Source: Terriglobales bacterium
GTDB lineage: Bacteria; Acidobacteriota; Terriglobia; Terriglobales; Acidobacteriaceae
Direction of reading: 5' to 3'
Assembly: GCA_035487355.1 (NCBI GenBank)
Contig: DATHMF010000068.1
Location: 1 to 64,000 of the forward strand
Length of the DNA stretch: 64,000 nt
Part shown: piece after piece, positions 1 to 64,000 of the stretch
How positions within the stretch are numbered: position 1 is the stretch's first letter
Layout: each line of letters starts with the position of its first letter
Position numbers and translations under genes: made by a program
Notes under the pieces: model-generated
What the model was told of the DNA's origin: nothing
The model's input: the letters and a program-made list of their open reading frames with translations, nothing else
Databases searched by the model: none

Positions 1-295
1 GCCTCGGATTGATTTTCGCCAATAATGACGCTGGTCAGACGCGATTTGGGCGCTTCAACGACCTGTTGGCAAGTGGATGGGGGGGTAAGTGTTTTTCGCC
101 CGGGTAAAAATATGAGAATGGGTTTTGAGTAAGAGCAAAGAATACTTGTGATCCACTACTTGCCAGCCTCATGTATGTCATTGATTGTCAATGGCTTAAC
201 ACCGCATGGACTACTCCAAGTAATGGGGGGTGGGAGTAATAAAAAACTGGGCCTCGACAAAAGGCTTTGAGATAACCACAAAGTAAATAATGGCT
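1..295. other. Window edge without a confident gene
   Basis: No protein I recognise is encoded here. A plus-strand frame is open from base 3 to a stop at 105-107 and could be the tail of a gene that starts outside the window, but its residues match no family I know. From 108 to 295 I see only a run of G (79-85) and no hairpin, tRNA or obvious promoter. The stop codon of the minus-strand FG-GAP gene lies at 296. Confidence 0.3.
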
Positions 296-1981
296 CTAGA
301 AGCCTGCAAGCGGAGTAACTCCTTTACCCTCGATGCAGTTATAAGCGCGGCCGGCGGCAAGGTTCTTGAATTCTTCGGTCCTTCCGCTCGGCCATTGGAC
401 CACCGCAGAGTCAACCTTGTCATGCTTCCCAATCCCAAAGGTCACCGGCAGCTCAGACTGCGATAGATAGCTGGAACCGCTCTTCACCAGCCGGGACTGG
501 CTGACGCCTGAGCAGGAGATGCGTACCGAAGCGCCAATGGCATCGCGGTTGGACTTAGTGCCCACCAGATGAAAACGAATGCTGCGATTGCCGGAAGACT
601 GGTCGTTGCGGAACAGATAAGCAGGCCCGTTGTTGGTGGTCATCAGCAGGTCGAGATCGCCGTCCCGGTCGAAATCTCCGTAAGCCAGTCCTCGCCCAAC
701 TTTAGGCTGGGCGAATTCCCCTCCGGCGTCGAGGGCCACATCCGTAAATGTTCCCTTCCCGCTGTTCAGAAAAAGGTGTGGTGGTTGGGCATAGCCAACT
801 CCACCACGAATATTGCGGACCGTCTCGTCGATATGGCCGTTGGCAACAATCAGATCGAGCGCGCCGTCCAGATTAACATCGAGGAACAGACATCCAAATC
901 CCAGCGTGTTCCTTGAGGCCGGGCCCACGCCGGTTTTCGCCGCTACATCTTCATAGTTGCCGCGTCCATTCGATCGATACAAACCGACCATTTCGTTATC
1001 AAAGTTCGTAATGGCCACACCCGGGTTCCCTGAATTGTCGAAATCCGCAACGTCTACCCCCATCCCCGCGCGGGCCCTACCCTCTGTGCTGAACGCGATT
1101 CCGGCCTCTAACGCAACATCTTTGAACGTACCATTGCGCATGTTGCGATAGAGTTTGTTGGGCTGCGTGTCATTGGCGACCAGCACATCAGCCCAGCCAT
1201 CCTGATCGTAGTCGAGCATGGCCACGCCCAGCGACTTGGAGCTCGCATCGAAAATTCCGCTCGGAGCCGTAACATCCTCGAATGTGCCGTCGCCGCGATT
1301 GTGAAACAGCCAGCAGGTTTCCCCGTGATAGGCTTCCGGCGTGCAGTAAGACTTGCGCTTCCCATCGAGGCTGCAAAATACATCGTGCTCAGCCGACCAC
1401 TTAACGTAATTGCAGACCAGCAGATCGAGAAGCCCATCACTGTCAAAATCAAACCACAGGGCGGAGGTGCTGAGAGCCTGCCTCCCGGCAAGTCCGCTGG
1501 AGTGGGTGACATCAATGAACGTGCCTTTTCCCGTGTTGCGAAATAAGCGATTTTGACCTACGCAGGTAATGAATATGTCAGGATAGCCGTCGTTGTTGTA
1601 GTCCCCGACGGCAACACCCAAGCCATACATCTCCACATCGAGACCGGCGACGTGGGTAACATCCGTGAAAGTGCCGTTACGATTATTGCGATACAACCGG
1701 AGCGTGCTTCGCTGCCGTTTGTGGCCGGGCCAATCCATGCCATTCACCAGGAGAATGTCCTGCCAGCCATCACCGTCATAATCGAGGAAGGCGCAACCGG
1801 AACCCAGGGTCTCGGGCAAAAGCTTGCCTCCGTAGGCTCCGCTGTTGTGGTGAAAGTGGATGCCCGCCTGCTCATTTACATTTACCAATCGGAAGCCCGG
1901 ATGCAGGCCTTCCCCCAGGGAAAAGGCGCTCACCGCAGGCGGAACAGCCAGCAGGCCTAATAGAAAGTCTCTGCGGTTCAA
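296..1981 (-). CDS. FG-GAP repeat / ASPIC-UnbV (CRTAC1-type) protein with Tat-like signal
   Basis: Secreted or surface beta-propeller protein of 561 residues. The N-terminus MNRRDFLLGLL is a twin-arginine-like signal followed by a hydrophobic stretch. Seven or more FG-GAP/VCBS calcium-binding repeats follow (for example LDYDGDGWQDILLVNG near residue 65, VGDYNNDGYPDIFIT, MLDYDQDGWADVLVAND). The last ~100 residues are an ASPIC/UnbV domain (IGASVRI ... GSSYLSQSELPVTFGIG ... VQWPSGRTEEF). Family members are exported and propeller-like; no enzymatic activity is established and I infer none. The start codon overlaps the stop of the upstream response regulator by four bases, so the two are probably translationally coupled. 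It is the last gene of a kinase-regulator-propeller operon. Two further paralogs lie in the window (14700-16544 and 30922-32841). Confidence 0.9.
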   Translation of the reverse strand: MNRRDFLLGLLAVPPAVSAFSLGEGLHPGFRLVNVNEQAGIHFHHNSGAYGGKLLPETLGSGCAFLDYDGDGWQDILLVNGMDWPGHKRQRSTLRLYRNNRNGTFTDVTHVAGLDVEMYGLGVAVGDYNNDGYPDIFITCVGQNRLFRNTGKGTFIDVTHSSGLAGRQALSTSALWFDFDSDGLLDLLVCNYVKWSAEHDVFCSLDGKRKSYCTPEAYHGETCWLFHNRGDGTFEDVTAPSGIFDASSKSLGVAMLDYDQDGWADVLVANDTQPNKLYRNMRNGTFKDVALEAGIAFSTEGRARAGMGVDVADFDNSGNPGVAITNFDNEMVGLYRSNGRGNYEDVAAKTGVGPASRNTLGFGCLFLDVNLDGALDLIVANGHIDETVRNIRGGVGYAQPPHLFLNSGKGTFTDVALDAGGEFAQPKVGRGLAYGDFDRDGDLDLLMTTNNGPAYLFRNDQSSGNRSIRFHLVGTKSNRDAIGASVRISCSGVSQSRLVKSGSSYLSQSELPVTFGIGKHDKVDSAVVQWPSGRTEEFKNLAAGRAYNCIEGKGVTPLAGF

Positions 1982-2607
1982 GGAAGGTTCACCAATCCGT
2001 TGCGAATACCGTAGGCAACAAGTTCGGCTGTCTTATGGAGTCCCAGGGCCTGCATCATGTTGGCGCGGTGAACGGCGACGGTGTTGGCGCTCAAATCGAG
2101 ATCGCTGGCAATTTCCTTGTTGGACTTGCCGTCAACGATCAGTTGCAGAATCTGAAGTTCACGCGCGGTCAACCCGTGGCTTCGCTCACCTTTTTCGGTC
2201 ACCTGCGGCGTGAGCTGGGGATCAAGCACCTGCTCGCCTGCGGCCACCCGTTTGACCGCCCTCACCAAGTCCAGGTCCATGGCATTTTTCAGAATATAGC
2301 CGCGGGCGCCGGCTTGAAGTGCTTTGCGTACCCAGGTGTCCTCTGAATGCATGCTCAACATCAATATGGAAGTCTGTGGTGAAATCTCAAGGATGCGGGT
2401 GGTGGCGACCAGTCCGTTGGTTCCCGGCAGCGCACAATCCATCACCACTACTTGTGGCTGCAGATCGCCAGCCAGGCGGATCGCCTCGGCGCTGTCGCTG
2501 GCTTCGCCGACGATTCGTATCTCCGCATCATCCTCTAAAATGCGCCGAAACCCGCGGCGCACCAACGCATGGTCATCTACAAGCAAAACTGAAATTTTAG
2601 CTTTCAT
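1978..2607 (-). CDS. NarL/FixJ-family response regulator
   Basis: Cytoplasmic DNA-binding response regulator, 209 residues from the ATG at 2607. The frame extends to 2634, but the receiver domain begins directly with MKAKISVLLVDDH, so 2607 is preferred. The receiver has the acidic pair (VDDH), the phospho-acceptor Asp57 in VVVMDCALPG, the Ser/Thr switch region and the conserved Lys (YILKNA). A LuxR-type helix-turn-helix follows (LTARELQILQLIVDGKSNKEIA ... ANTVAVHRANMM). The start overlaps the end of the histidine kinase by 11 bases and the stop overlaps the next gene by 4, so all three form one coupled operon. The cognate kinase is therefore the HisKA_3 protein immediately upstream. Targets cannot be read from the sequence. 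Confidence 0.93.
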   Translation of the reverse strand: MKAKISVLLVDDHALVRRGFRRILEDDAEIRIVGEASDSAEAIRLAGDLQPQVVVMDCALPGTNGLVATTRILEISPQTSILMLSMHSEDTWVRKALQAGARGYILKNAMDLDLVRAVKRVAAGEQVLDPQLTPQVTEKGERSHGLTARELQILQLIVDGKSNKEIASDLDLSANTVAVHRANMMQALGLHKTAELVAYGIRNGLVNLP

Positions 2608-4057
2608 GCAAATCCATTCTCGCCTTGGGAACACTCAGACGAACCAGTGTGCCGCCCTGCGCAGGCCGCAGGAATTCAATCTTACCGCTCAGCAGCTCGG
2701 CGCGTTCGCGGATGGCCACTAACCCGATTCCATGTTGTCTTGCCTGTGCTGCCAGACCTTTGCCGTGGTCTTCAACTTCGCAGATTAAGCCGTCAGGCAG
2801 ATACTTCAACCGCACCCAGGCTTCCCCGGATTCCGCATGCCGGGTGACATTGTTCAGTGCTTCCTGGAGGACCCGATAGATGTGAATAGCCGCGCGGCCT
2901 TCCACTTGAAATGGGGTCCCGGATTTTTCATAGGTAATCGCAACCCCGGTTTGCCGTTCCACTTTTGGCAAATACCAGTCGAGCGTGCTCTCCAGTCCCG
3001 CCTCGTCAAGGGTCACTGGATGCAATGCCTGGGAGAGGGTACGAACTTTATCCAGCGCCGATTGCGTAATATCGCTGATCTCGTGTAAGTCGGGCAGCAG
3101 CGGAGATGCCGGCGACCGCGAGCGCAGACGCGACAGCATGCAACCAATGGCCGTGAGGATCTGTCCAAATTCATCGTGCAGCTCACGGGAAATATAACGC
3201 AGGGTGGATTCTTGTGTTGAAATCAACTTTTGGGCAAGCTCACTGCGCTGTTCAGAAACCGCAGAAAGCTGCGCAAAGAGCCGGCGGTTCGAATAGATGA
3301 GATATAGACCGGTGAACAGAATCGCAACCAATGCTCCCGCCAGAAAGACATAGACCTGGCGCTGGACGTGATCGTAAATCTGAGCGATGCTTAACGCTGT
3401 CTGTTCTTCGCTCTCGTTATTTTCGACCAGCAACCTCGCCACGGCCGTGTTCAAAGCAGCCTGCCGCGCCTGTAGTGAAAGCCTGATTTGTTCACGCGCT
3501 TCTTCTTCTTTGTTCTCTTTGGCCAGAGCAAAAGTGCGGTCCACTGCGTCCCAAAACTGTGCCAGTGAACTTCCGAGGTATTGCCTCTGCTCAGGCGTGC
3601 GCCGGCCCACAGCGACCTGGTCCTCGAGCCGGATGGCATCTTCCAAATCCTCACGGATGCGCTGGAATTGCCCCATCCAGGCTGTTAGAGGATAAGGTTC
3701 ATCGTGGTCGAGCATGTCGCGCATGGCCAACCCAAGGGAATTCAGATCGTTCTGGATACGAAGCAACTGAAGTGAATCTTTGCGATTTCGGTCGGCCAAG
3801 TCTCGTTGTACCGTGCGCAACCGCGAGATTTGCAGGGTGATGTACCGGGAGTAAGACAGCACAGTTAGAAGCGTGATCGCCAGCCCGAACAAGAGAGCTG
3901 CGGTCGGAGACCGGCCCAGCGTACTCGCACGCGGCATTCTGCGGTGACTGAGGAAGCGCAAAATTTTCCTGGCGCGAGCAAGACCCGAAGCAAGCGGCAA
4001 AGCCGAGCGCAACGCTTCTCCCCGGCCTGCCAAGACACGAGTATTGCAGAGATTCAT
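2597..4057 (-). CDS. Membrane sensor histidine kinase, HisKA_3 (NarX/LiaS-type)
   Basis: Inner-membrane sensor kinase. A transmembrane helix (TAALLFGLAITLLTVLSYS) is followed by a ~165-residue, mainly helical, charged periplasmic segment resembling a four-helix-bundle sensor, then a second helix (VYVFLAGALVAILFTGLYLIY). The HisKA_3 dimerisation domain has its phospho-accepting His in SRELHDEFGQ (His298 counted from the TTG at 4069). The HATPase_c domain shows an N box (EALNNVTRHA) and G boxes (DHGKGL, GIGLVAIRERAELL). The start is uncertain: TTG at 4069, ATG at 4057, or ATG at 3937, which would place the first membrane helix close to the N-terminus. It overlaps the response-regulator gene by 11 bases. 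The sensed ligand is unknown. Confidence 0.9.
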   Translation of the reverse strand: MNLCNTRVLAGRGEALRSALPLASGLARARKILRFLSHRRMPRASTLGRSPTAALLFGLAITLLTVLSYSRYITLQISRLRTVQRDLADRNRKDSLQLLRIQNDLNSLGLAMRDMLDHDEPYPLTAWMGQFQRIREDLEDAIRLEDQVAVGRRTPEQRQYLGSSLAQFWDAVDRTFALAKENKEEEAREQIRLSLQARQAALNTAVARLLVENNESEEQTALSIAQIYDHVQRQVYVFLAGALVAILFTGLYLIYSNRRLFAQLSAVSEQRSELAQKLISTQESTLRYISRELHDEFGQILTAIGCMLSRLRSRSPASPLLPDLHEISDITQSALDKVRTLSQALHPVTLDEAGLESTLDWYLPKVERQTGVAITYEKSGTPFQVEGRAAIHIYRVLQEALNNVTRHAESGEAWVRLKYLPDGLICEVEDHGKGLAAQARQHGIGLVAIRERAELLSGKIEFLRPAQGGTLVRLSVPKARMDLHES

Positions 4058-4258
4058 ACCTCGAGCCAATCCGGATGATATCTTCTTAAGATATTGAATT
4101 CAAGATGGATTCGGAATGCGGCAACGACTACGGCTGATGACGAAAAAGCAATACAGCAATCCGAGTTCTTGCTACGTTCATTGAAATCTCAACAAGCTCC
4201 CCACGATTCCTGTTTTGGGGAACGATAGGTTCGAAGTTTCCTGGTTTTTTCTGATTCC

Positions 4259-6469
4259 TCAGCGCTTTGCCGCCGATACGGCCTCACGTTCTCCAGGACG
4301 ATAATCAGCTTCGATATGTCCGCTCAGTTGCACCTGGGTGAACCAGACGGGTTTGGTCTTCATGGCAATGAAAAGGGATGCCTGGTCCGCGTAATGAGGT
4401 GATTTCTGGTCGAGAGTTGCTGAGCCGAATTGATGGATGCTTTCCGATGTGAGCGTGCCCGCCTTGTTCCAGGTAACAAACATGATGAAAGTGTCGCCAC
4501 CCTCCGCTGACAGCGTACCGTCAGGCTGCTTCGCACCATAAACAGCGCGGTAGATATCAGGACCACCATCAATAGGGAGATTGACCTCACCTCGACGCAG
4601 GCGGTTTACCTCGCCCCACTGCGGATCGAGACGCCCGAAGTGCGCCTTAAGAGTCTGCATGGCCTCCCGCAGAGAGGCGATGATCTGGCTCTCGGACGGC
4701 GGCTGCGGCGTGCCTTTGATCTCTGTCCTGGCGCGAAGCACGGGCTCGGCCATCAGGATTGCGAGCGCCGCACCCCGGTTCGCGATGTTGGTCCTGTGGT
4801 CCCACCGCTTGAGGACTTCCTGTGCGTTCTGCAAATTGCTGCCATCGTCGTTTTTGCCGGGCTTGATCGCGATGGCCTGGTCAACGAGCTGAGCGACGTC
4901 GGACCGGGTGCTGTAGCTGAGATCGAATTTGTACGCGCGGAACGCTTCCTTCGTGATCCGGGAATCGGCGCCGTAGTTCTCCATTGCACGCCACGCCCGG
5001 TTGGTCATGTTGTTCTGAATTCCCAGCGTTGGCGAGAAGTCTTGTGGCCTGAGATCGTCTGACGGCGCAGCCGCGTGAAAGGGCGTGTTGTTTGAATTGA
5101 AGACAAGTCCGCCGCGAGGGTTCCAAATTTGCGGGATCTTGTCGAAAGGCAGATATCGGTGCCAGATCAGGTCCGAGCGGTCCCCCGGCAGGATATCCTG
5201 CCAGTCGAGCCCCTCTTGCCGCACCGGAAACAATCCGTTATACACGTACCCAATATTTGCCTTCTCGTCGGCATAGACAAAGTTGATGCTCGGTATCGCC
5301 TGCAAAGCCATGGCTGCACGCCAGTCCGCCAAAGTAGCGGCTTTATTCAGGCGGTAGTACTGTAGCGACTGGCGAACTTCATTGAGTCCGGCATAACGAA
5401 TGGCGAACACGCCGTGATCGGTCTTCAATACCGGGCCCTGAGCGGCGTAAAGCACTTCCCGGTGTACGCTCCAGACCAGCGGCCCCCAGATTTTCACTCG
5501 TATTTTGGCATCGCTCTTCTCAAAATCACGCCATTGTCCATCGAGTTTGTACTGATTCGGGTTGGCGGGGTTGATGGTGAGCTTGTAAACGTCAATCAGA
5601 TCTGGTTCATTGACTGTGTTGGCCCAGCCAAGATGCTCGTTGTGGCCGTGCAGCATGAAAGGCGACCCCGGGAAAAAACCGCCGGCGACATGCCAGCCCT
5701 CTCCGCTCTCCAGCACCGCTTCATACCACGAGACCGGACCCGTATAAGGCTGATGGGAATTAACCAGAAGGCGCGTTGCGCCATCCGCCGAGCGCGACGG
5801 TCCTACTGCGACGGCATTGGACCCCACAGGGACAGGCTCATGTGTGATCAGAAAAGCGTCCTGGCCGTCCAGGGAAAGAGACGCGACAGTATTGCTGCTC
5901 TCAGGACTGCTCAACTTGAGCAAAGCCTTGTCGAGCCCATAGAAGAAGGGTGTCTTGAAGACAAATCCCGCGGCCACGTCCTTGCCGGTGAATGGCAGCA
6001 CGCCTCGTATTACCTTGTCATGATGAAGAGCCGCGTAGTAATTGACGCCGTCGGCATATGCTTCCAGAACCTCTCGCACATCTGCCGGGAGGTCACTCTC
6101 ATACCTGGCATTGACCGTTTCCCATACCCGCAAAAAGTGGACGAGATAGTCGGCCACCGCCGCCTTCCGGCCCTCGGTCGCGGCAAGTTGGCCACGGGCC
6201 GCAAGCGTCACCTGTTGGAGCGTGAGGAAGTCGTCCTCGGACTGGGCAAAGCCCAACCCGAAACCTACATCCGCGTCCCTGGGGCCGATCACGTGCGGCA
6301 CGCCAAAGGTATCGCGCTTGATTCGAACGTCATATTGCCGGGCCCTCTGAATGAGTGTGGCCCAATTGGGTGGCGGTGGCTGGTTCAGCCGGTCATCCAC
6401 GACAAGGAACACGACGGCAGTGAGGAGCAATCCTGCCAGTGCGAGTAAAGTGATCTTGACAGCGCGCAT
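4259..6469 (-). CDS. Penicillin-acylase-family Ntn hydrolase (AHL acylase / PvdQ-like)
   Basis: Exported N-terminal-nucleophile amidohydrolase, 736 residues, made as a precursor that should self-cleave. The N-terminus (VKITLLALAGLLLTAVVFLVV) is a signal peptide or anchor. The alpha-chain part contains DTFGVPHVIGPRDADVGFG and a typical FAQSEDD. The predicted cleavage point and nucleophile is Ser217 in VPVG-SNAVAVG; the following SRSADG and VNSHQPY are typical of the beta chain. Penicillin G acylases usually have SNxW at this point. SNAVAVG with SRSADG is closer to the PvdQ/aculeacin-acylase group, which cleaves long-chain N-acyl amides including acyl-homoserine lactones. Substrate therefore remains an inference. 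The gene is flanked by about 190 and 140 bases of noncoding DNA and appears to be its own unit. Confidence 0.88.
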   Translation of the reverse strand: MRAVKITLLALAGLLLTAVVFLVVDDRLNQPPPPNWATLIQRARQYDVRIKRDTFGVPHVIGPRDADVGFGLGFAQSEDDFLTLQQVTLAARGQLAATEGRKAAVADYLVHFLRVWETVNARYESDLPADVREVLEAYADGVNYYAALHHDKVIRGVLPFTGKDVAAGFVFKTPFFYGLDKALLKLSSPESSNTVASLSLDGQDAFLITHEPVPVGSNAVAVGPSRSADGATRLLVNSHQPYTGPVSWYEAVLESGEGWHVAGGFFPGSPFMLHGHNEHLGWANTVNEPDLIDVYKLTINPANPNQYKLDGQWRDFEKSDAKIRVKIWGPLVWSVHREVLYAAQGPVLKTDHGVFAIRYAGLNEVRQSLQYYRLNKAATLADWRAAMALQAIPSINFVYADEKANIGYVYNGLFPVRQEGLDWQDILPGDRSDLIWHRYLPFDKIPQIWNPRGGLVFNSNNTPFHAAAPSDDLRPQDFSPTLGIQNNMTNRAWRAMENYGADSRITKEAFRAYKFDLSYSTRSDVAQLVDQAIAIKPGKNDDGSNLQNAQEVLKRWDHRTNIANRGAALAILMAEPVLRARTEIKGTPQPPSESQIIASLREAMQTLKAHFGRLDPQWGEVNRLRRGEVNLPIDGGPDIYRAVYGAKQPDGTLSAEGGDTFIMFVTWNKAGTLTSESIHQFGSATLDQKSPHYADQASLFIAMKTKPVWFTQVQLSGHIEADYRPGEREAVSAAKR

Positions 6470-6611
6470 GAATCTTTCGTGCCTCAGGCCCCGGGACTGT
6501 GAAACCTTAGCCTTGGGCGTTCTTATCTAGCCCCCGAATCTGCCGACTGATTTGGCTTGTGCTTGTGGCGGATTATATCGAAAAGACTGCTTCGCGATTG
6601 TGAAACAATCT

Positions 6612-9014
6612 CTAGCGTTGAGCGGAGATGGTCGTCGGTTCCGTGACCACTGTAAAGCCCTGATGCAGATCTCCCACCGATAGCTCGAACTCACCCGCCT
6701 CCACTACTGGCTTGTTCTCGGGGCCAATAAATGTAAGGTCATCGCGATTAAGTGTGAACTTGAGCTCCTTGCTTTCACCGGGGGCGAGCGAGATTTTTGC
6801 AAACCGCTTCAGCCGCTTCACGGGCGGAGTAACAGTGGCGAACTTTTGTGTCAGGTAGAGCTGCACGACTTCTTTTCCAGCGCGGTCTCCTGTGTCTTTG
6901 ACGGTGACTGATACCTGCAGAGGCTGGTTCGCGCTCACTTGTTTTGCACTCAGGCGCAAATCCGAATACCGGAAGGTGGTGTAACTCAGCCCACTACCGA
7001 ACTGAAACTCCGGTTGAAATGAGGTGGATCCAGAATCGGTCTCCTGTTCTTCCGAGAAGCGGTGGTCATAGGTGAGCAGGGTATTGGGATGGCTGGGATA
7101 GGTGAAGGGAAGCTTGCCATCGGGATTGTATTCACCGAAGAGGACATCGGCAATCGCCTGGCCACCCTCATTACCGGGATTCGGGGCGAGCACAATCGCC
7201 TTGGCCAGGCCAGCGATGCGGTGAATGATACGCGGGCGTCCCTCGGTCAGTACCAGCACAATCGGCTTGCCGGTGGACGCAACCTGTTCTGCCAGCCGCA
7301 GTTGCGGCTCGGGCAAGGTGAGATCATCAATGTCGCCGGGTGTCTCCGCATACGACATCTCTCCCAGGCAAAGGATGACCATGTCGGCATTTTTGGCAGC
7401 ATCCACTGCAGCGGCAATGTCCAGCTCTTTGTCGAAAGAAGTTCCGGGCACGTAGACGACATTCTCGCCGCCAGTTTTCAATCCCAATTTGGAACTGAGC
7501 TTTAACTTCACTGCCTGGAGGATGGTTGGCTTGTCCTTGGGATAAATGTCGGCCTTAGCTCCCTGCCAGGTGTACGTCCATCCATTGTTCAGGGAAACGA
7601 GGGAGTCAGCGCCAGGTCCGGTCACAAGAATTTTCCCGGAAGATGTAAGCGGCAGAACCTTGGCCGAATTTTTGAGCAGAACAATGGATTCTCGCGCAGC
7701 CTGCAACGCTGTTTTCTGTGCCTCCGGAGAACCCAACTGCACGCCGGATTTCACGCCTAGCAACGGATCGCGAAACAACCCGAGCTCCATCTTCATAGTG
7801 AGAATGCGGCGCACCGCCTCGTCAATCCGGCTCATGGGCACGCCGCCCTCGTTGACCAGTTCCGTTAAAAGATCACTGAAGCTGTAGTCACGGGGAACCA
7901 TACTCATATCAATACCGGCCATGATTGCCACGCGGGTGGCCTGCTTTTCCGTGGCGGTATAGTGGTGCAGCGTGGCTAGCCTCTTGATGTCTTCCCAATC
8001 TGAAACCACCACTCCCTGAAAGCCCAACTCCTTGCGCAGCACATCGGTCAGCAGATAATGATTGGCGTGTCCGGGGATCCCGTTCACTTCGCCGGAATCC
8101 ACCATTACCGAGTGTGCGCCGGCCTTCACTGCGTCGGCGAACGTGGGCAGAAAATATTCCCGAAGCGTGATCTCTGGAATCAGCGCCGGCGTGCGATCGT
8201 GCCCGCTGCGCGGAAAACTATAGCCAATATAATGCTTGAGACAAGCGGCCACCTGGGATGGCGAATCAGGATTGTCGCCCTCATATCCGCGCACCGCGGC
8301 GACGCCCATCACCCTGGCCAAATAAACATCTTCGCCGAAGGTCTCGTAGAAGCGCGGCCACAGGGGCTGTCTTCCGATGTCGAGGATGGGGGAAAACGTC
8401 CACGGAATACCGCTCGCTCGCGTCTCGGCGGCGGCGATGTGGTCGGCCCGTAGCATGAGCTCAGGATTCCAGGTTGCGGCCATGCCAATGGGTTGCGGGA
8501 ACAGCGTGGCGCCACGGATGTAGTTTGCGCCATGGATGGTATCAATGCCGTAGAGGATCGGAATTTTGAGACGTGATGCGGCGGCTTCCGCCTGAATCTG
8601 GCCCAGAATCCGATGCCATGTTTCCGGGGGAAGCGCTTCGTTGTAAACGTTGAGAAACGATCCTACCCCGTACTCGGCGATGGCCTTCTTCAATTTCTCC
8701 GGATTGATCTTCAGCTCCTGGTCTTCGCCATCGGAAATCATCAGGATATCGAGCTGCGTCATCTGCCCGACTTTTTCTTTCAGAGTCATCTGCGATAAAA
8801 GCTTTTCAACCGCGGCGGAATAGTCTTTCGCTGGTCCCTGAGGAGTAACGTGGTTCAGCAGAAACTGCTGGCTGTCGAGTACCTCGATCTGCGCCGCAGC
8901 TTCCTGGTTCGAAGCTGGGGAATCCGAGGTTCTCTGCTGAGCCGCAAGCGGCATCAAGACAGAAAGGGCAAAGCAGGCAATACACAGGGCTAGAACTCGT
9001 TTTAGGGTGGTCAT
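6612..9014 (-). CDS. Glycoside hydrolase family 3 beta-glucosidase (BglX-like)
   Basis: Exported exo-acting beta-glucosidase or xylosidase of GH3, about 800 residues. From the ATG at 9014 the N-terminus MTTLKRVLALCIACFALSVLMPLAAQQ is a clear signal peptide; the frame can extend to an ATG at 9038. Order: GH3 N-terminal TIM barrel (KVGQMTQLD, YGIDTIHGANYI, ETFGEDVYLA, CLKHYIGYS), the catalytic nucleophile Asp in GFQGVVVSDWED (residue 339 from 9014), the GH3 C-terminal sandwich (ESIVLLKN, ILVTGPGADS, VLAPNPGNEGGQAIADVLFG), then a fibronectin-III-like domain (VTVKDTGDRAGKEVVQLYL). It diverges from the LacI-type regulator at 9258, and a perfect 14-bp palindrome sits in the interval, suggesting repression by that regulator. 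The exact sugar cannot be read from sequence. Confidence 0.93.
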   Translation of the reverse strand: MTTLKRVLALCIACFALSVLMPLAAQQRTSDSPASNQEAAAQIEVLDSQQFLLNHVTPQGPAKDYSAAVEKLLSQMTLKEKVGQMTQLDILMISDGEDQELKINPEKLKKAIAEYGVGSFLNVYNEALPPETWHRILGQIQAEAAASRLKIPILYGIDTIHGANYIRGATLFPQPIGMAATWNPELMLRADHIAAAETRASGIPWTFSPILDIGRQPLWPRFYETFGEDVYLARVMGVAAVRGYEGDNPDSPSQVAACLKHYIGYSFPRSGHDRTPALIPEITLREYFLPTFADAVKAGAHSVMVDSGEVNGIPGHANHYLLTDVLRKELGFQGVVVSDWEDIKRLATLHHYTATEKQATRVAIMAGIDMSMVPRDYSFSDLLTELVNEGGVPMSRIDEAVRRILTMKMELGLFRDPLLGVKSGVQLGSPEAQKTALQAARESIVLLKNSAKVLPLTSSGKILVTGPGADSLVSLNNGWTYTWQGAKADIYPKDKPTILQAVKLKLSSKLGLKTGGENVVYVPGTSFDKELDIAAAVDAAKNADMVILCLGEMSYAETPGDIDDLTLPEPQLRLAEQVASTGKPIVLVLTEGRPRIIHRIAGLAKAIVLAPNPGNEGGQAIADVLFGEYNPDGKLPFTYPSHPNTLLTYDHRFSEEQETDSGSTSFQPEFQFGSGLSYTTFRYSDLRLSAKQVSANQPLQVSVTVKDTGDRAGKEVVQLYLTQKFATVTPPVKRLKRFAKISLAPGESKELKFTLNRDDLTFIGPENKPVVEAGEFELSVGDLHQGFTVVTEPTTISAQR

Positions 9015-9067
9015 ATTGGCAGCTTGTAGGAGGGACATTCTACAACGTGCGGGGCAGCCGTTTCAAT

Positions 9068-9081
9068 CGTTAACGTTAACG
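9068..9081. promoter_or_regulatory. Palindromic LacI-type operator candidate, GH3 side
   Basis: A perfect 14-base palindrome (CGTTAACGTTAACG) with a central CG step, as in operators of LacI-family proteins. It lies 54 bases upstream of the GH3 start and 177 bases upstream of the LacI-type gene. The core GTTAACGT recurs at 10407-10417 and inside the large palindrome at 10594-10619. Binding is inferred. Confidence 0.55.
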
Positions 9082-9113
9082 TCGCGTCCAAGTGCGAAAA
9101 CATGCTATACCTA

Positions 9114-9150
9114 TATTGTGTCGCATTCTGGTATTGTGTCGCATTTCTGG
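9114..9150. repeat. Two-copy 18/19-base tandem repeat
   Basis: Two adjacent copies of TATTGTGTCGCATT(T)CTGG, differing by a single inserted T, in the divergent interval between the GH3 and LacI-type genes. No function can be assigned. It could be a slippage product or a binding site for a dimeric regulator. Confidence 0.7.
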
Positions 9151-9257
9151 GGGATTTATCAGCCTTGTCAGAACCGATTTTGTCATCTCAGCCAATCTGA
9201 AGCTCTATATATGTAGTTATTTATGTGAGGATAACGAAGTTGCTGCCGGACGGAGTC

Positions 9258-10391
9258 ATGAAAAAAAGGGCCGGGATCAAGCAAATCGCTGAAGTCGCGA
9301 AGGTCTCGATTGGAACAGTTGACCGCGCTCTCAATGGCAGGCCGGGCATCAGCGAGGCCACGCGCCAGCGCGTGCTCCGGATTGCAGAAGAATTACTCTA
9401 CCAGCCTAACCTCGCTGCTCGGGCACTCTCGAGAGGCGGTACAAATCTTAAGATAGGTGTCTGCGTTCCACGTGAGATCCACTTTTACTATGACTACGTC
9501 TGGGAAGGTATTCTCAGTGAAGCCAGGCGCTACTCTCAGATGGGAGTCGAATTCCTGAACCGCCCCGCCCCGACGCTTGGTGAAGGCGATGACGAACTGC
9601 TCCGTAGTTTTCTCAAGGATGGAGTACATGGGATCATCCTGGCTCCCGGGAATCCCGATGCAATCACACCTCTGATCAACGAAGCCGAAGAAAGAAGCGT
9701 GCGCGTGGTCTGTGTAACAACCGATGCCCCCCATAGCAAACGGTCCAGCATTATCGGTGGCGAACCCAAGCTGGCAGGGGCGATGGCCGGAGAATTGATG
9801 GCCAAATTTGTGCTGCCGGGCGCTGAGGTCGCCATCATCACGGGCCAGTTATTCACGGAGGATCAAAGGAAGAAAACCGAAGGTTTTTCCGAATCTTTCC
9901 CGAAGCACTGCGAGGATGGCAGGATTGCAGCCGTTGTCGAGGCCCACGAAGACGAGGACGAGTGCTTTTGCAAGACATTTGAAATCCTGGGCGAGATTGC
10001 GAACCTTGCAGGTATTTACGTCAATACTTCAAACTCTCTGCCGGTTTGCCGCGCTATCGGCGCACGTAAGCTCGCTGGAAAAGTGAAATTGATCACGAGC
10101 GACCTCTTCCCCGATCTAGTGCCGTATTTCGAGAAAGGCACTATTTCAGCCTCTATCCATCAGCGACCCCATCGCCAGGGACAACTGGCGGTACGCCGAC
10201 TGCTGGACAACCTGCTGCAAAATACGCCTTTCACAAAAACCAACTTCGTGAATCCAGGATTTGTATTGCAGTCGAATCTTCGGTTCTTCCGCGAAATTCA
10301 ACGACCACTCTCTCCGCGACTCGGACCAGCAAATTCCCCTGGGAGGTTTCTCGAAAACGTTGAGGATTTCTCCTGGCAACATGACGTGTAA
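9258..10391 (+). CDS. LacI-family transcriptional regulator
   Basis: Sugar-responsive DNA-binding protein, 377 residues from the ATG at 9258. The upstream GGAG at 9252-9255 and the position of the helix-turn-helix favour this ATG over an in-frame start at 9225. The N-terminal HTH (IKQIAEVAKVSIGTVDRALN) and hinge helix (NLAARALSRGG) are of LacI type. The rest is a periplasmic-binding-protein-like effector domain (IGVCVPREIHFYYDYVWEGI ... IILAPGNPDAITPLI ... VVCVTTDAPHS ... GPGAEVAIITGQ-like and SISASIHQRPHRQGQLAVRRL-like segments). Such a domain binds a sugar or sugar phosphate. It lies between a GH3 hydrolase (divergent) and a TonB-dependent receptor (same strand), and matching palindromes flank it on both sides. 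I infer that it represses both and perhaps itself. Confidence 0.92.
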   Translation: MKKRAGIKQIAEVAKVSIGTVDRALNGRPGISEATRQRVLRIAEELLYQPNLAARALSRGGTNLKIGVCVPREIHFYYDYVWEGILSEARRYSQMGVEFLNRPAPTLGEGDDELLRSFLKDGVHGIILAPGNPDAITPLINEAEERSVRVVCVTTDAPHSKRSSIIGGEPKLAGAMAGELMAKFVLPGAEVAIITGQLFTEDQRKKTEGFSESFPKHCEDGRIAAVVEAHEDEDECFCKTFEILGEIANLAGIYVNTSNSLPVCRAIGARKLAGKVKLITSDLFPDLVPYFEKGTISASIHQRPHRQGQLAVRRLLDNLLQNTPFTKTNFVNPGFVLQSNLRFFREIQRPLSPRLGPANSPGRFLENVEDFSWQHDV

Positions 10392-10406
10392 CTTAAGACC
10401 GCCTTC

Positions 10407-10417
10407 CGTTAACGTAC
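10407..10417. promoter_or_regulatory. Half-conserved LacI-type operator candidate
   Basis: CGTTAACGTAC, with a perfect CGTTAACG core, lies 16 bases after the LacI-type stop codon. It repeats the core of the sites at 9068 and 10594. It may be an auxiliary operator for the receptor promoter 150 bases downstream; this is inference from sequence similarity only. Confidence 0.4.
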
Positions 10418-10559
10418 CGCATTTACAGGAATGCGTCTTTTCTAAGGTTCTCGCCCTTCGCCCCCGATACGCATTTCACCCGGCCTTGAGTCACGGTTTA
10501 CCAAACCGATATTGTTCGCCTTCTAGCTGAATTTTTCTTGAAAATTGCCAAAATTTCTC

Positions 10560-10587
10560 TTGACAACTCGTCTAGTGCTTTTATATT
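10560..10587 (+). promoter_or_regulatory. Sigma-70-type promoter of the TonB-dependent receptor gene
   Basis: A consensus -35 (TTGACA, 10560-10565) is followed after 16 bases by TATATT (10582-10587), with TATTAT two bases further on as an alternative -10. The predicted start of transcription (about 10594) coincides with the left arm of the large palindrome at 10594-10619, the usual position of a repressor site. This leaves a leader of about 190 bases before the receptor gene. Confidence 0.65.
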
Positions 10588-10593
10588 ATCGCG

Positions 10594-10619
10594 CTCCAAC
10601 GTTAACGTACACGTTGGAG
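10594..10619. promoter_or_regulatory. 26-base near-perfect palindromic operator
   Basis: The arms CTCCAACGT (10594-10602) and ACGTTGGAG (10611-10619) are perfect inverted copies, centred on a CG step at 10606-10607; only two base pairs near the centre do not match. The size, symmetry and central CG fit a LacI-family operator. It overlaps the expected transcription start of the TonB-dependent receptor gene, and the adjacent LacI-type protein (9258-10391) is the obvious candidate ligand. Confidence 0.65.
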
Positions 10620-10781
10620 GTCACCCAATTTTCATCAGGGGAAACCTCATGATCGATAACATGTAAGGTTTTTTCAACTAACTGAAAATAAACAGGTTAA
10701 TTAACGGACAAGAAAGAGAATTAGCCATTTCTTTTTGCGTATTTTGCAGCAAAAAAATCTATCGTCAATTGGAGGGTTATT

Positions 10782-13700
10782 ATGCATTATCGGTCTCGTG
10801 GTGTAGTTCAAAATAGTGCCATAAAACGCCAAGCTTCTTCCTTGGTAGTTCCTGTAAAAAGACCAATGATGTTACTCGTGGGAGTCACCTGTCTGGTGCT
10901 GGCCCTGAGTCTTGCACCGGCAGTGTTCGCGCAGACTGATACGGGTTCCGTGCGGGGCACCGTGACGGACGAGCAAGACAAAGCCGTTACCGGAGCCGAC
11001 GTCACGATGACCAACGTGGACACGGCATATTCGCGAAGCAAGAAGACTGACGCGGATGGCAACTACGGGTTCCAGAGCCTTCCGGCAGGTCGCTATACTT
11101 TGAAAGTGGCCGGCACTCAAGGCTTCAAGACATTCGAAGAAAAAGACATTATCCTCCACGTCAACGACAACCTGACGCTTGACGCCAAATTGGTAGTCGG
11201 GACCGCTACCCAAACGGTGGAAGTAATCGCCACCCCGAACGCGGTTGAGCTGACCACTGCTGAATTGAGCGGCACGGTTGAGGGTACCCAGATCACTCAA
11301 TTGCCGCTCAACGGCCGGAGCTTCGCCCAGTTGCTTACGCTGGTTCCGGGCGTAGAGGTTGATGCTGGCTTTAGCTACGACAAGAAAGGCCTTAACGGCG
11401 GCGCAGACATCTCCGTTAGCGGCGGCGCCTCGAATGCAAACCTGTTTCTGGTGGATGGCGCCAACAACGTCGACGTGGGATCGAACCGCACCATACTTGT
11501 TTACCCCTCCCTTGACTCCATTCAGGAGTTTAAGGTCGAGCGCAACAGCTATAACGCCGCATTCGGTGGAGCCGGCGGCGGCGTCGTCACCATCGTCTCC
11601 AAGTCGGGAACAAATGGTTTTCACGGCAGCGCCTATTATTTTGGCCGCAATGACCTTCTCGATGCCAAGGACCCCGTTCTTAATGCTATCGACCCGAAAT
11701 CCAAGAAGAATTCGATTCGCCGCAACGACTTCGGATTTTCCTTCGGGGGACCCATCAAGAGGGACAAAATCTTTTTCTTCGTATCGGAGGAATGGAACCG
11801 GCTGATCCAGGGTGTAGTGAAGACCGCTCATGTACCCACGCCTTTGCAGCGTACCGGTGACTTCTCCGACTCTGCCCTTGATACTACCTTCAGCAGCGGC
11901 AGTACTGTTGGTTGCCTTCCGACTGGCGGACTCCACGATCCGAATCCAACAAATCCTGGCGGCGCATTTACGGCGTCCCCCTCCACTCCAGGTGTCATAG
12001 ACATCATCCCCGCGGGACGCCAGGGTAAGGCTGGGTCTACGATCCTGAACACTTATTTCTTGCCGACGCTTCCTAAGGGAGCCCCTAACTACGGGTGCGG
12101 CACCAACTGGGCGAAATCGATTGGTCAGCCGACCTTCTATCGCGAAGATAGCGTCCGCGGGGACGTCAATCTCAGCAAGTCACTACAATTGATGTTGAAA
12201 TATACGGGTGATTCCTGGAATTTTGGTCCTTCCGCCGTAGGCAATAGTGGGTGGGGAGCTGATTCCGGGGCATCCCAGATCCAGGAATCGTGGAGCCAGC
12301 CGTCGCGCATTGCCGTGGGCAAGTTGAGCAAGGTTTTCGGCGCCAGCGCGGTGAACGATTTCCAGTTCTCCTACTCGGCGAATCGGATCAATATCGGTCA
12401 AGCAAATCCGGCCGTGGCACAAGCTCTCAACCAGGTGATTCCAACATTTTTCCCGTCGGCGGGGAATGTGGCCAATCAGCCTCCGGTGTGGATTAATGGT
12501 GGCGGCCTTCCGACGATTTGGAGCTTCGCTCCCTGGAGCAACCGGGAAGACCTCTTCGCCTGGCAAGATGACTATTCGAAGGTCATAAACCGCCATACTC
12601 TGAAGCTGGGAGTCATTTACAGCCACAATGCCAAAGATCAGGACAACTTCTCCCAGAAACAGGGCGTGACCTTTGGTCCGGGCGGATACAACGGCTGCAA
12701 GAACGTTGGCGATCCAGGGTGTGCGGGCCTTGCCTTCACCAACACCGGCTATGGCCCGGCTGATTATATTCTGGCGAACATGGGGTTCAACTGGGGCGAA
12801 CAGAACGTCATTTTCAAAAAACAAGGCCGCTGGCAGAACTTTGAGGCTTATGTCAACGACGACATGAAGGTAACCAACCGCCTGACGCTGAATTTGGGTA
12901 TTCGCTATTCCTTCCTGCCCAATCCCTACCAGGCGAATGACCAATTGACGGTATTCAACCCCATTGCATTTAATCCCGCGCTCGGCAATGCGCCCTGCAA
13001 CGGCTTGTTGTACTCGCCGGGCCTCAGTTCAAATCCTTGTCCGGCGGGAACGGGCGGAATGGTTGGGCCCAACCGTTCAATTCAACACAACTTTTATATG
13101 GGCTTTGCGCCCCGGCTGGGTGCGGCTTGGGATCCCACGGGCTCAGGCAAGTGGTCCATACGGGCAGGATTCGGTCAGTTTTACAACCGTGACGATATCT
13201 ATGTGACGGACGGAACCGCCGGTAGCAACCCGCCATTCGTTGCCAGCTTCAATTCAGTAAACGGCAACGGCCGGTTCCTGGACAATACCAACCAGCTTCC
13301 CGCCTGCGCCCCGAACTGCTTTGGCACGGGTTTAGGGATTCCCAATATTGGCCAGGACCTCAATTCCCGGGCGCCCTATACCCTGCAATACAATCTGACC
13401 ATCCAGCATGAAGTGTGGAAGGATGCGCGCGTGGAAGTGGGCTACGTCGGCAGCCGAACAAAAAACTGGACGAGCAAATATGACGCCAACGCCATCGCTC
13501 CGGCTAACAGGCTGGCCTTTGCACAATCGAATGGCAATGCGGCTGGAAATTTGCTCAGGCCTCTCAATGCGCTAACTACCGGCGAATTGCCGTTTTTCTC
13601 GCATCGCGGCAGCGGGCGGTACGACTCGCTGCAAACGGCGTTTACCACGCGCTTCCAGCGCAATTCCCTCTTCCAGCTAAGCTACACCTACTCCAAAACG

Positions 13701-14468
13701 TTTTCGGATACATACCTGCACGTCAACAATGGAAATGGAACTGGTGGGCTTGTTTTAGATCCGTTCAATCGTAGAGCTGGCTACGGGCTCGCTTCCATCA
13801 ACCGGCCACACATTTTTTCGGCCAACGTGGTCTACAACCTACCTACCTTGCAGGATACGCCGCGGTTTGTTCGCGGTCCCTTCGGCTCATGGCAACTCAG
13901 CTCGATCATCAATCTATCGAGTGGGTCCTCCTATACACCATTTATCGGAGGCATATCGAATGTTAACGATCCGTCCGGCATTGGCAACGGTACGGGCAAT
14001 GCGCTCTTCTCTCAGATGCCCAACATAGTACCGGGACAGCCCTGCAGAAACCCCAGCTTTGACAACTTCCAATGGATCAACCCGAAGCGTTACACGATGA
14101 ATGGGTTCAAGTTGGGCACGATCGGAAACGCCCCCATCGGCGACTGCCTTGGGCCGCCCACCCGCACGGTTGACTTCTCAGTGTCGAAGAACTTCCATCT
14201 AACCGAGCGGGTAGAAATGCAGTTCCGGATGGATTCTTTCAATCTCTTCAACCATCCGAATTATGGCAACCCCGGCGGCGCTATCGGCTTCAACGCTCCG
14301 AACACCGCTGGTAGTCCCGAGTTCGTGGACAAGAATGGAAACTCGACAACCGTTCTGGCGAATGCAGTTTCGATCCAGAACAGTACGCCTGCTGCTCATC
14401 CCGGTACGGTAGGCACCCAATCGGACCGAAGCCGAGAATTTCAGTACTCGATCCGGTTCGTCTTCTAA
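10782..14468 (+). CDS. TonB-dependent receptor with N-terminal carboxypeptidase-regulatory-like domain
   Basis: Outer-membrane active-transport receptor, 1228 residues. The start is supported by GGAGG about 8 bases upstream. A long N-region precedes the signal peptide (MMLLVGVTCLVLALSLAPAVFAQ, about residues 29-51). Next comes a carboxypeptidase-regulatory-like/CNA-B-type domain (GTVTDEQDKAVTGADVTMTN, about 58-140), the plug (LPLNGRSFAQLLTLVPGV ... DGANNVDVGSNRTI ... VVTIVSKSGTNGFHGSAYY) and a long beta-barrel ending in a terminal aromatic residue (YSIRFVF). This architecture is a large, expanded family in Acidobacteriota, and individual substrates are not known. A promoter with an overlapping LacI-type palindrome lies upstream and a strong intrinsic terminator downstream. 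With the adjacent GH3 enzyme I infer uptake of an oligosaccharide. Confidence 0.93.
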   Translation: MHYRSRGVVQNSAIKRQASSLVVPVKRPMMLLVGVTCLVLALSLAPAVFAQTDTGSVRGTVTDEQDKAVTGADVTMTNVDTAYSRSKKTDADGNYGFQSLPAGRYTLKVAGTQGFKTFEEKDIILHVNDNLTLDAKLVVGTATQTVEVIATPNAVELTTAELSGTVEGTQITQLPLNGRSFAQLLTLVPGVEVDAGFSYDKKGLNGGADISVSGGASNANLFLVDGANNVDVGSNRTILVYPSLDSIQEFKVERNSYNAAFGGAGGGVVTIVSKSGTNGFHGSAYYFGRNDLLDAKDPVLNAIDPKSKKNSIRRNDFGFSFGGPIKRDKIFFFVSEEWNRLIQGVVKTAHVPTPLQRTGDFSDSALDTTFSSGSTVGCLPTGGLHDPNPTNPGGAFTASPSTPGVIDIIPAGRQGKAGSTILNTYFLPTLPKGAPNYGCGTNWAKSIGQPTFYREDSVRGDVNLSKSLQLMLKYTGDSWNFGPSAVGNSGWGADSGASQIQESWSQPSRIAVGKLSKVFGASAVNDFQFSYSANRINIGQANPAVAQALNQVIPTFFPSAGNVANQPPVWINGGGLPTIWSFAPWSNREDLFAWQDDYSKVINRHTLKLGVIYSHNAKDQDNFSQKQGVTFGPGGYNGCKNVGDPGCAGLAFTNTGYGPADYILANMGFNWGEQNVIFKKQGRWQNFEAYVNDDMKVTNRLTLNLGIRYSFLPNPYQANDQLTVFNPIAFNPALGNAPCNGLLYSPGLSSNPCPAGTGGMVGPNRSIQHNFYMGFAPRLGAAWDPTGSGKWSIRAGFGQFYNRDDIYVTDGTAGSNPPFVASFNSVNGNGRFLDNTNQLPACAPNCFGTGLGIPNIGQDLNSRAPYTLQYNLTIQHEVWKDARVEVGYVGSRTKNWTSKYDANAIAPANRLAFAQSNGNAAGNLLRPLNALTTGELPFFSHRGSGRYDSLQTAFTTRFQRNSLFQLSYTYSKTFSDTYLHVNNGNGTGGLVLDPFNRRAGYGLASINRPHIFSANVVYNLPTLQDTPRFVRGPFGSWQLSSIINLSSGSSYTPFIGGISNVNDPSGIGNGTGNALFSQMPNIVPGQPCRNPSFDNFQWINPKRYTMNGFKLGTIGNAPIGDCLGPPTRTVDFSVSKNFHLTERVEMQFRMDSFNLFNHPNYGNPGGAIGFNAPNTAGSPEFVDKNGNSTTVLANAVSIQNSTPAAHPGTVGTQSDRSREFQYSIRFVF

Positions 14469-14491
14469 GGTGTTGGGAGAATCCGATGTTG

Positions 14492-14530
14492 AAATGTCCC
14501 GCTGGCAACCACGCCAGCGGGACATTTTTT
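14492..14530 (+). terminator. Intrinsic terminator after the TonB-dependent receptor gene
   Basis: A perfect 15-bp stem (14492-14506 with 14513-14527) closes a six-base loop (AACCAC) and runs into TTTTTT (14525-14530). It begins 23 bases after the receptor stop codon. The A-rich left edge could allow some function on the other strand as well, but no minus-strand gene ends here. Confidence 0.92.
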
Positions 14531-14699
14531 ACTCTCTCAGCTCGTTGAAAAACACCAATGTCGCATCTCTTTCCGTCTCCGATCTGTCCTCGACCAAAGC
14601 GGCTCTGTCGAAAATACACAAGGGCGTCTTATGTGTGGATGGGTTGCGGCGCTGTCGAATCGGCCGATCGCGAATTGAGGTTTGCTTTAGGGAAAAAAG

Positions 14700-16544
14700 T
14701 TGTCTATGTTTAAGCCACACATGTTCAGGTATCCCTCAAAATCCTGGCTTCTCCTGATCTTTTTCATGTTTTTCAATCTGACGGCGCAGGGCCAAGGGCC
14801 TCAGGCTGTTCCAGCTCCAGTGCAGGTACCGCCGCCCGCGAAACGCGCCCCCTCTGGCAAGAAGGAGCGGAGCGCGTTTCCCCCGGTCCCAACTTTTAAA
14901 GACATTGCCAAGGAAGTTGGCCTTACCGTTTCTCACATAGCCGCCCCCGAAGCGCATTACGTGATCGATTCAACCAGCGGCGGTGTCGGCCTATTTGACT
15001 GCGACGACGATGGTCGGCTGGATGTTCTCCTGGTGAATGGCTCGACCGTAGAGAGATTGCGCCAGGGCGGCGACCCCATGGTTACTCTTTATCACCAAGA
15101 GCCAAATGGCACTTTCAAAGACATTACCAAGGAAGCCGGTCTGACAAGGCTGGGCTGGGGTATGGGCGTTGCCGTCGCTGACTACGATAACGACGGCAAG
15201 CTCGATCTATTTGTCACCGGCTACAACGGCAACGTGCTCTACCACAATCTGGGCAATTGCAAATTCGAAGACGTCACCGAGAAGGCCGGGGTCCGCGGTG
15301 GAGGGTTCAGCACGGGCGCAGCATGGGGTGATTACGATCGCGACGGCAACGTTGACTTGTTCGTCGCCCGCTATTCGCACCTGGACATGAATAATCTTCC
15401 GCAGTTCGGCAGCAAGAAATTCTGCCGGTTCAAAGGCATCCTCGTCCAGTGCGGCCCCTGGGGCCTGGAAGGCGAATCCGATTTTCTTTATCACAATCGT
15501 GGTGACGGCACTTTTGAAGAGGTTTCAGTCAAAGCCGGCGTCCACGATGCCATCGGCTATTATGGCCTCGGCGTGATGTGGGCCGATTACGACGACGATG
15601 GCTGGCCCGATCTCCTGGTCGCCAACGACTCCGTGCCCAACTATCTCTATCACAACGATCACGACGGTACATTCACCGACGTCGGTTTGCTGGCCGGTGT
15701 TGCGCTGAGCGGTGAAGGCCTGGAACTTGGGAACATGGGAGTGGATTTCGGCGACTACGACCACAGCGGACGCTTGAGCTTTTTTGTTACCCACTTTGAA
15801 GAGCAGCCCAATTCGCTGTATCGCAACATGGGCGCCAAGGGTTTCGATGATGTGAGTTGGACCTCTGGAGTGGGCCCGCCCGGCTATCCTTACGTTGGCT
15901 GGGGCACGGCTTTCTTTGATATGGATAACGATACTTGGCTCGACCTTCTTGTAGCCAACGGCCACGTGTATCCGCAGATCGACACGTTGGAGGGCGGCCC
16001 TCGGTATCGTGAGCCGCTCCTTCTCCATCGCAATAATCGTGACGGCACCTTTGACGAGGTCTCCAAGGAATCCGGCCTCGCCGCTCTCCCTCTTCATTCC
16101 CGCCGCGGCGCCGCTTTTGGCGACGTCTTCAACACCGGAAATATTGACGTCCTGCTCTTAAACGTCGGCGAGCCACCCTCTCTCCTCAAGAACATGAATG
16201 CCGACGGCTATCACCGCGTCCTCTTCAAGCTCATCGGCACAAAAAGCAACCGCGCCGCGATTGGCGCCCGGGTGACCATCCGCGCAGCCGGTGTCCAGCA
16301 ATTCAGCGAAGTGCGCGGCGGAAGCAGCTACCTGTCGCAGAACGACTTGCGCTTGCATTTCGGTCTGGGCACCGCCGGCAAGATAGAATCGGTGCAGATT
16401 CGCTGGCCGAACGGTAATGTGGAGCCGCTCCAGGATGTTGCTGCTGACTACATTTATACTGTCGTTGAAGGGAAAGGGATCCAGGACAGGAAGCCGCTAC
16501 CTCCTCTGTCTCCCGGACACAGTACGCCGAGCGGCGCTCGTTGA
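14700..16544 (+). CDS. FG-GAP repeat / ASPIC-UnbV (CRTAC1-type) exported protein
   Basis: Exported beta-propeller protein of 614 residues and second of three paralogs in the window. The start is either TTG at 14700, six bases after AGGGA, or ATG at 14706. The signal peptide is SWLLLIFFMFFNLTAQGQG, followed by a Pro/Ala-rich linker. FG-GAP repeats include LFDCDDDGRLDVLLVNG, VADYDNDGKLDLFVTGY, WGDYDRDGNVDLFVARY, WADYDDDGWPDLLVAND and FFDMDNDTWLDLLVANG. The C-terminal ASPIC/UnbV domain is IGARVTI ... GSSYLSQNDLRLHFGLG ... IRWPNGNVEPL. It is followed after 91 bases by a TPR protein on the same strand, probably in one transcript. Its role is unknown; its position after a TonB-dependent receptor suggests a surface function. 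Confidence 0.9.
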   Translation: MSMFKPHMFRYPSKSWLLLIFFMFFNLTAQGQGPQAVPAPVQVPPPAKRAPSGKKERSAFPPVPTFKDIAKEVGLTVSHIAAPEAHYVIDSTSGGVGLFDCDDDGRLDVLLVNGSTVERLRQGGDPMVTLYHQEPNGTFKDITKEAGLTRLGWGMGVAVADYDNDGKLDLFVTGYNGNVLYHNLGNCKFEDVTEKAGVRGGGFSTGAAWGDYDRDGNVDLFVARYSHLDMNNLPQFGSKKFCRFKGILVQCGPWGLEGESDFLYHNRGDGTFEEVSVKAGVHDAIGYYGLGVMWADYDDDGWPDLLVANDSVPNYLYHNDHDGTFTDVGLLAGVALSGEGLELGNMGVDFGDYDHSGRLSFFVTHFEEQPNSLYRNMGAKGFDDVSWTSGVGPPGYPYVGWGTAFFDMDNDTWLDLLVANGHVYPQIDTLEGGPRYREPLLLHRNNRDGTFDEVSKESGLAALPLHSRRGAAFGDVFNTGNIDVLLLNVGEPPSLLKNMNADGYHRVLFKLIGTKSNRAAIGARVTIRAAGVQQFSEVRGGSSYLSQNDLRLHFGLGTAGKIESVQIRWPNGNVEPLQDVAADYIYTVVEGKGIQDRKPLPPLSPGHSTPSGAR

Positions 16545-16635
16545 ACGGGCCGGAACTTCTTCAATGCGGGCCGCGGCCCTCGTCACAAATTCCGCCGACG
16601 ATCCCATGTTTTCGGTTCGCAAGTGAGCTATCTCT

Positions 16636-18969
16636 TTGAATGGTCTCTTGAAACGCATCTCGGCAAGCCTCATGGTGATTGCTACGCTGGCGGCGTCGTT
16701 TCCTCGCGCCAGTCGAGCAGCCGATAATCCCGCCAAGACCCTCCAGGCGGAGTTTCAGGCCGCCAAGGCCTCCTTGGCGTCAGGCGATCTTGCCTCGGCG
16801 GAAAATCATTACATTGACACGATCGTGCTTGGTTTGCGCCAGATCGCACATCTCTCTCTCTCCCTGGGAGAAACCGATCAGGCCGCTGCTTATCTGGACT
16901 CCGCGCTGAAGCTCAAGCCGGGTGACGTTGAGACTCAGGTGGATGCCGCCGGCGTTTGCTTCCGCAAGGGAGAAGCCGATAAGGCGAAGGAGCTGCTGAA
17001 GTCTGTTGTAGCTAAAGAGCCGAACCATGCGCGGGCACGCGGCCTCCTGGGCCGAATTTATGTGTTCGAGGGAGATTCTGATAGTGCGATCCAGGAATTG
17101 AAGGCTTCGCTAGATGCCGAGGATGATTTCGAGACCGGCTATTTTCTTGGAATTGCCTACTTGACGGCAAAGAAGTTGCCCGAGGCCTCAGCCTGGTTCC
17201 ATCAACTTGAGTCCAGGATGGGGGAATCGGCGGCGCTCCATATGATGTTTGGCCGGGCTTATCTGGTCGCCAAGATCCCGCAGCAGGCTATCCCTGAATT
17301 TCGCCAGGCGATTAGGCTTGATCCGAAGTATCCGCGCGCTCACGGCTTTCTCGGATACGCCTATCTTGAGCATTATCAGGAAGAAGGTTACCCCCAGGCG
17401 CGCGAAGAATTCGAAAAAGAGGTTAAGCTCCATCCCGATGAATATCAGGTGCTGGAACTTCTGGGAATCGCGGACGTGAACTTGCGCGACTATCCTGCGG
17501 CAGAAGTTGCTCTTCTCCACGCAGAGCGGCTACAGCCCAAGGAGACTTCCGTCTATCTCTATCTGGGCGAAACCTACGCGGCAACGAATCGCATCCAGGC
17601 AGCGGTCGAAGTTCTCGAGAAGTACGTCAGTATGGTGGGTAACCCGGAACAAGACAAGCTGCGCGAGGTCAGCCGGGCATACTATTTGCTCGGGCAGAAT
17701 CTGCGACGGCTCGGCCGCGAAGAGGAGGCCAGAAAAGCGCTGGTACGCTCCCAGCAGATACGAGAAGCGAAGTTCAAGTACGATGTGAAGCACATTTTCG
17801 ATGAGAAGAAAAGTCCGGAAGATGACCGCGAGAGTCGCGTTTCGGACCCTGTCGCTGACCTGCTTGAGGCGGGTTCCCCGGAGGAAAAGCAAGGCGCGCA
17901 GACCATGATCCAGCAGGGCTTGCCGGCGGGTCCGGTGACCAGGCAGCCGGCCACGGCGAAAGAAACGGAAGCAGCCAGGCAATACCATTCCTTTGTCGGG
18001 GAAATTCTGGGCAGTTCCTATAACGACCTGGGCGTGATGCGGGCCAAAGACTCAAAATTTCCCGAAGCCGCTGAGTTTTTCAGGCAGGCTTCCGCGTGGG
18101 AGCCCGATCTCCCGGGCCTGGACCGCAACTGGGGATTAGCCAGCTTCCGTGCCGAGCTCTACCAGGAAGCTGTTCCACCGCTCGATCGCCAGCTCAAAGC
18201 GCATCCCGACGATTCCTTGATCCGCCAAGTTCTAGGCCTTAGCTATTCCATGTTGGAGAACTATCCGAAGGTTGTTGATGTTCTCCACCCCTTGCTCGAA
18301 AATCCGCCCGACGATCCTGGCCTGCTCTTGGCGTGGGGTACGGCTCTGGTACGCACGCGTCAATCCGGAACTGCTGCAGGTATTTTCCGCCGGCTTCTGG
18401 AGCAAAATGCCGACAACGCCTCGGTCCACCTCTTGCTTGGGAAGGCCTACGCGCAACAGGAAGATTATCCCAGCGCTGTCAATGAGTTTAGCAATGCTCT
18501 GCGGCTCGATCCCCGGCTTTCAGAGGCTCACTATTACACCGGTCTGGTCTATCTACAGCAGAACGAGTTCGAATCTGCCGCGCGGGAATTTCGCGCCGAA
18601 CTCGACATAAGCCCGGGCGATGCGCACACAATGTACCATCTTGGCTATACGCTGCTCTTGCAAGGCCAATTGCAGGAGTCTGTTGCCCTTTTGCGCCAGG
18701 TTGTCAAGGCCATTCCCGATTATGAACTGGCTTACTTCGAGCTCGGGCGCGCCCTCCTGCAGCAGGAAGATACAACCGGCGCCATTGAAAGCCTGGAAAC
18801 AGCCAAAAAGCTTGCCCCTGATCACGACGCCGTGTACTTTCAATTGAGCCAAGCTTATCGTCGCGCTGGCCGCGTGCAGGAAGCCGGACTGGCGCTGGCG
18901 GCTTACCAGAAACTAATAGAGGCGAACAGGCTAAAGAAGCGCAAAAGCTTGGAGATAGACAAGCCCTAA
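16636..18969 (+). CDS. Large exported TPR-repeat protein
   Basis: Periplasmic protein of 777 residues made almost entirely of tetratricopeptide repeats (such as AHLSLSLGETDQAAAYLDSALKLKP-like and LGKAYAQQEDYPSAVNEF segments). These serve as protein-protein interaction scaffolds. The proposed start is a TTG at 16636, because it gives a well-formed signal peptide (LLKRISASLMVIATLAASF ... RAA); the next ATG (16672) would remove the positively charged N-region. Two TPR blocks (roughly residues 30-375 and 450-765) are separated by a charged linker near 380-430. The 91-base spacing after an FG-GAP/UnbV gene suggests co-transcription. The pairing of FG-GAP/UnbV and TPR proteins suggests that they interact, but no direct evidence is visible. 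Confidence 0.88.
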   Translation: MNGLLKRISASLMVIATLAASFPRASRAADNPAKTLQAEFQAAKASLASGDLASAENHYIDTIVLGLRQIAHLSLSLGETDQAAAYLDSALKLKPGDVETQVDAAGVCFRKGEADKAKELLKSVVAKEPNHARARGLLGRIYVFEGDSDSAIQELKASLDAEDDFETGYFLGIAYLTAKKLPEASAWFHQLESRMGESAALHMMFGRAYLVAKIPQQAIPEFRQAIRLDPKYPRAHGFLGYAYLEHYQEEGYPQAREEFEKEVKLHPDEYQVLELLGIADVNLRDYPAAEVALLHAERLQPKETSVYLYLGETYAATNRIQAAVEVLEKYVSMVGNPEQDKLREVSRAYYLLGQNLRRLGREEEARKALVRSQQIREAKFKYDVKHIFDEKKSPEDDRESRVSDPVADLLEAGSPEEKQGAQTMIQQGLPAGPVTRQPATAKETEAARQYHSFVGEILGSSYNDLGVMRAKDSKFPEAAEFFRQASAWEPDLPGLDRNWGLASFRAELYQEAVPPLDRQLKAHPDDSLIRQVLGLSYSMLENYPKVVDVLHPLLENPPDDPGLLLAWGTALVRTRQSGTAAGIFRRLLEQNADNASVHLLLGKAYAQQEDYPSAVNEFSNALRLDPRLSEAHYYTGLVYLQQNEFESAAREFRAELDISPGDAHTMYHLGYTLLLQGQLQESVALLRQVVKAIPDYELAYFELGRALLQQEDTTGAIESLETAKKLAPDHDAVYFQLSQAYRRAGRVQEAGLALAAYQKLIEANRLKKRKSLEIDKP

Positions 18970-19223
18970 CCCCACGACGAACATTGGCTCCGGACCTTCC
19001 CAAAACGGATTTTGCTTGATCCCGTGAATACGTTCTCTGGACATTCGTCCCGCAATCGTGGATCACTATCGCAGCTTTGCAAAAATCCTCAAGAAAACGG
19101 ATAATGTACGACGAAAATTTGGGGTTCTGCGAGTCGACGCTACTAGAGGGTGGCACTTACTAAATATCTCTTTCAAGTCTTTCTGCGTGAGGCAAGCTAC
19201 GATATGATTTGTAACGAGCTGAC

Positions 19224-20138
19224 ATGAAAAAGTTCAAGTTCCTGGTCGCTCTTACGACCCGAGATAACGACTATCAGCAGGAACAGGAGGCAACGGCTCA
19301 AGAGACGGCACGGCGCCTTGGCGTCGATGTGCAGATCATCGATGCAAACAACGATCCCATCAACCAAAGCCAGCAGTTGCTGGAATTCGTTCAATCGACA
19401 GTAGGGCGTCCCGACGCCATTATCGTGGAGCCGGTCGGGGGCACGGCTCTGCCCACCGTGGCCCGCGCAGCCGCCGGTGCCGGAATCGGGTGGGTTGTGC
19501 TCAATCGTGAAATCGATTACGACGCCGCAGAGATTCGCAGGATCCGCAATGTTCCGGTCTTCCGCATAACTTCAAATCACAAAGAGATCGGCCGAATCCA
19601 GGGGAGACAGTTTGCGGCGCTTTTGCCCAAAGGCGGTTCGATCCTTTATATAGAAGGTCCATCCCACAGTTCGGCTGCGCAACAGCGAGCTGCCGGCATG
19701 CAAGAGACCAAGCCGGCAAATATCCAGATCAGGATGCTGAAGGGCGAGTGGACGGCGGAAAGCGCTCAGCGCGCGGTTCAGTCCTGGTTGCGTCTCTCCA
19801 CATCAGCCCAAGCTCGGATTGATTTGATTGGCTGTCAGAATGATTCCATGGCGCTGGGCGCGCGCAACCTATTTCAAGAGTCTGCCAATGCCATCGAAAG
19901 AGCGCGTTGGCTGAGCCTGCCCTACACCGGCTGCGATGGCCTGCCCCAGGGCGGGCAGAAGTGGGTCCGCGATGGTTTGCTGACCGCAACGGTTGTGGTC
20001 CCAGCAAACACCGGGCTCGCCATCGAAATGCTGGTCAACGCCCTCCACAACAGCGTGGTGCCGTCCGACGAGACGTTGACGGCGGCGAGTTCCTATCCTT
20101 CGCTCGAACAATTGGCCGCAAGATCAGCCAAAGAGTAG
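19224..20138 (+). CDS. Signal-less periplasmic-binding-protein-like sugar-binding protein (copy 1)
   Basis: 304-residue protein with the type-1 periplasmic-binding fold (Peripla_BP_4): FKFLVALTTRDNDYQQEQE, PDAIIVEPVGGTALPTVARA, GIGWVVLNREIDY, IGRIQGRQFAALLPKGGSIL, IDLIGCQNDSMALGAR and ATVVVPANTGLAIEML. It starts directly with MKKFKF at the first beta-strand and has neither a signal peptide nor an HTH. It is therefore predicted to be a cytoplasmic ligand-binding protein rather than an ABC-transporter receptor, and no permease or ATPase is nearby. TATGAT at 19203-19208 would give a start about 10 bases before the ATG, so the mRNA may be nearly leaderless. A close paralog (roughly 60% identical by eye) lies at 58696-59631. 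The ligand and partner are unknown. Confidence 0.85.
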   Translation: MKKFKFLVALTTRDNDYQQEQEATAQETARRLGVDVQIIDANNDPINQSQQLLEFVQSTVGRPDAIIVEPVGGTALPTVARAAAGAGIGWVVLNREIDYDAAEIRRIRNVPVFRITSNHKEIGRIQGRQFAALLPKGGSILYIEGPSHSSAAQQRAAGMQETKPANIQIRMLKGEWTAESAQRAVQSWLRLSTSAQARIDLIGCQNDSMALGARNLFQESANAIERARWLSLPYTGCDGLPQGGQKWVRDGLLTATVVVPANTGLAIEMLVNALHNSVVPSDETLTAASSYPSLEQLAARSAKE

Positions 20139-20553
20139 CCGGAAAACGCTTTCGGCTATCTCACCTGCAAGCTCTGCAACATCCTCTGATAAGTGGGACT
20201 CAAGGCGGGTTGCTGTATCTCGTTTTCATCGCGCCACACTTATGAGAAATAGCACTGACAGAAGCGCATAGCGGTGCATATATTTCCATTTTTGGGCCTA
20301 TTTCCGCTATTGGGGGGAATCGTCTTGACAAGAAGAGATGCGAATGTTTTTAATGGATATTCTTTCCGCTCTCAAAAACTTAGACGGTTGTCACATGAAA
20401 GGTTTTAACCCTATCTGTCATAAAGGGTAGTGACAACAGTGTGGAATTCTACTTCCGATCCTTTGAAGAGCCAGGAGCAGAGTGCTGGCCGATCTGAATG
20501 GTTCTGGTGTCTAACGTTGTTGTGAAAATTCTTTAGTCCTTGTGAGGTTGCCC
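20139..20553. other. Noncoding interval before the RHS gene
   Basis: About 415 bases without a credible gene. Its only clear structure is the nested inverted repeat at 20387-20437. The remainder is AT-richer than the flanking genes. GAGG at 20544-20547 is the ribosome-binding site of the RHS gene. Confidence 0.6.
20387..20437. promoter_or_regulatory. Nested inverted repeat upstream of the RHS gene
   Basis: Outer arms GTTGTCAC (20387-20394) and GTGACAAC (20430-20437) are perfect. Inside them lie ACCCT (20408-20412) and AGGGT (20424-20428). It is about 115 bases before the RHS start. It could be an RNA hairpin in the leader or a protein-binding site; nothing else supports either choice. Confidence 0.4.
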
Positions 20554-23500
20554 ATGCGCTCGCTCCTACGTTTGTCCTTGCTCCTGTTCGTCGCTCTGTT
20601 TGCTTCGATTAGCGCCCAAACTCAAAACATTCGCAACGTGGGCAACGGTACCTCCACACCGACGCCGGGCCTCGGTCACGACTACATCCACCTGCTTTCC
20701 GAGACGGTGAACCCGGCGAGCGGTTCGCTGAGCCTGCGCATGCAATTGCCCACGCCGCAGGGGCGGGGAATCTCGCTGCCCTTCGCCATCGCGTACGACT
20801 CCGGCCAGGCGCATGTGATTAACCCGGGCTTCGGTTATACGAATGTCATTTGGGGTAGGGCCTGGCGTGACACCTTGCCCACGGCCAGTTACACGTCTGG
20901 CCAGTTTCAACCCAGTCCCCAGTTCTATCCCGGGGAGTTTTGCAACTATAACAATGATTTCATGTTTCAGGACGCCTCGGGCGGACAGCATGCGCTCCAT
21001 ATGGCGTACATGGATCAGGCTCCTCCGTGGGAGATGGCATGCAGCGACCAGACCCACACTGAGGCGGTGGGCGGTGACGATTTCTATATGGGCTCCCTGG
21101 CTTCCAGCTCTTCTCCCAACCAACCCGTTCAAGTGCTGGGTACGGATGGCACGTTTTACTACGTCAATCCTCCTCGCTACAGTTATTGGGCACTTCCCGA
21201 CTACATCGAGGACCGCAACGGAAACAAGATTACGGTGCAACAGAATTACTCATACTCACCCCCTTCCTATCCTTTTTCCTTCAGTTTTACCGACGATTTG
21301 GGCAGGACGGTTCTCTCTGAGTCTGGGAACGTATCCACGACTACCGTGACCAGCTCCGGCTTATCGTACGTTCGCACGTGGGGAAGCGTTCCCGAGAGAT
21401 TTTCGGTCCCCAACACGCTGCAGCACAGCGATCCCAATATCGGTTGCTTCCCTCCGCAGCCGGTCAACGACACGCAATCAGTGGTGCAAGCGATTACTTT
21501 GCCGAATGGCCAAAGCTATCAGTTTCACTATGGCAGCAATCCCTACGGCCTGCTGGACCAGATTGACTATCCCACCGGGGCTTCGGTGGCCTACACCTGG
21601 AAGCTAAACGATCAGTTCTTGGAGAGCGCTACCTACAATGGCTTCACCAACGACAACAATGGTCTGCAGGCGAGCAACGGACTGTGCCAGTATCTCTACA
21701 ACCTTCCTGTGGTCGCCACGCGCACCGTCAAAATGAATGGCGTGCCCGTGCTCACCCAGACGTTTACCTATGCCGCGCAATGGACACCCAACAATGCCAG
21801 TTGGACTCAGAAAACCACCACGGTGAGTACCACGGACCTGGTATTGAGCAAGACCTCGCAGACGGTTTATACCTATGTACCGGGATCGGTCGTCAGCAAC
21901 AGCGCGCCATTTGTCTTCACTCCCTCCGAGATACCGCTGGAATCGAAGATTCAGCGCTACGACTGGGGCAACACCAGCACGCCGATGCTGACTACGAGCA
22001 AGGCCTGGTTTGATGAGAACAAGCTAGGGTGCGAAGTCGAGACGCTGCAGGATGGCGTAACTTCGTCTGGAAAATGGTACGCGTATTCGGGAATCTACGT
22101 TACTGACATCAAGGAGTACGATTACGGCCAGGTCAGCGCGAGCGCGTGCCAAAGATCTTCAACCTTTCCGTACGATCCTGCCGCGCCTCCGCCCAACCCC
22201 ACGCGCGAGACGGCCACTACCTACATTACTATTCAGAGTCCCCTTTTTGTTGGTTCGCCGGGGCTGGGGCTGGGGTTCGGTTTGCCCTCCACGGTGATCA
22301 CCAAGGACAGCAGTGGCAATCGCGTGGCGGAGACCGACTACTACTACGACCAGACGGCCACGTCCCCGGTGACTGCCCTCGGGCACGATGACACCCATTT
22401 CCCCGCCGGCGCCGGCGTGCCTCGCGGCAATTTGACCACGGAAATCCACAAGTGTTTTATTCCTTCGACCGGGGCCGCATGCCAGGACTCGGTCATCACC
22501 CATACCTACGATGAGACGGGGCAGGTGCTTTCGACGACCGACGCCATCGGCAATGCGACGGGCGACGTGGCCCATCACACGACCACGTATGACTACACCG
22601 ACAACTTCAGCGAGGGTGGCTCCGCGCCGGGGAACACCAATGCCTATCTCACCAGGATCACTTATCCGCAAACCAGCAACGGTGTGAACCATATCCAGAG
22701 CTACGCCTACGCCTATCAGGATGGGCAGCTTACCTTCGCCACCGATCAGAACCAGAAGACCACGAGTTATTCCTATAACGACAGCCTGCGGCGGTTGAAG
22801 GAAGTGGACTCACCCGATGGCGGCAAGACGATCTACAACTACCACGATGGCAGTACCGCATATTCTTCCACGCTTGAGGTCAAGCAAACCATTGATAGCC
22901 GTCAAACTTCATCGCTGACCCTGCTCGATGGCTTGGGCCAGAGCGTACGTAGCGAGAAGCTGAACGATGACGGCGACCCCAGCGGCGCCTACGACCAGGT
23001 GGATAGCTGCTTTGACGGACAGGGACAGAAGTACTTTGAGACTTATCCTTACCGCTCTAGCGGATTTGATTCAAACGGGCTTGGCGCACCCTACATATGC
23101 AGCAATTCGCAACGCCCCGGCGATACCTCCACCTATGATGGCCTGGGCCGCGTGACCAACGTCACCAACGCCGATGGCAGCATTGTCAGCACTGATTATT
23201 CACAGCTCCCAACCACCACTGTAACCGACCAGACCGGCAAACAGCGGCGCAACCGGACCGACGCACTGGGACGGCTATTGGAAGTGGATGAGCCGGGCGT
23301 CGTCACCCAGTCGGTGGGTAACTTTGCCACTATGCAGGCCGCCGGAAATTTTGTGGTGTATGACCCCTCCAACAACGCCTTGTGGTACACCTCAACAGGC
23401 TCGTCGCCACCCGCCGGCAACTACTTTATGCAAATGCAGGATGAAGGCAACCTGGTGCTCTACCAGTATCCTGCCGTGTGGTACACCAGTACCTCGCAGT

Positions 23501-26436
23501 CGGGCGGCGGCGCCAACCTGGCCACCGCCAATTGCCCGAGTGTGGGGAGCTCTCTGACCTCCGGCCAGACGCTGCCTTCCGGCTCCTGCCTGGTTTCCTC
23601 CAACCGCCGTTATGTGCTGTACATGCAACCCCAAGGCAACCTGGTGCTCTATGACCTCTCCAACAATGCCTGGACTCCATTGTGGTACAACAGCACGACC
23701 GGGCAACCCGGCAGTCACGCCCTCTTGCAGAGTGACGGAAATTTTGTCCTCTACGATCCCTCCAACAATCCCGTGTGGTACACCAGTACCGGCCAGCCGG
23801 GTAGCCTATCGAGTTTGTTGAGTATGCAGGATGACGGAAACCTGGTGCTCTATCAGTATCGTGCGCTGTGGTCCAGCAATACCTCGGCGAGTGGCGGCGG
23901 GACGCCGAGCGCTGTCACTTGTAACAACCTGGGCACACGTCTTAATGCTGGCCAGACGCTGGTGGCAGGCTCATGCCTGGTCTCACCGAATGGGCGCTTT
24001 GAACTGCTCATGCAAATAGATGGAAACCTGGTGCTCTATGATCTGGCGCAGAGTCCTGCAAGTCCGCTGTGGAATACGGGCACCTCCGCCGGTCCGTTCG
24101 ATCTCCGTATTGCACTGGTCACGAACTATAGCTACGACACGTTGGATAACTTGCTCTGTGTGGAGCAGCACGGCAATGTGTCGGGAACGGGTTGCAGCGC
24201 CTCGCCCAACCAGGACGCAACCAGCCCTTGGCGCGTGCGGCGTTTCAGTTATGACTCGCTTTCGCGGCTGCTGACCGCGACGAATCCTGAATCGGGAACG
24301 ATCTGTTATGGGCAGTGGCAAAATGGCCAGTGCGTCAACGGCTACGACGGCAACGGCAATCTGATCTACAAAACATCACCCGCCCCCAACCAGACGGGTA
24401 CGGCTATAGTCACTACTACCTACGGCTACGACGCGTTGAACCGGCTGACGAGCAAATCGTTCTCCGATAACTCTCACTCGGAAACCTACATTTACGACGT
24501 CAGCAATTCTTTGGGGGTGAATGTCCAGAACCCGGTCGGACGGTTGGTGGGTACCTACGCTTCTCGCGCTGGGGACAGTGGAGGGGTGGGCAGCGTGCTC
24601 AGCTACGACCTCATGGGCCGACTCATCTACGAGAACCATTTCAACCAGCACGTCCCCACAGCGATCAATCAGGTTTTCAACTACACCTACAACCTCGATG
24701 GCTCGCTGAAGACGATTACCTATCCCAGCAGCCGGGTCGTCACCTACACCTACAATCAGGCCCAAAGGCCGATCTCTGCGGCGGATACCACCACCACTTT
24801 TGCCACGGGCGCGCATTACACGGCCTGGGGTGCATTAAGCAGCGTGGTTAACGGCGGCATAACCACGAGCGATTACTACAACCTGCGCATGCAGCCCTGC
24901 CGTCTGGTTGCGAATAGTGCAGGTGTTGTGTCCAGTTCAAATCCGTGTACTGACTCCACGAACTTGGGCAATGTGCTGGATCTGAGTTATGACTTCAGCT
25001 CCTGCAACAGCAATGGAGGCAATAACGGCAACGTATGCCGGCTCATCAACAACAAGAACAGCTCCCGTTCTCAGAGCTTCCAGTATGACCTTCTGAACCG
25101 GCTAACTCAGGCATTGACGCCCAATTCCGCCAACTGGGGCACCGACTACGTGTATGACAGTTGGGGGAACCTGCTGCAGAAGAAGCCCAAAATCCCCAAC
25201 TACACCGATAGCGATCCACAGCCCGCCGCGGGCATGAGTAACGTGAATGTCAACAACCAGGTGGCCAACTGGTGCTATGACGCGGCCGGAAACGTTATAG
25301 GCCCTAACAACTCCTGCTCGGGCTATGCCAATAACCATACTCCTTATGAGAATGTTTATGACGGCGAGAACCGTCTGACCAAGACGACGTTTGGCGGCGT
25401 CACCAGCTACTATGACTACGACGTTGACGGGCAGCGGGTAAAGAAGACGGGAAGCACCAATACTCTTTACTGGTACGGGCCGGGCGGCGAGGTGCTGGAA
25501 GAAACCGCCCTCAGCGGCACCCTACAGAATGAGTACATCTTCTTCGGCGGCAAGCGTGTGGCCCGCTACAGCGTGACAAACGGATATTCGTTCTACTTCA
25601 GCGACCATCTCGGCTCGGCGGATGTAGTGACCGATGCCCTGGGGAATATCAAAGAGGAATCGGATTACTATCCCTTCGGCGGCGAGCGCATAGTCACCGA
25701 CTTGGGCATCGGCAACAACTACAAGTTCACCGGCAAAGAACGCGACCCCGAAACTGGTCTCGACTACTTCGGGGCAAGGTATTATGCGAGCAGCATTGGG
25801 CGCTGGTTAAGTCCGGACTGGAGTGAGGATCCATATCCTGTCCCGTATGCTGATTTCCATGACCCGCAAACGCTCAACCTTTATGGCTATTTGAGAAATA
25901 GTCCAGTTTCAAAGACGGACTTAGATGGGCACTATCATTGCGATGTTGATATATCCATATGGGGCCCGAACGGTGTAACCGTTCGGGCTGGCCAGTGCCA
26001 TCTCGATTGGTTGGATTACGTCGCGATTCGTACTCTTTTTTTCGGCTACGCCATGTATCGAAGCGCGGTCGACAATCCCGATGGTACAGTAGCTACCGCT
26101 CAGAGGGCTGCGGAGAACATTAAGTACCTCGCGGATCAGTTGCCGGAGTTGCCGGACTGTGGCTGCAATGCATCGTCCAACAAAAAACCGAAGAGAGTTA
26201 CAAGTCCAAAGCACCACCCTAATTCCAAGAGTCCTGAACCGAATAATGTTCAGGAACTTTTCGACAAATCGATTCCCGATGACTCTGGTGTCCGATGGGC
26301 CAAAGATGCAGACGGTACAATCCATCGTTTCTCCGCTCCTTCCAATGGCGAGACACACTGGAATGGATCGACGGCGGGCGCTGATCCTATTCGGATGGAC
26401 GACATTCCCATTGAAATTAGGAGGGCGTTGAAGTGA
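20554..26436 (+). CDS. Secreted RHS-repeat protein with bulb-lectin insert and variable C-terminal domain
   Basis: Giant secreted protein of about 1960 residues. The ATG at 20554 has GAGG six bases upstream and opens a Sec signal peptide (LLRLSLLLFVALFASISAQ); a GTG at 20542 is in frame. Residues ~40-920 and ~1190-1720 carry YD/RHS repeats. Between them (~922-1186) sits a B-lectin-like region with six QxxxNxVxY-type motifs (such as MQDEGNLVLYQ, MQPQGNLVLYD, LQSDGNFVLYD). The RHS-associated core (FTGKERDPETGLDYFGARYY ... GRWLSPD) begins near residue 1725. After the core the usual DPxG motif is present as DLDG. The last ~165 residues are a separate, Lys/Ser-linker-containing domain ending in HRFSAPSNGETHWNGSTAG, which I cannot assign to a toxin family. 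The stop overlaps the next gene by 4 bases. The layout is that of a polymorphic toxin. Confidence 0.9.
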   Translation: MRSLLRLSLLLFVALFASISAQTQNIRNVGNGTSTPTPGLGHDYIHLLSETVNPASGSLSLRMQLPTPQGRGISLPFAIAYDSGQAHVINPGFGYTNVIWGRAWRDTLPTASYTSGQFQPSPQFYPGEFCNYNNDFMFQDASGGQHALHMAYMDQAPPWEMACSDQTHTEAVGGDDFYMGSLASSSSPNQPVQVLGTDGTFYYVNPPRYSYWALPDYIEDRNGNKITVQQNYSYSPPSYPFSFSFTDDLGRTVLSESGNVSTTTVTSSGLSYVRTWGSVPERFSVPNTLQHSDPNIGCFPPQPVNDTQSVVQAITLPNGQSYQFHYGSNPYGLLDQIDYPTGASVAYTWKLNDQFLESATYNGFTNDNNGLQASNGLCQYLYNLPVVATRTVKMNGVPVLTQTFTYAAQWTPNNASWTQKTTTVSTTDLVLSKTSQTVYTYVPGSVVSNSAPFVFTPSEIPLESKIQRYDWGNTSTPMLTTSKAWFDENKLGCEVETLQDGVTSSGKWYAYSGIYVTDIKEYDYGQVSASACQRSSTFPYDPAAPPPNPTRETATTYITIQSPLFVGSPGLGLGFGLPSTVITKDSSGNRVAETDYYYDQTATSPVTALGHDDTHFPAGAGVPRGNLTTEIHKCFIPSTGAACQDSVITHTYDETGQVLSTTDAIGNATGDVAHHTTTYDYTDNFSEGGSAPGNTNAYLTRITYPQTSNGVNHIQSYAYAYQDGQLTFATDQNQKTTSYSYNDSLRRLKEVDSPDGGKTIYNYHDGSTAYSSTLEVKQTIDSRQTSSLTLLDGLGQSVRSEKLNDDGDPSGAYDQVDSCFDGQGQKYFETYPYRSSGFDSNGLGAPYICSNSQRPGDTSTYDGLGRVTNVTNADGSIVSTDYSQLPTTTVTDQTGKQRRNRTDALGRLLEVDEPGVVTQSVGNFATMQAAGNFVVYDPSNNALWYTSTGSSPPAGNYFMQMQDEGNLVLYQYPAVWYTSTSQSGGGANLATANCPSVGSSLTSGQTLPSGSCLVSSNRRYVLYMQPQGNLVLYDLSNNAWTPLWYNSTTGQPGSHALLQSDGNFVLYDPSNNPVWYTSTGQPGSLSSLLSMQDDGNLVLYQYRALWSSNTSASGGGTPSAVTCNNLGTRLNAGQTLVAGSCLVSPNGRFELLMQIDGNLVLYDLAQSPASPLWNTGTSAGPFDLRIALVTNYSYDTLDNLLCVEQHGNVSGTGCSASPNQDATSPWRVRRFSYDSLSRLLTATNPESGTICYGQWQNGQCVNGYDGNGNLIYKTSPAPNQTGTAIVTTTYGYDALNRLTSKSFSDNSHSETYIYDVSNSLGVNVQNPVGRLVGTYASRAGDSGGVGSVLSYDLMGRLIYENHFNQHVPTAINQVFNYTYNLDGSLKTITYPSSRVVTYTYNQAQRPISAADTTTTFATGAHYTAWGALSSVVNGGITTSDYYNLRMQPCRLVANSAGVVSSSNPCTDSTNLGNVLDLSYDFSSCNSNGGNNGNVCRLINNKNSSRSQSFQYDLLNRLTQALTPNSANWGTDYVYDSWGNLLQKKPKIPNYTDSDPQPAAGMSNVNVNNQVANWCYDAAGNVIGPNNSCSGYANNHTPYENVYDGENRLTKTTFGGVTSYYDYDVDGQRVKKTGSTNTLYWYGPGGEVLEETALSGTLQNEYIFFGGKRVARYSVTNGYSFYFSDHLGSADVVTDALGNIKEESDYYPFGGERIVTDLGIGNNYKFTGKERDPETGLDYFGARYYASSIGRWLSPDWSEDPYPVPYADFHDPQTLNLYGYLRNSPVSKTDLDGHYHCDVDISIWGPNGVTVRAGQCHLDWLDYVAIRTLFFGYAMYRSAVDNPDGTVATAQRAAENIKYLADQLPELPDCGCNASSNKKPKRVTSPKHHPNSKSPEPNNVQELFDKSIPDDSGVRWAKDADGTIHRFSAPSNGETHWNGSTAGADPIRMDDIPIEIRRALK

Positions 26437-27008
26437 CCATTGGAGACCCCGCGGTCTTCGCCATTGAGTCGAGCATTACGAAGGCTTATGAACGGATAAG
26501 CCTTCGCGCCCTAGGCTTTTTCGTGATTTACCTTAAGGGCTTGTGCTACGGTAGACGCTCTGCGAATAGTACGATGCTAGCCTGCTCCTTCGATGAAGTT
26601 GCGCGCCGGATCGCCATGCGTGGACGTCACATTGCGCCGTTCCCCGCTGATGCCGATGCAGAAGAAATAGCCCATGCTTTTCGAAATGCGATTTATGGTG
26701 AAGAACAAAAGAGAAGCTATTTTGGCATTCCCTTCCCCCAATTTCGCGAGATGATTTATTCAAGGCGGATACTTTGGGCTCCGGACGGAGATTCAGCGTT
26801 CGACGATGGTAGTTACGTCCTGCAGTTTGACGTTGGAGATAGCGTTCGTCTTGTTGCGTTCAAGTCCACCCAAGATGCCCCGCAGAGTCCGGCAACGATT
26901 ACAGATACTCACCTGACCGCAGATGATTTCTACAGCGTTCTACAGGAATGGCACAAAGCTTTTGAGAATGAGTGGACTTCGCTCACAAAGATTGGTGGCC
27001 CGGGCTAA
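26433..27008 (+). CDS. Putative immunity protein, Imm42-like
   Basis: 191-residue cytoplasmic protein starting at GTG 26433, which overlaps the RHS stop codon (GTGA). Tight overlap with the C-terminal end of an RHS protein is the standard position of an immunity gene. The N-terminal pattern (TIGDPAVFAIESSI ... LGFFVIYLKGLCYG ... ANSTMLACSFDEVARRIAMRG) resembles the Imm42 family as I remember it. I could not verify this by search. No signal peptide or membrane segment is visible. If the RHS C-terminus is a toxin, this protein would bind and neutralise it in the producing cell. Alternatives are an unrelated accessory protein or a chaperone for the RHS product. Confidence 0.65.
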   Translation: MTIGDPAVFAIESSITKAYERISLRALGFFVIYLKGLCYGRRSANSTMLACSFDEVARRIAMRGRHIAPFPADADAEEIAHAFRNAIYGEEQKRSYFGIPFPQFREMIYSRRILWAPDGDSAFDDGSYVLQFDVGDSVRLVAFKSTQDAPQSPATITDTHLTADDFYSVLQEWHKAFENEWTSLTKIGGPG

Positions 27009-27142
27009 ATTTTTCTGATCTATGAACTACTCAGAGAGTGGACGTGTGGCTGGTCTGAACAAAGTTCATCTCATGATTATTTTGTAGGGATGGGTGGCCC
27101 CGGGCAAAACAGTTAATCTCATAATTAATCTCGCGGGTTGCC

Positions 27143-27163
27143 CCGCCCTAGCTGCTAGGGCGG
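27143..27163. repeat. Short perfect hairpin
   Basis: Nine-base arms CCGCCCTAG and CTAGGGCGG around CTG, directly after CCCCG-rich sequence. It is REP-like in form, has no T-run, and is not a convincing terminator. Confidence 0.6.
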
Positions 27164-27250
27164 AGGGTTTCTGGAGTCGCTGAAAATTTCGCTGAGGCAC
27201 ACGCCATCCCAGTGTTCGTGGAGGAGCATTTCTGCCCACTGAGGACCATG

Positions 27251-27378
27251 GCCCCATTGTGGTATCAAAGCGTCAACTCCTGAGCAAACCTGGATTATCA
27301 TCGTTCCTGGAAGTGTATCCGCATCCAGGAATGCGGGGGCCTGTTAGAAAAATGCCCCAAAGGTTCTTTGAAAATTCG
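27251..27378. repeat. Dispersed noncoding repeat, copy 1
   Basis: Shares an ordered series of short blocks with 53836-53988. These are CCCATT.TGGTATCAAA, ACTCCTGAG, TATCAT.GT.CCTGGAAGT, TATCCAGCAT or its variant TATCCGCATCC, a GGGATGCGGGG-like block, and GGTTCTTTGAAAA.TCG. Both copies lie in long noncoding intervals. They do not look like a protein-coding element, so this may be a decayed non-autonomous element or a structured RNA. Confidence 0.6.
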
Positions 27379-27416
27379 TTGCCTAACGGGATTCATGAAA
27401 ACCCGCCATCGATAGC

Positions 27417-27860
27417 GTGCAGAAAGCAGCCCTTTGTTTCTAGCTGGGTGCCTTGGATTCGGGTAAGCCTTTGCTGAGAAAGCGAGGGCAGTTTGCTGAG
27501 TCTCAGAAACTAGAAAATGACTTGTTAGCAAGTTCTCCTCCAATACAGCGCATGTTATTTAATTTCAACGACTTAACACTGAAATTGACTGCCGAGCAAG
27601 TCCCCCACACTGAATGCAGAAAGCAGTCCTTTGTTCTTGGCTGCGGGCCTTCGATGTAGTATGAGTTCTTGGTAAGCCCTGTCGCGCGCGAACCAAAAAA
27701 CGAGGGTGGAGCGGCTTTACCGTGCGCAAACCAAAAGCTCCGGCGTCTTGCTGAGTCTTCAGAAATCAGGAAATGACTTGCTAGCAAGTCATTTCCTGAT
27801 GCGGTACATGTTATTTAATTTCAACAACTTAACACTGAGATTGAACTGCCCAGCAAGTAA
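27417..27860. repeat. Degenerate two-copy repeat of about 190-245 bases
   Basis: Copy one (about 27417-27602) and copy two (about 27614-27860) begin with a TGCAGAAAGCAG(C/T)CCTTTGTT block. They continue through TTGCTGAGTCT..CAGAAA and AAATGACTTG.TAGCAAGT, then CATGTTATTTAATTTCAAC and CTTAACACTGA, and end in AGCAAGT. Copy two carries extra sequence in the middle. Similarity is not codon-phased, which argues against coding. Confidence 0.7.
27765..27800. repeat. 36-base perfect palindrome
   Basis: The left half is ATCAGGAAATGACTTGCT and the right half is its exact reverse complement, with no spacer. It sits inside the second copy of the local repeat; the first copy has only a decayed version (27515-27535). 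There is no T-run, so it is not an intrinsic terminator. Confidence 0.85.
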
Positions 27861-27933
27861 CGACCGGCTGTCCGAACGGCTCCCGGAATGAGCGTTTCGG
27901 ACCGGGCACACCTATCTTCTTCGGAGAACAACA

Positions 27934-30909
27934 ATGAAAATGCTTTCTGTCGCAGTTGTCACGTTGCTGCTGTCTAGTTTTCTTTTTGCGTCTTCTTATT
28001 ATCCCGCTCGTATCGATGACGCCAAGGCGATTTACCTGACTAACAAGAGTTTCCCCGTTCAGGGAGATGGCGTGGCAGATGACTCTGACGCAATACAGCA
28101 GGCGATCAACAAAGTGCAGGAAACAACTAACCAGGGTATTCTCTTCGTTCCTGCCGGTCGCTACCGCCTGACTAAGACGATCTATATATGGCCGGGGATC
28201 CGGCTGATTGGGGTTGGGACAACGCGGCCGGTATTCTTACTCGGCGCCAACACTCCAGGTTTTCAGCAGGGCCCGGCTTATATGGTATTCTTCGCAGGAT
28301 TCCGTCCAGGGTCCGCTCAGGCGACTCAGACGCCTGGGGGAAGGATTCTTCCTGCTGCAAATGCTACTCCTCCAGATGCGAATCCCGGCACATTCTACTC
28401 AGCGATGAGCAACATCGATATCGAAATTCAGGATGGGAATCCGGGTGCGGTGGGAATTCGCGCCCATTATGCCCAGCATTGCTTTCTGGCGCACATGGAC
28501 TTCCATATCGGCTCCGGACTTGCGGGCATTCATGATGGTGGCAATGTGGCAGAGGACGTACGTTTCTATGGTGGCCAGTACGGAATCTGGACGCGGAGGC
28601 CTTCTCCCGGATGGCAGTTCACCGTGATTGATGCCACCTTTGAAGGCCAGCGGGAAGCCGCCATCCGGGAACACGAAGCGGGACTGACTTTGATTCGTCC
28701 ACAATTCAAAGACGTTCCAACGGCAATTTCCATCGATCCCAAATACTCAGATGAGCTCTGGGTGAAAGATGCACGCATGGAAAACATTAGCGGGCCGGCT
28801 GTGGTGATAAGTAATGAGAGAAGTGCCCGGACCGAGGTCAATATGGAAAACGTCGCTTGCAATAAGGTTCCGGTGTTTATCTCGTATCGCGAGAGCGGAA
28901 AGCAGGTTGCCGGCCCAGGAATATCGTATGCTGTGAAAACGTTTTCCCATGGACTCCACTTCGACGATATCGGCTCAACTCCTACGATCCGGGATGTCTA
29001 TGAAACCGCTGCGTTGAGTACGCTGCCCGAGGCGGTGAGGTCCGATATCCCCGCTCTGCCGCCGATGGACACCTGGGTGAATATTCTGAGCTTTGGCGCA
29101 GTTGGAGACGGCATCGCTGACGACACAGAAGCATTCCAAAAGGCAATCGCCGCACATCGTGCAATCTACCTACCCTCCGGGCAATATCGCGTTACCGACA
29201 CCATCGCGCTGAAACCGGACACGGTGCTGATCGGTTTGCACCCCAGCGTCACCCGGATTCTTCTCGCTGACTCTACGCCTGCCTTTCAAGGCGTAGGCAA
29301 TCCCAAGCCACTTCTCGAGACACCGCAGGGCGGAACAAATATCGTCACAGGTATCGGCCTGTATACCAACGGTATCAACCCCCGTGCCGTAGCCGCGAAA
29401 TGGATGGCGGGCAGCGATTCACTCATGAACGATGTGCGCTTCCTTGGCGGGCACGGCACCGTTGAGCCGGGCGCAACCGTGGAGGAAAATCGCAAGGTTT
29501 GGCAGCAGATCTATAACAACAATCACACCGCCGATTCCGACATAAAGCGTCGCTGGGACGGGCAGTATCCGAGTCTGTGGGTGACCAACGGTGGTGGTGG
29601 AACTTTTGTTGACATCTGGACACCCAGCACGTTCGCTCAAGCGGGCCTCTACGTTTCCAACACTTCCACTGCAGGGCGGGTTTACGAGCTGTCGAGCGAG
29701 CACCACGTTCGCAATGAAGTCGTCCTGCACAATGTCTCCAACTGGCAAATCTACGCACTGCAAACGGAAGAAGAGCGCGGTGAAGGCGGTTTTGCGTTGC
29801 CGCTTGAGATTCGCGATTCCATGAACATTACTGTCGCAAATCTGCACATGTATCGGGTAGTTAGCAGCTATCAGCCTTTCCCCTACGCGATCAAAGTAAT
29901 GGATTCGAAGAACATTCAATTTCGCAATGTTCACTGCTATAGCGACAGTAAAGTGTCTTTTGACAATGCGCTTTACGATTCCACTCACGATGTAGAACTA
30001 CGGCAGCGTGAGTTTGCATGGCTCGACCTCTCTGGTAACCCGCCGAGAGCGCTTCGTGAAAAGCCATCGCCGGTTATCGCTGCAGGTGCGAAAATAAAGA
30101 AGGAGACCGGCGGTTTCTTCAGTATTTCCGGAGGCGCCATTGACGGCTTCGGAAACCTCTATTTCGTTGACGCCAAATGGCAGACGATCTATCTCTGGTC
30201 TGCTGCTGCACGTAAGCTCTCAATCGTCCGCGACAATCCCGTTGATCCAGTGGAACTGGCCTTTGATAAAGCCGGCGACCTGTTGGTGATTTCGTATGCC
30301 GGGGATGGCACCGTATACAGCTTCAAGCCCGGCGCACCAAATGACGACATCACGCTGCTTAGAGCCGAACCGGCAGCGCCCCGCCCGGGCATGACGGCTG
30401 TCCTGCCCGTTGATTATTGGCAAAACGAGAACGACTTGATCGAAACCGAGTCGGTGAAGAAGCCCTATCAGTTTGTTTCACCCGATGGGACGACCTTTAT
30501 TCCTGCTGGAGACAAATTTGTCAGCGGGAAGCTTTACTACGGCTCCAAACTGGATGACGAGTTACGGGCATTTGGCATGGCGCCCGTTGTGGCGGGCCAG
30601 CCTTTCTATCTAACCGACGCGTCGGAGGGCAAGACCTATGTTGGGGATGTCGGGGTTGACGGCACAATTTCAAACTTGAAACTCTTTGCGCAACAAGGTG
30701 GAGAGGGATTGGCGGTAGACGAAGGGGGCAACGTATACATCGCCGCAGGGCAAGTGTTCGTGTACAACTCATCCGGCCAACTTATTGATACCATCAAGGT
30801 TCCGGAACGCCCGCTGCAGTTACTGTTCGGCGGCAGCGATAGAAAAACCCTGTTCATTCTGGCTCGCAGCTCTCTGTATTCGGTCCAGTCCCGATTCCGG
30901 GGACGTTAG
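27934..30909 (+). CDS. Exported tandem right-handed beta-helix protein (pectate lyase 3 / GH55-like) with C-terminal propeller
   Basis: Exported 991-residue protein, probably a polysaccharide-active enzyme. GGAG precedes the ATG. The signal peptide is MKMLSVAVVTLLLSSFLFASS. Two Pectate_lyase_3-type segments follow: residues ~30-330 (FPVQGDGVADDSDAIQQAIN ... GILFVPAGRYRLTKTI) and ~385-690 (LSFGAVGDGIADDTEAFQKA ... IYLPSGQYRVTDTI). Two such segments in tandem are the architecture of GH55 exo-beta-1,3-glucanases, though pectin-active families share the fold. Residues ~715-990 form a probable beta-propeller with SMP-30/NHL-like strands (AIDGFGNLYFVDAKWQTIYLW, GLAVDEGGNVYIAAGQ). Catalytic residues could not be pinned down. 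The next gene (FG-GAP/UnbV) follows after 12 bases and is probably co-transcribed. Confidence 0.8.
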   Translation: MKMLSVAVVTLLLSSFLFASSYYPARIDDAKAIYLTNKSFPVQGDGVADDSDAIQQAINKVQETTNQGILFVPAGRYRLTKTIYIWPGIRLIGVGTTRPVFLLGANTPGFQQGPAYMVFFAGFRPGSAQATQTPGGRILPAANATPPDANPGTFYSAMSNIDIEIQDGNPGAVGIRAHYAQHCFLAHMDFHIGSGLAGIHDGGNVAEDVRFYGGQYGIWTRRPSPGWQFTVIDATFEGQREAAIREHEAGLTLIRPQFKDVPTAISIDPKYSDELWVKDARMENISGPAVVISNERSARTEVNMENVACNKVPVFISYRESGKQVAGPGISYAVKTFSHGLHFDDIGSTPTIRDVYETAALSTLPEAVRSDIPALPPMDTWVNILSFGAVGDGIADDTEAFQKAIAAHRAIYLPSGQYRVTDTIALKPDTVLIGLHPSVTRILLADSTPAFQGVGNPKPLLETPQGGTNIVTGIGLYTNGINPRAVAAKWMAGSDSLMNDVRFLGGHGTVEPGATVEENRKVWQQIYNNNHTADSDIKRRWDGQYPSLWVTNGGGGTFVDIWTPSTFAQAGLYVSNTSTAGRVYELSSEHHVRNEVVLHNVSNWQIYALQTEEERGEGGFALPLEIRDSMNITVANLHMYRVVSSYQPFPYAIKVMDSKNIQFRNVHCYSDSKVSFDNALYDSTHDVELRQREFAWLDLSGNPPRALREKPSPVIAAGAKIKKETGGFFSISGGAIDGFGNLYFVDAKWQTIYLWSAAARKLSIVRDNPVDPVELAFDKAGDLLVISYAGDGTVYSFKPGAPNDDITLLRAEPAAPRPGMTAVLPVDYWQNENDLIETESVKKPYQFVSPDGTTFIPAGDKFVSGKLYYGSKLDDELRAFGMAPVVAGQPFYLTDASEGKTYVGDVGVDGTISNLKLFAQQGGEGLAVDEGGNVYIAAGQVFVYNSSGQLIDTIKVPERPLQLLFGGSDRKTLFILARSSLYSVQSRFRGR

Positions 30910-30921
30910 TGCCTAAAACCT

Positions 30922-32841
30922 ATGGGAATCCGCGGAGAGATGGTGCTGCGAAATATGCATAGATATTTTGGGACCGCAATTTGTTCAGTGCTGGGCATTT
31001 TTTTTCTCAGCGCGGTTCTGCTCTTCTCGCAAGATTCCGCGGGCCAGCAGTCAAAACTGCCCGGCAAGAAAACCCTCTCCTCGGCCCCGGCGGCTGTCGA
31101 GGAACGGAAGCCAGAGCCTTCGGAGCCCTCTGCCTCCTTCCCTCAACTGATAGACATCACTGCTTCGACGGGCATCAATTTCGATCACCTTTCAAGCCCC
31201 GAACAGAAGTACATCGTGGAATCCATGAGCGGAGGTGTCGCCCTCATTGATTATGACCGGGACGGCTGGCCCGATATCTACTTCACCAACGCACAAAGTG
31301 TCGACATGGCACTCGCGGGTAAAAAGGCCCGCAGCGCGCTCTATCACAACAACCACGATGGAACATTCACCGATGTCACCGAGAAAGCAGGAGTCGGTTA
31401 TCCGTGCTGGGCGATGGGTGCGACCGTCGGTGACTATAACAATGATGGCTGGCCGGATTTGCTGGTCACCTGTTTCGGGGGAATCGTTTTATATCGCAAC
31501 AATGGCGATGGGACCTTCACGGATGTAACCAGGCAAGCAGGCCTGAGTAGTGATTCCGGATGGGCTACAGGCGCGGCCTTTGGGGATTATGACAATGATG
31601 GGTATGTGGACTTATTTATCTCGCATTATGTAGATCTCAACCTGAGTAATCTTCCCACCTTCGGCTCCAGCAAAACCTGTAAATATCATGGCATTGATGT
31701 GCAATGCGGTCCTCGAGGTCTCAAAGGCTCTCCCGATAACCTGTATCACAATAACCGGGATGGCACATTCACCGATGTGTCGAAGAAAGCGGGAGTGGAT
31801 GATTCGGAAAATCGTTTTGGATTGACCGCTGTATGGGCAGACTTCAATAACGACGGCCGTTTGGATCTCTTCGTCACCAATGATGGCCAGCCGAACTATC
31901 TTTACCGCAACGACGGCAACGGGCACTTTACTGACATCGCCCTCCTGGCAGGCACAGCGGTTAGTCAGGATGGAGGTGAGCAGGCCAACATGGGTCTGGC
32001 TGTGGGTGATTACCTGCACACTGGCCGTACTTCTGTTGCGATTACCCACTTCAGTGATGAGTATATGGCTCTATATCGCAACGATGGAGACATGAGTTTT
32101 ACCGATTCCTCGTACGCATCGGGAATCGCGCCCGGCACAATTCCCTATGTTGGCTGGGGAGATGGATTCTTTGACTTTGACAACGATGGCTGGCTGGACT
32201 TCTTCATGGTCAATGGCCATGTCTATCCTCAAGTAGACAGCATCGATATTCGCCCGAAATATCGCGAGCCCAAACTCTTGTTCTTGAACCAGCACGATGG
32301 CACCTTCAAGAACATTAGTAACTTGGCCGGGCCTGCAATTCAAGTTCCGCAAGTAAGCCGTGGAGCAGCTTTTGGTGACCTGTTCAACGATGGGCGAATC
32401 GAAGTTGCTGTTGAAAACTTGAAAGGGCCGCCAATGATTCTGCGCCCCCAGGATGGCCCCGAAAATCATTGGATCAGCTTTGAACTGCAGGGAACGAAGA
32501 GCAATCGGTTGGCGCTAAACGCACGGGTAAAGATTACGGATGGGAGCCTGGTTCAGATGGGTGAGGTTCTCAGCAGTGGAAGCTATCTTTCTCAAAACGA
32601 TCTTCGCATTCATTTCGGATTGGCTGCTGCAACAAAAGTCGATTCTATCGAGATCTATTGGCCATCCGGAACGGTGGACAACTTGAAGGATCTTTCGGCG
32701 GATAAGTTCTACAGTGTACTAGAAGGAAAAGGAATCGTTCCCGCGGAGCAGATTCGACCTGTATCAGGGAGTACCTTGCAGAGAGGACAAACTAATGTCA
32801 CCGGGGTTGAGGTTGCCCCAGTGACAAGCATCCGCCACTGA
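30922..32841 (+). CDS. FG-GAP repeat / ASPIC-UnbV (CRTAC1-type) exported protein
   Basis: Third FG-GAP/UnbV paralog, 639 residues, closest in layout to the protein at 14700-16544. The start is uncertain between ATGs at 30922, 30940 and 30955. The signal peptide is FGTAICSVLGIFFLSAVLLFSQ. After a Pro/Glu-rich linker, repeats such as LIDYDRDGWPDIYFTN, VGDYNNDGWPDLLVTCF, FGDYDNDGYVDLFISHY, WADFNNDGRLDLFVTND and FFDFDNDGWLDFFMVNG build a beta-propeller. The ASPIC/UnbV end is LNARVKI ... SGSYLSQNDLRIHFGLA ... IYWPSGTVDNL. It lies 12 bases after the beta-helix gene, so the two probably form an operon. It converges on the minus-strand gene ending at 32923. Confidence 0.9.
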   Translation: MGIRGEMVLRNMHRYFGTAICSVLGIFFLSAVLLFSQDSAGQQSKLPGKKTLSSAPAAVEERKPEPSEPSASFPQLIDITASTGINFDHLSSPEQKYIVESMSGGVALIDYDRDGWPDIYFTNAQSVDMALAGKKARSALYHNNHDGTFTDVTEKAGVGYPCWAMGATVGDYNNDGWPDLLVTCFGGIVLYRNNGDGTFTDVTRQAGLSSDSGWATGAAFGDYDNDGYVDLFISHYVDLNLSNLPTFGSSKTCKYHGIDVQCGPRGLKGSPDNLYHNNRDGTFTDVSKKAGVDDSENRFGLTAVWADFNNDGRLDLFVTNDGQPNYLYRNDGNGHFTDIALLAGTAVSQDGGEQANMGLAVGDYLHTGRTSVAITHFSDEYMALYRNDGDMSFTDSSYASGIAPGTIPYVGWGDGFFDFDNDGWLDFFMVNGHVYPQVDSIDIRPKYREPKLLFLNQHDGTFKNISNLAGPAIQVPQVSRGAAFGDLFNDGRIEVAVENLKGPPMILRPQDGPENHWISFELQGTKSNRLALNARVKITDGSLVQMGEVLSSGSYLSQNDLRIHFGLAAATKVDSIEIYWPSGTVDNLKDLSADKFYSVLEGKGIVPAEQIRPVSGSTLQRGQTNVTGVEVAPVTSIRH

Positions 32842-32922
32842 AAACATTTTCAACCTAGGCAGGCCGCTGGATCGGGGCCAACATAAAGCAGTCTTTAGAG
32901 CAAACTTGAGAACAAGGCTTGC

Positions 32923-33468
32923 TTATATCTGGGCAGCTACGTTCTCTTTTTTGTTTCTTCGCAGCTTGCTGGCATCAGGATCGAGCCGTGCCCGCAAAGC
33001 CAGCGCCAGTTGATAAATATCCTGCACCTTGGCTTGCGCTGTCTTGGGTATGTCCGGCGTCTCCAGTGCGAGCTGTGAGGAAAGCAGAATGCCGGTCACC
33101 GTATCTTTCACCTCGCCCCGCAGTATGCTTTCAGCTGCCTGCATGGCCTGGAACTGTTCACGCTGGTGGCGATGCAAAGCCATGCGGACCTCCCGCACAA
33201 TGCGCTCCATGCCACTGATGGCGAAATTAATGAATACGGGAATGGCCGTATCCATGGAATCGAGAAACTCTTGTGCCGTGACCGGTTCGGAATCCAGCAT
33301 GCCTTCATCCATGACCACAACTGTAATCTTCCCCTGAAGCTGCTCTTTCTCTTCCCGGACCTGCGGTTGCCGCGTGGTCTTGATCACCTGTACTTGCTCG
33401 CTGGCTGCCTTTTGCAGTACAGCAGCGCACTCTTCGCCGCGATCACACGTTGTCACTAACAAAATCAT
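32923..33468 (-). CDS. Degenerate receiver-like protein with HisKA-like tail
   Basis: 181 residues from the ATG at 33468, which has GAGG upstream (TGTGAGGAAACA) and begins eight bases after the stop of the NtrC-type regulator. Upstream codons are open to 33567 but lie inside the regulator. Residues 1-110 read like a CheY-type receiver: ILLVTTCDR at beta-1, an Asp54 in VVVMDEGML, and AIPVFINFAISG at beta-5. The acidic pair and conserved Lys are absent. Residues ~118-165 (AAESILRGEVKDTVTGILLSSQLALE) resemble a HisKA helix pair without the phospho-accepting His. I infer a non-catalytic partner of the adjacent regulator. A fully unrelated fold is possible. Confidence 0.65.
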   Translation of the reverse strand: MILLVTTCDRGEECAAVLQKAASEQVQVIKTTRQPQVREEKEQLQGKITVVVMDEGMLDSEPVTAQEFLDSMDTAIPVFINFAISGMERIVREVRMALHRHQREQFQAMQAAESILRGEVKDTVTGILLSSQLALETPDIPKTAQAKVQDIYQLALALRARLDPDASKLRRNKKENVAAQI

Positions 33469-33475
33469 TGTTTCC

Positions 33476-34894
33476 TCACATTCTGATCCCGAAGTCTTCC
33501 AAGTGGTACTCTCTGATCTTACGATACAGTGTAGTTTTGCCCATCCCAAGTTTCTTGGCGGCTTCAAGCTTGTCGCCCTTGAGTTGGCGCAGGGCGTTAA
33601 GAATCGCCTCCCGCTCCAGTTGCGCTATCGGGATGATCGTGGTCTGGCGCATGTCTACAGAAGCCTGTTGCCGCATCGAATTCTGCAGCGCAGTGGGCAG
33701 ATCGCCCGAGTGGATAAGCGGGCCAGAACTCATGGCGCTGGCGCGTTCCAGACAATTCTCCAGCTCGCGTACATTGCCCGGCCAATCGTAGGCCAGCATG
33801 ATCTTTATGGCTTCGTCGCTGATAATTCGTTCCGCGCCCGTAAGGCGTGAGAGGCGGTCCAGAAAATGCCCGACGAGCAACGGAATATCCTGCTTGCGTT
33901 CCCGCAGAGGCGGAATGCGCAGGGAAAGCACATTCAAACGGAAATATAAATCTCTGCGGAAGCTTCCCTGCTCAACTGCAGCATCCAAATTACGGTTGGT
34001 GGCGGCCAGAATTCGAACATTGATAGGGAGAGGCCGTGTTGCCCCTACCGGCCGAATCTCTTTTTCCTGCAAAGCGCGCAATAGTTTTACCTGCAAATCC
34101 GTGCCTAACTCGCCGATTTCATCCAGAAAAACCGTTCCGCCGTTGGCCAGAGAAAGCAATCCTTCTTTGGACCGGTTCGCTCCGGTAAAAGCTCCTTTGA
34201 CGTAGCCAAACAGCTCGCTCTCGATCAAGGTTGGCACCAGCGACCCGCAATCTACCGGGATGAAGGGCTTATCCTGATTCGGTCCGGAAAAGTGGATGGA
34301 CCGCGCTACCAGCTCTTTGCCCGTGCCGCTCTCACCATGGATCAACACCGGGTACGAGCTGCTGGCCGCCTTGCAGATAAAGCGGTACAACTTCTCCATC
34401 TCTGGCGCGCGGCCAATAATATTGCCCAATCCTTCTTTCGATTTGATCTTCTGACGCAGCAGACGGTTTTCACTTGCCAGCTTCACGTGGCCTGCAACGC
34501 GTTCCAGCAGCAGCTTTAATTCATCCAGGTCAAAAGGCTTGGTCACGTAATCGTAGGCACCGTATCTCATGGCCTGCATCCCCGATTCCAGGGATGAGTT
34601 GCTGCTGATCACGATCACCTCGGCCTGCGGCCGGCGGCGTTTGATCTCGCGCAATGACTCGAAACCGCTGCTGCCCGGGAACTTGAGGTCGAGCATGACC
34701 ACATCAATTGCGTGGGTTTCCAGCAACTTATAAGCGGTTTCGGCGTTTTCAGCGATAAACGTCTGATAGCCCAGTGAGACAGCAGCTTCCCGGCATCCCT
34801 CACGTACCGCGCGCTCATCGTCAAGGATCAGCAGATTCAACAGCTCGATCGGTGGATGCTCAAGGCTTGCGGAGATCAATGAATTGGCGGCCAT
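33476..34894 (-). CDS. Sigma-54-dependent response regulator (NtrC family)
   Basis: Transcription activator of 472 residues. Order: receiver domain (LLILDDERAVREG, phospho-acceptor Asp in DVVMLDLKFPG, Lys in YVTKPFD), an AAA+ sigma-54 activation domain (Walker A GESGTGKE, the sigma-54 contact motif GAFTGA, Walker B TVFLDEIGEL, sensor AATNRNLD and LRIPPLRERKQDIPLL), and a Fis-type helix-turn-helix (LEAAKKLGMGKTTLYRKIREY). It should open promoters held by RNA polymerase with sigma-54 when phosphorylated. No histidine kinase lies next to it; its neighbour is a receiver/HisKA-like remnant starting eight bases after its stop, so its kinase is elsewhere. About 300 AT-rich bases lie upstream. Confidence 0.95.
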   Translation of the reverse strand: MAANSLISASLEHPPIELLNLLILDDERAVREGCREAAVSLGYQTFIAENAETAYKLLETHAIDVVMLDLKFPGSSGFESLREIKRRRPQAEVIVISSNSSLESGMQAMRYGAYDYVTKPFDLDELKLLLERVAGHVKLASENRLLRQKIKSKEGLGNIIGRAPEMEKLYRFICKAASSSYPVLIHGESGTGKELVARSIHFSGPNQDKPFIPVDCGSLVPTLIESELFGYVKGAFTGANRSKEGLLSLANGGTVFLDEIGELGTDLQVKLLRALQEKEIRPVGATRPLPINVRILAATNRNLDAAVEQGSFRRDLYFRLNVLSLRIPPLRERKQDIPLLVGHFLDRLSRLTGAERIISDEAIKIMLAYDWPGNVRELENCLERASAMSSGPLIHSGDLPTALQNSMRQQASVDMRQTTIIPIAQLEREAILNALRQLKGDKLEAAKKLGMGKTTLYRKIREYHLEDFGIRM

Positions 34895-35189
34895 TGTAAT
34901 ATCCCTACTGCATTTGCAGTTCCCTTCCAGTATAAAACTGTAAACCTATCCTTATCAGTAGATTACAGAATATCTCTACATCTGTGAGGGGGGCTAGTTT
35001 TTCCCGAAAAGGGAAAGTTTAGTACTTATACAACGGATTTTAGGCCAATATGCTATTTATTTTCAATATTTTATTGAAATATTCTCATTATGAAACCTTG
35101 TGTCATTTCGGGAATATTTGTTTAATATACGGTTAAAATCACAATATATACGCTAAGCTGTTTATTTTCTTATATTTATAATGCATTTA
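34895..35189. other. AT-rich noncoding interval
   Basis: About 295 bases, much more AT-rich than the rest of the window, upstream of the NtrC-type gene and downstream of the glycine-zipper gene. It includes the inverted repeat TTTCAATA/TATTGAAA (35061-35079). Related sequence occurs near 35985-36013 upstream of the next minus-strand gene. I see no open frame of interest and no sigma-54 consensus. Confidence 0.6.
35061..35079. repeat. AT-rich inverted repeat
   Basis: Eight-base arms TTTCAATA and TATTGAAA around TTT. The wider sequence (35054-35083) shares TATTTAT..CAATATTTTA..GAAATA with the interval upstream of the gene starting at 35909. Both copies are upstream of minus-strand genes, so a common regulator is possible. 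Confidence 0.45.
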
Positions 35190-35909
35190 TCAACCATGGA
35201 TTAGCAAAGGCTGGGTCAAACGGAAGGTCAACCGGCGTTCTGATGCAATGCCTACATCTTTTTTCCCGGTTGCCAGCGCTACGCCAGAGCCTGCGCCCGC
35301 CCCGGCGGCGCTGCCAATTAGTGCCCCTTTCCCGCCACCTGCTAAAGCACCAATTAAGGCTCCTGCTCCGGTGCCGCCGCCAATCAAAGCCCAGTTTCGC
35401 TTCTTATGTGAGGTTCCCTGCACAAAAATGCTGGAGGTGTGCAAAGGGGTCTGCTTCCCTTGCAGGTTGAGCGAGGTCAGGGTAATGCGCAGGTATCCTG
35501 GGTTATGCAGCCTGCCGGAGTGGCGCACAGCAACCACTCTACCAGTCACATCTGTGCCGCGCAGGGCTACGGTTTGCCCGTTGATAACCAGTGGTTGCTC
35601 TAGAACGGCTTCAAAATGCTCCCCTGGCGAGGCAGTCGCACTGGAGAGCACACCCTGCATGCGGATCTCAATGGCTATCCCGGCAGGAACGATTAGCTCT
35701 GGAGCAGGTGTTGGAGTTGGAGCAGGCTTTGGGAGTGAATTTGTAGGGTTGCTGTTTGAGTCGTTGTGATGGAAAGGGATTTGAACATTATTGCTTGTAG
35801 TAGCCGCCTCCGCGGAGCTGAACAGCCGGGAGCGACTGATGTTGATAGCCAATAGGGTTAATGCCAGTAAAGCCATCACAACCGGCACGAACTGCAATCT
35901 TAACTTCAT
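35190..35909 (-). CDS. Exported glycine-zipper protein, unknown function
   Basis: 239 residues from the ATG at 35909; the frame is open to 35972, but only from 35909 does a normal signal sequence appear (MKLRLQFVPVVMALLALTLLAI). A Pro/Thr-rich spacer (KPAPTPTPAPE) is followed by a beta-rich region (residues ~75-165: GIAIEIRMQGVLSSATASPG, VVAVRHSGRLHNPGYLRITL). A glycine-zipper stretch (GGGTGAGALIGALAGGGKGA and GSAAGAGAGSGVALATG) precedes a short C-terminal strand. Glycine zippers pack in membranes or oligomers. I infer an envelope protein, but no pathway is evident. It stands alone between two AT-rich intervals. Confidence 0.75.
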   Translation of the reverse strand: MKLRLQFVPVVMALLALTLLAINISRSRLFSSAEAATTSNNVQIPFHHNDSNSNPTNSLPKPAPTPTPAPELIVPAGIAIEIRMQGVLSSATASPGEHFEAVLEQPLVINGQTVALRGTDVTGRVVAVRHSGRLHNPGYLRITLTSLNLQGKQTPLHTSSIFVQGTSHKKRNWALIGGGTGAGALIGALAGGGKGALIGSAAGAGAGSGVALATGKKDVGIASERRLTFRLTQPLLIHG

Positions 35910-36103
35910 CGTAAAGCTATAATCGTGAACCTGACAAAGCGGGGACTTTGTAACTGGAAGTGCATTTAGCATGCCAATGTAAATTGTTATTTATCAATAT
36001 TTTACAAGAAATACGCAGGCCTTGAAGTGTAATTTTTGCCGGATGAATTTAGGAGGGATTCTTGCGCAGTGACCCGCAAACTACAAAGCATGAAAAACTA
36101 TGC

Positions 36104-37147
36104 TTAATTTCTTATATCTGCCAACAGCTTCTCTATTTCCTGTTTGGTGTCAGCCGTAACCGGCAACAGCGGCAGCCGCGGAGGTCCACCGTAGTATCCA
36201 TTGAGATCAAGTCCGTATTTGATTCCAGGAATGCCTAACTGGCCAACGATTCTTTGCGATGCAGCAGCGATGCGTTGTTGTTTCTCTTCAGCCAGCTTCG
36301 GGTCGCGGTCTTTCCATGCGGTATAAACTTCGAAGCATGCGGTAGGCGCAACGGTGGCAAAAGCAATAAGCGCGCCGACCGCACCTTTTTCCAGAGCATT
36401 CAGTAACTGGTGCGCAGAGCCGCAGAGCACCTGGAAGCCGGCATTCCTGGTGCGGGTCTTGAGCTTCGATTTGGCTACGACCGCAGTCGTCGTGGCCGAT
36501 AAAGATTCCACGAGAACTACATTTTCGGGCGCTTTTTCCTCTGCCTGCATGCGGGCCGTCACTGCGGTAAATACTTCGGTCACCAGAACTTCGTACTGCA
36601 CATGGCTCGTGCTTTGCACCAGGCGCTCGATTTTTTCCAGGCTCCCACCCGATTCCTTGATGCCAATGATGTTCGCGTGCTCTGCCAACTGCGTGATGAT
36701 TTCCACTGGCATGTCGTATCCGGTAAACACCGGGGCGTTATAGAGGACCACCGGCAGCGGTGAGCGGTCAGCGACAAAGCGATAGAAAGCCAGAATATTT
36801 TCTGGCTTCATCTGTGGTTTGTAGTAATGCGGCGGACGTATTAGTACCGCGTCGTAGCTGAGAGAAGCGGCATACTCAGCCAATGCGAGCGTGGCAATGG
36901 CCGACTCAGCACCCACGCCGGCGAGAAGCACGGTGTGATTAGCAGCAGCGTTGCGGGCTTCACGCAGGACTTCACGACGCTCCTCGCCAGATAGCATGAC
37001 CGCCTCGCCAGTCGAGCCCAGCACCGCAATGCCAGCGATCGGCGTGCGCGAATAGCGGTCCACGTTGTGCTCAATCTTGCGGAAATAAATTTTCCCGTCC
37101 TGATAAAAAGGCGTCGTGATAGCGGCGAAGATTCCGTTCAGTAACAC
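36104..37147 (-). CDS. Dihydrodipicolinate synthase family (DapA-like) lyase with insertion
   Basis: Cytoplasmic Schiff-base aldolase/lyase of the DHDPS/N-acetylneuraminate lyase family, 347 residues against the usual ~295. Motifs: GIFAAITTPF, the GSTGEA loop, the Tyr in VVLYNAP and the Schiff-base Lys164 in IGIKESGG. Between residues about 192 and 240 (EVFTAVTARMQ ... SKLKTRTRNAG) there is a 45-50 residue insertion before the CGSAHQLL segment, which explains the extra length. The true substrate cannot be fixed: DapA itself, a 2-keto-3-deoxy sugar acid aldolase or a hydroxyproline-type enzyme all fit. The neighbouring M19 dipeptidase gene (37259-38422) is on the same strand with an inverted repeat between them. 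Confidence 0.88.
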   Translation of the reverse strand: MLLNGIFAAITTPFYQDGKIYFRKIEHNVDRYSRTPIAGIAVLGSTGEAVMLSGEERREVLREARNAAANHTVLLAGVGAESAIATLALAEYAASLSYDAVLIRPPHYYKPQMKPENILAFYRFVADRSPLPVVLYNAPVFTGYDMPVEIITQLAEHANIIGIKESGGSLEKIERLVQSTSHVQYEVLVTEVFTAVTARMQAEEKAPENVVLVESLSATTTAVVAKSKLKTRTRNAGFQVLCGSAHQLLNALEKGAVGALIAFATVAPTACFEVYTAWKDRDPKLAEEKQQRIAAASQRIVGQLGIPGIKYGLDLNGYYGGPPRLPLLPVTADTKQEIEKLLADIRN

Positions 37148-37183
37148 AGTGTCGTTCCTTGTTTCCAGTTTAATCTAATTTAC

Positions 37184-37256
37184 GATTTACGATTTCAGAT
37201 TGACGATTTAATAAAACTTTCCTAAATCATAAATCGTCAATCGTAAATCGAAAATC
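37184..37256. repeat. Imperfect inverted repeat of TTTACGATT words
   Basis: The left arm (37184-37210) and right arm (37230-37256) are near-perfect reverse complements of 27 bases with few mismatches, built from TTTACGATT/GACGATTTA units around a 19-base AT-rich loop. It fills the gap between the M19 peptidase and the DHDPS-family gene and could slow transcription or stabilise mRNA. There is no T-run typical of an intrinsic terminator. Confidence 0.6.
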
Positions 37257-37258
37257 AC

Positions 37259-38422
37259 CTACATCCAAATTTGCCCCAGCGCCCGGGCAAAATTTCCGCC
37301 TAGAATTTTCCCAATGTCTGCGTCGGAGTATTTGCGCCGAATCAGCCCCTCAGTCAAATCAAACATACGCTTAGGATGGTTCAAGCCCTCAATCTCTCCG
37401 TGAAAAGTCTGATCATTCTTGTAGCCAGTCAACATCTTCCTTTTAAGCCCGGGCGGAAGCTTGTCATAGCCGTCGAGGTCAATATCGCTGCCTACGCCTA
37501 CGTGCTCCACGCCTACGAGTCGAGCGACGTGGTCAAAGTGGTCGAGAACGTTTTCGATTGTCATCGGCTCGCTGGCGCGCACCAGTTGGCGTACGCCGGT
37601 GATGCCTATCACGCCTCCGGTGGCCGCCAATTTCTTGATGGCCTCATCGGTCTTATTGCGGGGGTGAGGATCCAACGCACGGCAATTGGCATGGGTCACC
37701 AGCACGGGACGCGTCGAGAGCCGGTAGGTATCGAGCGACGTGTGCGGTCCGCAGTGCGAGAGATCAATCGCCATGCCAGTCCGGTTCATGCTTGCCACCA
37801 CGTCAATGCCGAACGGGGTAAGCCCCGTATCCACGTCCTGGTATCCGCTGCCAATCGCGTTGCGCACGTTATAGGTGAGCTGCGAGACGCGCTGGCCCAG
37901 GGCATAGAATTCCGCGATGTCTTCCGTTTTGCGGAAATGATCAGCACCCTGAAATCCCAAAATGATGCCGATCTTGTTTTCGCGCTTCAGGTGCGCAAAA
38001 TCGTCTACGCGTGCTACCCGCAGAAAGTCGTGGCTGAAGTGGGTGATGAACCCATCCCATGCTGACAGGACTTTCTTTGCGTCTTCATAAGGCTGTAGCT
38101 GTCCTGTACCCCAACCAATGTGAAAGACGTTGATGGAGGATTCCTTGTAGCGCGCAAGGTCGGCCGCAGTAAACGTCTCCGGATGCGACCACCAGGTCGC
38201 CGTAGGCTTATTTTTATCAGGGATGACATCCGGAAAAGCGCCCAGCTTAAACTGGCTGAGCATATCAATCACCAGGGAGCGATGAACTAGGTCAATACAA
38301 CGGGTAGAGTAATTTTCTGTGGAATCCGCAAAAAGCTGGAATTGTGAAAAATTTAAATACGGCGCCGTTATCGAGGCTCCGGCCGCTCCGGCGATTGTCT
38401 TGAGAAAGTTCCTGCGTTGCAT
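37259..38422 (-). CDS. Membrane dipeptidase, peptidase family M19 (renal dipeptidase)
   Basis: Zinc dipeptidase of 387 residues. The N-terminus MQRRNFLKTIAGAAGASITA is a twin-arginine signal, so the folded, metal-loaded enzyme is predicted to act in the periplasm. Family segments: VHRSLVIDMLSQFKLGAFPD (first metal ligands, where canonical HxD reads IDM here), IGIILGFQGADHFRKTEDI (bridging acidic residue region), MAIDLSHCGPHTSLDTY and VLVTHANCRALDPHPRN (His ligands), and VGVGSDIDLDGYDKLPPGL. M19 enzymes hydrolyse L-L or L-D dipeptides and some beta-lactams. It directly abuts the membrane protein gene upstream (stop at 38423), so the two are likely co-transcribed. Confidence 0.9.
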   Translation of the reverse strand: MQRRNFLKTIAGAAGASITAPYLNFSQFQLFADSTENYSTRCIDLVHRSLVIDMLSQFKLGAFPDVIPDKNKPTATWWSHPETFTAADLARYKESSINVFHIGWGTGQLQPYEDAKKVLSAWDGFITHFSHDFLRVARVDDFAHLKRENKIGIILGFQGADHFRKTEDIAEFYALGQRVSQLTYNVRNAIGSGYQDVDTGLTPFGIDVVASMNRTGMAIDLSHCGPHTSLDTYRLSTRPVLVTHANCRALDPHPRNKTDEAIKKLAATGGVIGITGVRQLVRASEPMTIENVLDHFDHVARLVGVEHVGVGSDIDLDGYDKLPPGLKRKMLTGYKNDQTFHGEIEGLNHPKRMFDLTEGLIRRKYSDADIGKILGGNFARALGQIWM

Positions 38423-39229
38423 TTATATGGCTAGAGCAAAAGAAAGTTGTTGCACCTGAGATTTCGTGCTGCCGTTCTTGAACTCATCAATCAGGTCTAT
38501 AGCGACAAACAAATTCGGCACCTTGGAGGTCCGGACTGAAAGAAAACTCATCCATTTACCGGCAGATTTGATGCGAAAGCTCGACCCAAAGACGCCGGTC
38601 GTCTCAATTTGCTGGTAAGGCAACGGGCCTTTGCTGCCCCAGCGCACGCCTTCCATTGAAAGTTGTAGCTTGCCGAACTCCACAGGAATGCCCTGCTTGA
38701 TGCGCGAGCGAAAGTCGTTCAGCAAGCGCAGATTCACCCGCCCAAGAATCGTCAGCATCAGCTCACGGTGATTTTGAATAAAATTACCGACACTGATGGC
38801 CGTCCCATCCTGGGAAACCACCTTCAGATTTTGTGTTGCCTTAGAGGCATCGGATTTACGGCTGGCGGCGGCCGCAATCAGAATTCCGATCAAACCAAAA
38901 TGCACGCCCACGCTCTGGGCCGTGGTGGTTTGTGCATACCGAGTCTCCTGGATTTGATCCCAGCGAATGTCCTTCGCTCCGAACAGACCGGAGCGCGTAA
39001 TTCCCTCATTGTGAACGGAAATAAGACTGCGTGAGAGATACAACCACCAGAAAACCGAGAGCGCCGCAGTTGCCGCGAGCGCGATGATCCAGCCCGGCTG
39101 CAACAGATTCTGGAAATCAGGTGCCACGCCGGCGGCAGCGATCAAGCCCACCGCTACCAGCGGCATCCATGCGATTACCTTCCAACCCGTTGAATAGGTA
39201 TAGGTCTTTTCCGGCGGTGTAATAAACAT
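38423..39229 (-). CDS. Two-helix membrane protein with PH-like domain, unknown function
   Basis: 268 residues. Two membrane helices near the N-terminus (VIAWMPLVAVGLIAAAGV and GWIIALAATAALSVFWWLY) are followed by a soluble region. That region begins SLISVHNEGITRSGLFGAKDIRWDQI, a pattern found in bacterial PH-like and DUF6585-like proteins. A second, similar beta-rich segment (KLQLSMEGVRW ... LPYQQIETTGVF) may be another PH-like repeat. It has no catalytic signature. The gene ends one base before the M19 dipeptidase start and begins 23 bases after carB, so it could be read from the carB side. A role in membrane-associated sensing is only a guess. Confidence 0.65.
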   Translation of the reverse strand: MFITPPEKTYTYSTGWKVIAWMPLVAVGLIAAAGVAPDFQNLLQPGWIIALAATAALSVFWWLYLSRSLISVHNEGITRSGLFGAKDIRWDQIQETRYAQTTTAQSVGVHFGLIGILIAAAASRKSDASKATQNLKVVSQDGTAISVGNFIQNHRELMLTILGRVNLRLLNDFRSRIKQGIPVEFGKLQLSMEGVRWGSKGPLPYQQIETTGVFGSSFRIKSAGKWMSFLSVRTSKVPNLFVAIDLIDEFKNGSTKSQVQQLSFALAI

Positions 39230-39252
39230 GGTCTTTGCTCCTAACTCCTAAC

Positions 39253-42200
39253 TCAGTGTCCCGCAACCAGCCGTTCGGCCTGCAGATGCTGCAACGCGCG
39301 TACACTGATCTGCCCTTGTTGCAAAGAGGCAATTCCATCGGCAGCGGCCAGAGCTGCAGCCAGCGTAGTGATGGTCGGGATGCGATGCGTTACGGCTGCG
39401 CGGCGAATGGCTTTCTCATCGAACCACGGATCTGGACCGTAGGGTGTATTGATAATGAGGTGAATTCGGTCGCCTTTGATAAGGTCCACGACGTTCGGCC
39501 TTCCCTCCTTGACCTTATACACGCGGTCTACAATGAGGCCGGCATTCTCCAGAATCTCTGCGGTGCCGTGGGTTGCCACCAGCTTGAATCCCAGCTCGAA
39601 AAATCGTCTGGCCATATCCATGACATGAGGTTTGTCGCGCTCGTTCACGCTCACGAAGACCGTTCCGCTGCGCGGCAAAGTTTGCCCGGCGGCAAGTTGG
39701 GCTTTGGCGAAGGCTTCGCCGAAATTATCGGCGACTCCCATGACCTCGCCCGTGGATTTCATCTCTGGACCGAGGACGGTATCCACTCCCGGAAATTTGT
39801 TCCACGGAAACACCGGCGACTTCACATAATAGCAGCTTCCCGTTCCCAAATCGGACCTGTGCTTGATATTTTCCGGCAGGAACTCGCGCAGCTTGCGCCC
39901 CGTCATCATGCGTGCAGCAATCTTGGCCAGTGGCACGCCTGTGGCTTTGGATACGTAGGGCACGGTGCGCGATGCTCGCGGATTGACCTCGATTACATAA
40001 ACCGCATCGCGTTGAATCGCAAACTGGATATTCATCAGCCCAATCACCTTCAGGGCGCGTGCCAGCTTGAATGTGTAGTCGCGCATGGTATCGAGCAGAT
40101 GCGGGGCAATGCTCACTGTGGGAAGCACGCACGAAGAATCTCCTGAGTGGATGCCGGCCTCTTCAATGTGTTGCATGATCCCGGCAATCACCACGTCTTC
40201 GCCGTCGGAGAGCGCATCCACATCAACTTCGATTGCGTCTTCCAGGAAGTGGTCCACCAGCACCGGGCGCTCCTGCGAATACTCCACCGCCTCTTTCATG
40301 TAGCGGATGACCGTGTCTTCGTCATAAGCAATCACCATAGCGCGCCCGCCGAGCACGTAGGAAGGGCGTACCAGAACGGGAAACTGGACCTTACGCGCCC
40401 CTGCGACTGCCTCTTCTACGCTGGTAGCCATCGCTCCCGGCGGCTGCGGAATATCCAGATCTTCCAGCAGCTTGCCAAAGCGTTTGCGGTCTTCTGCCAG
40501 GTCAATGGATTCCGGTGAAGTCCCGATGATGGGTACGCCTGCTGCTTTCAGGGGCAGCGCGAGGTTGAGCGGCGTCTGCCCGCCAAACTGCACGTTGACT
40601 CCGATCCATGCGCCGCTTGCAGCTTCGTGCTCATATACGGCCAATACATCTTCCAGCGTCAGCGGCTCAAAGTAGAGGCGGTCGCTGGTATCGTAATCCG
40701 TGGAAACCGTCTCCGGATTGCAGTTGACCATGATGGTCTCGTAACCATCTTCGCGCAGGGCGAAGGCCGCGTGGCAGCAGCAATAATCGAACTCAATTCC
40801 CTGCCCAATGCGGTTGGGCCCGCTTCCCAGAATGATGACCTTCTTTTTGGATGTGGGCTTGGCTTCGTCTTCCGTCTCGTAGGTCGAATACAAATAGGGG
40901 GTGAAGCTCTCGAATTCGGCGGCGCAGGTATCCACGTGCTTGTAGACCGGCGTGATGCCGTATTTCTTTCGCAGGTGCCGGATTTTTTCGGCTGAACCCT
41001 TTTCGTTGGTTATCCGCCAGGTCTCCGCCAGATTGGGATCAGAGATTCCCATGCGCTTTGCCTGCCGCACCACCGCCTCAGGCACAGATTCGATAGGATG
41101 CTTCTCCAGTTCCAACTGCATGTCGGTAATTTCCTTGAGCTGATAGAGAAACCACGGATCAATGCCGGTCATCTTGGCCAGCTCTTTCACAGTAAAGCCC
41201 TGGCGTAATGCATAGCGAATATATTCCAGGCGCTCCGGATGCGGCGTGACCAACCTCTGTGTGAGAATACGTGGCTCGATTTTGTGCACCCCGGAACGCT
41301 TGCCGCTTTCAAGCGACCGCAAGCCCTTCATCAGTGCTTCTTTGAAAGTCCGTCCGATGGCCATGACTTCGCCCACGGATTTCATCTGCGGTCCCAGGCT
41401 CTCGTCGGTCCCGGGAAATTTCTCGAACTGCCACTTGGGGATTTTTACCACCACATAATCGAGCGTCGGCTCGAAACACGCAGGAGTCTTACGCGTAATG
41501 TCGTTGGTTATCTCATCGAGCCTATAGCCCACGGCCAGCTTGGCTGCGATCTTGGCGATGGGGAAGCCCGTCGCCTTCGAGGCCAGCGCCGAAGAACGCG
41601 AGACGCGCGGGTTCATCTCGATGACGGTCATGCGTCCGGTGGAAGGATGAACCGCAAACTGAATGTTCGAACCGCCGGTCTCGACCCCAATCTCGCGGAT
41701 GACCTTGATCGCGGCATCGCGCATCGCCTGATATTCGCGATCGGTGAGCGTTTGCGCTGGGGCAACAGTGATCGAGTCGCCGGTGTGCACCCCCATGGGA
41801 TCGAAGTTCTCAATGGAGCAGATGATAATAACGTTGTCTGCCAGGTCACGCATCACCTCGAGCTCATATTCCTTCCATCCCAGCACCGATTCTTCAATCA
41901 AGACCTGGTGCACTGGAGAAAGATCAAGCCCGCGCGTAACAATTTCCAAAAGCTCTTCGCGGTTGTAGGCGATGCCGCCGCCCGAGCCTCCCAGGGTAAA
42001 TGAAGGACGAATAATGACTGGGAACCCAATCTTGCCGCTGAAATCCAAGCCGTCTTTCAAATTGCTAACCAGTGCCGATTTGGGAACGTCGAGGCCGATC
42101 TTCTGCATGGCGTCTTTGAAGACGAGGCGGTCCTCGGCCTTGTTAATGGCACGAACCTTGGCGCCGATCAGCTCAATGTTGTATTTTTCCAGCACACCGG

Positions 42201-42531
42201 CATCGTCGAGTTCAACCGCCAGGTTCAGCGCGGTCTGGCCGCCCACGGTGGGCAGCAACGCAAAGCCATGGCCACCACACATCTCCGACTCGATGCGGAT
42301 GATCTCTTCCACATATGTTCGGGTCAGCGGCTCGATGTACGTGCGGTCGGCCATCTCCGGGTCGGTCATGATCGTGGCCGGATTGGAGTTCACCAGCACC
42401 ACTTCATAGCCTTCCGACTTCAACGCCTTGCAGGCTTGCGCGCCGGAATAGTCGAACTCGGCCGATTGGCCTATGATGATCGGCCCAGAGCCTATGATCA
42501 GTATCTTCGATAAATCAGTGCGCCGTGGCAT
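39253..42531 (-). CDS. carB: Carbamoyl-phosphate synthase large subunit
   Basis: Cytoplasmic synthetase subunit of 1092 residues, full length. It makes carbamoyl phosphate from bicarbonate, ammonia delivered by CarA, and two ATP, feeding pyrimidine and arginine synthesis. The two homologous halves each have an ATP-grasp pair: [21 protein letters not shown] and [20 protein letters not shown], each with a glycine-rich ATP-grasp loop and an [18 protein letters not shown] or [18 protein letters not shown] motif. The C-terminal MGS-like allosteric domain ([20 protein letters not shown] ... LIINTPYG) is where UMP or other effectors bind in known enzymes. It is separated from carA by two small genes rather than adjacent to it, all on the minus strand. 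Confidence 0.98.
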
Positions 42532-42624
42532 ATTAGTTTTGTCTTTTCAGCTCTATCGTTCAGCTTTTTCTTTTTAATCTTGCGCCAACATCTCAAGTGC
42601 GCTGCATCCGCTTGACTCTGGTCC

Positions 42625-43137
42625 TTACTTCTTAGTGAACCGGGTTAGCTGTGAAAGCACGCACTGCCATCGCCCATTTTCCATCACAAAAACATCTGTC
42701 GCCCGTTCTTGCGTGGTGAACTCTTGCCCCATGAATTTGCCTTTGCTGGTCGTCAGCGCGGTGACGGTAGCCGTATTCCCGTAGATGCGAACTCGAATGT
42801 CATCGGAATCCATTGCTTCATGGCTCAAGGCTCCTGACCTGATCACGCTGAGGAAACGCGATCTGTCAATTACACCACCATCGGGGTCGATGATAATCCA
42901 GTCGTCAGCCAGGATTCGCCCGATTGCTTCCACATCATTCTTGATCATCGCCTGCCCGAACTCTTTTTCCAGTTTTAATATTTCTTCTTGCATTCCAATG
43001 CTCCTGTTTTGCGCGAGAAGAGGTGTGACCATCGCGAGCGTGATGATCATCAACAATGCTTTCATCGAAAGTTGCCGAATCATCGTCAAGCGTCCGATCC
43101 GCGTTTTCCACAGACTTGTAAAGCCGTACATTTTCAC
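42625..43137 (-). CDS. Exported SnoaL/DUF4440-like protein
   Basis: 170 residues from the ATG at 43137, whose start overlaps the stop of the preceding small gene (ATGA). An internal ATG at 43083 would give a cleaner signal peptide (SMKALLMIITLAMVTPLLAQ). The mature part (~115 residues) has the NTF2-like cone pattern of DUF4440: EILKLEKEFGQAMIKNDVEAIGRILADDWIIIDPDGGVIDRS, and the end ATDVFVMENGRWQCVLSQLT. NTF2-like proteins bind small hydrophobic ligands or act as steroid-isomerase-like enzymes, but most DUF4440 members have no known role. It lies between carA and carB on the same strand, possibly a passenger. Confidence 0.8.
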   Translation of the reverse strand: MKMYGFTSLWKTRIGRLTMIRQLSMKALLMIITLAMVTPLLAQNRSIGMQEEILKLEKEFGQAMIKNDVEAIGRILADDWIIIDPDGGVIDRSRFLSVIRSGALSHEAMDSDDIRVRIYGNTATVTALTTSKGKFMGQEFTTQERATDVFVMENGRWQCVLSQLTRFTKK

Positions 43138-43547
43138 AACCTTGTCACCTCAAAAGCATTGCACTCAACTCCCAACAATCTGACCCGAATCTCGTGACTT
43201 GCGTCTTTGGAGCGCGGAGTGATCGTTGCCAGCAAGGTCCTCTCTAATCCCGGGGCCTTGACTTCCAGAAAGTAAGTTCCTGGTGTAATGGTTGAAAGAT
43301 CAAATGCGCCCTGAGAGTCGGTAGAGACAGAAATCAGGGCCCTAGCAGTTCTGCGCCACGTCTGTGTGTTGGGGCGCTGGGTCGCGGCGAAAAATCTAAT
43401 CTGAGCACTGGCCAGCGGCTGGTTAGAAAAATTGACCAGCACTCCGCGTGCCGCCTCGATTTCCCCCGGCGGCGCGGGCACGCAACTGGCAAAAACAACG
43501 GCGGAAAGTGGAATCAACAAGACTATCGCTATGATTCCCCGCCTCAT
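43134..43547 (-). CDS. Small exported protein with carboxypeptidase-regulatory-like fold
   Basis: 137 residues. [22 protein letters not shown] ends in a Cys at a plausible lipobox position (VFASC), so it is probably a lipoprotein. The body (~95 residues: [21 protein letters not shown] ... [26 protein letters not shown]) matches the beta-sandwich of carboxypeptidase-regulatory-like domains, which act as interaction modules. It overlaps carA by four bases on one side and the DUF4440 gene by four bases on the other, indicating a coupled run. Its role in a car operon is unexplained; it may simply be co-located. Confidence 0.78.
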
Positions 43548-44677
43548 CTGCCGTGAAACTCCTCCATCATTTTTATGAAATCTTTAAACAGATAGTACGA
43601 GTCGTGCGGGCCAGGAGAAGCTTCCGGGTGATACTGCACGCTGAAGAGCGGCAGATTGCGATGGCGCAGGCCCTCGAGCGTGCCATCGTTCAGGTCAATA
43701 TGGGTTTTTTCCACTTCGCTTTCCGGCAACGAATCGGGATCAACCGCGAAGTTGTGGTTGTGGGCGGTGATCTCCACTTTGCCGGTCAGCAGTTGCTTCA
43801 CCGGATGGTTGCCGCCGTGATGTCCGAACTTGAGCTTATAGGTTTTGCCGCCGAGTGCGAGGCCGATCAGTTGATGTCCCAGGCAGATGCCAAAGACGGG
43901 AGTGCGGCCCATCAGGCGGCGGATATTATCCTGCGCGTAAGTGCAAGGCTCCGGGTCGCCGGGACCGTTAGAGAGAAAAACTCCATCAGGCTTGAGCGCC
44001 AGCACGTCTTCTGATTTTGTTTCCGCAGGCACAACCGTGATGCGGCAGCCTTCTGACGCGAGCTTGCGCAAAATGTTGTGCTTGATGCCGTAGTCGTAAG
44101 CCACCACATGAAAACGCGCCGGTTCGTCCTTCACGCCGACCACTTCCGTGGGCTCGTGCGAACGTTCACCGGTCTCCCACACGTAGCGCTGTTTGGTGGT
44201 CACGACTTTGGCGAGGTCGGTGCCATCCATCTTGGGAATGGAGTTCGCCTTAGCGACCAATTTACTGACATCCGTCTCGAGCGACGAGATCACGCCTCGC
44301 ATGACGCCGCGGTCGCGCAGGTGACGTACCAGGGCGCGGGTATCAATGTCGGCAATGACAGGAATCTTGAAACGCTCCAGGTACTCATCGGCTACTTGCT
44401 GTGAGCGCCAGTTGGAACTCACCGGCGAGAACTCGCGCACGATCAGGCCTTCGATATAAGGCCGCGTGGCTTCGTTGTCTTCAGGATTCGTCCCGTAATT
44501 GCCGATCTGAGGATTGGTGAGAACTACAATTTGCCCGGCATAGGAAGGATCTGTGAAAATTTCCTGATAGCCGGTGATGGAAGTATTAAAAACAACTTCG
44601 CCGTAGCATTCTGCTTTGGCGCCGTAACCTTTGCCGTGGAAGACCCTACCGTCTTCCAGCGCAAGGATTGTTTGCAT
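43544..44677 (-). CDS. carA: Carbamoyl-phosphate synthase small subunit (glutaminase)
   Basis: Cytoplasmic glutamine amidotransferase subunit, 377 residues, full length. The N-terminal domain starts [16 protein letters not shown] with the family motif [20 protein letters not shown]. The class I glutaminase domain carries the nucleophile Cys in FGICLGHQL and the catalytic His-Glu in [10 protein letters not shown]. It supplies ammonia to CarB (39253-42531). The stop overlaps the start of the next small gene by 4 bases. Upstream are about 230 bases (44678-44908) with an imperfect inverted repeat, before a divergent gene. I did not see a pyrimidine-sensing leader or PyrR site. Confidence 0.97.
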
Positions 44678-44723
44678 TCGAACTCCAGGACGTGGATTTT
44701 ATAGATTTTAGCAGAACAGGGGT

Positions 44724-44822
44724 TTAACCACAAAGGTACACGGAGAGACGCGGAAGAATTTGAATACGGATGGAACAGATGCCAAAGCCCCCTCTGCGTT
44801 CCTCCGCGCCCTCTGCGGTTAA
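44724..44822. repeat. Imperfect inverted repeat upstream of carA
   Basis: TTAACCACAAAGGTACACGG ... (44724-44756) and the reverse complement of 44791-44822 (TTAACCGCAGAGGGCGCGGA ...) are clearly related, with about a third of positions different. Words of the form TTAACC(A/G)C.(A/G)AGG..(A/G)CGGAG are common in intergenic DNA of acidobacterial and other genomes in my experience. Role unknown; it lies in a divergent promoter interval. Confidence 0.5.
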
Positions 44823-44908
44823 GTTCCTTGTCCCGGAGCCGTTGTGGAGTATTCTTGTCTTTCCGTATTTGCAAAAGCAGTAGAAGGAAAGTAAGCCAGT
44901 AGGCTCCC

Positions 44909-46156
44909 ATGAGGAAGAGAACTGTGACTCTAAGATCAACCAAGCTGGCCGTATGTGTAGTCCTGTTGGCATTGTTCACGTGCTCTTGCGCCGAACGGTT
45001 GGCGCAGTTCCCCTGTCCTCCTCCGCCTCCAACCCTTAGCACGCCCCCACAGACCGGCGCTCCGAAACCCAGCTCTACCGAGACTAGTCCTGCTCCAGCG
45101 GCAAGCACATCCGCCCCACCTGAAGCACATCTTGCTGCTTCTAAAACGAACTACGCTGTTGTCAGGATCTTTTACGCGACTGATCGCAAAGTAACGGGAT
45201 TGTGCAGGCCCTCGCTATTTTACGGCAACGTACGGGCCGAGGATGGTCCTCTATCTTTTGGATTGGCCCAGGTAAGCATTCCCCAGGACCACAAACCGGG
45301 TATGCTGGAATCACCTTCAATATGGAGGCATGAAGATCCTTCGCGAGACGTAGTTCTGCTGGGCGTCAACCCTTTCAGTTCCCCCGAAGCAGATAAGACG
45401 TTTTTCGACGAATTGGCGGCCCAGATTGCAACTGCAAAGAGCCCGCAGGTATTTGTATTCATTCACGGATTCCACAACACATTCGAGGATGCGATCCGAT
45501 GGACGGCGCAGATCTCCAATGACATAGGTTTTGAAGGTGTACCCATCGTTTATAGCTGGCCCTCGGCTGGAAGATTGCTGGATTACCCGGCCGATGAAGC
45601 AACCGTGGAATGGACCGAACTGCACCTGAAAGCATTTCTCGAAGAACTGGTATCACAAACCCATGCGACGACCATCCACCTGATTGCCCATAGTATGGGA
45701 AACAGGGCGTTGGTAACAGTGCTCAATCAGATGGCCCAGGAATCGCCACCTGCAGCTCCGCCTAAATTCAACCAGGTTGTCATGGCGGCGCCCGATATTG
45801 ATGCCGGTGTTTTCAAGCAGCTCGCGGCGACTTTTATTCCAGTCGCCGATCACGTGACCATCTATATTTCTTCGAGAGACAGAGCTTTAATTGCGTCAAG
45901 AAAGTTTCATACCTATCCCCGCGTCGGGGATTCGGGCCCGACGGTAACCATTGTGCCGCATGTGGATACCATTGACGTATCAGCAGTGGACTCCAGCTTT
46001 GTGGGACACTCTTATTTGGGCGACAATCGCTCGATTCTTTCAGATATTTCTCAATTGATCAGCAATTGGGCGCCGCCTGACAAGAGGGTTGGCATGGTAC
46101 CCCTGCTCCAGAACAACCAAACGTACTGGACCTTTCGACCCTTAAGTTCCAAGTGA
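44909..46156 (+). CDS. Lipoprotein alpha/beta hydrolase of the DUF900 group
   Basis: 415 residues. The N-terminus is a lipoprotein signal (LAVCVVLLALFTCSCAERL, with Cys in a lipobox-like context), followed by a Pro/Ser/Thr-rich tether (residues ~35-75). The catalytic domain is of the DUF900 alpha/beta-hydrolase group: IFYATDRKVTG, VFVFIHGFHNTFEDAIRWTAQ (oxyanion region), VPIVYSWPSAG, and the nucleophile Ser in IHLIAHSMGN. Asp and His candidates are in VVMAAPDIDAGVF and FVGHSYLGDN. Members are esterase-like proteins whose substrates are mostly unknown. It is predicted to sit at the membrane facing the periplasm. It diverges from carA and precedes the O-methyltransferase by 57 bases. Confidence 0.87.
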   Translation: MRKRTVTLRSTKLAVCVVLLALFTCSCAERLAQFPCPPPPPTLSTPPQTGAPKPSSTETSPAPAASTSAPPEAHLAASKTNYAVVRIFYATDRKVTGLCRPSLFYGNVRAEDGPLSFGLAQVSIPQDHKPGMLESPSIWRHEDPSRDVVLLGVNPFSSPEADKTFFDELAAQIATAKSPQVFVFIHGFHNTFEDAIRWTAQISNDIGFEGVPIVYSWPSAGRLLDYPADEATVEWTELHLKAFLEELVSQTHATTIHLIAHSMGNRALVTVLNQMAQESPPAAPPKFNQVVMAAPDIDAGVFKQLAATFIPVADHVTIYISSRDRALIASRKFHTYPRVGDSGPTVTIVPHVDTIDVSAVDSSFVGHSYLGDNRSILSDISQLISNWAPPDKRVGMVPLLQNNQTYWTFRPLSSK

Positions 46157-46213
46157 TCAGCCTGGCACATGCTGAATCGGAAAACACTCAAAGATCATTT
46201 ATCCTAATAATTT

Positions 46214-46906
46214 ATGACTCCAACACAGACCCAGACTCAGACTGAGATTCAAGACCAATGGACCGAAGTTGACCGTTATATCAGCGATCTGCTGGTGCCC
46301 TCTGACCCAGTGCTGGATGCAGCGCTTGCAGCAAGCGCTGCCGCTGGACTGCCGACGATTCAGGTTTCGCCGACTCAGGGCAAGCTGCTGCATATACTGG
46401 CGCGAAGCCTTGGGGCACGCAAAATCCTGGAGATAGGCACGCTGGGCGGTTACAGCACCATCTGGATGGCTCGGGCACTACCGTCGGGCGGCCGCTTGAT
46501 CACACTGGAATACAGTCCGAAGCACGCCGAAGTGGCGCGCGCCAACATTGCCCGCGCCGGCCTGGCTAGCGTGGTTGAGGTGCGTGTGGGGCGGGCGCTG
46601 GATACGCTGCCGCAGATCGCTGACGAGGGCCCATTTGACCTGATTTTTATTGATGCCGACAAGTCGGGATATCCGGATTACCTCCCATGGGCGATGAAGC
46701 TCTCTCGGCCGGGAAGCGTGATTATTGGGGATAACGTCGTGCGCAAGGGGGCAGTGGTTGACGCCGGCAGCAGTGATGCTGACGTCCAAGGGGTACGGCG
46801 ATTCTATGAACTGCTGGCCGCTGAGCCGCGCGTGAGCGCCACTGCAATTCAAACGGTGGGCAGCAAAGGCTACGATGGCTTTGTGATGGCCCTCGTCACT
46901 GCCTGA
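46214..46906 (+). CDS. SAM-dependent O-methyltransferase (caffeoyl-CoA type)
   Basis: 230-residue cytoplasmic class I methyltransferase. Motifs: SPTQGKLLHILARSLGARKILEIGTLGGYSTIWMA (SAM-binding motif I), LITLEYSPKHAEVARANI (acidic ribose-binding Glu), DLIFIDADKSGYPDYL (metal and catalytic Asp, typical of the divalent-cation-dependent family) and VIIGDNVVRKGAVVD. The family methylates catechol-type hydroxyls on small molecules, and the physiological acceptor is unknown here. It follows the lipoprotein hydrolase on the same strand and converges with asd, whose stop is 22 bases away. No terminator is visible between them. Confidence 0.92.
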   Translation: MTPTQTQTQTEIQDQWTEVDRYISDLLVPSDPVLDAALAASAAAGLPTIQVSPTQGKLLHILARSLGARKILEIGTLGGYSTIWMARALPSGGRLITLEYSPKHAEVARANIARAGLASVVEVRVGRALDTLPQIADEGPFDLIFIDADKSGYPDYLPWAMKLSRPGSVIIGDNVVRKGAVVDAGSSDADVQGVRRFYELLAAEPRVSATAIQTVGSKGYDGFVMALVTA

Positions 46907-46928
46907 GTGGTAGCTCGCGGCATCCCCA

Positions 46929-47966
46929 CTACGCAGATTTACTCGCCTGTAATACCGGGGATTCCTGCTCGCACAGCAGCTCTGCAATCTGAACAGCGTT
47001 AAGGGCAGCACCTTTCAGTAGCTGGTCTCCGGCGACAAACATCGAGATCGAACGTCCGCTTGGATCGCTGGTATCCTGCCGGATGCGGCCGACGAGAATC
47101 TTATCCTGATTGCTGGCATCCACCGGCATGGGGAAGTAGTTTTTCTGGCGGTCATCCACAACTTTCACACCCGGAGCATTCTGCAGCAGCGCGCGGACAT
47201 CACCCGGTGAAACCGGATTTGCACACTCGAAGGTAAGAGATTCGGCATGCGCCCGAAGAACCGGCACGCGCACGCAGGTTGCCGAGATGGCGATGTTGGG
47301 ATCAGAAAAAATTTTCCTGGTTTCAGAGACTATTTTTAATTCTTCGCCGTTGTAGCCGCTTTCCAGATCAATGGCTGAGTCATGATTGAAGACATTGAAT
47401 GCATAAGGATGGGGCAGAACTTTGGGCGTAAAAGCTTCGCCTGCCAAAAAGGCCCTGGTGGATTCACGCAACTCATTCATCGCTGGCGCTCCGGCGCCGG
47501 AGGCAGCCTGGTAGGTACTGATAATGAGCCGGCGAATTTTGTATTTTTTGTGGATCGGCCACAGCGGCGTAATGGCAATGATGGCGCAACAATTGGGATT
47601 GGCAATCAGTCCCTTGTGGCGGCGCACCGCGTCCGGATTAATCTCAGGGACGATCAGCGGAATGTCAGGCGAGAGCCTGTAGGCAGAGGAGTTGTCAATG
47701 ACAACCGCTCCGTGTTTTACCGCGACCGGCACGAAGGTGCGCGCGGTTTCGTTATCAACCGCGAAGAAGGCTATCTTGACACCCTTGAGGGATTGCTCGG
47801 TCAGCTCTTCCACGGTTCGCTCTTCACCGCGGAAGCGGACAGTCGTTCCGGCAGAACGCTTCGACGCAAGAAGACGGAGGCAGGAAACCGGAAAATCGCG
47901 GCGTTCCAGGCAGTGTAAAAGTTCGGTACCGACGGCGCCGGTGACCCCAATGATTGCTACATTCAT
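46929..47966 (-). CDS. asd: Aspartate-semialdehyde dehydrogenase
   Basis: Cytoplasmic enzyme of 345 residues that reduces beta-aspartyl phosphate to L-aspartate semialdehyde with NADPH, the second step of the aspartate pathway to Thr, Met and Lys. The N-terminal NADP-binding segment is VAIIGVTGAVGTELLHCL. The catalytic Cys lies in LIANPNCCAIIAITPLWPIHK, and the substrate-binding region contains STYQAASGAGAPAMNEL. A later conserved segment is CVRVPVLRAHAESLTFE. It is the distal gene of the minus-strand cluster lysC-thrC-thrB-hom-asd, 53 bases after hom, so it should be under the leader attenuator at 53560-53724 unless an internal promoter exists. Confidence 0.97.
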   Translation of the reverse strand: MNVAIIGVTGAVGTELLHCLERRDFPVSCLRLLASKRSAGTTVRFRGEERTVEELTEQSLKGVKIAFFAVDNETARTFVPVAVKHGAVVIDNSSAYRLSPDIPLIVPEINPDAVRRHKGLIANPNCCAIIAITPLWPIHKKYKIRRLIISTYQAASGAGAPAMNELRESTRAFLAGEAFTPKVLPHPYAFNVFNHDSAIDLESGYNGEELKIVSETRKIFSDPNIAISATCVRVPVLRAHAESLTFECANPVSPGDVRALLQNAPGVKVVDDRQKNYFPMPVDASNQDKILVGRIRQDTSDPSGRSISMFVAGDQLLKGAALNAVQIAELLCEQESPVLQASKSA

Positions 47967-48019
47967 ATATTCAACCTCTTAAATTCAGTTTCAAGTTTCT
48001 AATTTCGAGCTACCAATTT

Positions 48020-49309
48020 CTATTCGCTTGCTATACGCAACAAAAGCACGGGCTGCAGCAGAAAATCGAGCTTGTTAATTTCTTTGACGACTTTGCGTAT
48101 TTCCGGCTCCGGAGTCGGTTCCACAGTTATGACAAACGAAAGGTCCTCTTTCGACATATTCGGCTGTTGCAGGACCGCATCAATATTCATTCCCGCTTTG
48201 GAGATAATTTGCGCCACGTGCGCCAGAATTCCGGGGCGGTCTTTCACGGTCAATCGCAGATACCAACTTGCCGGATTAAAAGTTTTGGCCAGAGGAAGCG
48301 GCTTCATCTCCTGGAAGCCGTGCAGTTCCCTGCCACGCAATACTCCGTTGGCCATGCTGCGGCTGATTTCCACCAAATCGGATATGACGGCGGTGCTGGT
48401 GGCGCGCGGGCCGGCGCCGGGGCCGTAGAACATCTGGCGTCCGATGCGTTCGCCCACAAGAAAGACCGCATTGTTCACGCCTTCGGCCTTGGCCATCATG
48501 CTGCGGCGGTGCACAAGCCAGGGACGCACTGAAACTTCCAGTCCATGCTGGTTGAGCTCAGCGTAAGCGATGAGACGGATAGTGCTTTTGAGCATGCGGG
48601 CGTAACAAAAATCTATGGCGGCGACGCTGCGGATTCCGTCCGTGGGAATCTTGTCCTCGGGGAGCCAGCCGTGAAAGGCAAGGCGTGCGAGGATGCAGAG
48701 CTTGTCGCGGGTATCAATACCATCAACGTCAGAAGAGGGATCAGGCTCGGCGTAGCCGGCCTCCTGCGCCTGACGAAGAGCTTCATCAAAGCTGAGGCCG
48801 TTGCGCTCCATCTGGGTGAGGATGTAATTCGTGGTGCCGTTCAGGATGCCGTAGACCGCTTGCAGGCGGTCTCCAGTCATGCCATCGGTGATGGCGCGGA
48901 CAACAGGCACGCCTCCCGCAACCGCGGCCTCAATACCAATCGGAATATTTTTTTGCGCGGCGAGCGCATGGATTTCGTGTCCATGTTTGGCCAACAGGTT
49001 CTTGTTCGCAGTCACGACCGGCTTGCCGCTTTCCAACGCGCCCAAGACAACCTCACGCGCAGCAACGGTGCCTCCCATGGTCTCGACAACAAGATCAACG
49101 TTCGGGTCACGGACGATTTGCTTCCAGTCTTTAACGTAACGCACGCCTGGTGGTAATTGCTTGGCGGGAACAGGAGAGCGGCGGCAAACGGCAACCACCT
49201 GCAATGCCACTCCGGCACGCTGCTTGATCTGTTCGGCGTTAGCTTGAAGGCTCGCGGCAGTTGCCTGGCCTACGTTGCCATAGCCGACGATGGCGATGCG
49301 GATGTTCAT
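48020..49309 (-). CDS. hom: Homoserine dehydrogenase
   Basis: Cytoplasmic NAD(P)-dependent enzyme, 429 residues, reducing aspartate semialdehyde to homoserine. The N-terminal Rossmann motif is IRIAIVGYGNVGQATAASLQ. The substrate-binding and catalytic domain has YGILNGTTNYILTQMER, DPSSDVDGIDTRDKLCILARLAF and KAEGVNNAVFLVGE-like segments. The C-terminal ~80 residues are an ACT domain (LRLTVKDRPGILAHVAQIIS), which in known enzymes allows threonine feedback. The start overlaps the thrB stop by four bases (ATGA), so the two are translationally coupled. Confidence 0.97.
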   Translation of the reverse strand: MNIRIAIVGYGNVGQATAASLQANAEQIKQRAGVALQVVAVCRRSPVPAKQLPPGVRYVKDWKQIVRDPNVDLVVETMGGTVAAREVVLGALESGKPVVTANKNLLAKHGHEIHALAAQKNIPIGIEAAVAGGVPVVRAITDGMTGDRLQAVYGILNGTTNYILTQMERNGLSFDEALRQAQEAGYAEPDPSSDVDGIDTRDKLCILARLAFHGWLPEDKIPTDGIRSVAAIDFCYARMLKSTIRLIAYAELNQHGLEVSVRPWLVHRRSMMAKAEGVNNAVFLVGERIGRQMFYGPGAGPRATSTAVISDLVEISRSMANGVLRGRELHGFQEMKPLPLAKTFNPASWYLRLTVKDRPGILAHVAQIISKAGMNIDAVLQQPNMSKEDLSFVITVEPTPEPEIRKVVKEINKLDFLLQPVLLLRIASE

Positions 49310-50349
49310 CGTTTCACCCCTTGCACACGGCTATTGGAGCGATTCAGGTTCATGGTCTCTCCGGCGCCGCGTCTTTCAATCTCAGTCGGAATCAGTTCGG
49401 CATCGTGACCGTGACTTTTGAGATGATTGGCGACAAATTGCACCGTCTGTCGCACCGGAACTCTTGGATCCAGGATCAACAGCACCGATGGACCGGCGCC
49501 GCTGAGCGCGACTCCGAGAATGCCCTTCTTCCCCGAGAGCTCGCGCAGCTCAGGCAACAGAGGACACAAAGCGGCCCGATAGGGTTGATGGAGTTCGTCT
49601 TGCACAGCGTAGGTCAGCAGTTCGTCACGGCCTTGCGCGAAGGCGGCCGCAAGCAGCATCGCCGATTGAATGTTGGCCACCGCTTGAAAACGGGAAAAAC
49701 CTGCCGGGAGCACGCGACGAGACTCTTCGGTAGAGAGAGCTTGACGCGGTACCACCAGCAGAAGCGGCCATGCTTTTTTGATATTGACCTTGCAGGCGTA
49801 GAGGCCGAGATCACGAACCGCAACCATAGGCGGGCCGCCGTTTTGAGTATGGCTGGGCGGCATTTTCTGCCATTGCGAGACAGCAAAGCCGCCGAGCCAG
49901 CAGGCGGCGACGTTATCGGCGTGCCCTTCGCGCCTGGCGGCTTCTTCCATAAGGCGCTTGGCGGACCAACCGAGATCGCCAAAATGTATGGCGAGAGCGA
50001 TACCTGCAAGACGCGCTGCCGCCGATGAGCCAGTTCCCTTGCCGATGGGCATCTGGTTGTTCACGGTAACGGCGAGTGGAAACGGAGTCTTACCCTCGGA
50101 GGAAAGAATGTCTTTATAAGTCTCCAGAATCAGATTGCGTTCGAGTCTTCCGCAAATTTCCCGGTCGCGTCCTGAAGCGACGATGGAAAATTCCGGCGCG
50201 ACCGCGGCCTGAATCTTAAGGTGGAGCTTCAAGGCCAGAGCGGCAGAATCAAAGGCCGGCCCTAAATTGGCGGAAGTAGCGGGCAGCACCAGCTTCAGCG
50301 GAGCGGGATGTTTCTTCATACCTGAGGTTTTCATGCTTGCGGTCTTCAT
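49306..50349 (-). CDS. thrB: Homoserine kinase (GHMP family)
   Basis: Cytoplasmic GHMP kinase, 347 residues, phosphorylating homoserine for threonine synthase. The N-terminal ~17 residues are a low-complexity Met/Lys/Ser lead (MKTASMKTSGMKK), so a later start is possible. The four-base overlap with the thrC stop supports 50349. Motifs: LVLPATSANLGPAFDSAALAL (N-terminal GHMP signature), MPIGKGTGSSAAARLAG (ATP-binding motif) and GILGVALSGAGPSVLLIL (C-terminal motif). It overlaps thrC and hom by four bases each, in a tightly coupled block of three threonine genes. All three should respond together to the leader at 53560-53724. Confidence 0.96.
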   Translation of the reverse strand: MKTASMKTSGMKKHPAPLKLVLPATSANLGPAFDSAALALKLHLKIQAAVAPEFSIVASGRDREICGRLERNLILETYKDILSSEGKTPFPLAVTVNNQMPIGKGTGSSAAARLAGIALAIHFGDLGWSAKRLMEEAARREGHADNVAACWLGGFAVSQWQKMPPSHTQNGGPPMVAVRDLGLYACKVNIKKAWPLLLVVPRQALSTEESRRVLPAGFSRFQAVANIQSAMLLAAAFAQGRDELLTYAVQDELHQPYRAALCPLLPELRELSGKKGILGVALSGAGPSVLLILDPRVPVRQTVQFVANHLKSHGHDAELIPTEIERRGAGETMNLNRSNSRVQGVKR

Positions 50350-51704
50350 ACCAGGGCTCCGGTCCGTTCGTTGGTGAAGCGTTCCAGAACTTCGATTACC
50401 GATTTGGGATTGGCGTCTGCTTTAATTGGAGGATTGCAAAACGACTTCATGGCTTCGGAGGCCTCAGGCAGCAACTGGCCGCTGTGAAAGCGGATGACAT
50501 AATCGGCATCTTTGAGAACGTGCCCAGTAAGCATCATGACCACGGTTTCGCTGGGCTTGATGAAACCCTGCTTGCACAGGTTATACAAACCCGCCAGGGT
50601 CACAGCCGACGCCGGTTCGCAGCCAATGCCCTCGGCGCCGAGCTGCGCCTTGGCAGCGGCGATTTCCTGCTCGCTGACATATTCGCAGGCTCCGCCGGTT
50701 GAGCGCAGCACATTTACGGCTTTTCTCCATGAAACCGGACTGCCGATTCGAATGGCAGTCGCCAGGGTTTCAGCCTTGACGGAGACCAGGGATTCACCGT
50801 TGGTCTCTCGCATGGTGCGAACCAAAGCGCGCGAACCCTCGGCCTGAATCACGGAAACTTTGGGAAGGCTGGAGATGAATCCAAGCTCGTGCAGTTCCAG
50901 AAGGGCCTTCCCGATTGCGGAAGAGTTACCCAGATTGCCGCCAGGAACAATCACGTGGTCAGGCACTGCCCAGCCTAGCTGTTCGAGCATTTCGATGGCC
51001 GCAGTTTTTTGTCCTTCAAGACGGTAAGGGTTGGCAGAGTTCACCAGATAAATAGAAGCCTGCTGCACGACTTCTCCCAAGATGCTCAGGCAGCCGTCAA
51101 AATCGGTGGGCAACTGGCAGACGACGGCGCCGTATTCGAGCGTCTGTGAGAGCTTGCCGACGGAAATCTTGTCTTGGGGGACAAGCACCAGGCATTTCAA
51201 TCCAGCCCGGGCAGCGTAGGCCGCCATTGAGGAAGAAGTGTTGCCGGTAGAAGCGCAAGCCACCCACTTGACGCCCAGCTCGCGCGCCTTCGAGATCACG
51301 GTCGTCATCCCTGTATCTTTGAAGGAGCCGGTAGGATTCATGCCCAGATGCTTCACGTAGAGCTGCTCAACTCCGCTCTGACGAGCGCTCTGCTGAAGAC
51401 GATAGAGTGGCGTGTTTCCTTCGGCCAGAGTTACAGCGTTGCGAAGATCGGAGAGGATGGGCAGCAGTTCGCGAAAACGCCACACGCCACTTTGGTCGAG
51501 CGGATCGAGCGTGCCACGGCGCTGCTGCCAAAGGTTCTTAAGCGCAACCGGATTGGGCTGCTTGCTGCCGCGTTTCTGCCATGCCGGATAGACCGCTTCC
51601 AGCAGTTCGCGGCACTTGGTGCAGCGGAAATCCGCGGTGGGAGAGGATTCGAGAGATCCACATCCCATGCAGCGCAGAAGGGCGATATCCGTTTTCTTGG
51701 CCAT
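50346..51704 (-). CDS. thrC: Threonine synthase
   Basis: Cytoplasmic PLP enzyme, 452 residues, converting O-phosphohomoserine to threonine. An N-terminal zinc-ribbon-like element has paired Cys (LLRCMGCGS ... FRCTKCREL), frequent in this branch of threonine synthases. The PLP Lys is in MNPTGSFKDTGMTTVIS. The phosphate-binding loop is CASTGNTSSSMAAYAARAG-like, and the conserved GGNLGNSSAIGKAL and SANPYRLEGQKTAA segments follow. The C-terminus carries GIGCEPASAVTLAGL. It follows lysC after 250 bases that are packed with palindromes. The four-base overlap with thrB marks the start of a coupled thrC-thrB-hom run. Confidence 0.97.
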   Translation of the reverse strand: MAKKTDIALLRCMGCGSLESSPTADFRCTKCRELLEAVYPAWQKRGSKQPNPVALKNLWQQRRGTLDPLDQSGVWRFRELLPILSDLRNAVTLAEGNTPLYRLQQSARQSGVEQLYVKHLGMNPTGSFKDTGMTTVISKARELGVKWVACASTGNTSSSMAAYAARAGLKCLVLVPQDKISVGKLSQTLEYGAVVCQLPTDFDGCLSILGEVVQQASIYLVNSANPYRLEGQKTAAIEMLEQLGWAVPDHVIVPGGNLGNSSAIGKALLELHELGFISSLPKVSVIQAEGSRALVRTMRETNGESLVSVKAETLATAIRIGSPVSWRKAVNVLRSTGGACEYVSEQEIAAAKAQLGAEGIGCEPASAVTLAGLYNLCKQGFIKPSETVVMMLTGHVLKDADYVIRFHSGQLLPEASEAMKSFCNPPIKADANPKSVIEVLERFTNERTGALV

Positions 51705-51783
51705 TGATTATCTTTTTTCTTTCCTATGTCACGGCACGGTACCTCTTCATCCGTGCGCTCAACGTTCTTTTGCTTTGTATCAG

Positions 51784-51912
51784 GGCACGACTTTAGTCGT
51801 GCCGCAAAAGCTCAATATTAGTAATCTCCCAATTGCGCCGCTTTGCGGCGCGCGGTGGGAGCCCCGGCCTTTAGGCCGGGGTAAAGGTCCTTGAAGTGTT
51901 GGGCTTTAGCCC
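51784..51912. repeat. Cluster of four short palindromes between lysC and thrC
   Basis: Four perfect hairpins lie in 130 bases: 51784-51803 (GGCACGA, loop CTTTAG, TCGTGCC), 51835-51851 (GCGCCGC, TTT, GCGGCGC), 51862-51881 (CCCCGGC, CTTTAG, GCCGGGG) and 51901-51912 (GGG, CTTTAG, CCC). Three share the loop CTTTAG with different stems, which is typical of REP-like elements. They sit inside an operon between two coding genes, so they may affect mRNA stability or differential expression. None has a T-run. Confidence 0.8.
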
Positions 51913-51954
51913 CGGCGTTTTCGTAAATCGCGAAACTATCCTCTCGACACCCTC

Positions 51955-53358
51955 CTAATGAAAAAATTCCTGGTGAATCGCCTGAATCACATCGGGCGCG
52001 CTGGCGGCAGCAACCGCAAAGCAAATACTCAATTCGCTGGCGCCCTGGGCAACCGCGGTCACACTCACCTTGCGTGCTCCTACAGCGCTAAAGATTCTGC
52101 CGATGACGCCGTAGCTGCCCTTCATAGCCTCACCCAGCACGGTAATGACTGCCAGATCGCGTTCGACATCCACGGACTTAAGCACGCCGTGCCGCAGTTC
52201 GGTGCGAAACATTCTTTCAATGGAGGCGGTCACCCGGTCGGTATCTTCTCCGCGCACCACCAACCCCAATGAGTTCTCTGCCGAAGACTGAGTGGAAAAC
52301 AGAATATCAACATGGTCGTGGCCGAGGCGGAGAAACATCCTGCCTAAAATATCGGCGGCGACATAGATATCATTTTGGGCCACCAGGGTCACCAGGCTCG
52401 CCTTGGTAACTGAAGTCACAGCTTTGACGGGAATGCCGTTGATGCTGGGAGCGCCGGTAACCTTGGTCCCCGCAATCTCGGGGCGAAAGGAATTCTTGAT
52501 CCACACAGGAATCTTTTTATCCATCGTAGGACGAATGGCTTTGTGATGAATGACCTTGGCGCCATAGTAGGAAAGTTCGATGGCTTCGGTAAAACTAATC
52601 TCAGGGAGGACACGAGCATCAGGACAGATGCGTGGATCGGCGCTGAGCACGCCATCCACGTCGGTCCAAATCCAAACTTCATCGCTGTCGAGAACAGCGC
52701 CGAGGATGGTGGCCGAAGAATCCGATCCGCCACGGCCCAGCGTGGTGGGCTGGCCCTGCTTGGTCGCGCCGCTGAAGCCGGTGACGACAGGAACACGTCC
52801 TTGTTCCAATAAGGGAAAAATTAAAGCGTGGGCCTTGGGGCGAGTTGCGTCGAGATCTGCCGAGGCGTCACCGAAGTGATCGTCCGTAACTAAAATTTCT
52901 GTGGAATCAACGTAGCGGCTGGGAGTACCGGATTGCTCGAGAATGGCGGCAAATATCTGGGCAGATAGCTTCTCGCCCATAGGAAGAGCGACGTCCAGTA
53001 GCTGCGCCGTCAGGGAGCGGAGCTGCACCAAGGCAAAGCACAGATCATGCAGTTGCCGAATGATGGCCCCAACTTGCTCCCGCACCTTCGGAGCATTGGT
53101 TGGATTGAAAAGTGAGGCAATAACTTCTTCGTGGCGGGCTTCAATCTCCTGCAGGGCGCTGGAAACCGTGCTCTGCTCTCCCCTGCCAGCGGCCTTGACG
53201 CAGTTCAGGATGCGGTCCGTAATACCCGCGAGAGCTGAGACAACAACCACAATACGATCTCTGGCAGCGGCTTCCTGTACGATGTGGGCGGAACTCAGGA
53301 TCCGCGCTGCGTTCCCCACTGAAGTACCGCCAAATTTCATTACTAACGTCTTCTTCAT
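51955..53358 (-). CDS. lysC: Aspartate kinase (monofunctional)
   Basis: Cytoplasmic kinase, 467 residues, phosphorylating aspartate as the first step of the Thr/Met/Lys pathway. The ATG is preceded by GGAG (CGGAGTGTT). N-terminal motif: VMKFGGTSVGNAARILSSAH. ATP- and substrate-binding segments: VVTGFSGATKQGQPTTLGRGGSDSSATI, and a bridging WTDVDGVLSADPRICPDA. Two ACT domains follow (LVTLVAQNDIYVAADILGR and LAVITVLGEAMKGSYGVIGRIF), the usual site of Lys/Thr feedback. No homoserine-dehydrogenase fusion is present. It is the first structural gene downstream of the threonine leader and terminator at 53560-53724, about 200 bases away. I use lysC loosely, since Thr or Lys sensitivity cannot be told. 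Confidence 0.97.
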   Translation of the reverse strand: MKKTLVMKFGGTSVGNAARILSSAHIVQEAAARDRIVVVVSALAGITDRILNCVKAAGRGEQSTVSSALQEIEARHEEVIASLFNPTNAPKVREQVGAIIRQLHDLCFALVQLRSLTAQLLDVALPMGEKLSAQIFAAILEQSGTPSRYVDSTEILVTDDHFGDASADLDATRPKAHALIFPLLEQGRVPVVTGFSGATKQGQPTTLGRGGSDSSATILGAVLDSDEVWIWTDVDGVLSADPRICPDARVLPEISFTEAIELSYYGAKVIHHKAIRPTMDKKIPVWIKNSFRPEIAGTKVTGAPSINGIPVKAVTSVTKASLVTLVAQNDIYVAADILGRMFLRLGHDHVDILFSTQSSAENSLGLVVRGEDTDRVTASIERMFRTELRHGVLKSVDVERDLAVITVLGEAMKGSYGVIGRIFSAVGARKVSVTAVAQGASELSICFAVAAASAPDVIQAIHQEFFH

Positions 53359-53425
53359 AACACTCCGTTGATCATTATCCTTGTAGGTACAGGAACTCTT
53401 GAGGTTGCGGAAAAAGCCGGCTTCT

Positions 53426-53455
53426 TGTCATTCCGACACGCAGTGGAGGAATCCC
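53426..53455. repeat. Intergenic repeat word of the TGTCATTCCGA...GAGGAATC type
   Basis: TGTCATTCCGACACG ... GTGGAGGAATCCC between lysC and the attenuator. Similar intergenic sequences (TGTCATTCCGAG...GAGGAATC) are widely dispersed in genomes of Acidobacteriota and some other phyla in my experience. It lies in the transcribed leader between terminator and lysC. No function is assigned. Confidence 0.4.
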
Positions 53456-53559
53456 TATAGTGCCGAAATTCTTATGTTCTGTTCTCATGACCCTTAAGGC
53501 TGCCTTTGTCCAATCTCAAACTGATCTAATCTTCCCTGCACCTTTTTCACGACAAAATT

Positions 53560-53597
53560 AAAAGCCCACCGTCAGTTGCTTCTGGCGGTGGGCTTTT
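53560..53597 (-). terminator. Attenuator terminator (segments 3 and 4)
   Basis: On the minus strand the stem AAAAGCCCACCG (53597-53586) pairs perfectly with CGGTGGGCTTTT (53571-53560). An inner CAG/CTG pair continues after one mismatch, and the tract TTTTAATTTT follows. It starts 23 bases after the stop of the Thr-rich leader frame and lies about 200 bases before lysC. The 5' side of this stem overlaps segment 3 of the alternative pairing. Confidence 0.88.
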
Positions 53598-53619
53598 TTG
53601 GAATCTTTTAGATTATTGC

Positions 53620-53682
53620 TTATTTACCCTTTCGCCAGAAGCACATGGATGTGCCTGTACCTGTGGATGTTGTTGTTGTCAT
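53620..53682 (-). CDS. thrL: Threonine-rich leader peptide
   Basis: A 20-codon frame from ATG (53682) to TAA (53620) encoding MTTTTSTGTGTSMCFWRKGK. Residues 2, 3, 4, 5, 7, 9 and 11 are Thr, and every Thr codon is ACA. Segment 2 of the attenuator (53643-53633) spans the codons for Cys-Phe-Trp-Arg near the end. The frame begins about 40 bases after the predicted transcription start and ends 23 bases before the terminator stem. The Shine-Dalgarno signal is weak (AAGCGG directly upstream). It resembles E. coli ThrL in composition, not in sequence. Its role is to report Thr-tRNA charging, and the peptide itself is probably without function. Confidence 0.82.
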   Translation of the reverse strand: MTTTTSTGTGTSMCFWRKGK

Positions 53683-53730
53683 CCGCTTCGAGGTAACCGG
53701 CTTCTGGCTCACGGAAAGCATGAAAGAAAT

Positions 53731-53759
53731 ACTGTATTAGGAAACTAGTTTCGTGTCAA
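53731..53759 (-). promoter_or_regulatory. Sigma-70-type promoter of the threonine operon
   Basis: On the minus strand a perfect TTGACA (53759-53754) is followed after 17 bases by TACAGT (53736-53731), which matches four of six -10 positions. It would start transcription near 53724, about 15 bases before attenuator segment 1. An alternative -10 (TAATAC at 53739-53734) is too close to the -35. Confidence 0.65.
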
Positions 53760-54403
53760 CCTCGTAGTTTTGGCCAGGCCGATACGGCAGTGGGCTGAAT
53801 CGGTTGGCTGTGAAAGGCGAAAGAGATAACTGTTGGTCCCATTCTGGTATCAAACTCTTCACTCCTGAGAAAATCCCGCCTATCATTGTCCCTGGAAGTC
53901 TGCCCCGGCGAGCCGGGGTGTATCCAGCATCCCAAGGGATGCGGGGCCAAGGGTTAGCACAAGCCCCATAGGTTCTTTGAAAACTCGCACCAGATGCGGA
54001 CCTGACCGCTGCTCACCCACCAGGTGCCAGCCCGGTCCTTCGCCACACGCCCCTGTTTTACGGATGTAAGTTTACGCATATATGACTATTCGACCCTAGT
54101 GCACAAGCTACTTGACTGGTGTATTGAGGCTACTTAGCCTCTTGCATAACCAATTGAGAACAAAGGCCGAGAGCCTCAAGACGCCTACTGAACAAGGGTG
54201 GGGGGGTAGTCCACCGAGGTTGCAAGAGGCAAGATATAACGGAAGAGTAAATAGCAGATTACTCAAACGCGCCCGGGAGTACCCCAACCTATGTCATGTA
54301 TGATGAGTCTGTTTTTGGCTAAAGGCTAAGAGCTTTCTCACGACCCAAGCCAGCAAGGGTACCCCCCCAGCTTTGGCTGAGTGCTGAATGCTGAGTGCTT
54401 GCT
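53760..54403. other. Noncoding interval upstream of the threonine leader
   Basis: About 640 bases without a credible gene. It holds the second copy of the dispersed repeat (53836-53988), in which CCCCGGC and GCCGGGG arms form a short hairpin near 53902-53920. A 63-codon plus-strand frame (54112-54303) has no family match and no ribosome-binding site and is rejected. A run of seven G occurs near 54201. No tRNA or hairpin with a T-run was seen. Confidence 0.6.
53836..53988. repeat. Dispersed noncoding repeat, copy 2
   Basis: Ordered blocks match 27251-27378: CCCATTCTGGTATCAAA, ACTCCTGAG, TATCATTGTCCCTGGAAGT, TATCCAGCAT, GGGATGCGGGG and GGTTCTTTGAAAACTCG. This copy is about 25 bases longer, with a CCCCGGCGAGCCGGGG hairpin and a CAAGGGTTAGCACAA segment inserted. 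Both copies are on the same strand and in long noncoding regions, one after an immunity gene and one upstream of the thr leader. Confidence 0.6.
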
Positions 54404-55744
54404 CTACTTCGCCTCGACGTTGAACTTCGTCGGGCCATCTTCAAAGATCACGATCTGCTGCTCGCGGGTCACACCGTTGTAGCTGCTGGCAATTGTGTGC
54501 GGCCCAATCGAAAGCGTGGTTTTCAGCTTGCGCTCGGGTAATTCCTTGCCATCCACCAGCAAGGCGGCCTTGTCGGGTTTGGCTTCGAGTTCTACGTTGA
54601 CCATTCTTGCCTTTTCTTCTTCCGTCAGTTTGCCGCTTGCAATGCGGTCAATATCAGAGCGATGTGTGGGATACCAGGCTTGAAAGTCCTGATAACGCTT
54701 CACAGCTTCATCAACCGGTGGGACCACTCCGGCAGCAGGAGGATCAAACGAAGAACCCCAGCGTCCCCATCTGCTTCCCCGGTCATACCCATTCACTGCA
54801 TTCGCGCGCGACTTCAGCGAGTAACGGTCGGAGCACAACATCGAAGAGATGTACTCGACTCTCACCTTCTCCTTGGGGCCTTTGGGCACGGAATTCGATT
54901 CGGGTACCAGCGACATCCAGTGCAGAGCGTCCGCCAGCGAAGGGCTCTGCGTCTTCCAGGAGAGCCAATTGCCCAGCGCGTCAGCATCTACCTGCTGCTG
55001 GCGTTCATCGGCCGCGAGCGGCGTGTAGGACGGACCAGAGCTGAAAATCCGGCTGAACCATGATGGCTTCTTGCCCAGGGCTAGGTTTTTCTCGTAGTCG
55101 TAGAGCTGGCGTTTCTGGTCCTTCATGTAGCTGTCGCATGCCTCGGCCAGCGGGAACGCATCAGCGTGTCCGAGCAGGTTGTGAGCGCTTTCCAGCGCAG
55201 TAATGGCAATCAGTCCGTCCGGGCCGGGATTCGCATGCGGATCGCTCTTCTCAACCTGCGCCAGGTAATCCGTAGCCTGCTGCTGAGTCAGTCCGAGGTT
55301 TTCGAGCGCGAGCTGAGGTTGCGTGAACCAATCCACCAGCCCCGAAGTCAATACAACGTTGCGGCCGGTGGCAAAGGCGTCTGGAAGCTTGTCGCGCACG
55401 ATAACGATCTGTTCATTCTGCTCGTTTTCAAAACCTCCCGAAAACGCGCCAAAGCGCCGCGCGTAGGAACCAAGCCACTCCTGATACTTCCAGTAGTCGT
55501 GATCATAAGGACCTACCGCACTCCTGCTGCCCAGCACATCAGCCTCGACGGCATTGAGGGCGCCAAACATCTCTTGCGGAGGACCAACCAGGGCGCTGCA
55601 TGCCTTCTCCCCCGGCAAGCGGCTCTTGATCGCACTTACGATTTGTTGCTGCCAACCGCACTGAGAATACGCCGGTAAAGAGCAAAGCAGTGCCAGGGTC
55701 AGAACCAGGGCAATGCGGATGATCACCGAGACTTTTGTTTTCAT
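54404..55744 (-). CDS. Exported protein with degenerate M48-like region and PEGA domain
   Basis: 446 residues. Signal peptide: MKTKVSVIIRIALVLTLALLCSLPAYSQ. The middle (residues ~115-260) recalls family M48 zinc peptidases: RNVVLTSGLVDWF, then ALESAHNLLGHADAF where active enzymes have HExxH, and later QQQVDADALGNWLSW where the third zinc ligand would be. The HExxH motif is broken (His-Asn, with spacing changed), so proteolysis is unlikely. The end (~370-446) is a PEGA-like beta-domain (AALLVDGKELPERKLKTTLSIGPHTI). I infer a non-catalytic envelope protein. The M48 link is by pattern only and could be wrong. It stands alone with about 640 noncoding bases downstream of its stop. Confidence 0.7.
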   Translation of the reverse strand: MKTKVSVIIRIALVLTLALLCSLPAYSQCGWQQQIVSAIKSRLPGEKACSALVGPPQEMFGALNAVEADVLGSRSAVGPYDHDYWKYQEWLGSYARRFGAFSGGFENEQNEQIVIVRDKLPDAFATGRNVVLTSGLVDWFTQPQLALENLGLTQQQATDYLAQVEKSDPHANPGPDGLIAITALESAHNLLGHADAFPLAEACDSYMKDQKRQLYDYEKNLALGKKPSWFSRIFSSGPSYTPLAADERQQQVDADALGNWLSWKTQSPSLADALHWMSLVPESNSVPKGPKEKVRVEYISSMLCSDRYSLKSRANAVNGYDRGSRWGRWGSSFDPPAAGVVPPVDEAVKRYQDFQAWYPTHRSDIDRIASGKLTEEEKARMVNVELEAKPDKAALLVDGKELPERKLKTTLSIGPHTIASSYNGVTREQQIVIFEDGPTKFNVEAK

Positions 55745-55861
55745 ATGGGATTTATGAGGCTAGGTTAGCCTGAAGCGGAGAGCGGTGCAAGAAAGTTCTT
55801 AGTACCTGGGAAAATAGGCTCCCGCGATGGCCGCGTTTTTTGCGATAGACTTGTTTGTTCC

Positions 55862-56311
55862 ATGAAAGCTCCTTTCACCATCAGTCCGGAAACCGGCCGA
55901 GTCCGCTTTCCCGATCTGTCGCTTGAACTTGCTCCCCTGATGCCGGAAGCAGAATTCATAGCTACCACTTCTTCCTTGAATCGGGACAATCTAGGCGCCA
56001 ATAAGGGCTGGCAGCGCTATTCGATACGCGAATTGATCTCCGACGACCGGCGGCTTGGCCTCTTTCTTATTTTCTTGCATGACAGTCTCAAAATGCTCAG
56101 CTTTGCCTATGCCCAAAAGGATGAAACCTGGGACACCTGGTCAGAAGAGGGCGAACGACAGCGGGAAGCAGAATACCAGCAAGAGCTGGCCTCGCAGCTT
56201 GGCGGAAAGAACACCTTCCCCTGGGGAAAAGTCGGCGCAAAACTCGACAGCAAGAGCGGCGGGACGGATATTTGGATAGAGTTTTCCGACGAACCATTGC
56301 AATCAAAATAG
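55862..56311 (+). CDS. Hypothetical protein, about 149 residues
   Basis: Not recognised. The 149-residue product is soluble by eye (no signal peptide or membrane helix) and acidic in the middle, with beta-like segments at the N-terminus (PFTISPETGRVRFPDLSLELAPL) and a charged helical part (EEGERQREAEYQQELASQ). The end is SKSGGTDIWIEFSDEP. It starts with MKAPFTIS and has no strong ribosome-binding site. It runs convergently to the ferredoxin-thioredoxin-reductase-like gene, whose stop is eight bases away. The composition and size would suit a cytoplasmic accessory or immunity-like protein, but there is no partner to support that. Confidence 0.55.
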   Translation: MKAPFTISPETGRVRFPDLSLELAPLMPEAEFIATTSSLNRDNLGANKGWQRYSIRELISDDRRLGLFLIFLHDSLKMLSFAYAQKDETWDTWSEEGERQREAEYQQELASQLGGKNTFPWGKVGAKLDSKSGGTDIWIEFSDEPLQSK

Positions 56312-56319
56312 AAAATTCA

Positions 56320-56766
56320 TCACGACGGCCGCTGTTTGCGGTCGGCTTCGCGTTCTTCTGCATTGTGCCGGAGAGCCCGGCCTTTTTCTGGAGTTGGGTC
56401 TTTCACTGTTCCGTAGGTCTTCCGCCCCTCATGATCTTCGGGCAGATATTCAGTGATAGGAAGTCCCTGTTGGTTTACGAACAACAGGCAATGACAGTAT
56501 TTGTAGACCTGCATATCGTCACAGGCGCAGATCCATGTGCGATGCTTTACTTCCTCTTGCTTGTTCGGGTAAAAGCGACAAGGACAAAGAGGTTTGCCCA
56601 GGGTCACAAGGTGATTTGCCAGCCCCTGCACAACTGATTCGGTCACTTCGTTATCTGGGTGTGTATAGGTGCCTGACTTTTCGCAGTATTTCTCGACGAA
56701 TTTGCGTATCTTCTGTACGGCTTCGTCGTTACTATCAGCGCCCATAACATTCTCAGTCGGCGGCAT
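56320..56766 (-). CDS. Ferredoxin-thioredoxin reductase catalytic-chain-like protein
   Basis: 148 residues. It has the cysteine pattern of the catalytic beta chain of ferredoxin:thioredoxin reductase: CPC in GKPLCPCRFYPN (about residue 62), CAC in HRTWICACDDMQ, and CHC in YKYCHCLLFV. In known enzymes four Cys bind a [4Fe-4S] cluster and two form the redox disulfide that reduces thioredoxin. The middle motif is CAC instead of the common CPC. No variable (alpha) chain is nearby. The C-terminal ~40 residues (EDHEGRKTYGTVKDPTPEKG) are an extra, highly charged tail. A cytoplasmic disulfide-reducing role is inferred; the electron donor is not visible. Confidence 0.82.
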   Translation of the reverse strand: MPPTENVMGADSNDEAVQKIRKFVEKYCEKSGTYTHPDNEVTESVVQGLANHLVTLGKPLCPCRFYPNKQEEVKHRTWICACDDMQVYKYCHCLLFVNQQGLPITEYLPEDHEGRKTYGTVKDPTPEKGRALRHNAEEREADRKQRPS

Positions 56767-56843
56767 GCCGATTCCATTGCAGAAGAATTATGACGTACTC
56801 TTCCAGAAAAGATCAGCACACAGAAATTTTTTGTAGAGAAAAA

Positions 56844-58469
56844 TTAATTTATTGTTGGGGCAGCGCGAAGCCGGTTGCGCTCAGCAATAATCTTGTGGGC
56901 ATTTTCTGCAAGCGCGCGGGCCTGGGGCAGCAGATCCAGCGCCCTAAGGACCTCAGGATCATCCTGTGCCTGCACTTTCAGCCCTTCCTGCTGGCCAAAT
57001 TCGAAGATGAACAATTCACTTTTGATGTTCGCCTTGACCCAATCCTGTGCACTCAGAAGGTTGGCTTCGCTGAAGGATATCTTCTGATCATCGAGGAAGT
57101 GGCGGAACTCTTGCATGACAACGTCATCGATCTGGAAGTCCTGAGTTATGTGCTTCCCGGCCAGATAGTGCTTGGCGAAGTTAAAAAAGACGTAGTGCTG
57201 CAACAGAGCATCCTGGAATGGAGTGGTTTTAGGCAGCTCGATCTTTACATCTGGAGTTATCCCACCGCCACCGTATACCGTACGTCCACTGTCAGTGAGT
57301 TTTACTTCTTTGTTGGTGGTGTTGCTGCTGTCTTTATCGTGGTTGTAATAATAGTCGTAGAGCGACACACCGTTGTATTCGCGCTGAATCAGCCGGCCGC
57401 TTGGGGTGTAGTACTTCGCCGTGGTCAGGGCGAGCGCAGTATTCTCAGAAAGCTGATGCACGGTCTGCACCAGTCCTTTGCCGAAGGTGGTTTCACCTGC
57501 AATCAGTCCACGGTCATGGTCCTGAATCGCTCCGGAAACAATTTCAGCCGCTGAGGCGGTGCCGCGATTGACCAGCACTACCAGCGGATATTCTTTGCCA
57601 CCGTTGCCATGAGCAGCACGATAAACTTCTTCGGGTGAAGAGCGGCCGTGGTGCGAGACGATGATTTGTCCTTTGCGCAGGAATTTGTCAGCAACACCCA
57701 CACCCTGGTTCAGCAGCCCGCCGGGATTCTGCCGCAGATCGAGAATCAATCCCTTGATGTCGCCAAACTCTTCCAGCGCCTGGGTGGTCTCCCGTTCGGT
57801 GTTCTCTGATTGAAAATTGGAGATATGCATGTAGCCGATGCCAGGACGAACCAGGAAATGGATATCCACGCTGTGGCGGGGAATCTCATCACGGGTAACA
57901 TTAAAATCCAGCAATTTGTCTGCTCCCTCTCGCTGGAGGGTGATCGTCACCTGGGTGCCCTTGGGACCTTTGAGCAGGCCAACTACATCCCCGGTGTTCA
58001 TGTTGTCCGTCGGTTTGCCGTTGATGGCAATAAGTACATCGCCCGGACGGATGCCTGAGCGGTAGGCTGGACTTCCTACAAAAGTCGCAAATACGATGAT
58101 TTTGTTGCTTCGCGGACCCACTTCCATGCCCACGCCGTAGTACTTGCCGTTCTGCTCTTCGCGCATCTCAGAGAAGGTTTTCGGATCAAAAAAATTAGAG
58201 TGCGGATCAAGCACCCGCAGCATTCCCGGGATAGCGCCGTTATAAATGGCCTTTTCTGCATCTACCGGGTCAGCGTAGTTCAGCTCCACGATGCTGTATA
58301 CCTGCACGAAGCCGCGCAGGCTGTCATTCAGCTCAGAGGGGTTCGATGGGTCTGAATCTGCCCCGGTTTTCTGTCCAAAAACGGTCCCCAGAAAACCACA
58401 GCTCAAAATGACAAATGAAATCAGGAGGAGCGAACGCAAAGAACTTCGAGCACTGCTGTGAGCCATCAT
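56844..58469 (-). CDS. C-terminal processing peptidase, family S41 (CtpA-like)
   Basis: Exported serine protease, 541 residues. Signal peptide: SSLRSLLLISFVILSCGFLGTVFG. A helical N-terminal part is followed by a PDZ domain (VGPRSNKIIVFATFVGSPAYRSGIRPGDVLIAINGKPTDNM) and the S41 domain (GYMHISNFQSENTERETTQAL, GLILDLRQNPGGLLNQGV). The catalytic dyad is Ser306 in VNRGTASAAEI and Lys331 in ETTFGKGLVQ, with the normal 25-residue spacing. It cleaves near the C-terminus of periplasmic or membrane proteins, guided by PDZ binding. A charged C-terminal extension of about 100 residues follows. It diverges from the signal-less sugar-binding gene at 58696. Confidence 0.95.
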   Translation of the reverse strand: MMAHSSARSSLRSLLLISFVILSCGFLGTVFGQKTGADSDPSNPSELNDSLRGFVQVYSIVELNYADPVDAEKAIYNGAIPGMLRVLDPHSNFFDPKTFSEMREEQNGKYYGVGMEVGPRSNKIIVFATFVGSPAYRSGIRPGDVLIAINGKPTDNMNTGDVVGLLKGPKGTQVTITLQREGADKLLDFNVTRDEIPRHSVDIHFLVRPGIGYMHISNFQSENTERETTQALEEFGDIKGLILDLRQNPGGLLNQGVGVADKFLRKGQIIVSHHGRSSPEEVYRAAHGNGGKEYPLVVLVNRGTASAAEIVSGAIQDHDRGLIAGETTFGKGLVQTVHQLSENTALALTTAKYYTPSGRLIQREYNGVSLYDYYYNHDKDSSNTTNKEVKLTDSGRTVYGGGGITPDVKIELPKTTPFQDALLQHYVFFNFAKHYLAGKHITQDFQIDDVVMQEFRHFLDDQKISFSEANLLSAQDWVKANIKSELFIFEFGQQEGLKVQAQDDPEVLRALDLLPQARALAENAHKIIAERNRLRAAPTIN

Positions 58470-58695
58470 CTACTTCCCGCCAATAATTTGGTGCTTTGTG
58501 CGAAGTATACCACAGCTAAAACCAAGGCTGCTGGGATCAATATAGGCCTTGACTTTCCCGCCATTCCGGGTTTCAATAAGTTACTCACTCGTTTATTAGC
58601 CCCCCTTAGTCAGCCTTGCCCCTCAGACATCGGAGACTTACCCCCTAAAAAGGCGCGAGAATCTACAAGTGTATGATTCTGCGAATAAAATCACG

Positions 58696-59631
58696 ATGAA
58701 GAAACTCAATTTCCTGATCTCATTAATCACCACCGACAACGACTATCAACAAGAGCAAGCACTTGCAGCGGAGGAGATGGCCCGAAAATTGAACGTGGGT
58801 CTGCAGATCATCTACGCAGAAAGTGATGCTATTAATCAAAGCCAGCAACTGCTGAAAGCTATTCAAGCTCCGTTAGGCTCGCGGCCCGATGGAATTATGT
58901 TTGAGCCTGTGAGCGGGATCGGACTGCCCCAAGTCGCCCGCGCCGCCGTGGCTGCCGGAATCGGGTGGGTGGTGCTGAATTGTGATGTTGATTACACGAA
59001 AGAACTACGCATCAGCAATCGGGCTCCGGTGTTCGGAATTACATCCGCCCATGAAGAGATTGGGCGCATTCAGGGACACCAGTTTCGCGCACTGCTGCCC
59101 AAAGGCGGCTCGGTTCTGTATATCCAGGGCCCATCCAACAGCCTTCCTGCCACGCAGCGAACCATTGGCATGTCTCAAACCAAACCTGAAAATGTTGACG
59201 TGAGGATGATCCGAGGGCGGTGGACCGAACTCAGCGCAAACCAGGCGGTCAGCGCCTGGCTGCGTCTCTCAACCTCCCGCAAGGCACATATTGACGTGAT
59301 CGGGTGCCAGAACGACGCCATGGCCGCAGGCGCCAAGAAGGCGTTCGAGGAACTGACCACGGGCGAAGAACGCAAAAGGTGGCTAAGCCTGCCCTACACC
59401 GGCGTCGATGGCATTCCTAAAACCGGCCTAGCATGGGTGCAGCAAGGATTGCTCTCTGCCACCGTCGTTGTGCCGGCAAATACAGGGCTTGCAATCAAGA
59501 TGCTGGCCCAGGCAATTCAAACCGGTTCCCAACCTCCCGAACGCACACTGACCGAACCTAGCTCTTATCCATCACTGGACACACTAGCAGCAAAGCGGGT
59601 CGAGAGAACAAGTATTTTTGCAGTTAAATGA
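58696..59631 (+). CDS. Signal-less periplasmic-binding-protein-like sugar-binding protein (copy 2)
   Basis: Paralog of 19224-20138, about 60% identical by eye over its full length. The ATG at 58696 (MKKLNFLISLITTDNDYQQEQ) matches the paralog start, so the in-frame GTG at 58669 is probably not used. It has the same Peripla_BP_4 fold markers: DGIMFEPVSGIGLPQVARA, GIGWVVLNCDVDY, IGRIQGHQFRALLPKGG, IDVIGCQNDAMAAGAK and ATVVVPANTGLAIKML. There is no signal peptide, HTH or adjacent transporter. TATGAT at 58672-58677 could be a -10 element, so transcription may begin close to the ATG as at copy 1. Presumably a cytoplasmic small-molecule sensor; the ligand is unknown. Confidence 0.85.
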   Translation: MKKLNFLISLITTDNDYQQEQALAAEEMARKLNVGLQIIYAESDAINQSQQLLKAIQAPLGSRPDGIMFEPVSGIGLPQVARAAVAAGIGWVVLNCDVDYTKELRISNRAPVFGITSAHEEIGRIQGHQFRALLPKGGSVLYIQGPSNSLPATQRTIGMSQTKPENVDVRMIRGRWTELSANQAVSAWLRLSTSRKAHIDVIGCQNDAMAAGAKKAFEELTTGEERKRWLSLPYTGVDGIPKTGLAWVQQGLLSATVVVPANTGLAIKMLAQAIQTGSQPPERTLTEPSSYPSLDTLAAKRVERTSIFAVK

Positions 59632-59677
59632 TTGATTTATAACAATCCGCGCGAAATTAGGGGACGTAAGCGCTCTT

Positions 59678-60277
59678 CTACCGCACCCGGCCGAGTTTTT
59701 CCATGGGCCAGTAGACAAATACGGCCTTCCCGTAAATGTACTGTCCTTCGACTGGGCCGAACTCACGGCTGTCGTTGGACATGCTGCGGTGATCTCCCAG
59801 CACAAAATAGGAATCGGCGGGCACGGTAAGCTCCGGCATGGAAAGCCGGTCGTGATATTCCGCAGGGACATAGCTTTCCGACAAAGGCTGCCCGTTCAAA
59901 TAAACTTCGCCCTCGACAATACGAATACGATCACCAGCCACGCCAATCACACGCTTGATAAAACTCTTGGAAGGATCAGGAGGATAATGGAATACGACAA
60001 TATCGCCGCGCTCAATCGGCTCCAGCCGATAAACAAATTTGTTGATAAAAATACGCTCCTGGTCCTGCAGCTCCGGCAGCATGCTGGTGCCTTCTACTTT
60101 GACCGGCTGATAGAGAAAAATAATTACAAAGACTGCCAGAATCAGTGAGATCGTAAGATCACGAAGCCATAGACGCAACTGTGCATAGGGAATAGAAGCA
60201 CCCTTGGATGCAGTTTTAGGGGGAGCCGGAGCTTCAGTGGGATCCGCGGGAATATTGGAATCGGGCTCTTGATTCAT
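59678..60277 (-). CDS. lepB: Signal peptidase I
   Basis: Inner-membrane leader peptidase of 199 residues that removes Sec and Tat signal peptides on the periplasmic side. A Pro/Ala-rich N-terminal tail is followed by a single membrane anchor (LTISLILAVFVIIFLYQPV, residues 41-59). The catalytic Ser65 is in VEGTSMLPEL and the general-base Lys108 in SKSFIKRVIGVAGD. The remaining boxes are present (YLNGQPLSESYV and VLGDHRSMSNDSREFG). It is a compact form without long insertions. It converges with the sugar-binding gene (46 bases) and diverges from the PCYCGC-type gene. Many exported proteins in this window would be its substrates. Confidence 0.97.
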   Translation of the reverse strand: MNQEPDSNIPADPTEAPAPPKTASKGASIPYAQLRLWLRDLTISLILAVFVIIFLYQPVKVEGTSMLPELQDQERIFINKFVYRLEPIERGDIVVFHYPPDPSKSFIKRVIGVAGDRIRIVEGEVYLNGQPLSESYVPAEYHDRLSMPELTVPADSYFVLGDHRSMSNDSREFGPVEGQYIYGKAVFVYWPMEKLGRVR

Positions 60278-60468
60278 GTAGCTCTTTTAAGCGTAATCTA
60301 ATTTTAATGCTTCTCAGGATTTACGTCCAAATCAGCTTTGTCTTAGCCATGGTTCGATATTCCGTCTGTAAGCACAAATACTGAGACAAAATCATGCTCT
60401 CTCCTTGAACGTGTTTTGCGTCCAAAGAGAGTACAATAACCGACATTGAGGCCAAGGCCATATTTTCT

Positions 60469-60981
60469 ATGAAACGTCTGCTTTCTGTGCTCTGTATTAC
60501 GCTTGCTGCAATCATTTCTAGTCCTGCCCAATGGCTGGGAAAACCAATGGATATGCCTGCTTATCACGATACGGGCTTCGCAAAAGGCGATAATATACCG
60601 CCTATTTTGTCGGCAGATAACCTCTCCTTCCCGGAGAGGAAATACAGGGCCGTACAGGTGCACGCCTATGAGTTGGCGGCCAAGATCCCCCAGGTGATTT
60701 ATCAGCAACCCTGCTATTGCTACTGCGACCGGGGCCACGGCCACAAGAGCCTGCATAGCTGCTTCGAGGTGGAGCATGGCGGCAATTGTGTTGCTTGTAT
60801 GAAAGAGCTTTATTACAGCTACCAGATGACCGAACAGAAAAAGACACCGGCCCAAATCCGCATGGGTATTGTTTCTGGTGAGTGGCAGCAGGTTGATCTA
60901 GATACGGCTGCTTCTATTGGAGTAACCCCCAAGACGCCGGCACACAAGGCAGTGTCCAAATCCAAAGCAAAAGCAACATAA
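60469..60981 (+). CDS. PCYCGC-motif exported protein
   Basis: 170 residues. Signal peptide: MKRLLSVLCITLAAIISSPAQ. The core is IYQQPCYCYCDRGHGHKSLHSCF ... HGGNCVACMKE, the cysteine pattern of the PCYCGC-motif family (here CYCYC), followed by a helical segment and a Lys/Ala-rich tail. Cys and His spacing suggests metal or haem-related binding, but the family has no well-known function. It is predicted to be periplasmic or membrane-attached. A minus-strand frame of equal length overlaps it (60343-60855) but has no family features. The divergent interval with lepB is 190 bases. Confidence 0.82.
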   Translation: MKRLLSVLCITLAAIISSPAQWLGKPMDMPAYHDTGFAKGDNIPPILSADNLSFPERKYRAVQVHAYELAAKIPQVIYQQPCYCYCDRGHGHKSLHSCFEVEHGGNCVACMKELYYSYQMTEQKKTPAQIRMGIVSGEWQQVDLDTAASIGVTPKTPAHKAVSKSKAKAT

Positions 60982-61221
60982 AATCAGCCCTCAGTCCTCA
61001 GAGTTGGACTCAGCGGTCGAAACCAGGCTGCTGCTCTCCGCAGCTTTGTGGGATTGGGTTGGTCCGTTTCAGCCCTGAGGTACATCTAATAGCGTTAAAG
61101 TTGACGCGGGAGCCAATAACGCGTATAAACTCCGCTTTAAGTTGTTCAATTCAGACCCTTGTTAGATTTCCACAGCTCGCCGCAATCGAGCCATACGGGG
61201 CCGCAACGAAAGGGCATACAG

Positions 61222-61896
61222 ATGAGCAAAAAGGCCTCAGCAAAGGTTAAAAGACAGTCAGGTAAGCTCAAGAAAATAAAAGCTTTGCATAAAAACAAAA
61301 CTCAAAAACCGCAAACCACATCAGGTGCTCAGAGCAGTTCATCGCTGAGCCAGGACCCGCGTTTTACACAGGCTGTGCAAAATTACGAGGCTGGCCTGAA
61401 GGCCATACAAGAGCGCAAATTTGAACGCGCTAAGGCACTTTTAGAAAAAGTAATGACATCGGGCAGCCGAGAACTGGCGGATCGGGCTGCAGTCCACCTG
61501 AATACTTGCCAGCAACAGTTGGCGCGGGCCTCCAGTAGCGGCTTCAAATCCCCTGAGGAACACTACGACTACGTTATCTCACTGATGAATACAGCCGACT
61601 ACGATGGCGCACGTTCTCATCTGGAGAAATTACAGAAACAGGTCCCCAAGGCCGACTATGTTTGGTATGGCTTGGCAGTCTTGGATTGCCTTACCCATCA
61701 TTACGAATCGGCGCTGAAGAACCTGGAGCAAGCCATCAAACTGAATACCGGAAACCGCTATCATGCGCGCAATGAGTCCGACTTTCAGAATATGGCTGAT
61801 GATCCTCGCTTTACGGAATTGCTCTACCCGGAAGAGCTCGAAGCATCTGCGGCCCCTACACCCGCTTCGCCGGGCCCCGCAAAAAAGCGGCGATGA
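61222..61896 (+). CDS. Small TPR-containing protein with basic N-terminus
   Basis: 224 residues from the ATG at 61222, preceded by AAGGG; the frame is open from 61159 but only this start has a ribosome-binding site. The first 40 residues are strongly basic (SKKASAKVKRQSGKLKKIKALHKNK), unlike a signal peptide and possibly nucleic-acid- or ribosome-binding. Two or three TPR-like units follow (RFTQAVQNYEAGLKAIQERKFERAKALLEKV; YGLAVLDCLTHHYESALKNLEQAI), then a short Pro/Ala tail. It is cytoplasmic by prediction. The next gene (yvcK) is 124 bases downstream on the same strand. Function unknown. Confidence 0.75.
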   Translation: MSKKASAKVKRQSGKLKKIKALHKNKTQKPQTTSGAQSSSSLSQDPRFTQAVQNYEAGLKAIQERKFERAKALLEKVMTSGSRELADRAAVHLNTCQQQLARASSSGFKSPEEHYDYVISLMNTADYDGARSHLEKLQKQVPKADYVWYGLAVLDCLTHHYESALKNLEQAIKLNTGNRYHARNESDFQNMADDPRFTELLYPEELEASAAPTPASPGPAKKRR

Positions 61897-62020
61897 AAGC
61901 TGTGTGTATAGAACGGCTGCGGTGCCTGGGATTCCCGGTACTGGGAACCTAATATGGAAGCAAATTGAGCGAGAATCCTCACTCGCTCTAGACGGATAAG
62001 TAGGAAAATTGAAACCAGGG

Positions 62021-63088
62021 ATGTCAACAGAGCCAACTTCGATCAAAGTAGTGGCGATCGGCGGAGGGACGGGTCTTTCCACTCTGCTGAAAGGACTCAA
62101 ACATTTTGACCGTCGTGGCGCTTATCATGCACCTGATTCCGGGCGAGAGGTTTTCATAAGCGGCCTGACGGCCATTGTGACCGTTACCGATGATGGTGGC
62201 TCCAGCGGCCGTTTGCGCAAAGATTTTAACATCCTGCCGCCGGGCGACATTCGCAATTGCCTGGTCGCGCTCTCGGAAGATGAAGAACTTCTATCGCAAT
62301 TGTTCCAGTACCGCTTTAAGGCTGGGGCGGGCCTCGAAGGACACAATTTCGGCAATCTATTTGTCGCCGCACTGACCGAGATCACCGGCGACTTCGCCAT
62401 GGCAGTGAAGGTTTCATCTGCCATCCTGAAGACGCGCGGGGTGATTTATCCCTCCACAGTTTCCAATGTCCAACTGGAAGCATTGATGGATGACGGCAGC
62501 CGCGTGCAGGGCGAAACCAACATCTCGCGCAGCAAGCAACGCATCGTAGAGCTATTTATGATCCCTGCCGATGCCCAACCCTTGCCCCAGGCCCTGAAAG
62601 CAATTGCAGAGGCCGACTTGATTACCCTCGGTCCCGGGTCGCTGTACACCAGCCTGATCTCCAACCTGATCGTGAGTGGTATCCCACAAGCGATTGCAGC
62701 CTCGGGCGCCGTCAAGGTTTTTGTATGCAATCTTATGACCCAGGCCAATGAGAGCCTGGGACTCAGTGCTGCCGACCATCTGCGTGCCCTCGAAGATCAC
62801 GCTAAAACGCAGATCTTCAACTACGCGCTGTTGAATACCCGCCCTGTTTCCGCTGCCCTGAAAGAAAAATATGCTGCCGAAGGTGCAGAACAGATCCGAG
62901 TGGACCTCGACGCCATCCGCAAGATGGGCCTGGAACCGATCTGCGGGGACTTTCTGGAGGAAGTGGCCGGCGTGGCCAGACACGCAACCCGAGCTCTGGC
63001 ACAGGCGTTACTCGCTTTAGCGGATGATGAGGGCAAGCATTCGCAGCAGATGGCTGGAATCTCGGCGAAAAAACGCGGCTCGCGTTAA
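62021..63088 (+). CDS. yvcK: YvcK/CofD-like gluconeogenesis and cell-envelope factor
   Basis: Cytoplasmic protein of about 355 residues from the ATG at 62021 (a TTG at 62009 is in frame). The glycine-rich motif VVAIGGGTGLSTLLKGLKHFD, the VTVTDDGGSSGRLRKDFNILPPGDIRNCLVAL segment, GPGSLYTSLISNLIVSGI and VFVCNLMTQANES are typical of the YvcK/CofD fold. Studied YvcK proteins bind UDP-sugars and link carbon metabolism with cell-wall integrity and shape. They are not 2-phospho-L-lactate transferases like CofD, since the F420-specific genes are not seen here. The next gene (glmU, 14 bases on) makes UDP-GlcNAc, a ligand reported for YvcK. Confidence 0.93.
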   Translation: MSTEPTSIKVVAIGGGTGLSTLLKGLKHFDRRGAYHAPDSGREVFISGLTAIVTVTDDGGSSGRLRKDFNILPPGDIRNCLVALSEDEELLSQLFQYRFKAGAGLEGHNFGNLFVAALTEITGDFAMAVKVSSAILKTRGVIYPSTVSNVQLEALMDDGSRVQGETNISRSKQRIVELFMIPADAQPLPQALKAIAEADLITLGPGSLYTSLISNLIVSGIPQAIAASGAVKVFVCNLMTQANESLGLSAADHLRALEDHAKTQIFNYALLNTRPVSAALKEKYAAEGAEQIRVDLDAIRKMGLEPICGDFLEEVAGVARHATRALAQALLALADDEGKHSQQMAGISAKKRGSR

Positions 63089-63102
63089 GATGTTCGAGAG
63101 CA

Positions 63103-64000
63103 ATGAAAGCCCCTAAAACGATTCACAGCAAAAAACAGCCGAGCGATCGTCGCGAGTATCCGCGACAGGGCGTCTTGAGCAAGATTGAAGATGTTGCGCA
63201 CGGTGCTCTCCGCAAGGCACTTTCCTCGAATACCGGGAGACTGGCCATCGCCATCATGGCGGCCGGCAAGGGTACACGCCTTAAATCCAAACATCCCAAA
63301 GTATTGCATTCGATTGCCGGCAAAACACTGCTGGAGCATGTAATTGCAGCGGCAACCATGGTCGCCCCGGCAGAAGATATTTACGTGATCATTGGACACG
63401 AAGCCGATCGGGTTCGCGCACAAGTGGAGCACACAGGCGTGCACTTCGTTTTGCAAAGCGAGCAACGCGGCACAGGACATGCAGTAATGGCCGCCAGCGA
63501 GGCGCTGGCCGGCTACGACAATGCCCTCATACTCTCAGGCGATGTGCCTCTGATTCAGCCGGAGACGATAACGCGCCTGCGCGATTTTCACTGGCAGCAG
63601 CACGCTGCCATGACCATCTTGACGGCAGTTTTGGAAGATCCAGGCGGATACGGACGGGTTGTGCGCAAATCGCGCACCAGCAATGATGTGACAGCCATCA
63701 TTGAGCAGAAATCCCTCCAAGGTGAGCAGGAGAAGATCCGCGAAATTAATACAGGCATTTATGCTTTCCAGGTTAAACCGTTACTCGAGAACCTGCACAA
63801 GCTCACCACTGAAAATGCCCACCAGGAATACTATTTGACCGATATCGCTTCCCTGCTGGTACGCGCCAAAAAGAAGGTTGTGGCCCTGACCGCTCTGAAT
63901 ATGGAAGAGACCCTGGGGGTCAATACACGGGCTGAACTCGCCCAACTCGATTCCGTGCTGCGTATGCGCAAGAACCAGGAATTAATGCAGTCGGGCGTAA
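63103..64000 (+). CDS. glmU: Bifunctional UDP-GlcNAc pyrophosphorylase/GlcN-1-P acetyltransferase, 3' end cut off
   Basis: Cytoplasmic nucleotidyltransferase, truncated by the window end; 299 codons are visible. The uridylyltransferase motif is MAAGKGTRLKSKHPKVLHSIAGKTLLEHV, with conserved LQSEQRGTGHAV, LILSGDVPLI, DPGGYGRVVR, INTGIYAF and EYYLTDIASLL. The C-terminal left-handed beta-helix that acetylates GlcN-1-P would lie beyond the window. The start at 63103 adds about 47 basic residues ahead of the usual N-terminus (KAPKTIHSKKQPSDRREYP). No better ATG with a ribosome-binding site lies downstream of it, so the extension may be real or the true start may be elsewhere. The gene is 14 bases after yvcK and likely co-transcribed. 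Confidence 0.95.
   Translation, partial: MKAPKTIHSKKQPSDRREYPRQGVLSKIEDVAHGALRKALSSNTGRLAIAIMAAGKGTRLKSKHPKVLHSIAGKTLLEHVIAAATMVAPAEDIYVIIGHEADRVRAQVEHTGVHFVLQSEQRGTGHAVMAASEALAGYDNALILSGDVPLIQPETITRLRDFHWQQHAAMTILTAVLEDPGGYGRVVRKSRTSNDVTAIIEQKSLQGEQEKIREINTGIYAFQVKPLLENLHKLTTENAHQEYYLTDIASLLVRAKKKVVALTALNMEETLGVNTRAELAQLDSVLRMRKNQELMQSGV

Follow-up and report, generated by a model that had tools for sequence, protein, structure and literature searches.

A probable threonine-sensing attenuator with a predicted leaderless leader peptide ahead of the lysC-thrC-thrB-hom-asd genes in Acidobacteriaceae

Introduction

The thr leader of Escherichia coli carries eight ACC codons, ACC being the major Thr codon, and E. 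coli leaders have an RNA polymerase pause between regions II and III (PMC1183508). Leader peptides of leaderless build have been described elsewhere. In Sinorhizobium meliloti, transcription of the trpL attenuator begins with the leader ORF's own ATG (PMC7298713). In mycobacteria, leaderless poly-Cys small ORFs are reported as attenuators ahead of their cognate genes (PMC4633059), and attenuation by these Cys small ORFs is credited to Canestrari 2020 in PMC13236596. Bacterial leaderless genes carry a TANNNT box some 12 bp ahead of the start codon, and the proportion of such genes in Acidobacteria has been estimated at about 13% (Zheng 2011, PMC3160421). As of 2010, leader-peptide systems were said to have been shown only in Proteobacteria and Actinobacteria, plus the Firmicutes case added by the paper that states this, and almost no function had been assigned to acidobacterial attenuators (PMC2965389). 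In the open literature outside the main review (Lopatovskaya 2010) we found no description of leader-peptide attenuation in Acidobacteriota.

In this work, we analyzed the region ahead of lysC in a 64,000-nucleotide stretch of DNA from a Terriglobales bacterium (hereafter, the window), which a first-pass annotation had read as a complete threonine attenuator. Our best reading is that the mechanism is of a classical kind, ribosome-mediated threonine attenuation, here in Acidobacteriota and with leader peptides that are probably leaderless. The leaderless build, together with a GCAAT element shared by several leaders of the family, could make the system a variant.

Results

The host genome (5.43 Mb in 118 contigs, 96.6% complete) belongs to Acidobacteriota, as the first-pass annotation had supposed, and to the same family, Acidobacteriaceae, as one of the relatives compared below (G185). 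NCBIfam models identify all five genes lysC-thrC-thrB-hom-asd as members of the threonine branch (Table 1), and we infer that they are co-transcribed as an operon. The gap between the terminator and lysC is longer than in the relatives because a dispersed repeat of about 70 bp sits there; dozens of copies of this repeat, some of them inverted, occur in the genome. A second dispersed repeat, of about 66 bp and with more than 10 copies in the host genome, lies upstream of the promoter (53834-53900).

Table 1. Features of the attenuator region, of the genes downstream and of the host His attenuator
Feature	Position	Strand	Remarks
sigma-70-type promoter, TTGACA-17-TACAGT	53731..53759	-	10/12 matches; same layout before the leader starts of relatives
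Leader ORF, 33 codons + TAA (53622-53620), MLSVSQKPVTSKRMTTTTSTGTGTSMCFWRKGK (probable extent)	53620..53721	-	ATG 9 nt past the -10 box
20-codon frame from ATG 53682, MTTTTSTGTGTSMCFWRKGK	53620..53682	-	probably the 3' portion of the longer leader ORF
Segment 1, GCCAGAAGC	53700..53708	-	putative protector; pairs with segment 2
Control codons ACA ACA ACA ACA TCC ACA GGT ACA GGC ACA	53650..53679	-	
Segment 2, TGCTTCTGGCG	53633..53643	-	within the leader ORF, 3' of the Thr run
GCAAT(C/A)AT-type element, GCAATAAT	53612..53619	-	spacer between leader stop and terminator; common to Thr/His/Cys leaders of relatives
Segment 3, CGCCAGAAGCA	53577..53587	-	antiterminator partner; within the 5' arm and loop of the terminator
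Intrinsic terminator (segments 3:4) with TTTT	53560..53593	-	
Dispersed repeat, about 70 bp	53401..53472	-	in the gap before lysC; the host genome has many copies
lysC, aspartate kinase	51955..53358	-	TIGR00657, above cut-off
thrC, threonine synthase	50346..51704	-	TIGR00260, above cut-off
thrB, homoserine kinase	49306..50349	-	TIGR00191, above cut-off
hom, homoserine dehydrogenase	48020..49309	-	NF004976, above cut-off
asd, aspartate-semialdehyde dehydrogenase	46929..47966	-	TIGR01296, above cut-off
Host His attenuator (L262; also L198, L228)	G000:C100:10200-12200		terminator GCCTGCTGA..TCAGCAGGC-TTTTTG

The promoter (53759-53731), the two complementarities and the terminator ending in a T tract, all listed by the first-pass annotation, were recovered in the sequence. 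Segment 2 is perfectly complementary to segment 3 over 11 bases (TGCTTCTGGCG and CGCCAGAAGCA), and segment 1 competes for it over 9 bases (GCCAGAAGC); in RNAfold the 1:2, 2:3 and 3:4 pairings all form, each at about -25 kcal/mol as isolated pieces (9 bp and -24.9 for 1:2). Within the 20-codon frame MTTTTSTGTGTSMCFWRKGK, seven Thr codons fall among the first eleven, and they make up seven of the ten codons of the control run. The terminator stem, GCCCACCG(C)CAG..CTG(A)CGGTGGGC (53593-53564), begins 29 nt past the leader stop and is followed by TTTTAATTTTG, a modest T tract that counts against the attenuator reading. A simple terminator scanner missed this terminator, most likely owing to the rules it sets for loops and stems, whereas RNAfold finds it (about -25 kcal/mol).

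Dinucleotide shuffling of the intergenic tract produced a Thr-dense ORF (at least 6 Thr per 11 codons) in 11 of 20,000 shuffles; in 4 of the 20,000 such an ORF was accompanied by any terminator-like site. When segment 2 was shuffled 100,000 times, joint 2:3 (at least 11) and 1:2 (at least 9) complementarity arose 45 times. The Thr-dense ORF and the double complementarity are separate requirements, and here they occur jointly ahead of the cognate genes. Other matches given by the scan for Thr runs in the window (15711 and 22312 on the plus strand, 35788 on the minus strand) were treated as false positives; the sole one of the three that was inspected, 35788, falls inside an apparent coding sequence.

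The Thr-rich 20-codon frame of the first-pass annotation is present with its seven Thr codons, and it is likely the 3' part of a 33-codon ORF. The start of the leader is most likely an in-frame ATG at 53721, 13 codons upstream of ATG 53682, and segment 1 would then lie inside the ORF. The first T of TACAGT stands 15 bp before ATG 53721, compared with about 12 bp for the box of Zheng 2011, and in all 11 acidobacterial Thr leaders the distance from the -10 box to the start codon is 8-12 nt, so that a 5' UTR of only about 0-4 nt is predicted. Judged by this spacing, the leader ORF of the window is probably essentially leaderless. The absence of a Shine-Dalgarno sequence is expected for a leaderless start, and the weak ribosome-binding site that had been named as the main caveat of the leader frame would therefore cease to be one. 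In one relative (G124; g63, locus L048) the leaderless position holds no ATG, and the frame would have to begin there with CTG or TTG.

The same attenuator could instead be translated from ATG 53682, which would leave an untranslated leader of about 40 nt and segment 1 outside the ORF. This codon directly opens the Thr run and has a GAAG a few bases upstream. We nevertheless regard it as an unlikely start, since it lacks a good Shine-Dalgarno sequence and the 9-nt gap before ATG 53721 matches the gaps (7-12 nt) of ten Thr leaders, six His leaders and one Cys leader of the family; moreover, in the relatives a promoter-proximal start is natural because segment 1 lies in frame ahead of the Thr run.

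With ATG 53721 taken as the start, we consider it very probable that the region acts as a ribosome-mediated transcription attenuator that senses the charging of Thr-tRNA and controls lysC-thrC-thrB-hom-asd. The steps that we infer are the following: (i) transcription would start at ATG 53721 or 1-4 nt before it, and a 70S ribosome would bind without an intermediate to the leader's 5'-terminal AUG, (ii) when the Thr-tRNA reading ACA is charged, the ribosome would reach the stop codon and cover segment 2, 3:4 would fold and the RNA polymerase would stop near 53560, (iii) when Thr is short, the ribosome would stall on the ACA run and leave segment 2 free, 2:3 would form while segment 3 is being made, 3:4 would be blocked and the operon would be read, and (iv) when no ribosome is loaded, 1:2 would sequester segment 2 and the terminator would form.

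A footprint model of the ribosome agrees with this scheme. With an early Thr codon in the A site segment 2 stays free and 2:3 forms before segment 4, and with the ribosome at the stop codon only 3:4 is left. If the footprint is assumed to reach about 14 nt 3' of the A site, a ribosome stalled on the last Thr codon would already encroach on segment 2, and the early codons should therefore matter most. About 20 nt separate segment 1 from the first clustered Thr codon downstream, and a ribosome stalled on the cluster would stand 3' of segment 1 and 5' of segment 2; as it would leave segment 1 uncovered, 1:2 might still form around it. The first-pass annotation had spoken of the exact logic of enterobacterial attenuators. 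The competition between 2:3 and 3:4 stands, but segment 1 precedes the Thr codons instead of overlapping them, and the geometry is therefore not exactly that of E. coli trp. The 1:2 pairing probably acts mainly as a default protector that permits termination when there is no translation. In equilibrium folding of the window RNA, 3:4 reaches 0.90 in the full molecule, and before segment 4 and without a ribosome 2:3 reaches 0.82 against 0.11 for 1:2. As 2:3 outcompetes 1:2 in that situation, the untranslated state may terminate incompletely, and these predictions make segment 1 the weakest element of the attenuator model at the RNA level.

We compared the region with that of relatives in a sample of 250 family genomes, 22 of which hold a lysC of this subfamily; the same 22 were found among 398. 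Ten relatives besides the window, from three other genera, have a Thr leader, which stands directly ahead of lysC in G124 and G151 (g63) and G149 (g58), and ahead of thrB-lysC-thrC in G066, G121, G168, G185, G199 and G238 (g58) and G200 (g62); MHRNQNIAMAKTCMCTTGTGTTTSMRFSGEPVR, MNRSRNIATTTSMCTTRTATRFSGEPVN and MEAILNRTLPIRRVAPALAPACGLVSTTTATITTAGTGALGG are examples of these leaders. The parts follow in the same order in the window and in all ten, and the terminator stem lies 28-29 nt past the leader stop in 10 of the 11 leaders and 33 nt past it in the remaining one. No similarity of the leader DNA was found between genera, as expected for fast-evolving leaders. The segments differ between genera yet stay mutually complementary, as in GCCAGAAGC/GCTTCTGGC/GCCAGAAGC of the window compared with AATCCGCCG/CGGCGGATG/CATCCGCCG of G151. 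A Thr leader was not found in the scanned stretches of nine family genomes with this lysC, nor was a convincing one at the lysC loci fetched from Bryobacterales and other Terriglobia. The only congener, G001, stood outside the leader comparison, as its lysC contig ends at codon 34.

Fixed-column covariation on a MAFFT alignment was dropped for 1:2 in g58, where two sub-clades pair in different registers, and duplex energies of own versus swapped partners were used in place of column covariation. For 2:3 of the window, the own partner gives -27.1 kcal/mol and foreign segments 3 a mean of -12.6, with none of 17 as good; for the two g63 leaders the values are -19.8 and -20.1 versus -10.7 and -12.0 (0 of 16 each). 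The g58 leaders are partner-specific mainly in 1:2, a specificity seen in several of them (e.g. G185, -29.1 versus -17.0). The Thr codons and the pairings are kept in the ten family leaders, which have diverged independently; the design is conserved while the sequence changes. This comparative evidence strongly supports the proposal of the first-pass annotation that Thr-tRNA charging, read through Thr codons, controls the aspartate-to-threonine branch by attenuation.

Another possibility is that the terminator is constitutive or vestigial, the leader non-functional in this strain and lysC mainly driven from a promoter in the downstream 200-nt stretch. The dispersed repeat that lengthens this stretch relative to the relatives would fit such a history, but the minus strand between the terminator and lysC yielded no sigma-70-like site, the attenuator elements are all intact and the 2:3 pairing of the window is the strongest of the set, which makes this reading quite improbable. 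Least credible of all is that the ORF and hairpins are by-products of another cis-regulator of lysC (a T-box, a riboswitch or a protein-binding antiterminator): riboswitches or T-boxes do control lysC genes in other phyla, but the Rfam scan of the window returned no family at its gathering score (the best Thr-related match, Thr_leader, RF00506, has 16.2 bits against a cut-off of 55, E = 3), the T-box covariance model gave nothing at the gathering threshold in the window and nothing at E <= 5 in 53300-54100, and what is kept across relatives is Thr codons and pairings, with no conserved aptamer.

The choice of control codon is marked. ACA accounts for seven of the eight Thr codons of the window leader and for 63 of 79 across the 11 acidobacterial leaders, as against 9 of 171 (5%) in eight genes of the window, where it is the rarest Thr codon, and 3% in lysC of six relatives (enrichment in the window leader versus the genes, Fisher p 8e-8). 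Sensing may depend on the rare isoacceptor, or the A-richness of the codons may serve to prevent structure in the stalling region.

Leaders of the same build were found for other amino acids. The host has a His leader (MTLLIHHLHHHHHHVASVSARVCG) with a terminator ahead of its histidine genes, hisG lying about 650 nt downstream, and similar His leaders occur in G066, G124, G149, G151 and G168; we therefore conclude that the family uses leader-peptide attenuation. A Cys-rich leader (MTTLRQMPMCMNNSCCSCVLFGTSGG) with a terminator and the GCAATAAT element was noted in G121 (L260, G121:C7:198200-200200, minus strand) and is a candidate Cys attenuator; the gene 3' of it resembles a YeiH-type transporter by sequence appearance only. 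The start codons of the His and Cys leaders lie 7-11 nt past the -10 box. No convincing leader was found in the upstream regions of ilvB, leuA and trpE in six genomes. The first-pass annotation had called a clear acidobacterial case unusual: the phylum was right, but with His and Cys leaders in the family and an analogue in Chloroflexota the locus is no isolated oddity.

The spacer between leader stop and terminator contains GCAAT in 9 of 11 Thr leaders, in all six His leaders and in the Cys leader, usually 8-13 nt from where the stop codon begins (3 nt in the window). By shuffling it would be expected in 0.6 of the 17 leaders for Thr and His, a figure to be read with the caution that leaders within each class are related by descent and the counts are not independent events. 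The Thr leaders and five of the His leaders were found without use of GCAAT; the Cys leader and the His leader of G168 were found through it and are no independent evidence. The element is dispensable for the pairing of the segments, and the position of this GCAAT(C/A)AT element corresponds to the pause site of E. coli leaders. By this analogy, we suspect that it may be an RNA polymerase pause signal; alternatively, it may be shared because the Thr and His leaders have a common ancestor.

Discussion

Taken together, these results provide a concrete, testable case of a probable acidobacterial attenuator, backed by ten diverged relatives. The Thr leaders indicate that the rarest Thr codon is sensed, the opposite of E. 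coli thr with its ACC codons, and they offer a second setting in which theories of control-codon choice can be tested. An acidobacterial Thr leader may also serve as a simple reporter of amino-acid starvation in a soil phylum that is hard to grow. More tentatively, it is possible that Acidobacteriaceae possess an architecture common to Thr, His and Cys attenuators, made up of a leaderless ORF, a near-fixed distance from stop to terminator, ACA sensing in the Thr leaders, and GCAAT as a pause or factor site. If true, this architecture would couple the ribosome to the RNA polymerase without a pause of the hairpin type.

A parallel in another phylum comes from Chloroflexota (Anaerolineae and kin), where we found Thr/Met leaders before aspartokinase at seven loci (L103, L104, L105, L108, L118, L119 and L122); an eighth, L131, was noted outside this analysis. 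They resemble the acidobacterial leaders in their near-leaderless ORF, most starting 8-11 nt past the -10 box, in the Thr run ahead of lysC, and in a segment 2 that lies at the end of the ORF and pairs with the 5' arm of the terminator, this 2:3 pairing being specific in most. In contrast, they also use Met codons, their Thr codons are ACC or ACT and not ACA, GCAAT occurs in none of the seven and 1:2 is weak in most. The Cys small ORFs reported from mycobacteria are likewise leaderless and place a series of control codons before cognate genes; they differ in the amino acid, Cys, and the phylum, Actinobacteria. S. meliloti trpL is also a ribosome-mediated attenuator with a leaderless leader peptide, for Trp and in Alphaproteobacteria.

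The thr system of E. coli and Salmonella (thrL, RF00506) is matched in the Thr-rich leader peptide, the intrinsic terminator, the mutually exclusive antiterminator and the control of a threonine operon. The acidobacterial leaders depart from it in several respects: (i) they are predicted to be leaderless, (ii) their control codon is the rarest Thr codon, ACA, and not the major one, ACC, (iii) most of them have few or no Ile codons, the two g63 leaders mixing Thr and Ile, and (iv) segment 1 precedes the control codons and a GCAAT element is present.

Follow-up and report, generated by a model that had tools for sequence, protein, structure and literature searches.

The window analysed here is a 64,000-nucleotide stretch (contig DATHMF010000068.1 of assembly GCA_035487355.1, positions 1 to 64,000) from a Terriglobales bacterium of the Acidobacteriaceae, and carries the threonine biosynthesis operon lysC-thrC-thrB-hom on its minus strand. 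The four genes encode an aspartate kinase (lysC, 51955–53358; TIGR00657, 370 bits against a cut-off of 209), a threonine synthase (thrC, 50346–51704; TIGR00260, 283 bits, cut-off 167), a homoserine kinase (thrB, 49306–50349; TIGR00191, 209 bits, cut-off 168) and a homoserine dehydrogenase with an ACT domain (hom, 48020–49309; NF004976, 446 bits, cut-off 205). Directly 5′ of this operon sits a Thr-rich short open reading frame (ORF) and, with it, a hairpin, both on the same strand as all four genes. The 1 kb upstream of the second aspartate kinase gene of the genome (C86) is without a Thr-dense open frame. Of the named relatives, the closest one found is the MAG 'Acidobacteria bacterium isolate gp1 AA119', whose lysC is 92% identical. 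In the congener G029 (L032 being the same match with the same identity) lysC is cut at a contig end, leaving no leader for comparison, and every one of its 15 matches in a DNA search belongs to a dispersed repeat and not to the leader. This repeat of about 70 bases occupies 53401–53472, between the hairpin and lysC, and further copies, 75–94% identical, occur in the genome and in the congener.

Read on the minus strand, positions 53682–53650 consist of ATG and four ACA codons followed by TCC ACA GGT ACA GGC ACA. An earlier note on this DNA had placed ACA at codons 2–5, 7, 9 and 11 of the leader frame without giving a strand, and the minus strand reads exactly so; the seven Thr codons of the dense control core, TTTTSTGTGT (53650–53679), are all ACA. 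That reading took the leader to be an ORF of 20 codons (53620–53682). An in-frame ATG at 53721, nearly at the predicted 5′ end of the mRNA, is probably the likelier start, as it follows by 9 nt the end of a predicted sigma70-type promoter (TTGACA-17-TACAGT, 53731–53759, minus strand). The probable full leader ORF would then have 33 codons (MLSVSQKPVTSKRMTTTTSTGTGTSMCFWRKGK; 53620–53721, minus strand) and is predicted to be leaderless or nearly so. From this start codon 10 is ACC, an additional Thr codon that lies 5′ of and outside the dense stretch, so the note's claim that every Thr codon is ACA holds for the dense stretch and becomes seven of eight for the 33-codon ORF. Isoleucine codons, a feature of the E. 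coli thr leader, are absent from the window's leader.

Folding of the leader predicts the mutually exclusive pairings of an attenuator (all on the minus strand). Region 1 (GAGCCAGAAGCC; 53699–53710) is predicted from duplex energy to pair as an anti-antiterminator with region 2 (GTGCTTCTGGCGAAAGGGTA, beginning GTGCTTCTGGCG; 53625–53644), which overlaps the 3′ end of the leader ORF. Regions 3 and 4 together make up a predicted intrinsic terminator hairpin running from AAAAGCCCACCGCCAG to CTGACGGTGGGCTTTT (53560–53597; −23.7 kcal/mol, with a T-rich tail), region 3 (CGCCAGAAGC) lying within its 5′ arm and loop. The antiterminator duplex 2:3 has an energy of −27.4 kcal/mol and a z of −7.5 against mononucleotide shuffles. 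The 1:2 duplex (−24.9 kcal/mol, z −2.0) also appears in the MFE fold and does not reach the shuffle threshold of z < −2. As a whole, the 176-nt leader folds more stably than all 200 of its shuffles. The terminator came from folding, a simple pattern scan having listed none at the leader. Rfam gave nothing at gathering threshold in the window; RF00506 (Thr_leader) stayed sub-threshold at 16.2 bits against a gathering score of 55, and neither a T-box nor a riboswitch was among the eight Rfam matches at E ≤ 10 in 53380–53800.

On the strength of this anatomy, read from sequence and folding, the element is very probably a threonine attenuator, of the ribosome-mediated type, that controls lysC-thrC-thrB-hom. 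The leader would be translated while it is transcribed, with stalling as in the known mechanism. When threonyl-tRNA is plentiful, the ribosome would pass the core, run on to the stop codon and cover part of region 2, letting the 3:4 terminator form. When threonyl-tRNA is scarce, it would stall in the core, leaving region 2 free to pair with region 3 and allowing read-through into the operon. With no ribosome on the leader, 1:2 would pair and the terminator would fold.

The choice of ACA in the core is at odds with codon usage elsewhere in the genome. Thr codons were counted in 213 long ORFs of a 425-kb sample that takes in the window (genome size 5.43 Mb), and ACA is the rarest of the four at 811/6,203 (13.1%), against 44% for ACC, 28% for ACG and 15% for ACT. 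The earlier note had asked for a genome-wide count, and in this sample ACA proves not to be common. It had also described the genome as GC-rich, which is moderately true (GC3 0.64), and the flanking genes as free users of ACC and ACG; in the four operon genes ACA makes up 2 of 85 Thr codons. At the sampled frequency, seven ACA in seven would arise with a chance of 0.131^7 = 6.5e-7; none of the 4,930 sets of seven consecutive Thr codons in the sampled genes is all ACA, and the longest ACA-only Thr run in any of them is four. A pattern of three consecutive ACA plus two more close by gave five matches in the genome, two of them (overlapping) at the leader and the other three inside a 1009-aa open frame, overlapping a 311-aa frame and among short frames, respectively. 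A stricter ACA pattern had a single match genome-wide, which is this leader.

To place the leader among its relatives, regions before lysC or hom were hand-chosen among the matches listed, not drawn at random, with the named relatives from the search that found AA119 added, and were scanned for a Thr-dense short ORF plus terminator. With at least four Thr in ten codons and a hairpin, 20 of 144 regions matched on the coding strand versus 4 on the opposite strand, and with at least five Thr the counts were 13 and 0. The same scan at four or more with Ser, Ala or Arg gave no such clear excess (30/46, 33/31 and 43/47, respectively, coding/opposite). Four of the 20 coding-strand regions belong to Chloroflexota and two were judged spurious; five acidobacterial leaders that the scan had missed (L062, L144, L145, L151 and L168) were added, and the final set holds 20 leaders (19 acidobacterial plus the window) from 14 genera. 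Leaders were selected by Thr content, and by a terminator except where the scan had missed the hairpin; the codon was not a criterion. Those dropped were dropped for other reasons: L162 and L164 have no terminator (Thr mostly ACG/ACC), L177, L238 and the second L229 match lie 1.5 to 3.8 kb upstream of hom across multi-gene stretches (mixed ACG/ACC/ACA), and the Chloroflexota leaders L036, L037, L040, L041 and L043 are from another phylum.

The predicted anatomy recurs in this set. Pairing of regions 2 and 3 goes beyond mononucleotide shuffles (z < −2) in 18 of the 20 leaders, and 1:2 pairing does so in just nine, the window not being one of them. A promoter score of at least 9 lies 3–14 bases before the chosen 5′ start in 13/20 leaders, compared to 24 of 2977 ATGs in the scanned regions, a comparison that is not blind, since the starts were in part picked by eye with knowledge of the promoter scan. 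The chosen starts include TTG in L146 and L225, while in L062 no start codon was fixed and counting began from a GTT; the cores are unaffected. With promoters so close to the chosen starts, the leader mRNA is probably leaderless, or nearly so.

Across the 20 leaders the core Thr codons are ACA in 80 of 98 cases, with ACG at 10, ACC at 5 and ACT at 3. Without the window, ACA still accounts for 73/91 (19 leaders), so that in the homologous leaders, the comparison proposed by the earlier note, ACA is dominant and not exclusive, other Thr codons making up 18/98 of the full set. In genes at the loci of ten leader genomes ACA is 119/1041 (about 11%; p 9e-50 versus the cores), and among the Thr codons that these leader ORFs have beyond their cores it is 14/36 (p 4e-6 versus the cores). 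Keeping one leader per genus, that with the lowest ACA share, leaves ACA at 52/68; it leads the core Thr codons in each of the 14 genera, with a share of at least half, although the peptides differ. The non-Thr four-fold codons of the cores are A-ending in 4/31 and C- or G-ending in 25/31. Judged by these counts, the A-ending bias is specific to Thr, as the amino acid sensed, and to the core position. ACA in the cores of this family is thus conserved and largely Thr-specific, at the place where stalling should count. By comparison, the printed tails of Chloroflexota Thr-rich leaders before lysC have ACC at 24/38 and ACA at 4/38. Four of these (L036, L040, L041 and L043) combine Thr codons, mostly ACC, with Met codons and terminators, and may sense both Thr and Met.

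One feature of the cores does not fit such Thr specificity. Isoleucine in them is ATT in 8 of 9 cases, where genes have 36% (p 0.002), although a single tRNA normally reads both ATT and ATC. Because this bias is left unexplained by the choice of one tRNA, a second pressure besides isoacceptor choice likely acts on the core. The sequence CGAATT (mostly CGA ATT AC or CGA ATT AG, in frame) recurs in 12/20 Thr leaders (L081, L140, L144–L147, L149, L151, L192, L204, L211 and L212), is absent from the window and may be part of this second pressure.

The tRNA-Thr genes, a list of which the earlier note had also called for, were taken from 62 tRNA matches to RF00005 in the genome, 60 of which were given an anticodon by ARAGORN. 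The canonical set comprises one gene each for tRNA-Thr(GGU) and tRNA-Thr(UGU) on C105 and for tRNA-Thr(CGU) on C104, so that ACA has one canonical UGU gene plus a copy in an odd array. This array on C6 (C6:181229-182380; L082:6229-7380) packs 13 tRNA genes, several low-scoring, into 1.15 kb, the canonical genes being dispersed by contrast; it contains a second set of all three tRNA-Thr isoacceptors, and may be a mobile-element tRNA array that could add to the tRNA-Thr pool. At 96.55% completeness, the assembly may lack further tRNA genes. A well-formed tRNA with anticodon CUA (ARAGORN: Pyl) lies at L099:11871-11946 (C73) beside a tRNA-Lys(UUU), a possible amber suppressor. Canonical tRNA-Thr(UGU) was found in 18/20 leader genomes, at least 97% identical and in two copies in G011; none was found in the assemblies of G272 and G107.

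Selective charging theory (Elf/Ehrenberg; PMC1183508) holds that the regulatory codon should be that of the isoacceptor whose amount is smallest in relation to the codons it has to read. Judged by gene copies, the codon load is larger on tRNA-Thr(GGU), since ACC and ACT together make up 59%. UGU would be the most sensitive only if the UGU/GGU amount were below about 0.22 (UGU reading ACA only), below 0.69 (also ACG) or below 1.26 (also ACT). If the tRNAs were equally abundant and UGU were restricted to ACA, the arithmetic would favour ACC, as in E. coli. As GGU would be the sensitive isoacceptor at equal amounts, the acidobacterial leaders either reflect a different tRNA balance, with UGU low, or follow another rule.

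What might hold the core Thr codons to ACA? Our best reading, to which we give a probability of about 0.64, is isoacceptor sensing: selection would keep the codons ACA and the switch would respond to how far tRNA-Thr(UGU), the isoacceptor with the anticodon for ACA, is charged, with UGU becoming uncharged earliest or most steeply as Thr runs short. The earlier note had suggested that a single tRNA-Thr decoding ACA is the sensor, and the rarity of ACA, the presence of a UGU gene and the dominance of ACA in relatives speak for it, while the 18/98 other codons and the ACC of the Chloroflexota leaders speak against its strict form. The note's own alternative, that ACA is a slippage run (microsatellite) with no meaning, could appeal to four consecutive ACA codons. 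It is extremely unlikely, because three further ACA are split off by TCC, GGT and GGC and because ACA is also the prevailing core codon in dissimilar leaders across the 14 genera. Alternatively, the attenuator is real and ACA is kept as the least structured Thr codon, ACC being able to pair with a GGTGGG 3′ arm or to fold round the ribosome, or is kept by a general A+T pressure. GGTGGG does lie near the terminator in 12/20 leaders, an in silico swap to all ACC lowers the terminator probability in L062, L141 and L212 (as does all ACG in L179), the Chloroflexota ACC leaders have hairpins without GGTGGG, and the ATT bias of core Ile fits an A+T or structural pressure. However, the window terminator keeps a probability of 0.98 for all four Thr codons, and the mean over leaders moves only from 0.877 with ACA to 0.848 with ACC (0.906 and 0.869 with the ribosome at the stop) in these folds, which are equilibrium and not kinetic models. 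On average the folds are no worse with ACG or ACT than with ACA, yet these two codons are rare (13/98); leaders without GGTGGG use ACA in 36/45 (eight leaders) and those with it in 44/53 (twelve), and the other four-fold core codons end mostly in C or G. Structure alone would therefore be a weak cause of ACA, because the swaps change little and GGTGGG-free leaders use ACA equally; we consider this explanation unlikely.

Quite unlikely, too, is the proposal that ACA acts as a generally slow, rare codon that sets a basal pause and is not sensitive to starvation, which overlaps with isoacceptor sensing save for the role of starvation. ACA is indeed the rarest Thr codon, and GTA, the rarest Val codon, is enriched in the Val codons of nine branched-chain leaders of the family (29/63 versus a 10.8% background, and 19/50 without L274). 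By contrast, the rarest Leu codons, CTA and TTA, are not clearly enriched in the same leaders (4/53 together versus about 6%; CTA alone 3/53), and PMC1183508 regards the rare-codon rule as too simple for E. coli. Ile in the branched-chain leaders is ATT in 15/30 versus 36% (p 0.13). The nine leaders were picked by hand and counted over whole printed tails, not cores. Left out were L290 (a duplicate copy of the same leader), L321 (a Leu leader in which CTG prevails), L296, L310, L338, L348 and L349, and the second matches of L342, L351 and L365. The underlying scans were weak against the opposite strand (Leu 2 versus 1 and branched-chain 0 versus 0 of 60 loci), and further branched-chain scans gave 3 versus 3 matches and 14 versus 5 matches in 50 regions. 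L274 (G102, before ilvB) is a Val leader with GTA at 9/12 from its ATG (10/13 in the printed frame, one GTA lying 5′ of the ATG) and a terminator that resembles those of the Thr leaders, a parallel case to ACA. These counts speak against a general A-ending or rare-codon rule, the preference being strong for Thr, partial for Val and absent for Leu. It is possible, and we put it forward tentatively, that the Thr and partly the Val attenuators of the family are tuned to the isoacceptor with a U34 anticodon (ACA, GTA), which would then have to become uncharged before the others.

Switches of this kind are known, and its phylum, codon and predicted leaderless form make the present one a variant. 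With the thrL attenuator of E. coli and Salmonella (RF00506) it shares a Thr-rich short ORF, an exclusive antiterminator and terminator, and a position upstream of Thr genes. It differs in being probably leaderless, in its operon (lysC-thrC-thrB-hom), in having no RF00506 match at threshold and in using rare ACA where the E. coli thr leader uses eight codons of ACC, a common one (PMC1183508). The same source describes the leu attenuator of Salmonella, in which CUA is, like ACA, a rare synonymous regulatory codon, and where changing CUA to CUG made the response less sensitive; that case concerns leucine and another phylum, and the acidobacterial effect is predicted. In the leaderless trpL of Sinorhizobium meliloti the mRNA 5′ end is at or near the leader AUG (PMC7298713), as predicted for the window, although tryptophan offers no synonymous codon choice. 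A caution comes from the similar-looking ilvB leaders of Streptomyces, which PMC1262725 describes as unresponsive to codon replacement. Our literature search gave no publication or title on acidobacterial Thr attenuators among the matches listed.

According to PMC2965389, almost none of the predicted attenuators in the phylum had an assigned function in 2010, and some would now likely be given one. Codon bias in attenuators is classic evidence for selective tRNA charging, evidence that, in the sources consulted, rests on E. coli and Salmonella. The ACA family offers an independent test, as it predicts that tRNA-Thr(UGU) is scarce for the load it carries and is the first to be emptied. If true, tuning to the U34 isoacceptor would imply that tRNA amounts and codon load are balanced differently across an entire family of bacteria.
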